From Chlorobiaceae bacterium (GTDB lineage: Bacteria > Bacteroidota > Chlorobiia > Chlorobiales > Chlorobiaceae), in contig JAAXWS010000021.1 in the NCBI GenBank assembly GCA_013334865.1, positions 1-34,025 on the forward strand: a DNA stretch of 34,025 nt. Reading direction: 5' to 3'. Positions within the stretch are counted from its first letter, which is position 1. Each line of letters opens with the position of its first letter. Made by a program: the position numbers and the translations under genes. The notes beneath the pieces were generated by a model. That model did no database searches. It saw only the letters and a program-made list of their open reading frames with translations, and was not told the origin of the DNA. Shown in pieces: positions 1 through 34,025 of the stretch.

Positions 1-250
1 GAGGGTGGATGATGGCATGGTTTACAGTTCCCATGCTGATCAACTCCATTCCGGCAAACTGATTCGCGCAATCCAGATAGATGACGTGATACTCTTCGCA
101 GGGCTTCTCATGGAATCCAAGGTAGAGCAACAGCTTGGCAATGGAATCCGCAGAGGTGGGTTTACAGATATTGACTCGATGTTCAGCATCCTTGACCATC
201 TTGAGCTTGTACACCGGAACCGTGACCAGATTGCTTTGTTCATGTTTCAT
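1..250 (-). CDS. RadC-family JAB-domain protein, partial (second of a tandem pair)
   Basis: The reading frame opens at the ATG at 250-248 and runs off the left edge without a stop, giving 83 residues. The N-terminal part aligns by eye with the neighbouring RadC-like protein at 262-759: both have the SIGFHE/YLGFHE stretch, the E(E)(F/Y)H.(L/I)Y strand and the E(L/M)IS.GT(L/V)N...(V/I)HP segment that leads into the metal site. The HxHPSG motif itself would lie outside the window. The start lies 11 bases after the stop of the upstream radC-like gene, so the two are probably co-transcribed. RadC-like JAB proteins are common on plasmids and integrated elements; their biochemical role is unsettled. 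Other frames here are shadows. Confidence 0.8.
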   Translation of the reverse strand, partial: MKHEQSNLVTVPVYKLKMVKDAEHRVNICKPTSADSIAKLLLYLGFHEKPCEEYHVIYLDCANQFAGMELISMGTVNHAIIHP

Positions 251-261
251 GATGATGATGG

Positions 262-759
262 TTAGGAGATGATGAGGGAGTGGTCACGGAAGCTGAAAAA
301 GCTTCCCGTGCTACCAATGATGACGTGGTCAAGGATTTGCACATCCATGAGCTTTCCTGCATCCACCAGTGTCTGTGTGACCTGTTTATCGGCATTGCTT
401 GGATTGACATCACCAGATGGATGGTTGTGGGCAATGATCAGGGAATGGGCATTGGCAAGGAGCGCACCCTTGAAGACTTCACGAGGATGCACAAGGGATG
501 CGTTCAATGTCCCTTTGCTGATCATCTCCGTACTAATTACCTGATTCTTGGTATTCATGTACAAGGCATGGAACTCCTCCGTAGCCTGTTCATGGAATCC
601 AATGCTTTGCAGGAAATCGGAGATCATCCTGGCACTGGTGATCCGTTCACCGTTGTAATGCAATCGGGATTCGGTGACCAGCTTGACATGGTAACGGGGA
701 ATTACCTGGTGATCCTCATGTGCATTGATGAACAGTGGTAAGGTAGCTGATGCTGTCAT
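262..759 (-). CDS. RadC-family JAB/MPN-domain protein
   Basis: This 165-aa protein is a short, single-domain RadC-like protein: it lacks the N-terminal helix-hairpin-helix part of chromosomal RadC (about 220 aa). The JAMM-type metal site is intact: Glu78 in the EMISKGTLN strand, then HNHPSGDVNPSNAD with His111, His113 and Asp124. The family (COG2003) was once called DNA repair RadC; the current view is a putative metalloprotease or nuclease-like fold of unknown substrate, frequently carried by mobile elements. The start ATG at 759 has no strong Shine-Dalgarno, so it is chosen because the N-terminus matches the paralogue downstream. It precedes the partial RadC-like gene by 11 bases. The tRNA-Gln 3' end lies about 530 bases upstream. 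Confidence 0.88.
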   Translation of the reverse strand: MTASATLPLFINAHEDHQVIPRYHVKLVTESRLHYNGERITSARMISDFLQSIGFHEQATEEFHALYMNTKNQVISTEMISKGTLNASLVHPREVFKGALLANAHSLIIAHNHPSGDVNPSNADKQVTQTLVDAGKLMDVQILDHVIIGSTGSFFSFRDHSLIIS

Positions 760-1244
760 GGTGGTTCAGGATTAAGGTTCAGAAATGCAGCTCCTGAGAT
801 GAGAGGTTGTCATTAGCGTGGGATCGAAAGCATAGCGGACCTGGTCATGGAGACGCCATGTTCAGGCATTAAGTCTCGGCGAGAAAAACGCAATTTCAAT
901 CATCGAGTGCGTACGGGTTACAGCACCATTGATTTTTTCTTTTATGATGGAACTTCTCATAAGGACTGGTATTGGGCTGAAAAACGGCGTTTAGAAATCG
1001 ACGGAGAGCGACGATCTCTATCTGTTTGATGATTGATCTGTTCTATTTGGAATGAGGGCTTAGGAAGGCTGGGAGGGGGATTGGCGGGAACAGAAAGGAG
1101 AAGAGCTGGTCATCAGGAGGAAAATCTTGAGGAAGGTTGGGTCCCATGTCGTACCTTGTGGTGTACCTAGGTACACTTTTGATGGGTTTCTAGGTACACT
1201 TTTTTCCCAATAACCAACAAAATTGGTAGCCGGCACACAAACGC
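760..1244. other. Gene-free stretch between radC-like gene and tRNA-Gln terminator
   Basis: I see no convincing gene here. A 60-codon plus-strand frame (847-1029) has no ribosome site or family signature. The notable content is the cluster of GTGTACCTAG-type repeats at 1161-1203, annotated separately. No integrase remnant could be read on either strand. Confidence 0.5.
1161..1203. repeat. Palindrome plus direct repeats, possible integrase arm-type sites
   Basis: Positions 1161-1176 form a perfect 16-bp palindrome (GTGTACCT/AGGTACAC). The 14-mer CTAGGTACACTTTT occurs at 1167-1180 and again at 1190-1203, a 23-base offset. Read on the minus strand, leaving the tRNA-Gln 3' end, these are repeats of AAAAGTGTACCTAG. 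Short repeated GTGTACC-like sites just beyond a tRNA are typical of arm-type sites of P4-like tyrosine integrases; that assignment is an inference since no integrase gene is present. Confidence 0.5.
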
Positions 1245-1279
1245 AAAAAGTCCCATAACGCATTGCATCATGGGACTTT
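1245..1279 (-). terminator. Rho-independent terminator after tRNA-Gln
   Basis: On the minus strand a 10-bp perfect stem AAAGTCCCAT / ATGGGACTTT (1270-1279 with 1247-1256) with a 13-base loop is followed by a short T run. It begins 8 bases past the tRNA-Gln 3' end and is oriented to end its transcript. Confidence 0.8.
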
Positions 1280-1286
1280 ATCTTCG

Positions 1287-1359
1287 CTGAGGAGCCAGGA
1301 CTCGAACCTGGAATTGCCTGATCCAGAATCAGGAGCCTTACCAATTTGGCCACTCCTCA
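1287..1359 (-). tRNA. tRNA-Gln (anticodon CTG)
   Basis: A 73-base cloverleaf reads on the minus strand: acceptor TGAGGAG pairs with CTCCTCA, the anticodon stem is CCTGA/TCAGG with loop TTCTGGA (anticodon CTG, codon CAG), and the T arm is CCAGG-TTCGAGT-CCTGG. The discriminator is G and CCA is not encoded. It is a single-gene unit followed by a terminator. Its 3' end faces the radC-like genes, the orientation expected for a tRNA used as an integration target. Confidence 0.95.
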
Positions 1360-1669
1360 ATTGCGATGTGAATTTACGAATAAATTCGAATTATCATCGC
1401 CTCTTTTTAAAAAAATATTCCTGTTCCATATCCATTTGTCAGGTTGCGCGGCAGCCGGCAGGCTGAGCTTTAATCAATGGCTCATTCGGGCTGATGGTCT
1501 GTCATTCCCGGACTCTTTATCCTGTTGTCGGTGAACGAAGCGTGCCGTAGATCCCCTTGATGCTGGTATGGGAGAAGGGCGCTCGCCCTGCACCTGATCG
1601 GCGTGCCGGGCCCGTGCGATGGGCCGGGATTGCAGGATGGGACTCGATAATCGAAATGGGGGGAGACTT
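1360..1669. other. Gene-free stretch upstream of the DUF2061 gene
   Basis: No gene seen. The left part is AT-rich (1360-1430) and would contain the tRNA-Gln promoter on the minus strand. The right part is GC-rich with short inverted repeats (GGGCG/CGCCC near 1576-1587). A frame opening at 1619 only extends the DUF2061 gene upstream past its ribosome site. Confidence 0.4.
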
Positions 1670-1891
1670 ATGGCACGGACCATCAAGCTTCGCAGATCAC
1701 TGGTCAAGGCGTTGACCTACCGCATCATGATCATGTGCCTCGATTTTGTAACCATCTACCTGTTCACCGGAACAGCACGCATCGCATTCGGCTTCATGAT
1801 CCTGAGCAACATCTACACGACCGTCGGCTATTTTGTCCATGAAAGGGCCTGGAGCCGCATTCAGTGGGGGATAGGCGAGGGGGACGGGTGA
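1670..1891 (+). CDS. DUF2061 family small membrane protein
   Basis: This 73-aa protein begins MARTIKLRRSLVKALTYR and carries the DUF2061 pattern: a basic N-terminus with an SLVKALTYR stretch, two hydrophobic segments (about residues 17-33 and 36-53), and the closing YFVHERAWSRIQWG that matches the family's Y.HER.W..I.WG end. Function is unknown; it is an inner-membrane protein by composition. The start at 1670 is preferred over the upstream ATG at 1619 because a GGGGGAGA ribosome site lies just ahead of it and family members start shortly before the SLVKA stretch. It converges with the response regulator gene, with 70 bases between stops. Confidence 0.85.
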   Translation: MARTIKLRRSLVKALTYRIMIMCLDFVTIYLFTGTARIAFGFMILSNIYTTVGYFVHERAWSRIQWGIGEGDG

Positions 1892-1961
1892 CGCGATACG
1901 GCACCTCGGGAGCGATGAGCGAGGCGCATGACGTGATCGGGACAGGGTGAGGCGAAGCCGG

Positions 1962-2675
1962 TCATTCGATGACGAAGGGAGCCGAAAAGCAGTAACCAGC
2001 GCCGTGGAGGGTTTTGATCGGGATCCTCTGGTCGAGTTCCTCTTTTTTCCGGCGGAGACGGTGGACCAGGGCGTCGAGGGCCCGGTTGCCCAGGTCGTCG
2101 TTCTCATAATCGAGCGAACGGAGCAGTTCAGACCTTTCGATCAGGGTACCCGGTTTGCCGGCAAGCAGTTCGAGCAGGTCGAACTCTTTGGAAGTCAGGG
2201 AGATCCGCTCTCCTTCAGGGGTGGACAGGGTAGCGTCGCTCCGGTGCAGGACCCATGCCTTTCCTTCTGCCGTGTGCGGTGCCGGCGGTGCCGGGCTTGC
2301 CGGGTCGATGCGGCTGAGGATGCTTGATATCGATGCCGTCAGCTCCGCGAAGTCGATCGGCTTGACCAGGTAGAGGTCAGCCCCCGAGCGGTATGCGGTG
2401 ACCTTGCTTTCGAGGGAGGACTGGGCGGTGAGCATGACAATCCGCATATCCGTGTTTTTCCTGATGTATCCGGCAAGCACATTGCCGTCCTGGTCGGGAA
2501 GCCCGATATCCACGACGGCGAGCAGGAAGCGCTCGCCCCTTGCCAGTGTCTGGTAGAAGTCGAGCGCGCTGGAGACTCCGGTGACGTCGAGTCCTGCCAG
2601 TTCGAGGTATTCGACCATGCTTTCACGAAAATCACGGTCGTCTTCGATCACGATAATTCTTTTCTCTTCTGCCAT
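1962..2675 (-). CDS. OmpR/PhoB-family response regulator
   Basis: A 237-aa two-domain regulator. Residues 5-120 are the receiver: acidic pair in VIEDDRDF, phospho-acceptor Asp in VVDIGLPD, Thr in MLTAQSS and Lys in VKPIDF. Residues about 140-235 form the winged-helix DNA-binding domain (ISLTSKEFDLLELLAGKPGTLIERSELL, then ALDALVHRLRRKKEE and the IKTLHGAGYCF wing). It should be phosphorylated by the adjacent histidine kinase, whose stop lies about 90 bases upstream; the targets are unknown. A further in-frame ATG lies five codons upstream (2690); 2675 is chosen because receiver domains normally begin a few residues before the first strand. A 7-bp inverted repeat (2702-2708 with 2719-2725) sits in the junction. 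Confidence 0.95.
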   Translation of the reverse strand: MAEEKRIIVIEDDRDFRESMVEYLELAGLDVTGVSSALDFYQTLARGERFLLAVVDIGLPDQDGNVLAGYIRKNTDMRIVMLTAQSSLESKVTAYRSGADLYLVKPIDFAELTASISSILSRIDPASPAPPAPHTAEGKAWVLHRSDATLSTPEGERISLTSKEFDLLELLAGKPGTLIERSELLRSLDYENDDLGNRALDALVHRLRRKKEELDQRIPIKTLHGAGYCFSAPFVIE

Positions 2676-2765
2676 AGTGGCCTGCAACATGAACGGTTTG
2701 GTTTCCGGGGCCTCGTGTCCGGAAATGGAGGTATTCAGTAAATGAATGAAAAAAGCAGGCTGCCG

Positions 2766-5700
2766 TCAAATGCCGTTCCCGTTTTGGCGGGGATTCTTGA
2801 GCAGCGGCAGCCTGATGACGGCCTCCACACCAGAGGAGGTCCCTTTCAGGGTCACCTGGCCATGGTGCTGTTCGACAATGTTCTTGACGAGCCACAGGCC
2901 GATGCCCGCGCCTCCGGTGTCGGCCGCATTGCTGCCGCGACGGTATTTTTCGAACAGTTCCTTGCCTTCGATGTCGGTGAAGCCTTTGCCCTTGTTCCTG
3001 ATGGTGATGATTGCGCTGCCGTCCTCCAGGTGGCGCTCGATGTCGATGGCCGTTCCCGATGGTGAGTATTTCCGCGCATTGTCGAGGAGGTTGAAGATGG
3101 CCATTTTCAACTGTGCCGCTTCCCCGAAGGTCATCGCTTCGGCAAGGTCTCCATGCGAACGGATATGCCGTTCCGGCCACATCGAGAGGACTGCCTCCAC
3201 CTGCGAAGTGATTGCCGTTTCGATCATGAACGCTTCGGCTTGCGTGGACTTGGGGGATTCAAGGAGCCGGCTTTCCTGGATGGAGACCTCCATGACTTCG
3301 ACCAGCCGGTCGATGGCCCGTTTGATTTTGGCGGTTTCCCTTTCGTTGGAATAGTTGCCGCCCTTGTGCTTCAGGTCGATGAGGTCGAGGTTGCCCCTGA
3401 TGATGGCCAGCGGCGTGCGGTATTCATGCGATATCATGCTCAGGAACCGGTGCAGCCGTTCCACCTCCTGGCGGAGCTGCTCGGTCCGGTCTGAGACGAC
3501 CTTTTCAAGCTGGGAAATGTTCGCCTGCTGGAGCTCCTGGACCGTGATGTCCGTCATCATGACCAGCATGCGGGTCTGGTTGTTCATGGTGATGAACTCC
3601 GCAGAGAGCAGGACAATGACGATCGCCCCCGTCTTGCTGCGCAGTTCGAACGGCCGGTTGAGTATCCTTCCCTGCTCGTGGAGCGCGGTGGCGATCTGCG
3701 CGTGGTCTTCCGGATGCGGGTAAATGCCGAGCTCCTGCACCCTGCGGCCGACCACCTCCTCCCTCGTAAAGTCGAACAGCTTGAGCCACGACCCGTTCAC
3801 GTCGAAGACGATGCCGGCATCAGGATCTTCGATGCAGATGGCGATAGGTGAGAAGTCGAAGATGTTCCGGAACTTCTGCTCGTTTTCCTTGAGGAGCAGT
3901 TCGGTTCTCTTCCGTTCGGTGATGTCCTGGACGATGCCGTACAGATGCCTGGCTTTGCCATGCATATCCGAATCGAACGCCCCGAACACCCAGATCCAGC
4001 GCACCTTTCCGTCAGCCGTGCAGATCCTGCACTCGAACGTGTAGTTTTCTGCGTTTTCAAATGCCTGCATCATCTGGCTTTCGACGCGCTGACGGTCTTC
4101 CTTGACGATATGGCTTAAAAAAACCTCCAGGGTCCATGTGGCGGTATTGTCGTGATACCCGAATATCCGGGCATGTTCGAGGGATCGATATGCCTTGTGG
4201 TCGGCAAGATCAAGATCCCAGACGCCGATGTTGCTTTTCGACAGGACGAAATTGAGCTTCTTCTGGCTTTTCCGAAGCTCTTCGTCGGCAAGCCGTCGCT
4301 CGGTGATGTCCATGACGGTCCCAAGGTAGCAACCGGTCTGCCCGTCGGTTCCGGGCAGCGGCACCCCGTGGCACATCAGCCAGCGGATGGCGCCGTCAGG
4401 ATGTGCGACTCGGTACTCGACCGTAAACTCATCATCGTGGCTGGCCGCCGACATCACCTGGGCAAAGGTAAGCTCCCGGTCTTCGGCATGCACGTTGCTT
4501 TCACAGAGGCGATGCGAGGGCTTGACGCTGAAGGGCTCGAGGCCGTAGAGGCCCCAGATCTGGTCCGACCAGGTAACCCTGTCGGATTTCATGTCCCATT
4601 CCCAGATGCCGGCTTTTGTGGCTTCGAGCGCGAAGTTGAACCGCAGCCGGCTCTCGTTGAGCGCAAGCTCGGCGAGCTTCTTCTCGGTGATGTCGATGAT
4701 CGTTCCGATATACCGTATCGTCCTGCCCTGTTCGTCGATCACCGGCTTGCCCCGGGACATGAGCCAGTGCACGGAGTTGTCCTGAAGGCATACCCGGTAC
4801 TCGATATTCACGTCTGCCTGCCCGGCCACCGCATCTGTGACGGCCCCGATCGTCGGCTCGAGGTCGTCGGGGTGGATGGTGCTGGTCCAGAGCTCGAAAG
4901 AGGGGGAGAGCCCTTCCTTTCGATCGATGCCGTACAGTGGCCAGGTCTCATCCGACCAGACGTTTTCGTTCGTTGTGGTGTCCCACTCCCACACGCCTGC
5001 TCTTGCGGCTTCGAGAGCCTGCCCGAGACGGCGTTTGCTTTCGATGAGCGCAAGTTCGATCTGCTTCCTCTCGGTGATGTCGATGACGGCCCCGATGTAG
5101 CGTTTCAGCTTGCCGTTACCGTCGTACATCGGCATGCCGCGCGAGGTGAGCCAGTGGATCGAACCGTCAGGATGGCAGGTGCGGTACTCGACCGATGCGG
5201 CATTGCTGTCGCGAACCGCGTCCTTGATGATCCGGGAGACCATGTCACGGTCTTCAGGGTGGATGGTGTCGACGCAGAGCTGGTGGTTCAGGGCGGATGA
5301 GCCGGGCTTGAGTCCGTAGAGCGTCCAGACCTGTTCCGACCAGTTCAGCTGGTCGGTGTCGATATTCCACTCCCAGATGCCGGTATGCGCCGCATCGAGG
5401 GCATAGCCGTACCTGAGCTTGCTTTCGAGGAGCTCCTGCTCCAGCAGCTTCAGCTCGGTGATGTCGATGACCGAGCCGATGTACCGTACGATGGTCCCGT
5501 CCTGTTCGAACAGGGGTTTGCCGCGCGACATCAGCCAGTGGATAGATCCGTCAGGATGGCAGATCCGGTATTCGACATTCATCTCCAGCCCGTTGCTGGT
5601 TGCGGCATTGACCGCATGGATCGCTTTATCCCGATCGTCGGGGTGGACGATCTCCACCCAGCGGCTGAACGATAGCGCCTGATCTCCTTTTTCGATGCCT

Positions 5701-6983
5701 AACAGCTGCCAGAGCGTATCGGACCAGATGACGATGTTTGTCTTGAGGTCGCGCTCCCAGACGCCGACACGCGATGCCCCCAGGGCCTGGTCCATCATCT
5801 TCTTGTTTTTCTGCAGCTCGAGCTCGAGCTCCTTGCGTTCGGTGATGTCGATCACCGTTCCGACATAGCGGACCGGCCTGCCGGGTTCATCGGCCGAAGG
5901 CCTGCCTCTGGAGAGCAGCCAGCGGACAGCGCCATCGCGGAGGCGGACCCGGTATTCGAATTCAATGTTTCTCATCTGCTCGGCCGCCAGCCGGTTGGCT
6001 TTGACGCTCCGGCCGTGATCCTCAGGATGAACGACCTGTTCCCAGAGCTTCAACGAAGGGGGGCCCTGGGTTTTGTCAAGTCCGTAAAGCTGCCAGACTT
6101 CATCGCTCCAGTCGACCCCATCGGTGTCCGGGTACCACTCCCAGATGCCCGCATGTGATGCCTGCAGCGCCATGGTGAGTTTCTCCCGGTAGCTCGCGAG
6201 GTCCTGCTCGATTTTTTTCCGTTCGGTGATGTCGAAGCCGATGGAGACCAGGCACGGCTCACCGTCGATGAAAAGCCGTTTCGAGCGTGTCATGAGCCAT
6301 GCAGACTCAGGTTTCCCTCCTGGGTGTATCTCCATCTCGCAGTCGCTCTCGTTTCCGGAGCGCATGGCTTCAAGGAAAATTTCCTTGAGCGGGTCGATGT
6401 CTTTCCTGGTGAAAAAATCTTCAGGATCCACCTGCGGGCGGCCCGATTCGCCGGAGGTGCAAAGCAGCTCCTCGGCATACCTGTTCGACGCCATCAGCGA
6501 AAGGTTCGAATCGAAGATGACCGCCGAGCAGGGGATTGCGTCCAGCATGGTCGTCTTGAGTTCACGCTCTTTCTGCAGCTGCCGGTCGCGGCGTTTCTGC
6601 CCGGAAACGTCCTCGACGATCATGAAAAAGCTCGAGATCTCTCCGGCAGCGGACCTGACCGGGTTGATGGAGACTTTCCAGACATCCGTGTCGTCTTCGA
6701 ACACCATGCTGGTTCCCGACGCAAGGACGAGGGCGCATTTCTCCTTCAGGTAGTTTGCCAGGACCGGGACGCCGAGCACATTAATGATGAGGTCGTAGAT
6801 GTTCCTGCCCGTGCAGATCTCCGGAGCCATGCCGAACCGCTCCGAGAAGCGGTTGTTGATATTCAGGATCAGGCCTTCAGGATGCATGATGAGTGCCGCC
6901 TCGGGGAGCGACTCGAGCAGGGCCTGCATCGCCATTTCGACGGTTTCGCCGGTTTTCCGGGAAGGGTTGATGGACTTGGGCAT
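2766..6983 (-). CDS. Soluble sensor histidine kinase with nine PAS domains
   Basis: 1405 residues with no transmembrane segment or signal peptide, so it senses a cytoplasmic signal. By eye there are nine PAS/PAC units at about residues 17-135, 145-265, 270-395, 397-523, 524-651, 652-780, 781-907, 908-1035 and 1036-1155. Units 3-7 are close copies (WEW....W S(D/E)..W.LYG start; E(Y/F)R...DG..(H/R)WL..RG.P and (Y)(I/L/V)G(T/A/S)V(I/M)DITE end). The kinase core follows: HisKA with phospho-acceptor His1186 in MISHEYRTPL, and a HATPase with N box (FNLLDNARKYSP) and G boxes (GGAGIGLWLVKNIVEQ). It is followed by its regulator gene. It starts 288 bases after the (bacterio)chlorophyll synthase gene on the same strand, so light, redox or oxygen sensing for pigment genes is possible but unproven. 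Start ATG lacks a clear Shine-Dalgarno. Confidence 0.96.
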   Translation of the reverse strand: MPKSINPSRKTGETVEMAMQALLESLPEAALIMHPEGLILNINNRFSERFGMAPEICTGRNIYDLIINVLGVPVLANYLKEKCALVLASGTSMVFEDDTDVWKVSINPVRSAAGEISSFFMIVEDVSGQKRRDRQLQKERELKTTMLDAIPCSAVIFDSNLSLMASNRYAEELLCTSGESGRPQVDPEDFFTRKDIDPLKEIFLEAMRSGNESDCEMEIHPGGKPESAWLMTRSKRLFIDGEPCLVSIGFDITERKKIEQDLASYREKLTMALQASHAGIWEWYPDTDGVDWSDEVWQLYGLDKTQGPPSLKLWEQVVHPEDHGRSVKANRLAAEQMRNIEFEYRVRLRDGAVRWLLSRGRPSADEPGRPVRYVGTVIDITERKELELELQKNKKMMDQALGASRVGVWERDLKTNIVIWSDTLWQLLGIEKGDQALSFSRWVEIVHPDDRDKAIHAVNAATSNGLEMNVEYRICHPDGSIHWLMSRGKPLFEQDGTIVRYIGSVIDITELKLLEQELLESKLRYGYALDAAHTGIWEWNIDTDQLNWSEQVWTLYGLKPGSSALNHQLCVDTIHPEDRDMVSRIIKDAVRDSNAASVEYRTCHPDGSIHWLTSRGMPMYDGNGKLKRYIGAVIDITERKQIELALIESKRRLGQALEAARAGVWEWDTTTNENVWSDETWPLYGIDRKEGLSPSFELWTSTIHPDDLEPTIGAVTDAVAGQADVNIEYRVCLQDNSVHWLMSRGKPVIDEQGRTIRYIGTIIDITEKKLAELALNESRLRFNFALEATKAGIWEWDMKSDRVTWSDQIWGLYGLEPFSVKPSHRLCESNVHAEDRELTFAQVMSAASHDDEFTVEYRVAHPDGAIRWLMCHGVPLPGTDGQTGCYLGTVMDITERRLADEELRKSQKKLNFVLSKSNIGVWDLDLADHKAYRSLEHARIFGYHDNTATWTLEVFLSHIVKEDRQRVESQMMQAFENAENYTFECRICTADGKVRWIWVFGAFDSDMHGKARHLYGIVQDITERKRTELLLKENEQKFRNIFDFSPIAICIEDPDAGIVFDVNGSWLKLFDFTREEVVGRRVQELGIYPHPEDHAQIATALHEQGRILNRPFELRSKTGAIVIVLLSAEFITMNNQTRMLVMMTDITVQELQQANISQLEKVVSDRTEQLRQEVERLHRFLSMISHEYRTPLAIIRGNLDLIDLKHKGGNYSNERETAKIKRAIDRLVEVMEVSIQESRLLESPKSTQAEAFMIETAITSQVEAVLSMWPERHIRSHGDLAEAMTFGEAAQLKMAIFNLLDNARKYSPSGTAIDIERHLEDGSAIITIRNKGKGFTDIEGKELFEKYRRGSNAADTGGAGIGLWLVKNIVEQHHGQVTLKGTSSGVEAVIRLPLLKNPRQNGNGI
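3916..6233 (-). repeat. 384-bp periodic repeat encoding tandem PAS units
   Basis: The 11-mer TCGGTGATGTC (plus strand; it encodes the D-I-T-E or D-I-T-x end of a PAC motif on the minus strand) starts at 3916, 4300, 4684, 5071, 5455, 5839 and 6223. Spacing is 384 bases five times and 387 once, i.e. 128 or 129 codons. The units have diverged at DNA level between these anchors but keep their length. Confidence 0.9.
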
Positions 6984-7271
6984 GATCGGGAATGATCGTT
7001 CTGGCCGGATGCAGCTGGACGGTCGCAGACACCGGTGCAGCGGGTTGCCGATCTGTACTGGTTGACAATTGTTACGGAGGGAAAAGCTACATATTTTTCA
7101 TAACAACCCGAAGCCTCCCTGATACGAATCCATAAGAACCGTAGTGCCTGCAGGATTTTCAGGGAGTTCAGGAGCCGCTTTCGGGCAATGGCGGGGCGGG
7201 ATCACCGTTTCTGGCCATGGCATCGGCATGCGACGCCATGGAAGCCGCCTGAACGGCGTAGGTGCCGAAGT

Positions 7272-8294
7272 TCAGCTGTGCATGTACTTCATGCCGATGA
7301 GTGCGGCCACGATCAGCTGGTTGATCAGGAACAGGATGTTGTTGATCAGCGAAAACCTCAGGAATGCGTTGTGCTCGTGGATGTCGCTCTTGCCGATGGC
7401 GTTGCCGAAGCCGTCGTTGACGGCGCTCTTCATGAAAGAGACGCCGTTCTGGGGATCCCTGACCAGCCTGATCTCGACGACCAGGATGACCAGGAGGCTC
7501 AGCAGGATGAACCATGACAGGTAGCTGAACCCCCAGCTCCAGGCGAGCCAGGCGAAGACGCCGAAGACGAGGTCCACGATGAGGAACGCCACCAGGAAGG
7601 TGTTCCTGGGCCCGATCATCACCGCGAGGGACTTCATGCCGGCCTGGGCGTCCCCCTCGCGGGACTTGAAATCGTTCATGATGATTAGCGCGAGTCCCAT
7701 GAAGAAATTGAGCCCGGCCATCCAGAGCACCTCCGGACGGAGGTCGCTGAACAGGGCGTTCGCGGAAAGCCAGGGGATGACGCCGTAGGAGATGCCGACC
7801 GCCGGACCGGAAAGCAGGATGTTCTTCTTGAGCTTGAACGGGGGCGCCGAATAGACGAATCCAAGGAAGAGGCCGGTAAAAAACGTGCTCAGGATGACCA
7901 AGCCCCGCGTGCCTCCGATGTTGATGCTCAGCATGGCGCCCAGTGCGAGGGCGACGGCGAGCACGATCGACCAGTTCCAGAGCGCCTCGGATTTGGTGAG
8001 CCGGCCTGAAGGAATAGGGCGAGTAGGTTCGTTGACCATGTCGAGCTCGAGGTCGAAGTAGTCGTTCACCGACTGGCTGAAACCGGTGCCGAGCGGGCCG
8101 TAGATCAGGAACAGGGTAAAGAGCATCAGGTAGTCGTGCACGGTCGGCTGCATCATCCCGGAAGCCATGACGCCGCCGGTAAGGCAGGGATAGACGCTGA
8201 TCCAGGTGACGGGGTCGAGGATCTCGATATGCGCCTTGAGCTTGTCGACGAAGGTGCGGGATGGCGCGGTTGCGGCTACGGCTTCCATTTCCAT
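7272..8294 (-). CDS. bchG: (Bacterio)chlorophyll synthase, UbiA prenyltransferase family (BchG/ChlG type)
   Basis: A 340-aa polytopic inner-membrane enzyme that esterifies (bacterio)chlorophyllide with geranylgeranyl or phytyl diphosphate. Both Asp-rich Mg-diphosphate sites are visible: NDYFDLELD at residues 77-85 followed by NEPTRPIPSG, which is diagnostic of the chlorophyll synthase branch, and NDFKSREGD at 207-215. About nine hydrophobic segments lie between. Green sulfur bacteria carry three such synthases (BchG for BChl a, ChlG for Chl a, BchK for BChl c/d/e). The sequence looks like the BchG/ChlG pair rather than BchK, but I cannot separate those two by eye, so the symbol is provisional. 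It lies 31 bases after the radical SAM gene and is probably co-transcribed with it and csmE. Confidence 0.92.
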   Translation of the reverse strand: MEMEAVAATAPSRTFVDKLKAHIEILDPVTWISVYPCLTGGVMASGMMQPTVHDYLMLFTLFLIYGPLGTGFSQSVNDYFDLELDMVNEPTRPIPSGRLTKSEALWNWSIVLAVALALGAMLSINIGGTRGLVILSTFFTGLFLGFVYSAPPFKLKKNILLSGPAVGISYGVIPWLSANALFSDLRPEVLWMAGLNFFMGLALIIMNDFKSREGDAQAGMKSLAVMIGPRNTFLVAFLIVDLVFGVFAWLAWSWGFSYLSWFILLSLLVILVVEIRLVRDPQNGVSFMKSAVNDGFGNAIGKSDIHEHNAFLRFSLINNILFLINQLIVAALIGMKYMHS

Positions 8295-8325
8295 GTATCC
8301 TTGGGGTTTGTGGCGGGGATGCCGT

Positions 8326-9741
8326 TCACAGGAATGCTTCGGGTTTCAGTCTGGCGGCGAACCGGTTCATCGCGAGATTGGCCATCCAGACCCAGTTGAG
8401 CGGCTTGCCCTGCATCCGCTTCAGGATGGCGCCTCCCTTGTAGACTTCGCGGTGCAGCTTGATGAAGTTCTCGATCAGCTTGCCTCCAGCCATCTTTTTC
8501 GGTTCGTACATCAGGTGGAACGTATCGTACCTGTCCCAGTCGAAGTGGCGGATACGCGGCTTCATCTCCTCGAAGAACGGGGTGCCGGGGAAGGGGGTGA
8601 CCAGCGAGAAGACCGGGAACTCGATCCGGTTCTTCATGATGAAGTCGTAGGTCGACTGGAAGCTCTTCTCGTCGTCGTCGTCGAAGCCGAACATGAAGTA
8701 GCCCTGGATGGCGATGCCGTTCCGGTGCAGGTTGCCCACCGCCGTCTCGTAGTTCTGCAGGCGGTTGGAGCCCTTGTTCATGCTTTTGAGCACATCGGGG
8801 TTGAGCGATTCGAAACCGATGCTCATCAGGTCGCACCCCGACCGGCCGGCGACTTCGGCGACTTCGGGCTTGTGCAGGAAGTTCATCGAGATGTTGGCGT
8901 TCCAGCGGACGCCCAGCTTTCCCATGGCATCGAGCAGGTCGGTGAAGTAGTGCGGCCTGAAGCTGATGTTGTCGTCCATGAAGGAGAAGGTCACCTCGCG
9001 CTTGCCGAGGCGCTCCTGATGGTAGCGCATTTCATCGAGCACGAGGTCGAGTTCCCGGTACCGGTAGCTTTTGCCGTAGACGACCGGCGTAGTGCAGAAG
9101 CTGCAGCCTACCGGGCACCCTTTGGTGGCGAGAATGGGAATGCGCGCCGCATAGCGCTTCGCATTGCGTGACTGCAGGGCGTATCCGAAATCCGGCCGCT
9201 GCATCGCCGTCATGGGCTGGAGGTTCCCCGATCGGTACAGCCCCTTCATGGTTCCCCGGATGACGTCGGACGCGAGTTCCTGCCAGACCGACTCGATCTC
9301 CCCGTAGACCACGCTCGTGCAGTGGCTGGCAGCTTCGTCGTGCAGCATCGTCGGGTGGACGCCTCCGAAAAGCACGATCCTGTTCTGGGCGAGCGCCCGG
9401 TCCCCTATGCTGTATGCCTTCGTCGCATTGAGTGTACGGGAGGTGACGGCAACAACGTCGAACCCCGAGAAGTCTTCGGGAACGACGTCTCCGATTCGCT
9501 CATCGATCATGGTGATGTCGAAGATCCGGCCTGCCAGCGTCGCCACCATGACCAGGTTCAGCGGCATGCTGACCCTTCCGGAGTCGACGGTCATGTTCGT
9601 CACGCTTTTCGGCTGGATCAGCAACCATTTTTTCCGGCGTGTCTGGCTCGAGGCAAGCCTGGCAAGCGAGCCGTCGGAATCGAGGTTATGATGAAGGGCG
9701 GGGACTTCGTGGCTCATAGGGGCGAACGGCCTTGTCTTCAC
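8326..9741 (-). CDS. B12-binding domain radical SAM enzyme (BchE/BchQ/BchR-like class B)
   Basis: 471 aa. Residues about 38-170 resemble a cobalamin-binding Rossmann domain (LLIQPKS start, FGGVHPTMLHDEA, YGEIES); the DxHxxG motif is absent, as in many class B radical SAM methylases. Residues about 195-420 are the radical SAM barrel with CxxxCxxC at Cys209, Cys213 and Cys216 (KGCPVGCSFC) and a GFDDDD..F glycine-rich segment. Enzymes of this class methylate or cyclise unreactive carbons; in green sulfur bacteria they include BchE and the chlorin methylases BchQ (C-8) and BchR (C-12). Its place between csmE and a (bacterio)chlorophyll synthase supports a pigment role; the exact reaction is open. 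The GTG start at 9741 overlaps the csmE stop (GTGA); an ATG eight codons in (9717) is an alternative. Confidence 0.9.
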   Translation of the reverse strand: MKTRPFAPMSHEVPALHHNLDSDGSLARLASSQTRRKKWLLIQPKSVTNMTVDSGRVSMPLNLVMVATLAGRIFDITMIDERIGDVVPEDFSGFDVVAVTSRTLNATKAYSIGDRALAQNRIVLFGGVHPTMLHDEAASHCTSVVYGEIESVWQELASDVIRGTMKGLYRSGNLQPMTAMQRPDFGYALQSRNAKRYAARIPILATKGCPVGCSFCTTPVVYGKSYRYRELDLVLDEMRYHQERLGKREVTFSFMDDNISFRPHYFTDLLDAMGKLGVRWNANISMNFLHKPEVAEVAGRSGCDLMSIGFESLNPDVLKSMNKGSNRLQNYETAVGNLHRNGIAIQGYFMFGFDDDDEKSFQSTYDFIMKNRIEFPVFSLVTPFPGTPFFEEMKPRIRHFDWDRYDTFHLMYEPKKMAGGKLIENFIKLHREVYKGGAILKRMQGKPLNWVWMANLAMNRFAARLKPEAFL

Positions 9742-9992
9742 TTCGCGAAACGGTGCACAATCTCCTTGCTCGGGGAGGCATAGCCCGATACGTCAGGAGA
9801 GCTTCCGCGCAGCCTTCCGGTCATTTCGCCGCCATAAAGGTACGGATAGGCGTTTGCGCCAAGCCGTTTGGTGCATTTGCCGACGTTTTCGAGATAATCG
9901 CCAACAACCCACCAGTGTCCGTCGATGAAGACTTCGAGTAATCGCCCGTAGGCCTCGGCGCCCTGGACAAAAGCTCCGTTCATGCTGTTCAT
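9738..9992 (-). CDS. csmE: Chlorosome envelope protein, CsmA/CsmE family
   Basis: 84 aa, matching the chlorosome baseplate family. The GRLLEVFIDGHWWVVGDYLENVGK stretch corresponds to GRIFEV..EGHW..VG...(D/E)S.GK in CsmA, with His26 at the place of CsmA His25, the proposed BChl a ligand. The C-terminal RGSSPDVSGYA.P(S/T)KE(I/V)...FAK is the tail that is removed from CsmA on maturation. Divergence from CsmA (GHWWVVGD, a Cys at residue 40, YPYLYGG) fits the paralogue CsmE, so the symbol is likely but rests on memory of the family. It acts in the monolayer envelope of the chlorosome. It starts one base after the stop of the 121-aa ORF and overlaps the radical SAM gene start by four bases, so translation is probably coupled. 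Confidence 0.9.
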   Translation of the reverse strand: MNSMNGAFVQGAEAYGRLLEVFIDGHWWVVGDYLENVGKCTKRLGANAYPYLYGGEMTGRLRGSSPDVSGYASPSKEIVHRFAK

Positions 9993-9993
9993 T

Positions 9994-10359
9994 TCAGATG
10001 GGGTGTCGGTTTGTCGAGATGGGTTTTCCCTGGCCGGAGGTCCTTGACTGGACCCGGTTCCCCCACAGCGTGAATTCGCCGTTCAGGAACGGGTTGTCCT
10101 CCTCGTCGAGCTCATCCTGGATGCCATTGTCCGTTGCTGTCGGCGCGGGGACGGGTTCACTCGTGATTTGAGGGAGGGTTCTGCTTTCGGTCGGGATGCC
10201 GGTCACGAATCCGCATCGGCCCGATGGTGTTGCCGGGATGGCGTCGTCGATGTCTGCCGGTTCTGCCGGCCGGGGCTCCAAGGTCAACCTGACAGGGATT
10301 TTCGAGCCCGAAACCGGTTTCGAACTCCTTTTTCTTAGCCAGGAGAAGGGCATAATCAC
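9994..10359 (-). CDS. Unknown 121-aa protein, translationally coupled to csmE
   Basis: I do not recognise this protein. It has a basic N-terminus (FSWLRKRSSKP), a Pro/Ala/Thr-rich middle (EPRPAEPADIDDAIPATPSG; EPVPAPTATDN), an acidic patch (DELDEEDNPF) and no hydrophobic segment. Its stop is one base before the csmE ATG, an arrangement that favours a real coupled gene over a chance frame. The start is either the GTG at 10359 or the ATG two codons later (10353), which has an AGAAG-like site ahead of it. By position it may be a chlorosome- or pigment-associated soluble protein, but nothing in its sequence proves that. It could also be a chance frame within a leader. Confidence 0.5.
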   Translation of the reverse strand: MIMPFSWLRKRSSKPVSGSKIPVRLTLEPRPAEPADIDDAIPATPSGRCGFVTGIPTESRTLPQITSEPVPAPTATDNGIQDELDEEDNPFLNGEFTLWGNRVQSRTSGQGKPISTNRHPI

Positions 10360-10858
10360 TTCTGGTTATTCATGTGGCTACAGGGCGGGTGCCCGGGACA
10401 TTGACCGGTCGCATGCCGGAGAGTTTAGCGTCAAGTTATGATTTTTATGGTAAAACCAATAAAAATATTATAATTGTTACGTGACCGGCCTTGATGATGA
10501 CCCTGGCTCCTCTTTTGCTTGGTTATCGTGTGTGATTTATAGTATTTATGCCTGCCGGTCCGGCGTCATGCAACTCCTTTCCGGCGCATGGTTTTTCCCG
10601 AGTCCCGTCAAGTCCTTTCGGTTCAGCGTGTTCACACGGTTTTCAACCCTCATAACAATACGGTCACCTACTACGCCATTCCTGATGCTTGCTGATGAAC
10701 CGCTGATAGCCAGGGCCATCCCTCATCCGATGTGACCAGGGGACTTGCCATGACGGAGCCTGCAATCGGTTTGCCGCTCGTGCTGGCGATGAGCAACATG
10801 ATTCGATTGTCCATGAACCGGTGAGTCCGTCTGTCCAAACCCCTTAATTCATTCTGTC
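10360..10858. other. Gene-free divergent intergenic region
   Basis: No convincing gene. It separates the minus-strand csmE unit from the plus-strand small genes, so both promoters should lie here. A strongly AT-rich patch at 10438-10482 is the best place for them, but I cannot fix -35 and -10 boxes. A plus-strand frame of 84 codons (10481-10735) has no ribosome site and an unlikely composition. Confidence 0.45.
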
Positions 10859-11095
10859 ATGTCGAAAATTCTGTTGATGCAGGCGATGCAGAAAGCATGG
10901 GCAACCTATGTCCGGAGGATCAATCGTTACATGAAGTCCGACAGGATGGACTATTATCTCAGCCAGGAGATCGAGATGGGGATGAAGCTCGAGGAGTTTG
11001 CGGAAATCGTTTTCATGGCAGGATTTTCCGCCGGCGAAAAATATGCCGGGACCCTGAGTATCGGGAACAAGAAGTGCAAACCGCACCTCAACTGA
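10859..11095 (+). CDS. Hypothetical protein, 78 aa
   Basis: Not recognised. The protein is charged and helical, with MQKAWATYVRRINRYMKSDRMDYYLSQEI then MKLEEFAEIVFMAGFSAGEKYAG. There is no signal peptide or clear membrane segment. The length and amino-acid use look like a real small protein, but there is no ribosome site ahead of the ATG at 10859; the ATG at 10880 is an alternative. It is followed 70 bases later by the 75-aa membrane protein on the same strand. Confidence 0.5.
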   Translation: MSKILLMQAMQKAWATYVRRINRYMKSDRMDYYLSQEIEMGMKLEEFAEIVFMAGFSAGEKYAGTLSIGNKKCKPHLN

Positions 11096-11165
11096 GCCTT
11101 TCCGGCAAAGGCCGGGAGTCGTTGAGCCCTTATCAACCAGCTGAAAAGAGAAGGAGGTCGTCCAC

Positions 11166-11393
11166 GTGGAACAGTCCAACCCGTCTGATATGGTGAAAAA
11201 CGTCGTCGGTGCCGCCGGTACCGCGCTGATCGCACCCATCGCGCCACCGATCCTGCACGGTATTGCAGGTATCGCCGTCGTTGGTCTCGGCCTTTTCGCG
11301 GCAGGTTCGCTGATCATGAAGGCCGGCGGGGCGATCGGAGGCGTGGAGAACCCGTTGAAGCAGCTTCTCGGAACCAAGCCGGCTCAACGCTGA
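11166..11393 (+). CDS. Small glycine-rich membrane protein, 75 aa
   Basis: Not recognised. It starts with GTG, and the call is secured by a perfect AAGGAGGT ribosome site (11151-11158) eight bases ahead. Two hydrophobic stretches with small residues (residues about 11-30, VVGAAGTALIAPIAPPILHG, and 31-52, IAGIAVVGLGLFAAGSLI) suggest a two-helix hairpin with glycine-zipper packing, and the C-terminus is basic. The strong translation signal suggests an abundant product. Given the adjacent csmE unit it could be an envelope or membrane component of the photosynthetic apparatus, but this is only proximity. Confidence 0.75.
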   Translation: MEQSNPSDMVKNVVGAAGTALIAPIAPPILHGIAGIAVVGLGLFAAGSLIMKAGGAIGGVENPLKQLLGTKPAQR

Positions 11394-11550
11394 ATCTTTC
11401 CCCGAGGGCCGTTCATCGACCGTTGAGCGGCGAACCTGAGGGCGTCTTCACTGCTGGCCGCGCCGGCGGGGTCGGCATGATGCTTCGGGCTTGAATTCGT
11501 GAACCCGGCCGGAGGTCATCCTGAAAACGGATTATGAAATGGAGTAGAGC

Positions 11551-11913
11551 ATGCTGAAAGAAATGATACCTGAAATCGTCATCAAGCTGGAGCAGCAGCG
11601 ATACGATGAGGCATTCGTCAACCTTGAAGGTCTCATTTTCTATATGCATGAAAGCCTCAGGCAGTTTACCGGCGATGAGATTCTGTATGTCGCCATGGCT
11701 CATGATGCCCTGACGGAACTGCTGCTCGAAGCCGGGCAGGCAGGAGAGAGCCGGAAGGCATTCAACGGCATCATCGAGTATTGCGCGCACCTTGCCGTGC
11801 TTCGGCTGCGGGCGGCGCTCGGCGACCAGGTGGCGGCACGTGCCGCCATGGCCATGTCCCTGTGCCTCGAGACCCTCCTGAACAGGCAGAAGCAGCAGGG
11901 GGGCGAGGGCTGA
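11551..11913 (+). CDS. Hypothetical protein, 120 aa
   Basis: Not recognised. An all-helical soluble protein by appearance (LKEMIPEIVIKLEQQRYDEAFVNLEGLIFYMHESL, then a second helix pair ending in AMSLCLETLLNRQKQQ), reminiscent in pattern only of TPR-like helix hairpins. A GGAG site lies seven bases ahead of the ATG at 11551. It is 157 bases after the 75-aa gene and may share its transcript. Confidence 0.65.
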   Translation: MLKEMIPEIVIKLEQQRYDEAFVNLEGLIFYMHESLRQFTGDEILYVAMAHDALTELLLEAGQAGESRKAFNGIIEYCAHLAVLRLRAALGDQVAARAAMAMSLCLETLLNRQKQQGGEG

Positions 11914-12004
11914 CGGGTTATTTGAGCAGGATCGCCGTGACCGGATGGGCGAAGGCGAGGGTGAAGCAGGCCGTCAGGAACGGGCGGATGACGTCCGCCG
12001 TAAA

Positions 12005-12038
12005 ACAAAAAAGACCTACAAGCCGGAGCCTGTAAGTC
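12005..12038 (-). terminator. Terminator of the Ile2-Glu-Arg tRNA unit
   Basis: On the minus strand GACTTACAGG (12038-12029) pairs with CTTGTAGGTC (12022-12013), ten pairs with two G-T wobbles and a six-base loop, followed by six T residues (12012-12007). It lies just past the tRNA-Arg 3' end. Confidence 0.85.
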
Positions 12039-12052
12039 ATTCTGCTGTATGG

Positions 12053-12126
12053 TACACCCGAAGAGATTCGAACTCCTAACCTTCTGATCCGTAGTCAGAT
12101 GCTCTATCCAGTTGAGCTACGGGTGC
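12053..12126 (-). tRNA. tRNA-Arg (anticodon ACG)
   Basis: Minus-strand cloverleaf: acceptor GCACCCG with CGGGTGT (a G-T pair at the end), anticodon stem TCTGA/TCAGA with loop CTACGGA (anticodon ACG, read as inosine for CGN codons), T arm with GTTCGAATC. The CCA end is encoded (12050-12052). Last of the three-tRNA cluster, ahead of the terminator. Confidence 0.95.
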
Positions 12127-12161
12127 ATAACATTGGGCACCGTTTCCGGGTGCCCATGTTG

Positions 12162-12235
12162 TAGCGTGTACGGGATTCGAACCCGTGATCTTCGCCTTGA
12201 GAGGGCGATGTCCTGGGCCACTAGACGAACACGCC
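12162..12235 (-). tRNA. tRNA-Glu (anticodon CTC)
   Basis: Minus-strand cloverleaf: acceptor GGCGTGT with ACACGCT, the D arm GTCTAGTGGCCCAGGAC typical of tRNA-Glu, anticodon stem TCGCC/GGCGA with loop CTCTCAA (anticodon CTC), T arm ACGGGTTCGAATCCCGT. CCA is not encoded. It is the isoacceptor for GAG, in keeping with the high-GC codon use here. Confidence 0.94.
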
Positions 12236-12269
12236 ATATCGTTTTCTCCAAAGCCGCTCTGCTGGTTGG

Positions 12270-12343
12270 TGGGCCCTGTAGGACTTGAACCTACGACCCA
12301 GCGATTATGAGTCGCTTGCTCTGACCAACTGAGCTAAGGGCCC
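12270..12343 (-). tRNA. tRNA-CAT, probably tRNA-Ile2 (lysidine-modified)
   Basis: Minus-strand cloverleaf with anticodon stem AGCGA/TCGCT and loop CTCATAA (anticodon CAT); CCA is encoded (12267-12269). The body matches the tRNA-Ile2 pattern (GCGACTCATAATCGCTnGGTCG) rather than elongator or initiator Met. The acceptor GGGCCCT/AGGGCCC has the C4-G69 and C5-G68 pairs recognised by TilS. It should therefore read ATA as Ile after lysidine modification of C34. Confidence 0.9.
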
Positions 12344-12414
12344 TCGAGGTCACGCTTTAGAGTGAACAAAGGTAGTGCTTTTCACTTAAAAAGCAAAACA
12401 TTTTTTCAGCTTTC

Positions 12415-13689
12415 TCAGGAAAATTCCTGGTACCTGTCACGCTCGATATCGGCCCCGAGCGCGCTAAGTTTCGTCTCGATCTTTTCATAGCCGCGGTCCA
12501 GGTGGTAGACCCTGAGCACCTCGGTGGTGTCGCAGGCCACGAGGCCGGCAAGCACGAGGCAGGCGGATGCCCTCAGGTCGGTCGACATGACCTTGGTGCC
12601 GGTCAGCGTTTTCGGGCCGTGGACGACGGCCTGGTTCTCCCTGATGTCGATGTGCGCCCCGAGCCGGTTCAGCTCCGGGATGTGGTTGAACCGCTCGTGG
12701 TAGATCTTGTCGATGATGTTGCTCGTGCCGCCGGCCTGGGTCATGAGCGCCATCCACTGGGCCTGCATGTCGGTGGGGAAGCAGGGGTACGGATTTGCCG
12801 TGATGTCGGTGGCCCTGAGCTTGTCAGGCGCGGTGAGCGAAACGTAGTCGTTGCCGGTGGATATGGTGCAGCCTGCCGCCTCGAATGCCTTGAGCACGGA
12901 GTCGAGCTGCACGGGATCCACGCCGGTGACGGTGATCTCCCCTTTGGTGATGGCGGCGGCGGCAAGCAGGGTGCCGGCTTCGATACGGTCGAAGATGTTC
13001 TCGAAGGAGACGGCGTGGAGGCGCTCGACCCCTTCGACGACCAGGGTCGTGGTGCCGATGCCGCTGATGTTTGCTCCCATCTTCTGCAGGAAGTTGCAGA
13101 GGCACTCGATTTCCGGCTCCGCGGCCGCGTTGCCGAGGATGGTGGTTCCCTCGGCGGTGACGGCCGCCATGAGGGCGTTGCCGGTGGCGCCGACCGAGGA
13201 GATCGGGAAGTCGATGCGGGCGCCCTGCAGCCTGCCGCCGTTCACCTTCGCGTCGATATACCCTTTTTCGATGGTGATCTCGGCGCCGAGCTTCTCCATG
13301 GCCATGATGTGCAAATCCACGGGACGGGGGCCGAAGGCGCATCCTCCCGGGAGCGATACCCTGGCGTGGCCGAAGCGCGAAAGCAGCGGCCCGAGCACGT
13401 AGATCGACGCCCGCATCTTCTTGACGAGTTCGTAGGGGGCCTCGATGTTCTTGAGGTTCGAGGTGGAGACGCGCAGGAGGTTCTCACTGAATGAGATCTC
13501 CGCCCCGAGGTGTTCGAGGAGCTGGCTGAAGGTCCTGACGTCCTGCAGGTCGGGGATGCGGTTGATCGTGAAGATGCCGTCCGGGGCCAGCAACGTTGCG
13601 GCGATGACCGGCAGGGCCGAGTTTTTTGAGCCGGAGGCCGCGATCGTGCCCGATATGCGCTTTCCCCCGCGGATGACGAGTTTGTCCAT
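12415..13689 (-). CDS. murA: UDP-N-acetylglucosamine 1-carboxyvinyltransferase
   Basis: 424 aa, normal MurA length. It catalyses the first committed step of peptidoglycan synthesis, transfer of enolpyruvate from PEP to UDP-GlcNAc in the cytoplasm. Visible landmarks are Lys22 in [10 protein letters not shown] and the catalytic Cys117 in [15 protein letters not shown]; Cys rather than Asp predicts fosfomycin sensitivity of the enzyme. The two-lobed alternating repeats of the EPSP-synthase fold run throughout. The ATG at 13689 follows an AGGGA ribosome site. It is divergent from the EnvC-like gene, and three tRNA genes lie 72 bases downstream on the same strand. Confidence 0.98.
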
Positions 13690-13719
13690 GCTTTTCCCTG
13701 GTTACCTCTGAAAGCCCCT

Positions 13720-13749
13720 ATGTTAATTAATTAAGACTCAGAACTGCAA
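13720..13749 (-). promoter_or_regulatory. Possible murA promoter
   Basis: On the minus strand TTGCAG (13749-13744) and TAACAT (13725-13720) are separated by 18 bases, about 30 bases ahead of the murA start. The surrounding AT-rich patch, with a TTAATTAATTAA palindrome at 13723-13734, contrasts with the GC-rich genes and should also serve the divergent operon. Confidence 0.35.
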
Positions 13750-13853
13750 ATTTAATTATTTTACCTCCAGTTTTGAGCGGGCCGCCGGGCCGTGGCGTCA
13801 TGGACGCAGGCGTCGGCAGGCCGGCAACCCTCAGTGCCAACCATTCCAGACTC

Positions 13854-15497
13854 ATGCGAACCTTGCCCGGCAGCCGTCATATTTCCGATCTCGTCCTGAA
13901 ACTCCTGTGCCTCAGCCTCCTGTTCACCGGTATGTTCTCCTTCCGGCCGGCGCCGTCATTCGCCGCGGGTCAGGACATGAACCGTATCGTCCAGGAGCGG
14001 AACCGGGTCGAGAGCAACCTGAAAGGCCTGAAAAAGCAGCTCGAGGAGTACCAGCAGAAGCTCAACAAGACCAGGAAGGACGAGGCGAGCTCCATGAAGG
14101 CCCTGAACAATATCAGGACGCAGATCATGGTCTACCAGAAACTCATCACCGAGAACCAGAGCTACCTGAACAGCCTCGACCGGCAGATCGACGCCCTGCA
14201 CCAGGAGCTGGACGCCAACCGGCAGAACTACGGCAAGGTCTCGAACGATTTCCAGCGCCTGGCCATCGCCGCCTACAAGCGGGGGGCCAACCGCGACGCC
14301 GAACTGGTGCTCTCGTCGGGTTCGGTCAACGACGCGCTGGTCCGGAGCCGTTACATGGGCTTCATGACGAAGTCGGTGAAGCACAAGGTCGATGACCTGC
14401 AGTCCAGCGCCGAGCAGATCCAGAGCGCCCAGTCCCAGCTCCAGGAGAGCTACCGCCAGAAGGAGGCCGCGATGAAGGCCCAGCAGGCACAGCTCCAGGA
14501 CTACTCCTCGAAGCAGAAGGAGAAGGAGACGGTGCTGAGCAGCATCAAGGAGGACAAGATGGCCTACGCGGCGCGCATCACGGAGGTCCGCCGGAAGCAG
14601 AAAGAGATGCAGTCGAAGATCGAGTCGCTGATCATGGCCCAGCAGGCGATCATCCAGAAGGAGCAGGAGCGCGCCCGGCAGGCCGCGCTGCAGCGGGAGA
14701 AGGCCCGCCAGGCGAAGCTTGCCGAACAGAAGCGCCTTGATACCGAACGCCAGCGCCAGGCTGCGGCGGAACAGCGCCGCCAGCAGGAGCTCCGCCAGGC
14801 GGAGGCGCGACAGGTAGCGGCGCGACAGGCTGAAGCCCGGAGGAGCGAGCCACGTCAGGGTGAGCCGAAGGCCCGGGTGACCGACATCCGGCTCCCGCAG
14901 GCCGGGAACGCACCGGCCGTCGCGGCACGTCCCGAACCGAAGCCGGAGCCCCGGCCGGCTACGAAGCCCCAGCCGGCGACGAAGCCCGAGCCGAAGCCGG
15001 AACCCAGGCCTGTCGCGGAGAGTCCCGTCGCCAGGGAGGAGCCGCAGCAGGCGGTGGTCGATGTCGAAGAGAGCGAGATCGCGAAGGTGTCGGCCGATTT
15101 CGACAACGCCATGGGGCGCCTTCCCTGGCCGGTCGGCAACGGCGTCGTTGTACGCCACTTCGGGTCGGTCAAGGACCGGGAGCTGAACATCGTCACGACC
15201 AGCAACGGCATCGACATCTCCGTGCCGGTGAACAGTTCGGTCAAGGCGATCTCCGGCGGCAAGGTGGCGCAGATCGCCTACCTGCCGACCTTCGGCAACG
15301 TGGTGATCGTCCGGCACCCGAAATCGTATCTTACGGTCTATGCGAACCTCTCGAGGGTCGCCGTGGCCAAGGGCGAGGTGATCCGCGCCGGGCACCAGCT
15401 CGGCGCTTCGGCCGCGACGACTGAAGGGGGATCGGTCGTGCATTTCGAGATCTGGAAGGGCAAAGTCAAGCAGAATCCTGAAAAATGGCTCAGATGA
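13854..15497 (+). CDS. EnvC-like murein hydrolase activator (coiled coil plus degenerate LytM/M23 domain)
   Basis: About 547 aa from the ATG at 13854, chosen because it puts a normal signal peptide (VLKLLCLSLLFTGMFSF...PSFA-AG) at the N-terminus; earlier starts at 13800 or 13773 are possible. A long coiled coil (residues about 45-320) is followed by a Gln/Arg/Ala-rich stretch, a Pro-Lys-Glu-rich linker with PEPKPEPRP-type repeats, and a LytM domain (about 450-545). The domain keeps Asp in NGIDISVP and one His in VVHFEIW. The first zinc His is replaced by Asn, the YxHL His by Asn (VYANL) and the first His of HxH by Val. It should therefore be non-catalytic, like EnvC, which activates amidases at the septum. 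It begins an operon with the Yip1-family gene and nadE. Confidence 0.9.
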   Translation: MRTLPGSRHISDLVLKLLCLSLLFTGMFSFRPAPSFAAGQDMNRIVQERNRVESNLKGLKKQLEEYQQKLNKTRKDEASSMKALNNIRTQIMVYQKLITENQSYLNSLDRQIDALHQELDANRQNYGKVSNDFQRLAIAAYKRGANRDAELVLSSGSVNDALVRSRYMGFMTKSVKHKVDDLQSSAEQIQSAQSQLQESYRQKEAAMKAQQAQLQDYSSKQKEKETVLSSIKEDKMAYAARITEVRRKQKEMQSKIESLIMAQQAIIQKEQERARQAALQREKARQAKLAEQKRLDTERQRQAAAEQRRQQELRQAEARQVAARQAEARRSEPRQGEPKARVTDIRLPQAGNAPAVAARPEPKPEPRPATKPQPATKPEPKPEPRPVAESPVAREEPQQAVVDVEESEIAKVSADFDNAMGRLPWPVGNGVVVRHFGSVKDRELNIVTTSNGIDISVPVNSSVKAISGGKVAQIAYLPTFGNVVIVRHPKSYLTVYANLSRVAVAKGEVIRAGHQLGASAATTEGGSVVHFEIWKGKVKQNPEKWLR

Positions 15498-15510
15498 CAG
15501 GGGAGTATCC

Positions 15511-16062
15511 ATGGGGCTGAAGTGGCTGTTCACGAAGATGTTCGCCGTGCTATTCCATCCGGAATCGTTCTGGAAGGAAGGGGCCGGGCGGCGCGAGGGG
15601 GTCAACGCGATGAAGGACTACGCCGCGCCGGTGATCGCGATGGTCCAACTCGTCAAGCTGCCGCTGGTAGGCGTCCCGAAACCGGCCATGATCATGGCCA
15701 TCGTCAGCTTCATCGTCGATGTCTCCGTGCTGTACCTCCTGTCGGGCGCCATCGCCTCGATCGCCGGCCCCGACCGGAAAGCCTCGCTGCAGGACGATAT
15801 CCTGGCGATGCTCTGCTACGCGCTGACCCCTGTCTGGCTAGCCGAACCGTTCTACTTCGCCGACGCCTGGCGCTGGCTCTTCCTTGTCGGGGCGCTCGTC
15901 CACGCATTCCTGATCCTGAAACCCGGCCTGCACGCCACGCTCGACATGGAGACGGTGCAGGTCGAAGCGCTGACCGGGAAATCGGCCCTGCTCACCTGCG
16001 GGGCTTCGCTGGCATCGTTCATGGCGCTGACCGGCCTCATCCGCATCTTCACCTCTTTATGA
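15511..16062 (+). CDS. Yip1-family membrane protein
   Basis: 183 aa with about five hydrophobic segments (around residues 38-52, 60-80, 95-112, 118-135 and 155-180) and an N-terminal [17 protein letters not shown] amphipathic stretch typical of bacterial Yip1-domain proteins. The molecular role of the bacterial family is not established. It lies 13 bases after the EnvC-like gene with a GGGGAG ribosome site, and its stop is 10 bases before nadE, so the three are one operon. Confidence 0.85.
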
Positions 16063-16072
16063 CCGATACGAT

Positions 16073-16906
16073 ATGCACCTTCGAGACCTCCATCTGAATT
16101 ACGGCCTGGTCGAGTCCATCCTGGTCGCCTTCATCCGCAACGAGATCCGGAAATTCGGTTTCAGCTCGGTCGTGCTCGGCCTTTCGGGGGGCATCGATTC
16201 CGCCGTGGTGTGCGAGCTCGCCGTGCGGGCGCTCGGACCCGAACACGTGCTCGCGCTGATGATGCCCTACAGGACAAGCAGCGGGGAGAGCCTCGCCCAC
16301 GCGAAGCTGATGGTCGACCGGCTCGGGATCGCCTCCGAGCTGACGCCGGTAAGCGCCGTGGTGGACGCCTTCTTCGAAGGAAAGGAGGATGCCAGCCGCC
16401 TGCGTCGGGGCAACGTGATGGCCCGCTCGAGGATGCTCTTCCTGTACGACGTCTCGGCCCGCGACGGCCGCCTGGTGCTCGGCACCAGCAACAAGACCGA
16501 GCTGCTGCTCGGCTACGGCACCATGTTCGGCGACATGGCCTCGGCGGTCAACCCCATCGGCGACCTCTACAAGACCCAGCTCTTCGGCCTCGCCCGGCAC
16601 CTGGGCATCCCCGCGCCGCTGATCGAGAAGCGCCCGTCGGCCGACCTCTGGGAGGGGCAGAGCGACGAGGAGGACCTGGGGTTCAGCTACGAATCGGTCG
16701 ACCGCCTGCTCTACCTGATGCTCGAGGAGCGGATGGACCGGGAGGCGATCCTGGCCGAAGGTATCGAGCCGGCCTTTTTCGACCGGGTCAGGGGCCTGGT
16801 AGTCAAAAGCCAGTATAAGCGCATGATGCCCGTCATCGCCAAGCTCTCCTCCCGCACCCCCGGCATCGACTTCCGCTACGCCCGCGACTGGCAGGAGGTA
16901 AAATAA
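16073..16906 (+). CDS. nadE: NH3-dependent NAD+ synthetase
   Basis: 277 aa. It amidates nicotinate adenine dinucleotide to NAD+, the last step of the pathway. The ATP-pyrophosphatase P-loop is LSGGIDS (residues 37-43); [34 protein letters not shown] contains the substrate and ATP-binding residues of the family; [15 protein letters not shown] is the usual loop after it. The glutaminase domain of long NadE forms is absent, so free ammonia is the predicted nitrogen donor. It is the third gene of the EnvC-like operon and converges on nadB, an earlier enzyme of the same pathway, from which it is separated by a long palindrome. Confidence 0.97.
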
Positions 16907-16990
16907 ACCCTGGGGTCAGGTCTTGTATTTTAGCATTTTGGAAAAATGCTAAAATACAAGACCTGACCCCAGGGTTAGACCAGGGTTAGA
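16906..16990. repeat. Perfect long palindrome between nadE and nadB (REP/REPIN-like)
   Basis: Arms 16906-16939 and 16943-16976 are perfect 34-base reverse complements around a three-base GGA loop. Each arm contains the GGGGTCAGGTCTTG motif. The left arm starts at the last base of the nadE stop. An 11-bp tandem duplication (CCAGGGTTAGA at 16969-16979 and 16980-16990) follows, and its second copy supplies the nadB stop. The motif resembles palindromes moved by REP-associated tyrosine transposases, from memory of the motif. No T tract follows, so it is not a standard terminator, although it would form a strong hairpin in both transcripts. Confidence 0.9.
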
Positions 16991-18581
16991 ATGAGCGGAG
17001 GACGGTGTCTTTCAGGTAGTACTTGTCGTCCTTTTCGGGGAAGTCGGTGGTGTAGTGCAGGCCCCTGGATTCGCGGCGCTTGAGGGCGCTCTCGATGACC
17101 AGGCTTGCCACCTTGATGATGTTCCTCAGCTCGATGATCTGCGGCGTGATCCGCGTCTTCTTGTAATACTCCTCGGTCTCATCCTTCAGGAACTCGATGC
17201 GCCGCAATGCGCGCTTCAGCCTGAGGTCGCTCCTGACGATACCCACGTAGTCGTTCATCACCTCCTGCGCCTCGCGCTTGTTGTGCGAGACGAGGATCCA
17301 CTCCTCCGGGTTCGTGGTGCCCGAGTCGTCCCAGTCGGGGAACTCCTGCCCGAACCGGATCGAGTGCAGGCGCTCCTTGATGTCGATGCTTGAACGCCAG
17401 GCGAACACGAGCGCCTCGAGCAGCGAGTTGCTGGCCAGGCGGTTGGCGCCGTGCACCCCGGTGCAGCTGGTCTCGCCGCAGGCGTAGAGGCGGTTGATCG
17501 TCGTTCGGCCGTACTCGTCGGTCCTGATGCCGCCGCAGGAGTAGTGCGCCGCGGGCACGACCGGGATCATCTCCTTCGTCATGTCGATGCCGTATTCCAG
17601 GCAGGTCTCGTAGATGTTGGGGAAGTGCTCCCTGACGCTGTCGGGGTCGAGGTGCGTCACGTCGAGGAAGACGCACTCCTCGCCGGTCAGCTTCATCTCG
17701 GCGTCGATGGCGCGGGCGACGATGTCCCTCGGCGCAAGGTTCTCCCGCCGGTCGTACCTGTGCATGAAGGCTTCGCCGTCCTTGTGCCGCAGGATGCCGC
17801 CGAAGCCGCGCACCGCCTCTGAAATCAGGAACGACTTGGCCTTTGGGTGGTAAAGGGAGGTGGGGTGGAACTGGATGAACTCCATGTTGGCGATCTCTGC
17901 CCCGGCGCGGTAGGCCATGGCCACGCCGTCGCCGGTGGCGATATCGGGGTTGGTCGTGTGCAGGTAGACGTGGCCGAGCCCGCCGGTGGCTACCAGGGTA
18001 ACCTTCGACATGATCTTCTTCGGGCGGTGGTTCAGCGTGTCGAGCACATAGGCGCCGTAGCAGTTGATCTCGTTGGTCTTGATGTCGAGGTGGTGCTCGG
18101 TGATCAGCTCCAGGGCGTAATGGTGCTCGAGCAGGGTGATGTTCGGGTGGGCGTTGACCCGTTCGAGCAGCGCGGTTTCGACTTCGCGCCCCGTCAGGTC
18201 CTTGGCGTGCACGATGCGGTTGCGCGAGTGCCCGCCCTCCTTGCCGAGGTCGAGGTGGTGGTTCGGGCCGAGGGTGAACTCGACGCCGAGCTCCATCAGC
18301 CGGCGGATGTGCGTCGGGCCTTCGTTGACCATGATCTCCACCATCTCGCGGTTGCAGAGGCCGGCCCCAGCGTCGAGCGTGTCGGCGATGTGCAGCTCCG
18401 AGCTGTCGTTGCTGTCTATGGTGGCGGCGATGCCGCCCTGGGCCCAGTTGGTGTTGGAGGTCGAGCTCTCTTTCTTGGTGATGATGGTGACCGTCGCGTG
18501 GTCGGCCATGTTGATCGCAAAGTAAAGGCCTCCGATGCCGCTGCCGATAACGAGCACATCGGTCTTGAGTTCCTGTGTCAT
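16986..18581 (-). CDS. nadB: L-aspartate oxidase
   Basis: About 531 aa from the ATG at 18581 ([18 protein letters not shown]). The frame stays open to 18671, but the extra 30 residues do not resemble the family start. It oxidises L-aspartate to iminoaspartate with FAD, the first step of de novo NAD synthesis. Visible are the dinucleotide-binding GSGIGG, the [11 protein letters not shown] flavin segment, [11 protein letters not shown], the active-site region [11 protein letters not shown] and [16 protein letters not shown]-like [16 protein letters not shown], and [21 protein letters not shown] near the C-terminal flavin site. The SdhA-like helical domain ends the protein. It stands alone on the minus strand, after a terminator. 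Confidence 0.97.
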
Positions 18582-18671
18582 GTAACGGGGTTGAGTCGTT
18601 GCTGGCTGAAGGTGCAATATACGCAAGCCGGACCTAAACCTCGCCCATCCTTCGGGCGTGCGGCAGGCCAA

Positions 18672-18709
18672 AAAAAAGGGAACCGGCCTGGCGGCGGGTT
18701 CCCTTTTTT
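18672..18709 (-). terminator. Rho-independent terminator after the arginine decarboxylase gene
   Basis: A 13-bp perfect stem, AAAAAAGGGAACC (18672-18684) with GGTTCCCTTTTTT (18697-18709), and a 12-base loop. The A and T runs at each end let it work in both directions. It lies 22 bases past the minus-strand decarboxylase stop and separates that transcript from nadB. Confidence 0.92.
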
Positions 18710-18731
18710 CGTCGATGCCGGTATTCCCGGG

Positions 18732-19277
18732 TCAGGGGAGCAGGACGGCGCAGGAGATCACGGTCGTCCACATGCCGGTCTCGCCTTCGGCGGACTGGGT
18801 GATGTTGTACGAGTTGATGATCTTGCCGCTCATCTTGTAGATGCCCTCGCGCTCGTCCCAGTCCTTGTTGGGGTCGAACTCGATGCCCAGCGTGGTGGCG
18901 AGCATGGTCGCCGCGAGGTCCTCGGCGTACTCGCCGGACTGCTCGGCGGTTTCGCCGTAGGGATGGTGCTCGGAGAGGTAGCCGTACTGCGTGTCGTCGG
19001 CCGGTATCGCCACGCCGACGGAGGCGGAGACGAGGCGGTTGTTCTCGTTGGTCGAGTTACGGGCGAGGACCGCGAAGGTGATCTGTCCGGGAGTGAGGTG
19101 CTTCAGGCCCTCTTCGACGCTGAGGCGCTGGCACTTGGGAGGAAAAATACTGGATACCGTCACCAGGTTGCACTTCTCGATCTTGGCGTCGCGCAGGGCG
19201 AGCTCGAAGGATGAGAGGTACTCTTTGTGCCTTCCGACACCCTTGGTGAAGAATACTTTTGTCGGGACGAATGACAA
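18732..19277 (-). CDS. pdaD: Pyruvoyl-dependent arginine decarboxylase
   Basis: 181 aa from a TTG at 19277, chosen because a GGAG site precedes it and [24 protein letters not shown] is the family start; the frame continues to 19328 without family similarity. The enzyme makes agmatine from arginine for polyamine synthesis. The self-cleavage site is Ser42-Ser43 in [10 protein letters not shown], with Ser43 becoming the pyruvoyl group. Other family features are [24 protein letters not shown] and the C-terminal [20 protein letters not shown]-like segment (here SAEGETGMW). This class is typical of archaea, green sulfur bacteria, chlamydiae and some Bacteroidota. It lies 73 bases after tyrS and is closed by a terminator. 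Confidence 0.95.
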
Positions 19278-19350
19278 TGTGGTATCTCCGGATAGAGGTT
19301 GTAAAAATGAGTCGCCGGTTTTGTGCAATTATAGGAAAAACCGGAGTGAT

Positions 19351-20577
19351 TCAAAACGCTTTTTTTCTTGCCGCCACTTTGAAGAACTTACGCTTCCCGG
19401 CCTTGATGACCACCGGTGAATCGCCGAACTCGAAGAGCGCCGCAATGTCGGTCAGCTTTTCATCCCCGGCCTGCACCGCGCCCTGCTGGATCATGCGCCT
19501 GGCCTCGGTTTTGGAGGGGGCGGCGCCGAGCTCCATGAGCAGGTCGACGACCGGCATCGAGGTCGCGTCGAACTCGATGGTTGGCAGATCCTCCGGAGCC
19601 TGTTTCTGCACGATCACCCGGTCGAAATGCTCCTGCGCCTTCGCGGCGGCGTCTGCGGTGTAGTACTGGGCAACCACCTCGCGGGCGAGGGTGCGCTTCG
19701 TCTCCCTCGGGTCGGCAGCTATCCGTGCCACGATGCCCTCGGCCCCGTCGGCGTGCTGCGGCAGGAGCAGGCGCCAGTAGGTCTCGATGAGCGTGTCGGG
19801 GATGGAGAGCATCCGGCCGTACATCTCTTCCGGCGGGTCGTTGAAGCAGATGGCGTTGCCGAGCGACTTTGACATCTTGTCGCCCCCGCCGGTGCCGACC
19901 AGGAGCGGCATGGTGATGCAGGCCTGGGGTTCGATGCCGTATTCGCGCTGCAGGTCGCGCCCGACCAGCAGGTTGAACTTCTGGTCGGTGCCGCCGAGCT
20001 CGACGTCGTTCTTCAGGTGCACCGAGTCCATACCCTGCGCGAGCGGGTAGAGGAACTCGTGGATCGAGATCGGCTCGTTGGAGCGGTAGCGCTTCTCGAA
20101 GTCGTCGCGCTCCAGCATGCGCGCCACGGTGTAGTGGCTCGAGAGCCTGATCACGTCGGCGAAGCTCATCCTGCCGAGCCAGTCGGCATTGTAGCAGATG
20201 GTGGTCCTCTCGGCGTCAAGGATCTTCGAAGCCTGCTCGAAGTAGCTCCGGCCGTTCTCCTTCGCCTCTTCGGCCGTAAGCTGGGGCCGGGTCTTGCTCT
20301 TGCCGGAAGGGTCGCCGATCATGGCCGTGAAGTCGCCGATGATGAGGATCGCCTCATGGCCGAGGTCCTGGAACTCCCGCAGCTTGCGGAGCACCACCGA
20401 GTGGCCGAGGTGCAGGTCGGGGCGTGACGGGTCGGCGCCAAGCTTGATCCGCATAGGCTTGCCGGTCTTGATGCTGCGGGCGACCTTCTTCTCGAGCTCG
20501 TCGACGCTGAGCACCTCGACGGCGTTGTTGACCATGATATCGAGCTGTTCCTTGACGCTGGGGAAATTCATAGACAT
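19351..20577 (-). CDS. tyrS: Tyrosyl-tRNA synthetase
   Basis: 408 aa, class I aminoacyl-tRNA synthetase charging tRNA-Tyr. The HIGH signature is HLGH (residues 56-59) and the second signature KMSKS is at 234-238. The [13 protein letters not shown] stretch belongs to the substrate pocket. A C-terminal S4 RNA-binding domain is visible ([31 protein letters not shown]). It starts 18 bases after the smpB stop and is probably in the same transcript. Confidence 0.98.
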
Positions 20578-20595
20578 TGCGGTTGTCTTTCTTGG

Positions 20596-21069
20596 TTAAT
20601 ACTGTTTCCTGATCTGCTGGAGCAGGCGGTCGGCGTCGCGCGACTTGATGCTCTCGCGCTTGTCGTGGAGCTTCTTGCCGCGGGCCAGGCCGAGCTCCAC
20701 CTTGAGCATTCCCTTGCTGTTGAAGAACGCCTTCAGCGGGATGAGGGTCAGCCCCTTCTCGCCGAGTTCCGACTGCAGGCGCCGGATCTCGTTCTTGTGC
20801 AGCAGCAGCTTGCGGCTGCGTTTCGGTTCGAGCTTGTCGAGCGTGTTGAGCTCGTAGGGGGTGATCTGCATGTTCTCGATCCACACCTCGCCATGGTGGA
20901 TCATGGCATAGCTCTCGCTCAGGCTCGCCCTGCCGAGCCGCACGGACTTGACCTCGCTGCCGAGCAGCTCGATGCCCGCCACGAGCGTGTCGAGGATCTC
21001 GAACTCGAAGCGCGCCTTGCGGTTCTGGATGACCGTGACGTAACTCGGTTTTTCCTGTTTCTTTGCCAC
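20596..21069 (-). CDS. smpB: SsrA-binding protein SmpB
   Basis: 157 aa, the tmRNA partner in ribosome rescue. Recognised from [40 protein letters not shown], the central [11 protein letters not shown], and [33 protein letters not shown] before the basic C-terminal tail that folds in the mRNA channel. It starts with GTG at 21069, preceded by an AGAGGG ribosome site, 10 bases after the FAD oxidase stop. The ssrA gene is not in the window. Confidence 0.98.
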
Positions 21070-21079
21070 AGCCCTCTGT

Positions 21080-22564
21080 TCAGGTTTCGGATTCGTAGAA
21101 GCTCTTCGGGATCAGGTTCCCGATGTTCAGGACAAGATAAGGGTCGAGCGCCTTTTTTACCCGCACCATTTCCATGATGCCCCGTTCGCCGTACATCTGC
21201 ACCAGGTACTCCGACTTCAGCTTGCCGATGCCGTGCTCTGCCGAGAGCGTGCCGCCCATCGCGAGCACCCGGGTGACGAGCTTGCGGTAGAGCGCCTTCG
21301 CCCGGTCGAACTCCGCGCGGTCGCGGGGCAGGATGTTCAGGTGCAGGTGTGCGTTGCCGATGTGGCCGAAGATGATGAAGGTGAAGCTCTCGGCCTCGCA
21401 GGCGTCGCGGTAGAGCTCGTAGAGCTGCCGCGCCTGTGCGTCCGGCACCGCCATGTCGGTGCTCACCTTGCTCTCCGACTGGCGGCTCAGCCATTCGTTC
21501 ACCAGCACCGGAAGCCGGTGGCGGAACTCCCTCAGCCGGGCCATCCCCTCGGCGTCGAGCGCCGCCCAGCTGAGGTCGGAAGGGGAGCCGGAGGACTCCA
21601 TGAGCGACATCCATGCCTCGAGGCAAGCCTCCTCGTCGTCCGGCGTGGTCTCCTCCTCGATGTAGACCGCGCCCGCGGTGCCCTGCGGAATGGCCGGGTA
21701 GCTCTGCCGGAGGAACTCGAGCGAATGCCGGTCGAAGAGCTCGAGCGCCCTCGGGGCGACTCCCGACCCGCCTGAGCGCGCACGGTCGATGAAGCCGAAC
21801 AGCCCATCTTCGTCCATGAACCAGCAGAGGCAGGCGAACACCTTTGCGGGAGCCAGGCGCAACAGCAGCTCGGCTTCGAGGATGACGCCGAGGGTCCCCT
21901 CCGAGCCGATGAAGAGGTCGACGAGGTCCATCCCCGGTGCCGAAAAGTAGCCGGCGTTGTGCTTCGAGGTCGACGGCATGCCGTAGTCCGGCCTCAGGAA
22001 CGACAGATGCCCGGCCAGAGGCAGGTCGAGCGAGAAGCGCCCATCGGCGTCGGCCAGGTACTGCCCGCGTGCGATCTCGAGGATGTCCCCCTGCGGCAGG
22101 GCGACCCTGAGCGCACGGACATGGCGCCTCGTCGCCCCGTAGAGGTAGGAGCGTGAGCCGGAGGAGTTGTTGGCCACGGTGCTGCCGATGAAGCAGCTCT
22201 TCTCTGTCGGGTCCGGCGGGTAGAACCAGCCGGCTGCCGCCGCCCGTGCCTGGAGCTCCTGCAGCTCCGCCCCGGCCTGGGCGCGGATCGTGGCGGTGTG
22301 GTCGTCGAGTGGCGTCACCCCGCCCACACGGTTCAGCCGGTGCATGGCGATGACGTGGTCGCCGAACGGGATGCGCCCGCCGGTTGTGCCGGTGCCGTTG
22401 CCCGCCACCGTGAACCTGCGGCCTTCGGCGGCCGCGGTCCGGAGCAGGGCGGCGACCTCCTCCTCGCTTTCGGGGAAGAACACGCCGGGCGTCCATCCGT
22501 GCTTCAGGTTGCTCGTGTCTTCGAGGAAGCCCTGCACCGCGGCCGGGTCCTGCCTGCTAATCAC
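21080..22564 (-). CDS. GlcD-like FAD-linked oxidase (D-lactate/glycolate dehydrogenase family)
   Basis: 494 aa. Residues about 25-205 are a PCMH-type FAD domain ([67 protein letters not shown]). Residues about 210-490 are the FAD-oxidase C-terminal domain with [15 protein letters not shown] and the [10 protein letters not shown] end. The family oxidises 2-hydroxy acids such as D-lactate, glycolate or D-2-hydroxyglutarate; the substrate cannot be told by eye. There is no Fe-S domain in the protein and no GlcE/GlcF-like gene nearby. It starts with GTG and overlaps the mrdA stop by eight bases, so it belongs to the mre transcript. Confidence 0.92.
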
Positions 22565-24446
22565 CGGGATCCTCCACGACGTTGCCGCCCGCCTGCGAAC
22601 TGTCGGCGGCTGACCGCTTCGCCTGCTTCGAATTCAGCGAATCGCTGAGCGCCTTGATCGACTCGACGGCGCTGGTGTCGGAATAGCCGGCCGGGGCGTG
22701 GCCCCTGACGTTCACGTAGTAGTTGATCAGCTCCCTGGCGATCGGCGCCGAGACGCTGCCGCCGAAGCCGGCGTTCTCGACCAGCACCGTGATGGCGATC
22801 TTCGGCTGCTCGACCGGGGCGAAGCAGACGAACCAGGCGTGGTCTTGCCCGTGCGGATTCTGCGCGGTGCCCGTCTTTCCGGCCACCGTCACGCCCGGCA
22901 CCTTGGCCAGGGTGCCCGTGCCCTGGAGCACCACGCCCTGCATGCCCTGCTTGACCACGTCGAAGGTACGCTGCGAGATCGGGAGCTTGCGCTTCTCGTA
23001 GCTCAGCGGCACGTAGGCCCTCGAGCGTGCGTCGCGGTACCCTGCGACCAGGTGCGGCTGGTGCCAGGTGCCGTTGTTGGCGATGGTTGCCGCGAAGTTG
23101 GCGAGCTGTAACGGTGTGGTGGCGAGCTCGCCCTGGCCGATGCCGAGGCTGACGAGGTAGCCTTTGGTCCAGCGCCCTTCGCCGAAGCGTTTGTCGTAGT
23201 ACTCGGTCGACGGGAGCAGGCCGCGTTTTTCTCCGGGCAGGTCGATGCCCTCCCTGTCGCCGAAGCCGAACATCTCGCCGTAATCGTGCCACTTGTCGAG
23301 GCCGACCTGGAGGATCAGCTTGTAGAAGTAGACGTTGCACGATTGCGTGATGGCCCTGGTCATGCTGATGCTGCCGTGGGCGCCCCCGTGGCATTTGAAT
23401 TTCCTGCCGCCGAACTCGAAGTACCCCGGGCAGTTCACGCTCTGTTCGGGGGTGATGGAGCCCTCCTCGAGCGCGGCGATCGAGAGCAGGAGCTTGTAGG
23501 TCGAGCCGGGCGGGTAGGCGGCCTGGATCGCGCGGTTGAAGAGCGGCTTGCGGGGGGAGAGGGCGATGTCGGCCCACTCCTTCTTCCGGGTCGTGCCGTT
23601 CAGGATGTCCAGATCGAAATCGGGCACGCTGCACATCGCCAGGATGCCTCCGGTCTCGGGGTCGACGGCCACGACGGCCCCCGATTTCCCGGTCTTGCGC
23701 AGGAGCTTTTCGGCGAGCGACTGGAGCCCGGCGTCGATGGTCAGGTAGAGGTCGTCTCCCTTGACGTAGGAGCGGTCGTGCCGGCCGCCTTCATAGCCGC
23801 CCATCAGCTCGCCGAGCGGGTTGACCAGCTCGAACCGTGCGCCCTTCTCGCCCCGCAGCCGCTCTTCGTAGAATCGTTCCAGGCCGCTGGAGCCGATCTT
23901 GTCGTCGGGGCTGTAGCCGCGTTCGGCCAGGGTGTCGAGCTGGCCGGTGGTGACGCCCCTCAGGTAGCCGAGCATGTGGGTGCCGAAGAAGAGGTCGCTG
24001 TACTTCCGCTTGTTCTCCACCTCGATGGTCACGCCGGGCAGCTGCCACAGGTTCTCCTGGATGCGCGCAACGGAGATCTCGTCCAGGTCGTGGTAGACCG
24101 TCGAGGCCGCGAAGGGGCTGTAGTTGCGGGCCTCCTCGACCTGCGCCTTGAGCTCCTGCGCCGGCACGTCCAGCAGCCAGGCAAGCACCCCGATGGTCGA
24201 GTCGCGGATCTCCGACGGGATGATCTTGACGGTGTAGAGCGGCCGGTTTTCGAGGATCAGCTCGCCGTTCCGGTCGATGAAGTTGCCGCGGGGGGCCTGG
24301 ACCCAGATGCGCCTGATGCTGCCCGACCTGGAGCCGACCTCCTCCTGCTCGACGAGCTGCAGCCAGGCGAGCCGTCCGTAGATGAAGATGAAGACGGCGA
24401 CGATGAGCACCGAAGCACTCTTCACGCCGCGCTGAAGCTTGTCCAT
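22557..24446 (-). CDS. mrdA: Penicillin-binding protein 2
   Basis: 629 aa. One N-terminal membrane anchor (residues about 9-28), a PBP dimerisation domain (APRGNFIDRNGELILENRP onward), then the transpeptidase domain with Ser315/Lys318 in PGSTYK, SCN at 369-371 and KTGT at 524-527. This is the elongation-specific class B transpeptidase that cross-links lateral wall peptidoglycan with RodA. It lies four bases after mreD, in the usual mreC-mreD-mrdA order. rodA, often next in this cluster, is replaced here by an FAD oxidase gene. Confidence 0.97.
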   Translation of the reverse strand: MDKLQRGVKSASVLIVAVFIFIYGRLAWLQLVEQEEVGSRSGSIRRIWVQAPRGNFIDRNGELILENRPLYTVKIIPSEIRDSTIGVLAWLLDVPAQELKAQVEEARNYSPFAASTVYHDLDEISVARIQENLWQLPGVTIEVENKRKYSDLFFGTHMLGYLRGVTTGQLDTLAERGYSPDDKIGSSGLERFYEERLRGEKGARFELVNPLGELMGGYEGGRHDRSYVKGDDLYLTIDAGLQSLAEKLLRKTGKSGAVVAVDPETGGILAMCSVPDFDLDILNGTTRKKEWADIALSPRKPLFNRAIQAAYPPGSTYKLLLSIAALEEGSITPEQSVNCPGYFEFGGRKFKCHGGAHGSISMTRAITQSCNVYFYKLILQVGLDKWHDYGEMFGFGDREGIDLPGEKRGLLPSTEYYDKRFGEGRWTKGYLVSLGIGQGELATTPLQLANFAATIANNGTWHQPHLVAGYRDARSRAYVPLSYEKRKLPISQRTFDVVKQGMQGVVLQGTGTLAKVPGVTVAGKTGTAQNPHGQDHAWFVCFAPVEQPKIAITVLVENAGFGGSVSAPIARELINYYVNVRGHAPAGYSDTSAVESIKALSDSLNSKQAKRSAADSSQAGGNVVEDPGD

Positions 24447-24450
24447 GTCG

Positions 24451-24942
24451 TCAGTCCCTCAGGGTTCTTTTCAGCGCGAGCTGGTAGATGAGCACGGCAA
24501 GGAACATGCTCGACAGGGTGCCGAGGATGACCATGGAGGGGATCCTGACCCATGCCGGCAGGGCCAGGGGGTTGCTCAGGAGCGCCTGAAACAGGTTCCC
24601 CGCCGCAATCGAGGTCGCCGCGCCGGAGTAGAACATCCTCCGTTTCTTGACCATGGTGGGGTGGCTGTCCGGCGAGACGTGGAAGAATCCTGCCGTGAAC
24701 CCCTCGACGGTGCCGATGAGGGCGGCAAGGCCGGGGTTGCCGGAGAGGAATCCCGCGATCAGGCCCGCCGAGAAGCCGAAGACGATGCCGGTCCGCTGAC
24801 CGATGATCACCGAAACGTAGGCGATGAACACGGCGAGGATGTCCGGCGAGGCGCCGAGGATCACCACCCGCGAGAAGATGAAGTGCTGGATGACGGCCAG
24901 CACGGCCATGGAACCTATGTAGAGCGAATATTTCTTTGCCAC
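24451..24942 (-). CDS. mreD: Rod shape-determining protein MreD
   Basis: 163 aa with five or six hydrophobic segments and the MreD-type pattern near the N-terminus (FSRVVILGASPDILAVFIAYVSVIIGQRTGIVFGFSAGLIAGFLSGNPGL). It is an inner-membrane component of the elongasome. It lies 37 bases after mreC and four bases before mrdA, a context that makes the call secure despite the low conservation of MreD. Confidence 0.93.
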   Translation of the reverse strand: MAKKYSLYIGSMAVLAVIQHFIFSRVVILGASPDILAVFIAYVSVIIGQRTGIVFGFSAGLIAGFLSGNPGLAALIGTVEGFTAGFFHVSPDSHPTMVKKRRMFYSGAATSIAAGNLFQALLSNPLALPAWVRIPSMVILGTLSSMFLAVLIYQLALKRTLRD

Positions 24943-24979
24943 TGCCTCTTGCTGCTGTCGTTTTATGCCCTGAGCGGGG

Positions 24980-25897
24980 TCATTTCCGCTTCGGCTCCGT
25001 TTTCGTTTCTTCAGCCTTCATGATCTCGAGCTTCTCCCTGGAGGGCCTCGCCGACGAGACGAGCACGTAGGAGAGGGAGGGGAAGTCGACGGAAAGCCTG
25101 ACGTCGACCTCTGAAAAAAGCTTGCTTCCGGAGATGCGCACGACCCGGCCCACCGGTATGCCGCGGATGGCGAAGGTGCTGTGGTCGGAGGTCGTCAGGC
25201 GTTCGCCCACCTTCAGGCGGCTGCTGGTCGGCACGTTTTCAAGATGGGCCACATACTCGTTGCCCCCTTTCCAGGAGAGCACGCCGAGGGTGCTGGAGCT
25301 GTCAGATACCACGCTGGCCTTGAAATCCTTGTTGATCACGGGCATCACCCGCGCGTAGTTCTGCGACACCGCCGTCACGCGGCCGACCAGGCCGTCAGGG
25401 GTGAGCACGGCCATGTCCTTTTCGATGCCGTCCCTGCTGCCGGCATTGATGAGCAGCATGTTGTCCATCGGGCTGAACCGGCGGTCGACGATTCGGGCGA
25501 CGAAGAACCGGCCGACCCTGGTCGAGTCCCGCCTGATGATTTCGTTCAGGTTCCTCGTGTCGCGCAGGGCCGTCTCCTCCCGGATCACCTTTGAGAAAAG
25601 GCGCGCGTTCTGCAGCAGCAGGCGCTCGTTCTCATCCCTCAGGTTGAAGATGTCGCCGAAACTCGTGAGCTCCTCGGATACCGATGCGTTGACGGCCATG
25701 CCCTGGCTGCGGATCGCGTCGAGCGTCTCCCTGCGCTGGAGCTGCATGATCAGGATGGATAAGCCGGAAAACAGCAGGAAGTAGAGATATGCGGAATGCC
25801 GGGCGATAAAACGGAAGATACTGAGCACGTCCCTGTTCGTCTGGTTATTAACTTCGGGTTTTGATGATAGCGTCTCGCGCCTGGCAGTGCAGGTCAT
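24980..25897 (-). CDS. mreC: Rod shape-determining protein MreC
   Basis: 305 aa. One membrane anchor (about residues 35-51, YLYFLLFSGLSILIMQL), a coiled coil (LRDENERLLLQNARLFSKVIREETAL) and the MreC beta-barrel domain (VARIVDRRFSPMDNMLLINAGSRDGIEKDMAVLTPDGLVGRVTAVSQNYARVMPVIN; LTTSDHSTFAIRGIPVGRVVRI). It is periplasmic and organises PBP2 and RodA. It is the first gene of the mre unit; mreB, which often precedes it, is absent from the window. The ATG at 25897 lacks a clear ribosome site, so the true start could be a little further in. Confidence 0.96.
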   Translation of the reverse strand: MTCTARRETLSSKPEVNNQTNRDVLSIFRFIARHSAYLYFLLFSGLSILIMQLQRRETLDAIRSQGMAVNASVSEELTSFGDIFNLRDENERLLLQNARLFSKVIREETALRDTRNLNEIIRRDSTRVGRFFVARIVDRRFSPMDNMLLINAGSRDGIEKDMAVLTPDGLVGRVTAVSQNYARVMPVINKDFKASVVSDSSSTLGVLSWKGGNEYVAHLENVPTSSRLKVGERLTTSDHSTFAIRGIPVGRVVRISGSKLFSEVDVRLSVDFPSLSYVLVSSARPSREKLEIMKAEETKTEPKRK

Positions 25898-26411
25898 TCC
25901 GAGGCCGACACAGCTCCTTCACGACGCCCCGCCTCGATGCTATCCATGGCCCGGCTGCCATCAGGACCCCTAATATAAAAGATTAATTATTCCCCACGGC
26001 ACAAAGTTGTCCTGAACCGAACGGCACTACCCTTAGCCCCGTAGGGGCGACCTGTAGGTAGACGGCAACATGTGGGTGCCATGTCTGTCCCGGGGTTCGC
26101 GTTGCTCACCCAGGGCTACCCACATCCGGCCCCGACGGGGCCTTCCAGCCAGGGATCACCGAAAAAACATAAAAAAGAGGGCGAGCCCAATTTCTCTTTG
26201 TTGTGGCATTTGCGACCTGTTGCTGCCTGAGAAATAACCTTCCAGGAACCCTTTCCTGAAGGTGCGATTGAGCTGGTTGCTGATCATGATGACTATACTC
26301 TGTTTACCGAAAGTGTTTAAAGTTGTATTAATAGGGCAGTAAATTTTTTGTGGTTTGATACGTAGTTTTCATGTTTAGTCTATAGCTTGGCGTCAATAAT
26401 ATATATTCCAT
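25898..26411. other. Long intergenic region upstream of mreC, containing a palindromic repeat
   Basis: No gene seen. It separates mreC (minus) from the XRE gene (plus). The AT-rich stretch 25970-26000 may hold the mreC promoter and the AT-rich stretch 26310-26411 the XRE gene promoter. The middle holds the interspersed repeat annotated at 26036-26142. Confidence 0.5.
26036..26142. repeat. Interspersed palindromic repeat with nested inverted repeats
   Basis: The element is bounded by GCCCC-GTA-GGGGC (26036-26048) and GGCCCC-GAC-GGGGCC (26128-26142). Inside, ATGTGGGT (26070-26077) pairs with ACCCACAT (26118-26125) around a CCCGGGGTTCGCGTTGC core. I recall very similar elements as dispersed intergenic repeats in many bacterial genomes; copy number in this genome cannot be checked here. 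Confidence 0.75.
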
Positions 26412-26708
26412 ATGCGTATAACTGATAATCCCACGCTCAAAGAGGTTCTTATTGCGATAGGGGAAAAAATACGTGCTGAACGACAGCGTTTGGGTTATAC
26501 GCAGGAACAGCTTGCCGAACGTGCCGGCTTCCACAGAACCTATGTCGGCATGGTCGAGCGAGGTGAGCAGAACATCACTCTGGAAAGCTACAACCGTTTC
26601 GCCGAAGCCCTCGGCATGGGCATGTATGAACTGATGCACAGCACGTTGGCAGCGCATCACGCCCCTTCGGATGTCGGCCCTGTTGCTGAAAAGAATATGA
26701 ACCGGTAA
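26412..26708 (+). CDS. XRE-family transcriptional regulator (orphan, C-protein-like)
   Basis: 98 aa. A single HTH_3 domain covers residues about 10-77 (IGEKIRAERQRLGYTQEQLAERAGFHRTYVGMVERGEQNITLESYNRFAEALGM), with recognition helix around HRTYVGMVER. The compact one-domain form resembles controller proteins of restriction-modification systems, but no methylase or nuclease gene is in the window, so it appears orphaned. No ribosome site is visible ahead of the ATG at 26412, and the AT-rich TATATATT just upstream could mean a short or absent leader. A diverged copy of its C-terminal half lies about 125 bases downstream. Confidence 0.88.
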   Translation: MRITDNPTLKEVLIAIGEKIRAERQRLGYTQEQLAERAGFHRTYVGMVERGEQNITLESYNRFAEALGMGMYELMHSTLAAHHAPSDVGPVAEKNMNR

Positions 26709-26832
26709 GCCCCGCAAAGTGTCATCCGGAAACCAGATCAATTTTTCGATTATCAGGCCGAGACCTCATAAGTATGCTTTCTTATTCCATGCCGATCATA
26801 TATATTTAGTGAACCAAGAATCCGTACAGAAA

Positions 26833-26967
26833 AGGACTCTTGAATGGTTTACTCGTTTTGCTGAAACATTGGGGATGGGCATGCATGAGTTATTGAAAAG
26901 AACCCTGAACATACTCGGCGACACCGCCGTTGATGTCGCACGGGTTCTTGAAAGAATATCAGCAAGC
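26833..26967 (+). pseudogene. Remnant of a second XRE-type regulator (C-terminal half only)
   Basis: Translation gives TLEWFTRFAETLGMGMHELLKRTL, which aligns with TLESYNRFAEALGMGMYELMHSTL of the intact regulator at 26412-26708. The helix-turn-helix half is missing. The copy sits in a different frame from the intact gene, inside an open stretch (26719-27117) whose other parts resemble nothing. DNA identity is moderate, so this is an old duplication or the relic of a paralogue. Confidence 0.65.
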
Positions 26968-27309
26968 CTGATGCTTGATGTTGATTCACTATCAAGTTGT
27001 ACATCTTCTTTACTCTCCTCTGCTGTTGTCGAGATCCAATCTTATGCCCCCAGCTACAACCATTTTGCCGGAAAGAGTTGCGAGGGCAGCATCCAATTTT
27101 TTCCGCTGGCTGACTGAGTCCTGGCGGAGGTTGGGTGTGCATTCCTGAAAACCGTTCAGCTGTGACTGAACGAGGCGAAGCTTTGTTTAGCCTTTCGTTC
27201 AGGATTCCCGCTGACGCCAAACAGGCAACTCTTTGATTATGTGCCCGGACATACACTCCGGCCTTTTCACCCGAATCATCCAATTCCGACCCCATAACCC
27301 AGGCCCTGT

Positions 27310-29211
27310 ATGCGACTTCGTCTCCTGCTCCTTCCCATCTGCACCCTGATATCGGTTCCTCTCTTATCTTCACCCGCCCAGAGCGAAGGAGTTCCATTCG
27401 GCGCCCAGCAGGCTGCCGCTGCGATGTCGATGTCGGCAAACGCATCGCCCGCCGATGCCGGCGCGGCGACTCCGGGCGCGACGTCCAAGCCGTCGATCCG
27501 TTACATGGGCAGCCGCGAGGCCGGCTTCGAGGCTCCGGCCCTGGAGAAAGATGCCGCAGCTGCTCCGGCGGCAAAGACCACCTTCCAGAACTATGTCGAA
27601 GTCGCCACCGGCAAGCAGCTCGAGGTGTTCGGCAGGGATCTGTTCCGCAACGTCCCCTCCACCTTCGCCCCGCTGCAGTCGGTCCAGGTGAACCCCGACT
27701 ACGTCGTCGGCCCGGGAGATTCGTTGCAGCTCCGCGGATGGGGCATGATCGACATCGAGGCCAACGTCACCGTCAGCCGGAACGGTGAGGTCTACATCCC
27801 CAAGGTCGGTTCCGTCAAAGTCTCCGGCGTCAGGTACCGCGACCTCCAGCCTTACCTCAAGAAGGCGATCGGGCGGACCTTCACCAATTTCGACCTGAGC
27901 GTCAGCCTCTCCCAGACCCGCAGCGTGCAGGTCTACGTCGTCGGCAATGCGCAGCGTCCCGGCTCATACACGCTCAGCGCCATGAGCACGCTCCTCAACG
28001 CCCTGTTCGTATCGGGCGGCCCTTCCGCGACAGGCTCGCTGCGCAACATCAAGGTGCGCCGCGGAAGCCAGGTCATCAATTTCGACCTGTACGACATCCT
28101 TATCCGTGGCGACAAGAGCTCCGACGTCGACCTTCGCGACGGCGACGTCATCTACATCTCCGAGGTCGGCCCACAGGTTGCCCTCTTCGGCAACGTCAAG
28201 AAACCGGCCATCTTCGAACTCAGGCAGGAGAGTTCGCTCGCCGAGCTTATCGCCTGGGCCGGAGGGTTCGAGACCACCGCGGCGTTCAAGAACATCATTG
28301 TCGAAAAGAACATCGACAGCTGTTTCCAGACCGTTGCCGAGCTCCAGGCGGACCGCACCTCCGTAAAAGACAAGCTGGTCACCGTACCGGTTCGCCCGAC
28401 CGACATCATCCGCGTCATCGTTCCCGGTTCATCTCCCATCGAGGTCAAGGTCGAGCGGCAGTTCGTGCGTATCGACGGGGCGGTGGGGAAGAGCGGCGTC
28501 TATGAACTGCAGAAAGGCGAAACGCTCAAGGGGCTGGTCGCCCGCGCAGGCGGCGTGCCTGAAAACGCCTACGTGTTCGGCACCAAGCTCAATCGCGAAA
28601 GCGTCCGCCGCTCCCAGGAGGAGAAAATCCGTGAATCGGTCGACCGCTTCGAAAAAGAGATCGAAACCAATGCCAAGCAGCGGCTCACCGGAAGTACAGA
28701 TGCCGCTGAAACGGCGGCAATAGCAGGCGAACTCGAAGCCCAGCGCAGGATCGTGCAGAAACTTCGCACCGTCAGGGCGGAAGGCCGCATCATCCTCGAT
28801 TTACGCAACGCCGACGCGACCGTGGCCGACCTTCCCGATTTTCCCCTGCTGGATGGCGACGTCGTCTATATCCCGCAGAAGCCGACGACCGTCGACGTCA
28901 TCGGTGCAGTCTACCAGCAGAACACCTTCATGTGGCAGAAGGATTGCCGCGTGACCGAGTACGTCTCGATGGCCGGGGGAGTCAGTCAGACGGGTGACGG
29001 CGGGCAACTCTACCGCATATGCGCTAACGGCACCGTCCTGAGCCGCAGGCAGTCAGGAGGCAACGGCGTGGTCAATCCCGGGGACGCCATCATCGTGCCG
29101 GAGAAACTTCAGGCCGGTAAAACCTTCATGCAGAACCTGAAGGACTTCACCACCATCCTCTACCAGTTCGGCATGGGCGCCGCTGGCCTTGCGGTGCTGA
29201 AAAACCTGTAA
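27310..29211 (+). CDS. Polysaccharide export protein (Poly_export plus SLBB domains)
   Basis: 633 aa. The N-terminal signal peptide (LRLLLLPICTLISVPLL) has no lipobox, unlike classical Wza. The Poly_export domain is at about residues 130-210 (VNPDYVVGPGDSLQLRGWG, NGEVYIPKVGSVKVSGVRYRDL). Several SLBB domains follow, marked by VYVVGNAQRPGSYTL, VALFGNVKKPAIFEL, VRIDGAVGKSGVYEL and VDVIGAVYQQNTFMW. A coiled-coil insertion (about 435-500) precedes the last SLBB unit, and a C-terminal hydrophobic helix (ILYQFGMGAAGLAVL) would span the outer membrane. The protein should form the periplasm-to-surface channel for capsule or exopolysaccharide. It is followed 22 bases later by the chain-length gene. 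Confidence 0.95.
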   Translation: MRLRLLLLPICTLISVPLLSSPAQSEGVPFGAQQAAAAMSMSANASPADAGAATPGATSKPSIRYMGSREAGFEAPALEKDAAAAPAAKTTFQNYVEVATGKQLEVFGRDLFRNVPSTFAPLQSVQVNPDYVVGPGDSLQLRGWGMIDIEANVTVSRNGEVYIPKVGSVKVSGVRYRDLQPYLKKAIGRTFTNFDLSVSLSQTRSVQVYVVGNAQRPGSYTLSAMSTLLNALFVSGGPSATGSLRNIKVRRGSQVINFDLYDILIRGDKSSDVDLRDGDVIYISEVGPQVALFGNVKKPAIFELRQESSLAELIAWAGGFETTAAFKNIIVEKNIDSCFQTVAELQADRTSVKDKLVTVPVRPTDIIRVIVPGSSPIEVKVERQFVRIDGAVGKSGVYELQKGETLKGLVARAGGVPENAYVFGTKLNRESVRRSQEEKIRESVDRFEKEIETNAKQRLTGSTDAAETAAIAGELEAQRRIVQKLRTVRAEGRIILDLRNADATVADLPDFPLLDGDVVYIPQKPTTVDVIGAVYQQNTFMWQKDCRVTEYVSMAGGVSQTGDGGQLYRICANGTVLSRRQSGGNGVVNPGDAIIVPEKLQAGKTFMQNLKDFTTILYQFGMGAAGLAVLKNL

Positions 29212-29233
29212 CAGAAACACTCGTACTCACGTA

Positions 29234-30430
29234 ATGCCCGAACAATATCCCCAACAGCCATACCGTCCTGACGAGATGATGGAAGACGAGATCAGCCTGC
29301 TCGACCTCGCCATCACGCTTGCCAAATACAAGAAGCAGATCATCGTCGCGCCGGTTATCGTTGGCATCCTGACGGCACTGGCAAGCCTCGTTATGCCGAG
29401 CACCTACACGGCCGACACCCAGATCCTTCCCCCGCAGCAGCAATCCAGTGCGGCCTCGATGATCGCCAGCCAGCTCGGCGCCCTTGGCGGCATGGCGGGA
29501 ATGGCCGGCTCGTCGCTCGGCATCAAGAACCCGAACGACACCTATATCGCCATGCTCAAGAGCCGGAGCCTGCAAGACAACATGATCAAACGGTTCCAGC
29601 TGGAGAAGGTCTACAAGACATCGACGCCGGGAAAAACACGAGCCTCGCTGACAGGCGCCACCAAGGTCACTACCGGCAAGGACGGCCTCATCACGGTCAG
29701 CGTCGAAGACCGCGATCCCAAACGGGCCGCAGCGCTTGCCAACGGCTACATCGAAGAGCTGCAGCATTTTACGCAGGTGCTCGCCGTGACTGAAGCCTCC
29801 CAGCGTCGCCTCTTCTTCGAAAAACAGCTCCAGCAGACCGAGCAAGAGCTGAGTGCTGCCGAGGTCGCCATGAAGCAGATGCAGGGCACCACGGGCCTCA
29901 CCTACCTGAATATGCCTGCAGCCGCACAGATGCAGGCCGCCGCCGCCCTTCAGGCGCAGATCACCATGAAGGAGGTGCAGCTTGGGGCCATGCGCACCTT
30001 CGCAACAGGCAGCAACCCCGAGTACCTGAAGACCCAGCAGGAGGTGAGCAGCCTGCGCTCGCAGCTCTCGAAGGTCGAGACCGGAGGGGTGAGCGGCGGC
30101 AAGGTGCCGGCATCGAGCATCGAGTACGCCCGCAAGGTACGCGACGTCAAGTATTACCAGGCCCTCTACGATCTGCTGGTCAAGCAGCTGGACATGGCAA
30201 GGCTCGACGAAGCCAAGGACGGCTCGATCATCCAGGTGATCGACAAAGCCATTCCCCCGGAACAGCGCTCGAAGCCGAAACGCGCCCAGATGGTGCTCAT
30301 CGCCGCCCTCGCAGCCGGCTTCCTCACCGTACTCTGGGCCTTCATCAACGAAGCCCTGCAGAACGCAAAAAAAGACACAGAAAACGGAGAACGCCTAAAA
30401 CAACTCCAGCACCTGCTCCGCTGGAAATAA
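29234..30430 (+). CDS. Wzz/GNVR-type polysaccharide chain-length determinant
   Basis: 398 aa. Two membrane segments flank a long periplasmic coiled coil: residues about 36-54 (IVAPVIVGILTALASLVMP) and 355-374 (VLIAALAAGFLTVLWAF), the latter preceded by IPPEQRSKPKR, the Pro-rich signature of the family. The N-terminal Wzz domain starts at EISLLDLAITLAKYKK. There is no C-terminal tyrosine kinase domain. The protein controls polymer length and links inner-membrane synthesis to the SLBB exporter encoded just upstream. Confidence 0.95.
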   Translation: MPEQYPQQPYRPDEMMEDEISLLDLAITLAKYKKQIIVAPVIVGILTALASLVMPSTYTADTQILPPQQQSSAASMIASQLGALGGMAGMAGSSLGIKNPNDTYIAMLKSRSLQDNMIKRFQLEKVYKTSTPGKTRASLTGATKVTTGKDGLITVSVEDRDPKRAAALANGYIEELQHFTQVLAVTEASQRRLFFEKQLQQTEQELSAAEVAMKQMQGTTGLTYLNMPAAAQMQAAAALQAQITMKEVQLGAMRTFATGSNPEYLKTQQEVSSLRSQLSKVETGGVSGGKVPASSIEYARKVRDVKYYQALYDLLVKQLDMARLDEAKDGSIIQVIDKAIPPEQRSKPKRAQMVLIAALAAGFLTVLWAFINEALQNAKKDTENGERLKQLQHLLRWK

Positions 30431-30873
30431 CCCAAGCGCCTCTTACCGGAAGTTTCTTGCCGTGAACGTCTTGCCGGTAGCGCCGTCCCAACATGTCGGG
30501 ACAGCGCTTCAACAATTTCCCTGGACCTCCTACGTGCAGGAGCGGCTTTAGCCCGACGGACATTCAACTTCTCATATTTTATTTCATTGCCCCGGACATC
30601 AGTCCTTCATATTCATCAGGGTTTCAACCCCCCGGACTTTCAACCTCATAAATTCCAATAGCCCAGGGTTTTAACCTCCCAAATTCCGGGAGGCTTCAGC
30701 CTCCCGGACATTGAAACTTCCCACATTCCAATAGCCCCGGGTTTTAACCCGGGGTAGAGGATAAGATCAAAAAAATAAATCCCGGGCTTCAGCCCAATCT
30801 CTTCCAACTCCTTGCATTAGCGCTACTGCTCCCATACTCCTAAACAAACCCATTCTCCGCGCCACTAACGAAT
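30431..30873. repeat. Gene-free stretch with degenerate REP-like tandem units
   Basis: No gene seen. From about 30553 to 30795 it holds degenerate units built around CCCGGACATT.AAC, ATTCCAATAGCCC and GGGTTTTAACCC, the clearest two starting near 30630 and 30690 about 60 bases apart. Hairpin-forming pieces include GTCCC/GGGAC (30485-30502), CCGGGAGG/CCTCCCGG and CCCCGGGTTTTAACCCGGGG (30735-30754). This resembles REP-type intergenic repeats, not CRISPR. Confidence 0.7.
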
Positions 30874-32232
30874 TTGAAACCATCTCGCATAACATCACCC
30901 GTCCTCTTCCTCGCGCTGCTTTCCATCGTACTGCCACGGCAACTCTTTGCCGCCAAACCGGCATGGGTCGACTCCGTCGAGGTCTCAACCGGCACAATCC
31001 TCTCTTCCAAGCACGAACTCCCGTTCTGGCTCTGGGCGAACAAAGACGGCCGTGTACCACAAGCGGGCAACAGCTCCTTTACCCGGCTGCGAGTCACCAA
31101 ACAGTCAAACGACCGCAAGCAGTTCGACTGGATGTACGGTTTCGACGCCACCTGGCGCAGCAACGACACCCAGCCCCCGGTCCGTTGGACCGACGCCTGG
31201 GCCGGCATCGCCTACAAAAAGGTCCGTTTTACCGCAGGCCGCAAATCAGAGATCATCGGCCTTGCCGACACACTCCTCACGGCCGGCCCGGAGGTCTACA
31301 GCCGCAATGCCCCGACCATCCCGAAAATCGCCATCTCCACCAGAGGCTACGTCGGCCTCACGAACAACCTGAGCGTCAACGCCGGCCTTGCCCACGGCTG
31401 GTTCGGCAACGATCCCTTTACAACGAGCCCATGGCTGCAGGAAAAGTACCTGTTCTTCAGGTTGGGCGATACCTGGCCCGACGACGGCGTCAACTTCTAT
31501 GCCGGCATCCACGACAATTGCATCTGGGGCGGCAATGGCCAGCCATCCTCATTCTCCGATTTCCTCCGGGTATTGAGAGGGCGTTCCGGAGGCAGCAGCG
31601 CATCCGAGTCTGATCAGCAGAACACGCTCGGCGACCACAAGGGGACGCTTGAAACCGCACTCCAGTTCAAGGGATCCGATCGTGACTGGTATTTCTACGG
31701 GATGTCGATGTATGACGATAACATAGGTCTCAGATTGTTCCAGCCTGGTGACTGGCTGATCGGCGCCAGCTTGATTTTCAAGGATCCTGACAGCCGGGTG
31801 CAACGCATCAATATCGAATGTCTCGACACTCGCGTGACGACAGGGGGATCTTCAGAAGCCATATTTTGGGGGCAATACGGAGGCTGGGTGCATGAAGGTT
31901 ATGGCATCTGCACGCCGTTCATCCCCTTTATCCAAAGGGGCAACCAGTGGTATCCGCTCAACCAGGTCAAGGCCTACAACGCAGCCGTGCTCACCCGGTT
32001 CACTCCCATGCTGAACCCGTTGATTCGCGTATCCTGGCTCCATGTCTACGGCAGTGACGTCACGAGCCAGATCCCTTCCGATAAATTGACGCGCACCGTC
32101 TCACTCGACGTTGCCAACACCATGCACCTCGACCGTAGCTGGAGCCTCAAGCAGGAGGTATCAGCCGACTTCAGCGATAAGGCTACCCCGAACTGGGGCG
32201 CCATGTTCTCGATCTCCAAATCCTGGTTCTGA
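30874..32232 (+). CDS. Capsule assembly Wzi-family outer-membrane protein
   Basis: 452 aa from a TTG at 30874, with a signal peptide (VLFLALLSIVLPRQLFA-AK). The rest is a pattern of short amphipathic strands with aromatic ends, finishing in Phe (ISKSWF), as expected of an outer-membrane barrel. Family landmarks are LPFWLWANKDG near the N-terminus, FTAGRKSEIIGLADTLLTAG and NFYAGIHDN. Wzi-type proteins anchor or organise capsule at the cell surface. The TTG start has no good ribosome site, but no later start keeps the signal peptide. It is in the same polysaccharide locus as the exporter and the transferase that follows it. Confidence 0.9.
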   Translation: MKPSRITSPVLFLALLSIVLPRQLFAAKPAWVDSVEVSTGTILSSKHELPFWLWANKDGRVPQAGNSSFTRLRVTKQSNDRKQFDWMYGFDATWRSNDTQPPVRWTDAWAGIAYKKVRFTAGRKSEIIGLADTLLTAGPEVYSRNAPTIPKIAISTRGYVGLTNNLSVNAGLAHGWFGNDPFTTSPWLQEKYLFFRLGDTWPDDGVNFYAGIHDNCIWGGNGQPSSFSDFLRVLRGRSGGSSASESDQQNTLGDHKGTLETALQFKGSDRDWYFYGMSMYDDNIGLRLFQPGDWLIGASLIFKDPDSRVQRINIECLDTRVTTGGSSEAIFWGQYGGWVHEGYGICTPFIPFIQRGNQWYPLNQVKAYNAAVLTRFTPMLNPLIRVSWLHVYGSDVTSQIPSDKLTRTVSLDVANTMHLDRSWSLKQEVSADFSDKATPNWGAMFSISKSWF

Positions 32233-32275
32233 GTATGCGGACCATCCTCCATTCAATGCCGATATCCTCAGTATC

Positions 32276-33349
32276 ATGCAATTAGCATCACTGCTCGCGG
32301 TTGACCCGATGATGTTCTATCCATCAATGGTCAGCGCCGGGATTTCATGGGCGATAGCCTCGACGAAACATCTCCATGGCAAGTACACCCTCGACCACCA
32401 TGAAGGGGTCCAGAAATTTCATGCACTGCCCACGCCGAGAATCGGTGGCCTTGCCCTGTTCCTCGCGCTCATTGCTGCCCATATGATTGCCGGCAGCTCC
32501 ACCGGTGGCTTGCTCGGGCTGATGATTCTGGCGAGCATCCCGGCATTCGCCGCAGGAATCCTTGAGGATATGACCAGGAAGGTTGGCGTCCGCGAACGCC
32601 TTCTGGCGACCATGGTCAGCGGCGCACTTGCCTGCATGCTGACCGGGGTGCACCTCGATCATGTCGATGTGCCGTTCTTCGATCGACTGCTCTCCGTTGT
32701 TGTGGTGGCGGTCGTGTTCACCTCGTTTGCCGTGGGCGGCGTGGCCAACTCCATCAATATCATCGACGGCTTCAACGGCCTTGCCGGCGGCGTGCTGATG
32801 ATCTGTTTCGGCATGCTCGGCACGATTGCCTGGCAGGTCGGCGATATCCAGCTGGTGAATCTCTGCCTGCTGCTGGCCGTTGCGGTTGCCGGCTTCCTGC
32901 TCCTCAATTTCCCTTACGGCAAGATCTTCATGGGTGACGGGGGAGCATACCTGATGGGCTTCATGCTCGCCTGGATCGCCGTGCTCCTGCCCATGCGCAA
33001 CCCGTCGGTCTCTCCCTGGGCCTCCATCGTCGCCTGCTCCTATCCGATCATCGAGACGATCTACAGCATGATCCGCCGAACCATTACCCGTGCCGGTTCA
33101 GGCAATCCCGACTCGGCGCATCTGCACAGCCTGATCAAGGTCAAACTCATCCGCCGCTACTTTTCGCACCAGCCCCAGCAGGTTAGAAACGCCCTGGTCT
33201 CACCGCTCTGCTGGCTCGTGACCATGCTGCTTGCGATTCCCGCGCTGTATCTGTACCGTAACAGCGCACAGCTCATGCTGGTTTTTGCCGGCGGGTTTCT
33301 TTTTTACGTGTTCATGTATTATTTGATCTCTTCACTCAAGGCTCGTTGA
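32276..33349 (+). CDS. WecA/MraY-family undecaprenyl-phosphate sugar-1-phosphate transferase
   Basis: About 357 aa from the ATG at 32276; the frame is open upstream to 32111, but that part overlaps the Wzi gene in another frame and looks like its shadow. Around ten membrane segments. Conserved sites are TPRIGGLA (53-60), the acidic pair Glu97-Asp98 in GILEDMTRK, NSINIIDGFNGLAGG (158-172), FMGDGGAYLMGF (218-229) and the HxH in SAHLHSL. It transfers a sugar phosphate to undecaprenyl phosphate on the inner membrane and should start repeat-unit synthesis for the surface polysaccharide. Sugar specificity cannot be judged. Confidence 0.92.
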   Translation: MQLASLLAVDPMMFYPSMVSAGISWAIASTKHLHGKYTLDHHEGVQKFHALPTPRIGGLALFLALIAAHMIAGSSTGGLLGLMILASIPAFAAGILEDMTRKVGVRERLLATMVSGALACMLTGVHLDHVDVPFFDRLLSVVVVAVVFTSFAVGGVANSINIIDGFNGLAGGVLMICFGMLGTIAWQVGDIQLVNLCLLLAVAVAGFLLLNFPYGKIFMGDGGAYLMGFMLAWIAVLLPMRNPSVSPWASIVACSYPIIETIYSMIRRTITRAGSGNPDSAHLHSLIKVKLIRRYFSHQPQQVRNALVSPLCWLVTMLLAIPALYLYRNSAQLMLVFAGGFLFYVFMYYLISSLKAR

Positions 33350-33572
33350 TAATGGGTTTTAGTCTGCTGCTGAAGTGATTGTGTGTTAAGTGGTTGATAT
33401 AAAAGCAGATATTGACGATGATATGACAGGAGATGGGGTAATTAAGCACAAGAGAAAGCGGGTTTTAGGATGATACGGGACTGGCGCATGTGAGTTTTTT
33501 GGCGTTGGCAGATTGGGGGCTTGCCGTTTCAGGCGAAGAACCCTATAAAATTGATCCGTTGAGGTAGCAATC

Positions 33573-33869
33573 ATGAACCCAAGGGTGCAACATGTCGGGG
33601 CGATGGCTGACTATACCCTGAAGATCCGATTCGTCAATGGTGAGGAAGGATTTTACGATTGCCGCCCCCTGCTTGATTTCGGCCTCTTCAGGGAGTTGCG
33701 GGATCCGACCTGTTTCAGGCAGGTTGCCGTAACGGGCGGAACGGTTACGTGGCCGCATGAGCAGGATATCTGCCCCGACACGCTCTACCTGGAGGCCAGG
33801 AAAAGCGCGGGAGGGCGTAGCTCAGATTCCCGGGACCCTGACGGGGATAAGTCCGCAAATGGGCGGTAG
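33573..33869 (+). CDS. DUF2442 domain protein
   Basis: 98 aa. Residues 1-75 match the DUF2442 pattern: NPRV..V....DYTL.I.F.NGE.G..D.RPLLD.GLFRELRDP..F..V.V.GGTV.WP..QDICPDTLYLE. The remaining 23 residues are hydrophilic and probably disordered. The family is small, of unknown function, and often sits beside toxin-antitoxin or DUF4160 genes. The ATG at 33573 follows a TTGAGGT stretch that can serve as ribosome site. The next gene start is about 100 bases downstream, behind an operator-like dyad pair. Confidence 0.9.
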   Translation: MNPRVQHVGAMADYTLKIRFVNGEEGFYDCRPLLDFGLFRELRDPTCFRQVAVTGGTVTWPHEQDICPDTLYLEARKSAGGRSSDSRDPDGDKSANGR

Positions 33870-33901
33870 CGTACTGGAGCAGAAAAGTGTTTTTGTGCGG
33901 A

Positions 33902-33938
33902 ATAACAAAGTTATATTGCATTGATATAACATAGTTAT
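33902..33938. promoter_or_regulatory. Double dyad operator-like site
   Basis: ATAAC-AAA-GTTAT (33902-33914) and ATAAC-ATA-GTTAT (33926-33938) are two copies of the same dyad, centred 24 bases apart. The facing half-sites also form a GTTATAT/ATATAAC inverted repeat (33910-33930). The pair sits 30 bases ahead of the gene starting at 33968, in an AT-rich stretch, as expected for an autoregulated gene. Confidence 0.55.
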
Positions 33939-33967
33939 TCAACGTTTTCTGAAAGGCTACGGTGTTT

Positions 33968-34025
33968 ATGGTAAAGGCGCATCAAAAGCTTGCTGAGGCG
34001 CTCAGGATGCTGAAGCCTCTGCAGT
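33968..34025 (+). CDS. Start of an unidentified gene, cut by the window end
   Basis: An open frame begins at the ATG at 33968 with a GAAAGG ribosome site about ten bases ahead and runs off the window after 19 residues (MVKAHQKLAEALRMLKPLQ). The start resembles, from memory, the N-terminal KLAE.L..L..LQ segment of some Fic-type or AbiEi-like proteins, but 19 residues cannot prove this. Confidence 0.5.
   Translation, partial: MVKAHQKLAEALRMLKPLQ

Follow-up and report, generated by a model that had tools for sequence, protein, structure and literature searches.

The window analysed here is a stretch of 34,025 nt from a Chlorobiaceae bacterium (contig JAAXWS010000021.1). An 11-mer recurs at nearly constant distance within one long gene of this stretch, and the gene is located beside genes for light-harvesting pigments. 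The locus raises the question of what the regular spacing represents and what the gene product does in this position. The even PAS spacing proves to be a general rule for such chains of domains. What is less expected is a sensor that is found next to spare light-harvesting antenna genes and may control them.

A repeated end-motif in a nine-PAS histidine kinase

The 11-mer TCGGTGATGTC has seven exact copies, at positions 3916, 4300, 4684, 5071, 5455, 5839 and 6223, with steps of 384, 384, 387, 384, 384 and 384 bp. All copies listed in the original prediction were recovered, and its step of 128 codons (once 129) is exact. When up to two mismatches are allowed there are 46 matches, compared with 11.8 expected from shuffled sequences. 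An independent repeat search shows families at 384/387-bp spacing with 60–88% identity. On the minus strand, which carries the gene, TCGGTGATGTC reads as its reverse complement, GACATCACCGA. GACATCACCGA encodes D-I-T-E (Asp-Ile-Thr-Glu), the conserved end of a PAS/PAC unit. A 4-base repeat and a role for the 11-mer at the DNA level were both set aside, since coding for DITE fully accounts for it. The repeat is real. It is the usual terminal motif of PAS domains, nine of which are chained in one sensor protein.

The open reading frame (positions 2766–6983, minus strand, as are all features below) encodes a multi-PAS histidine kinase of 1405 aa with nine PAS units, HisKA and HATPase_c (Pfam PAS_3 7e-112, HATPase_c 1.9e-18, HisKA 1.7e-7). 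Segmentation gives unit 1 as residues 1–128 (6600–6983) and unit 2 as residues 129–254, i.e., 126 residues (6222–6599). Units 3 (5838–6221), 4 (5454–5837), 5 (5070–5453) and 7 (4299–4682) are of PAS_3 type with 128 residues each, as is the more diverged unit 8 (3915–4298). Unit 6 (4683–5069), also PAS_3, has 129 residues; its extra residue is in a loop of the PAS core and is common to most positional orthologues. Unit 9 (3540–3914) is 125 residues, is of PAS_9/PAS_8 type and adjoins the kinase core. The anchor has diverged in two units, to DVSG at residue 125 (unit 1) and to DITV at residue 1145. Together with the seven DITE anchors, these two give the nine units that had been predicted.

The PAS_3 profile matches seven stretches with 366 bits against a curated cut-off of 25.6, and six units each exceed the cut-off when scored singly. 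HisKA (3288–3452, residues 1178–1232 by Pfam) has the phospho-acceptor motif SHEYRTP, and HATPase_c (2802–3119, residues 1289–1394 by Pfam) has the N box NLLDNARKYSP and the G box GAGIGLWLV. The protein has the PAS_3 domains, HisKA histidine, N and G boxes and fixed or heptad-periodic, predicted helical linkers of a PAS_3-type tandem PAS histidine kinase. Hydropathy averaged over 19 residues peaks at 1.29, in keeping with the soluble kinase originally proposed. The LOV flavin motif GxNCRFLQ is absent from the kinase protein, whose sequence was read through, and a line-up by eye with FixL shows no FixL-type proximal haem His of the F helix in units 3–8. As no cofactor signature was found in the kinase, any proposed signal, the light, redox or oxygen suggested at first included, is a guess.

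Tandem-PAS histidine kinases with PAS_3 domains (TIGR00229 sensory_box; DITERK-type PAC ends) are alike in PAS type, DIT ends, helical linkers and HisKA/HATPase_c. The present kinase differs from them in its unusually large number of units and in adjoining accessory chlorosome genes. PAS/LOV-to-kinase coiled-coil relays, i.e., FixL, Brucella LOV-HK and the engineered YF1 and YHF, share the heptad linker rule (PMC6798134), and the FixL tandem PAS and LOV-PAS-HK are among the closest solved folds. Those proteins have one or two units, whereas here there are nine, and by eye there is no LOV Cys motif or FixL-type haem ligand.

Linker length and helical register

The anchor spacings along the kinase are 126, 128, 128, 128, 129, 128, 128 and 125 residues. 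The strict 384-bp period that had been claimed therefore holds between the seven exact anchors (once 387 bp), but not at the outer spacings of 126 and 125. A structure model of units 4–6 has a mean pLDDT of 91.5 and shows single helices at 134–156 and 262–284, each extending from just after DIT to the next PAS core. The nearest solved structures to the modelled units are tandem-PAS sensors: LOV-PAS-HK, FixL, DosP and PpsR.

The linker, defined as DIT to the Trp of the next unit, was measured at 222 junctions in 41 related Chlorobiaceae kinases and has 30 residues in 221 of them. Length changes in the orthologues are confined to loops of the PAS core. This absence of linker indels while the cores vary is what would be expected if the 384-bp period were a special adaptation of this array, selected for rotational register in this gene. 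In unrelated PAS arrays used as a control, however, the linker is also 30 residues at 64 of 68 junctions and 37 (+7) at three, matching the heptad rule. Regular spacing and heptad-periodic linkers of tandem PAS domains have already been published (PMC6798134). Shared ancestry of the PAS_3 core also contributes to the constant 128; this core has 98 residues in 165 of the 262 units that were measured among the orthologues. The control distribution largely refutes a special adaptation, which is now very improbable. The earlier argument from exact linker length was correct in that the length is invariant, but this is not special to the array. Because unrelated arrays have the same linker and the rule is published, the register argument is general and says nothing about this kinase specifically.

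Two sets of apparent exceptions were discarded as linker variants. Units of 135 residues in L080, L081, L094 and L096 appear to carry +7 linkers, but in the alignment the surplus residues fall within the PAS core, which is of another PAS type, so they provide no heptad evidence. The lone 'linker' of 42 residues (L093) owes its length to an IGIGIG stretch, which opens a PAS core and is outside the linker. The array is a clean data set for a known rule, by which linkers keep a length of 30 or 37 residues while PAS cores drift, and copy number changes by complete units.

Age of the unit duplications

The middle PAS_3 units are only 40–48% identical to one another, and the description of units 3–7 as close paralogues was too strong. 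Units of the window share 59–83% identity with their positional orthologues in other species, and no pair of units exceeds 63% identity within any related protein. Since units are nearer to positional orthologues than to their sister units, growth of the array is ancestral. The proposed in-frame tandem duplications are ancient. Direct repeats with 60–88% identity are visible in the DNA, as would be expected of a recent tandem repeat that arose by slippage or unequal crossing-over and had no functional register. The identities among units and orthologues contradict this origin and the tree of units refutes it, leaving it scarcely any probability.

The kinase family forms a single clade (support 0.84). 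The comparison of PAS copy number that had been suggested shows that orthologues vary by whole units; e.g., units 3 and 4 are missing in the closest orthologue, L069. More recent changes have the appearance of entire units being added or dropped.

Neighbouring genes

An OmpR/PhoB-type response regulator gene, the presumed partner, is found at 1962–2690 (Response_reg 2.1e-19, Trans_reg_C 6.5e-16). It is 75 bp downstream of the kinase gene, and this adjacency is conserved. On the other side is bchK2 (7272–8294), a second-copy gene for a predicted bacteriochlorophyll c synthase; the other copy is at G000:C22:9266–10255. Its product is of the UbiA family and is above the NCBIfam cut-off for bacteriochlorophyll c synthase (NF009058, 584 bits against 494). 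The pigment gene said to precede the kinase on the same strand is thereby identified. The eight BchK1 sequences form one clade (0.949), and bchK2 is outside it. The gap between kinase and bchK2 is 288 bp, and the kinase may have a promoter of its own.

Gene bchR2 (8326–9741; Radical_SAM 4.9e-19) is a second-copy radical-SAM C-12(1) methyltransferase-like gene, 80% identical to the copy at G000:C26:82404. It was tentatively identified as bchR by map position in G019, where a 75% match lies at 1,241,882. This position fits that of CT1320, which we take to be bchR of C. tepidum. An assignment as bciD is not favoured because, in addition to the 80% identical second copy, matches of 70–80% are present in 8/8 genomes searched, including G019, probably C. 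tepidum, whereas bciD has been reported in brown species only (PMC3613366). Overlapping the GTG start of bchR2 by 4 bases is the stop of a csmE-like chlorosome envelope protein gene (9738–9992; PF02043 3.8e-34), whose product has 76% identity to the CsmE candidate of G019 and 48% to the CsmA candidate.

The BchK2 known from green sulfur bacteria is likewise a second synthase for BChl c that falls outside the BchK1 clade and occurs in some species only (PMC7242693, PMC9066304). Of these two reviews, one calls the roles of second BChl c synthases unknown (PMC7242693) and the other ascribes BChl e/f esterification to BchK2 (PMC9066304); a search of their text showed no mention of an adjacent kinase or regulator, nor of the bchR copy or the csmE-like gene. 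No account of a kinase beside bchK was found in the literature covered, which was largely open-access.

A candidate control system for accessory chlorosome genes

In a survey of 86 genomes of the family, 33 have two bchK genes. All 33 carry the kinase family, adjacent to the second bchK in 31, and the family is absent from 42 of the 53 genomes without a second bchK. The Fisher p value for co-occurrence is 1.2e-14 but, as the genomes are related to one another, it should not be read as the chance of independent events. The complete order csmE-like > bchR2 > bchK2 > kinase > regulator is present in 18 loci. Adjacency of bchK2 and kinase spans two genera and includes a divergent subgroup of kinases in which four or five units were detected (L251–L261). 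This genomic context outweighs the array in importance: every second bchK sampled in the family co-occurs with one kinase-regulator family. The pair is nearly always beside bchK2, often together with a second bchR and a csmE-like gene, and is a testable candidate for regulation of pigment composition.

The best explanation, to which we assign a probability of about two in three, is that a nine-PAS cytoplasmic kinase of a Chlorobaculum-type green sulfur bacterium controls, with its regulator, an accessory chlorosome module. A single helix of constant length would connect each PAS core with the next, placing all units in the same helical phase. In a presumed kinase dimer, coiled-coil motions would carry PAS signals along the chain to HisKA, and the adjacent OmpR-type regulator would then receive the phosphoryl group. 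The most likely targets of the pair are the upstream csmE-like gene, bchR2 and bchK2, so that under some condition the cell would switch on second copies of the C-12 methyltransferase, bacteriochlorophyll c/d/e synthase and envelope protein. Low light is a first guess for the inducing condition because bchQ and bchR are needed for low-light adaptation in Chlorobaculum tepidum, as stated in the title of a 2007 paper cited in PMC3613366. More tentative, at somewhat less than an even chance, is a conserved five-gene module whose dedicated two-component system would change the cell over to a different set of bacteriochlorophylls; PAS copy number would be tuned from species to species as entire units are gained or lost.

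The cyanobacterial LoLiP and FaRLiP clusters may work in a similar way, as they combine alternative antenna genes with a dedicated kinase sensor (LcyA in LoLiP, PMC12214013). The phylum and antenna are different, and the sensor there is a bilin GAF protein instead of a PAS array, so the likeness is one of analogy only.

In eleven genomes the kinase occurs although there is no second bchK, so it is not bound to that gene. Several of these genomes (L084, L086 and L097) retain the csmE-like gene, and two of them bchR2 as well. At some loci the kinase is found with its regulator alone, and multi-PAS kinases are abundant in the genomes examined. These features would also fit an ordinary multi-PAS kinase that travels with the pigment genes for historical reasons and senses or controls something unrelated, e.g., redox or sulfide. 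This is less likely, as the 31/33 adjacency across two genera and the divergent subgroup is more than drift usually leaves. Control of the accessory chlorosome module is preferred. Four genomes (G001, G005, G014 and G020) have a second kinase of the family away from the module. In G018 the csmE-like gene and bchK2 are near the end of a contig (44567–45559 of 45621) and the kinase is near the start of another, a split consistent with an assembly break.

The PAS array of the kinase

The 11-mer TCGGTGATGTC recurs at the seven positions originally noted, with spacings of 384, 384, 387, 384, 384 and 384. Read on the gene's strand it is GACATCACCGA, which codes for Asp-Ile-Thr-Glu, a sequence conserved where PAS/PAC units end. 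The multi-PAS kinase gene is an ORF of 1405 aa (positions 2766–6983) on the strand opposite to the anchor as listed. There are two further units with diverged ends, so that the proposed nine PAS units do precede the HisKA and HATPase_c domains. The complete unit spacing is 126, 128, 128, 128, 129, 128, 128 and 125 residues. Pfam detects seven PAS_3 stretches. Numbered from the N-terminus, units 3 to 8 each pass the PAS_3 cut-off singly (six units), unit 9, the last, is of the PAS_9/PAS_8 type, and units 1 and 2 are more diverged than the others. For the middle units, neither unrelated PAS types nor variable orthologue lengths were found.

Linker length

Counted from the DIT Asp up to the Trp of the following unit, 221 of the 222 junctions in the orthologue set have a linker of 30 residues. 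The sole exception is an IGIGIG expansion where the next core begins. It belongs to kinase L093, where about 12 residues (IGIGIGIG) are added as the last PAS core begins, and no other length change in the set lies near a linker. Control arrays came from Chlorobiaceae paralogues, other Bacteroidota, deltaproteobacteria, alphaproteobacteria, cyanobacteria and others. They form a convenience sample, collected with a profile trained on orthologues that could be biased towards junctions of a similar type. Of its 68 junctions, 64 have a linker of 30 residues, three of 37 and one of 26, and the period ranges from 121 to 142. The fixed linker is thus not peculiar to this array but, judged by sequence comparison, general to PAS-PAS junctions of this type. 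The array follows a published spacing rule and is of a kind already known. In a monomer structure model of units 4–6 (mean pLDDT 91.5), each linker is predicted to be a single 23-residue helix from just past DIT to the next core; with a pTM of 0.64, the relative placement of the units is uncertain.

Copy number and age of the units

Searches with the N-terminal part and with the kinase core covered 86 genomes from the family, from which 40 loci were read. Three of 41 proteins (L105, L107 and L108) match in the N-terminal part only and are paralogues, not orthologues, which leaves the picture unaffected. Related kinases are 823 to 1566 aa in length. PAS copy number varies among orthologues: a unit profile finds 2 to 9 per protein, but it misses unit 1 of the window kinase, so the true numbers lie above these. 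Spacing is mostly 128, with 125 for the last unit; values of 127, 129 and 135 stem from length changes inside the PAS core. In G032 and G034 (L076, L052, L068) the kinase frame is broken by a stop codon close to its core, which suggests decay or a sequencing error.

In a tree of all units, those of the window kinase cluster with same-position units from other species. Identity to the best other-species match is 59–83% for units 4–9 and 61–65% for units 2–3, and is 40–48% among the sister PAS_3 units 3–7 of the window kinase. No unit pair within one protein of the set is >63% identical. Calling units 3–7 close paralogues overstates their kinship. The closest orthologue, L069, has nothing corresponding to units 3 and 4, and L070 nothing corresponding to unit 8, with the flanking units in order in both. 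The simplest reading of these alignments is that whole units may have been gained or lost in frame, in either direction.

Neighbouring genes

The pigment gene said to precede the kinase on the same strand is a bacteriochlorophyll c synthase gene (NF009058, above cut-off). Upstream on that strand there are also genes for a B12/radical-SAM protein and a chlorosome envelope protein (csmE-like; PF02043), and an OmpR/PhoB-type regulator gene is downstream. All three upstream genes are extra copies: the source genome also carries a bchK on contig 22, a radical-SAM gene with 80% identity on contig 26, and three further PF02043 genes. In a tree the upstream bchK falls outside the clade of the eight canonical bchK genes sampled and is therefore termed BchK2. 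In genome G019 the radical-SAM gene has its match at what we take to be the place of CT1320, and a 31% match at the presumed place of CT1777 (bchQ). By this C. tepidum gene numbering it is most likely a bchR copy.

Directly upstream of the csmE-like gene is a 121-aa ORF (9994–10359, minus strand) with no Pfam match. It ends with an F-S/T-LWGNR motif, which is found again at the same position in eight related loci (L069, L070, L071, L074, L083, L092, L097 and L275). In the second kinase subgroup the upstream frame ends near RCGFATG instead, a motif also found inside the 121-aa ORF. In L251, L253, L256, L260 and L261 of that subgroup, the csmE-like gene is preceded by a conserved direct repeat resembling TTACATTTATTACATT, which could be a promoter or regulator site.

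Co-occurrence with a second bchK

Two bchK genes are present in 33 of 86 genomes, and all 33 have the kinase family; a further 11 carry the kinase but no second bchK, and the remaining 42 lack both. Given the relatedness of these genomes, the Fisher value (p = 1.2e-14) is to be read as a description of this table. The kinase adjoins the second bchK in 31 of the 33; of the remaining two, G018 could be explained by a contig break. The full order csmE-like, bchR2, bchK2, kinase, regulator was found in 18 of the loci read, including loci of the second kinase subgroup, a clade inside the kinase family in whose members four or five units were detected. The bchK2 frame of G043 (L081, 3540–3953) is just 138 aa long and looks like a remnant; bchR2, kinase and regulator are all retained there.

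No description of this clustering with second copies turned up in the openly accessible literature. Of two open reviews that mention BchK2, one calls its role unknown (PMC7242693) and the other attributes BChl e/f esterification to it (PMC9066304); the kinase/bchR/csmE-like context was found in neither.

Proposed signalling route

The window kinase has no LOV motif, and inspection by eye revealed no haem ligand of the FixL type; for PAS_3 domains, sequence is a poor guide to the ligand. What the analysis shows is anatomy and conservation. The most likely route would run from PAS units to kinase, regulator and chlorosome genes. PAS inputs would move the coiled-coil linkers, the kinase core would autophosphorylate and then phosphorylate the regulator, which would act on the accessory chlorosome genes. 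Just past the regulator gene, on the opposite strand, is a small DUF2061 membrane protein gene (1619–1888, plus strand).
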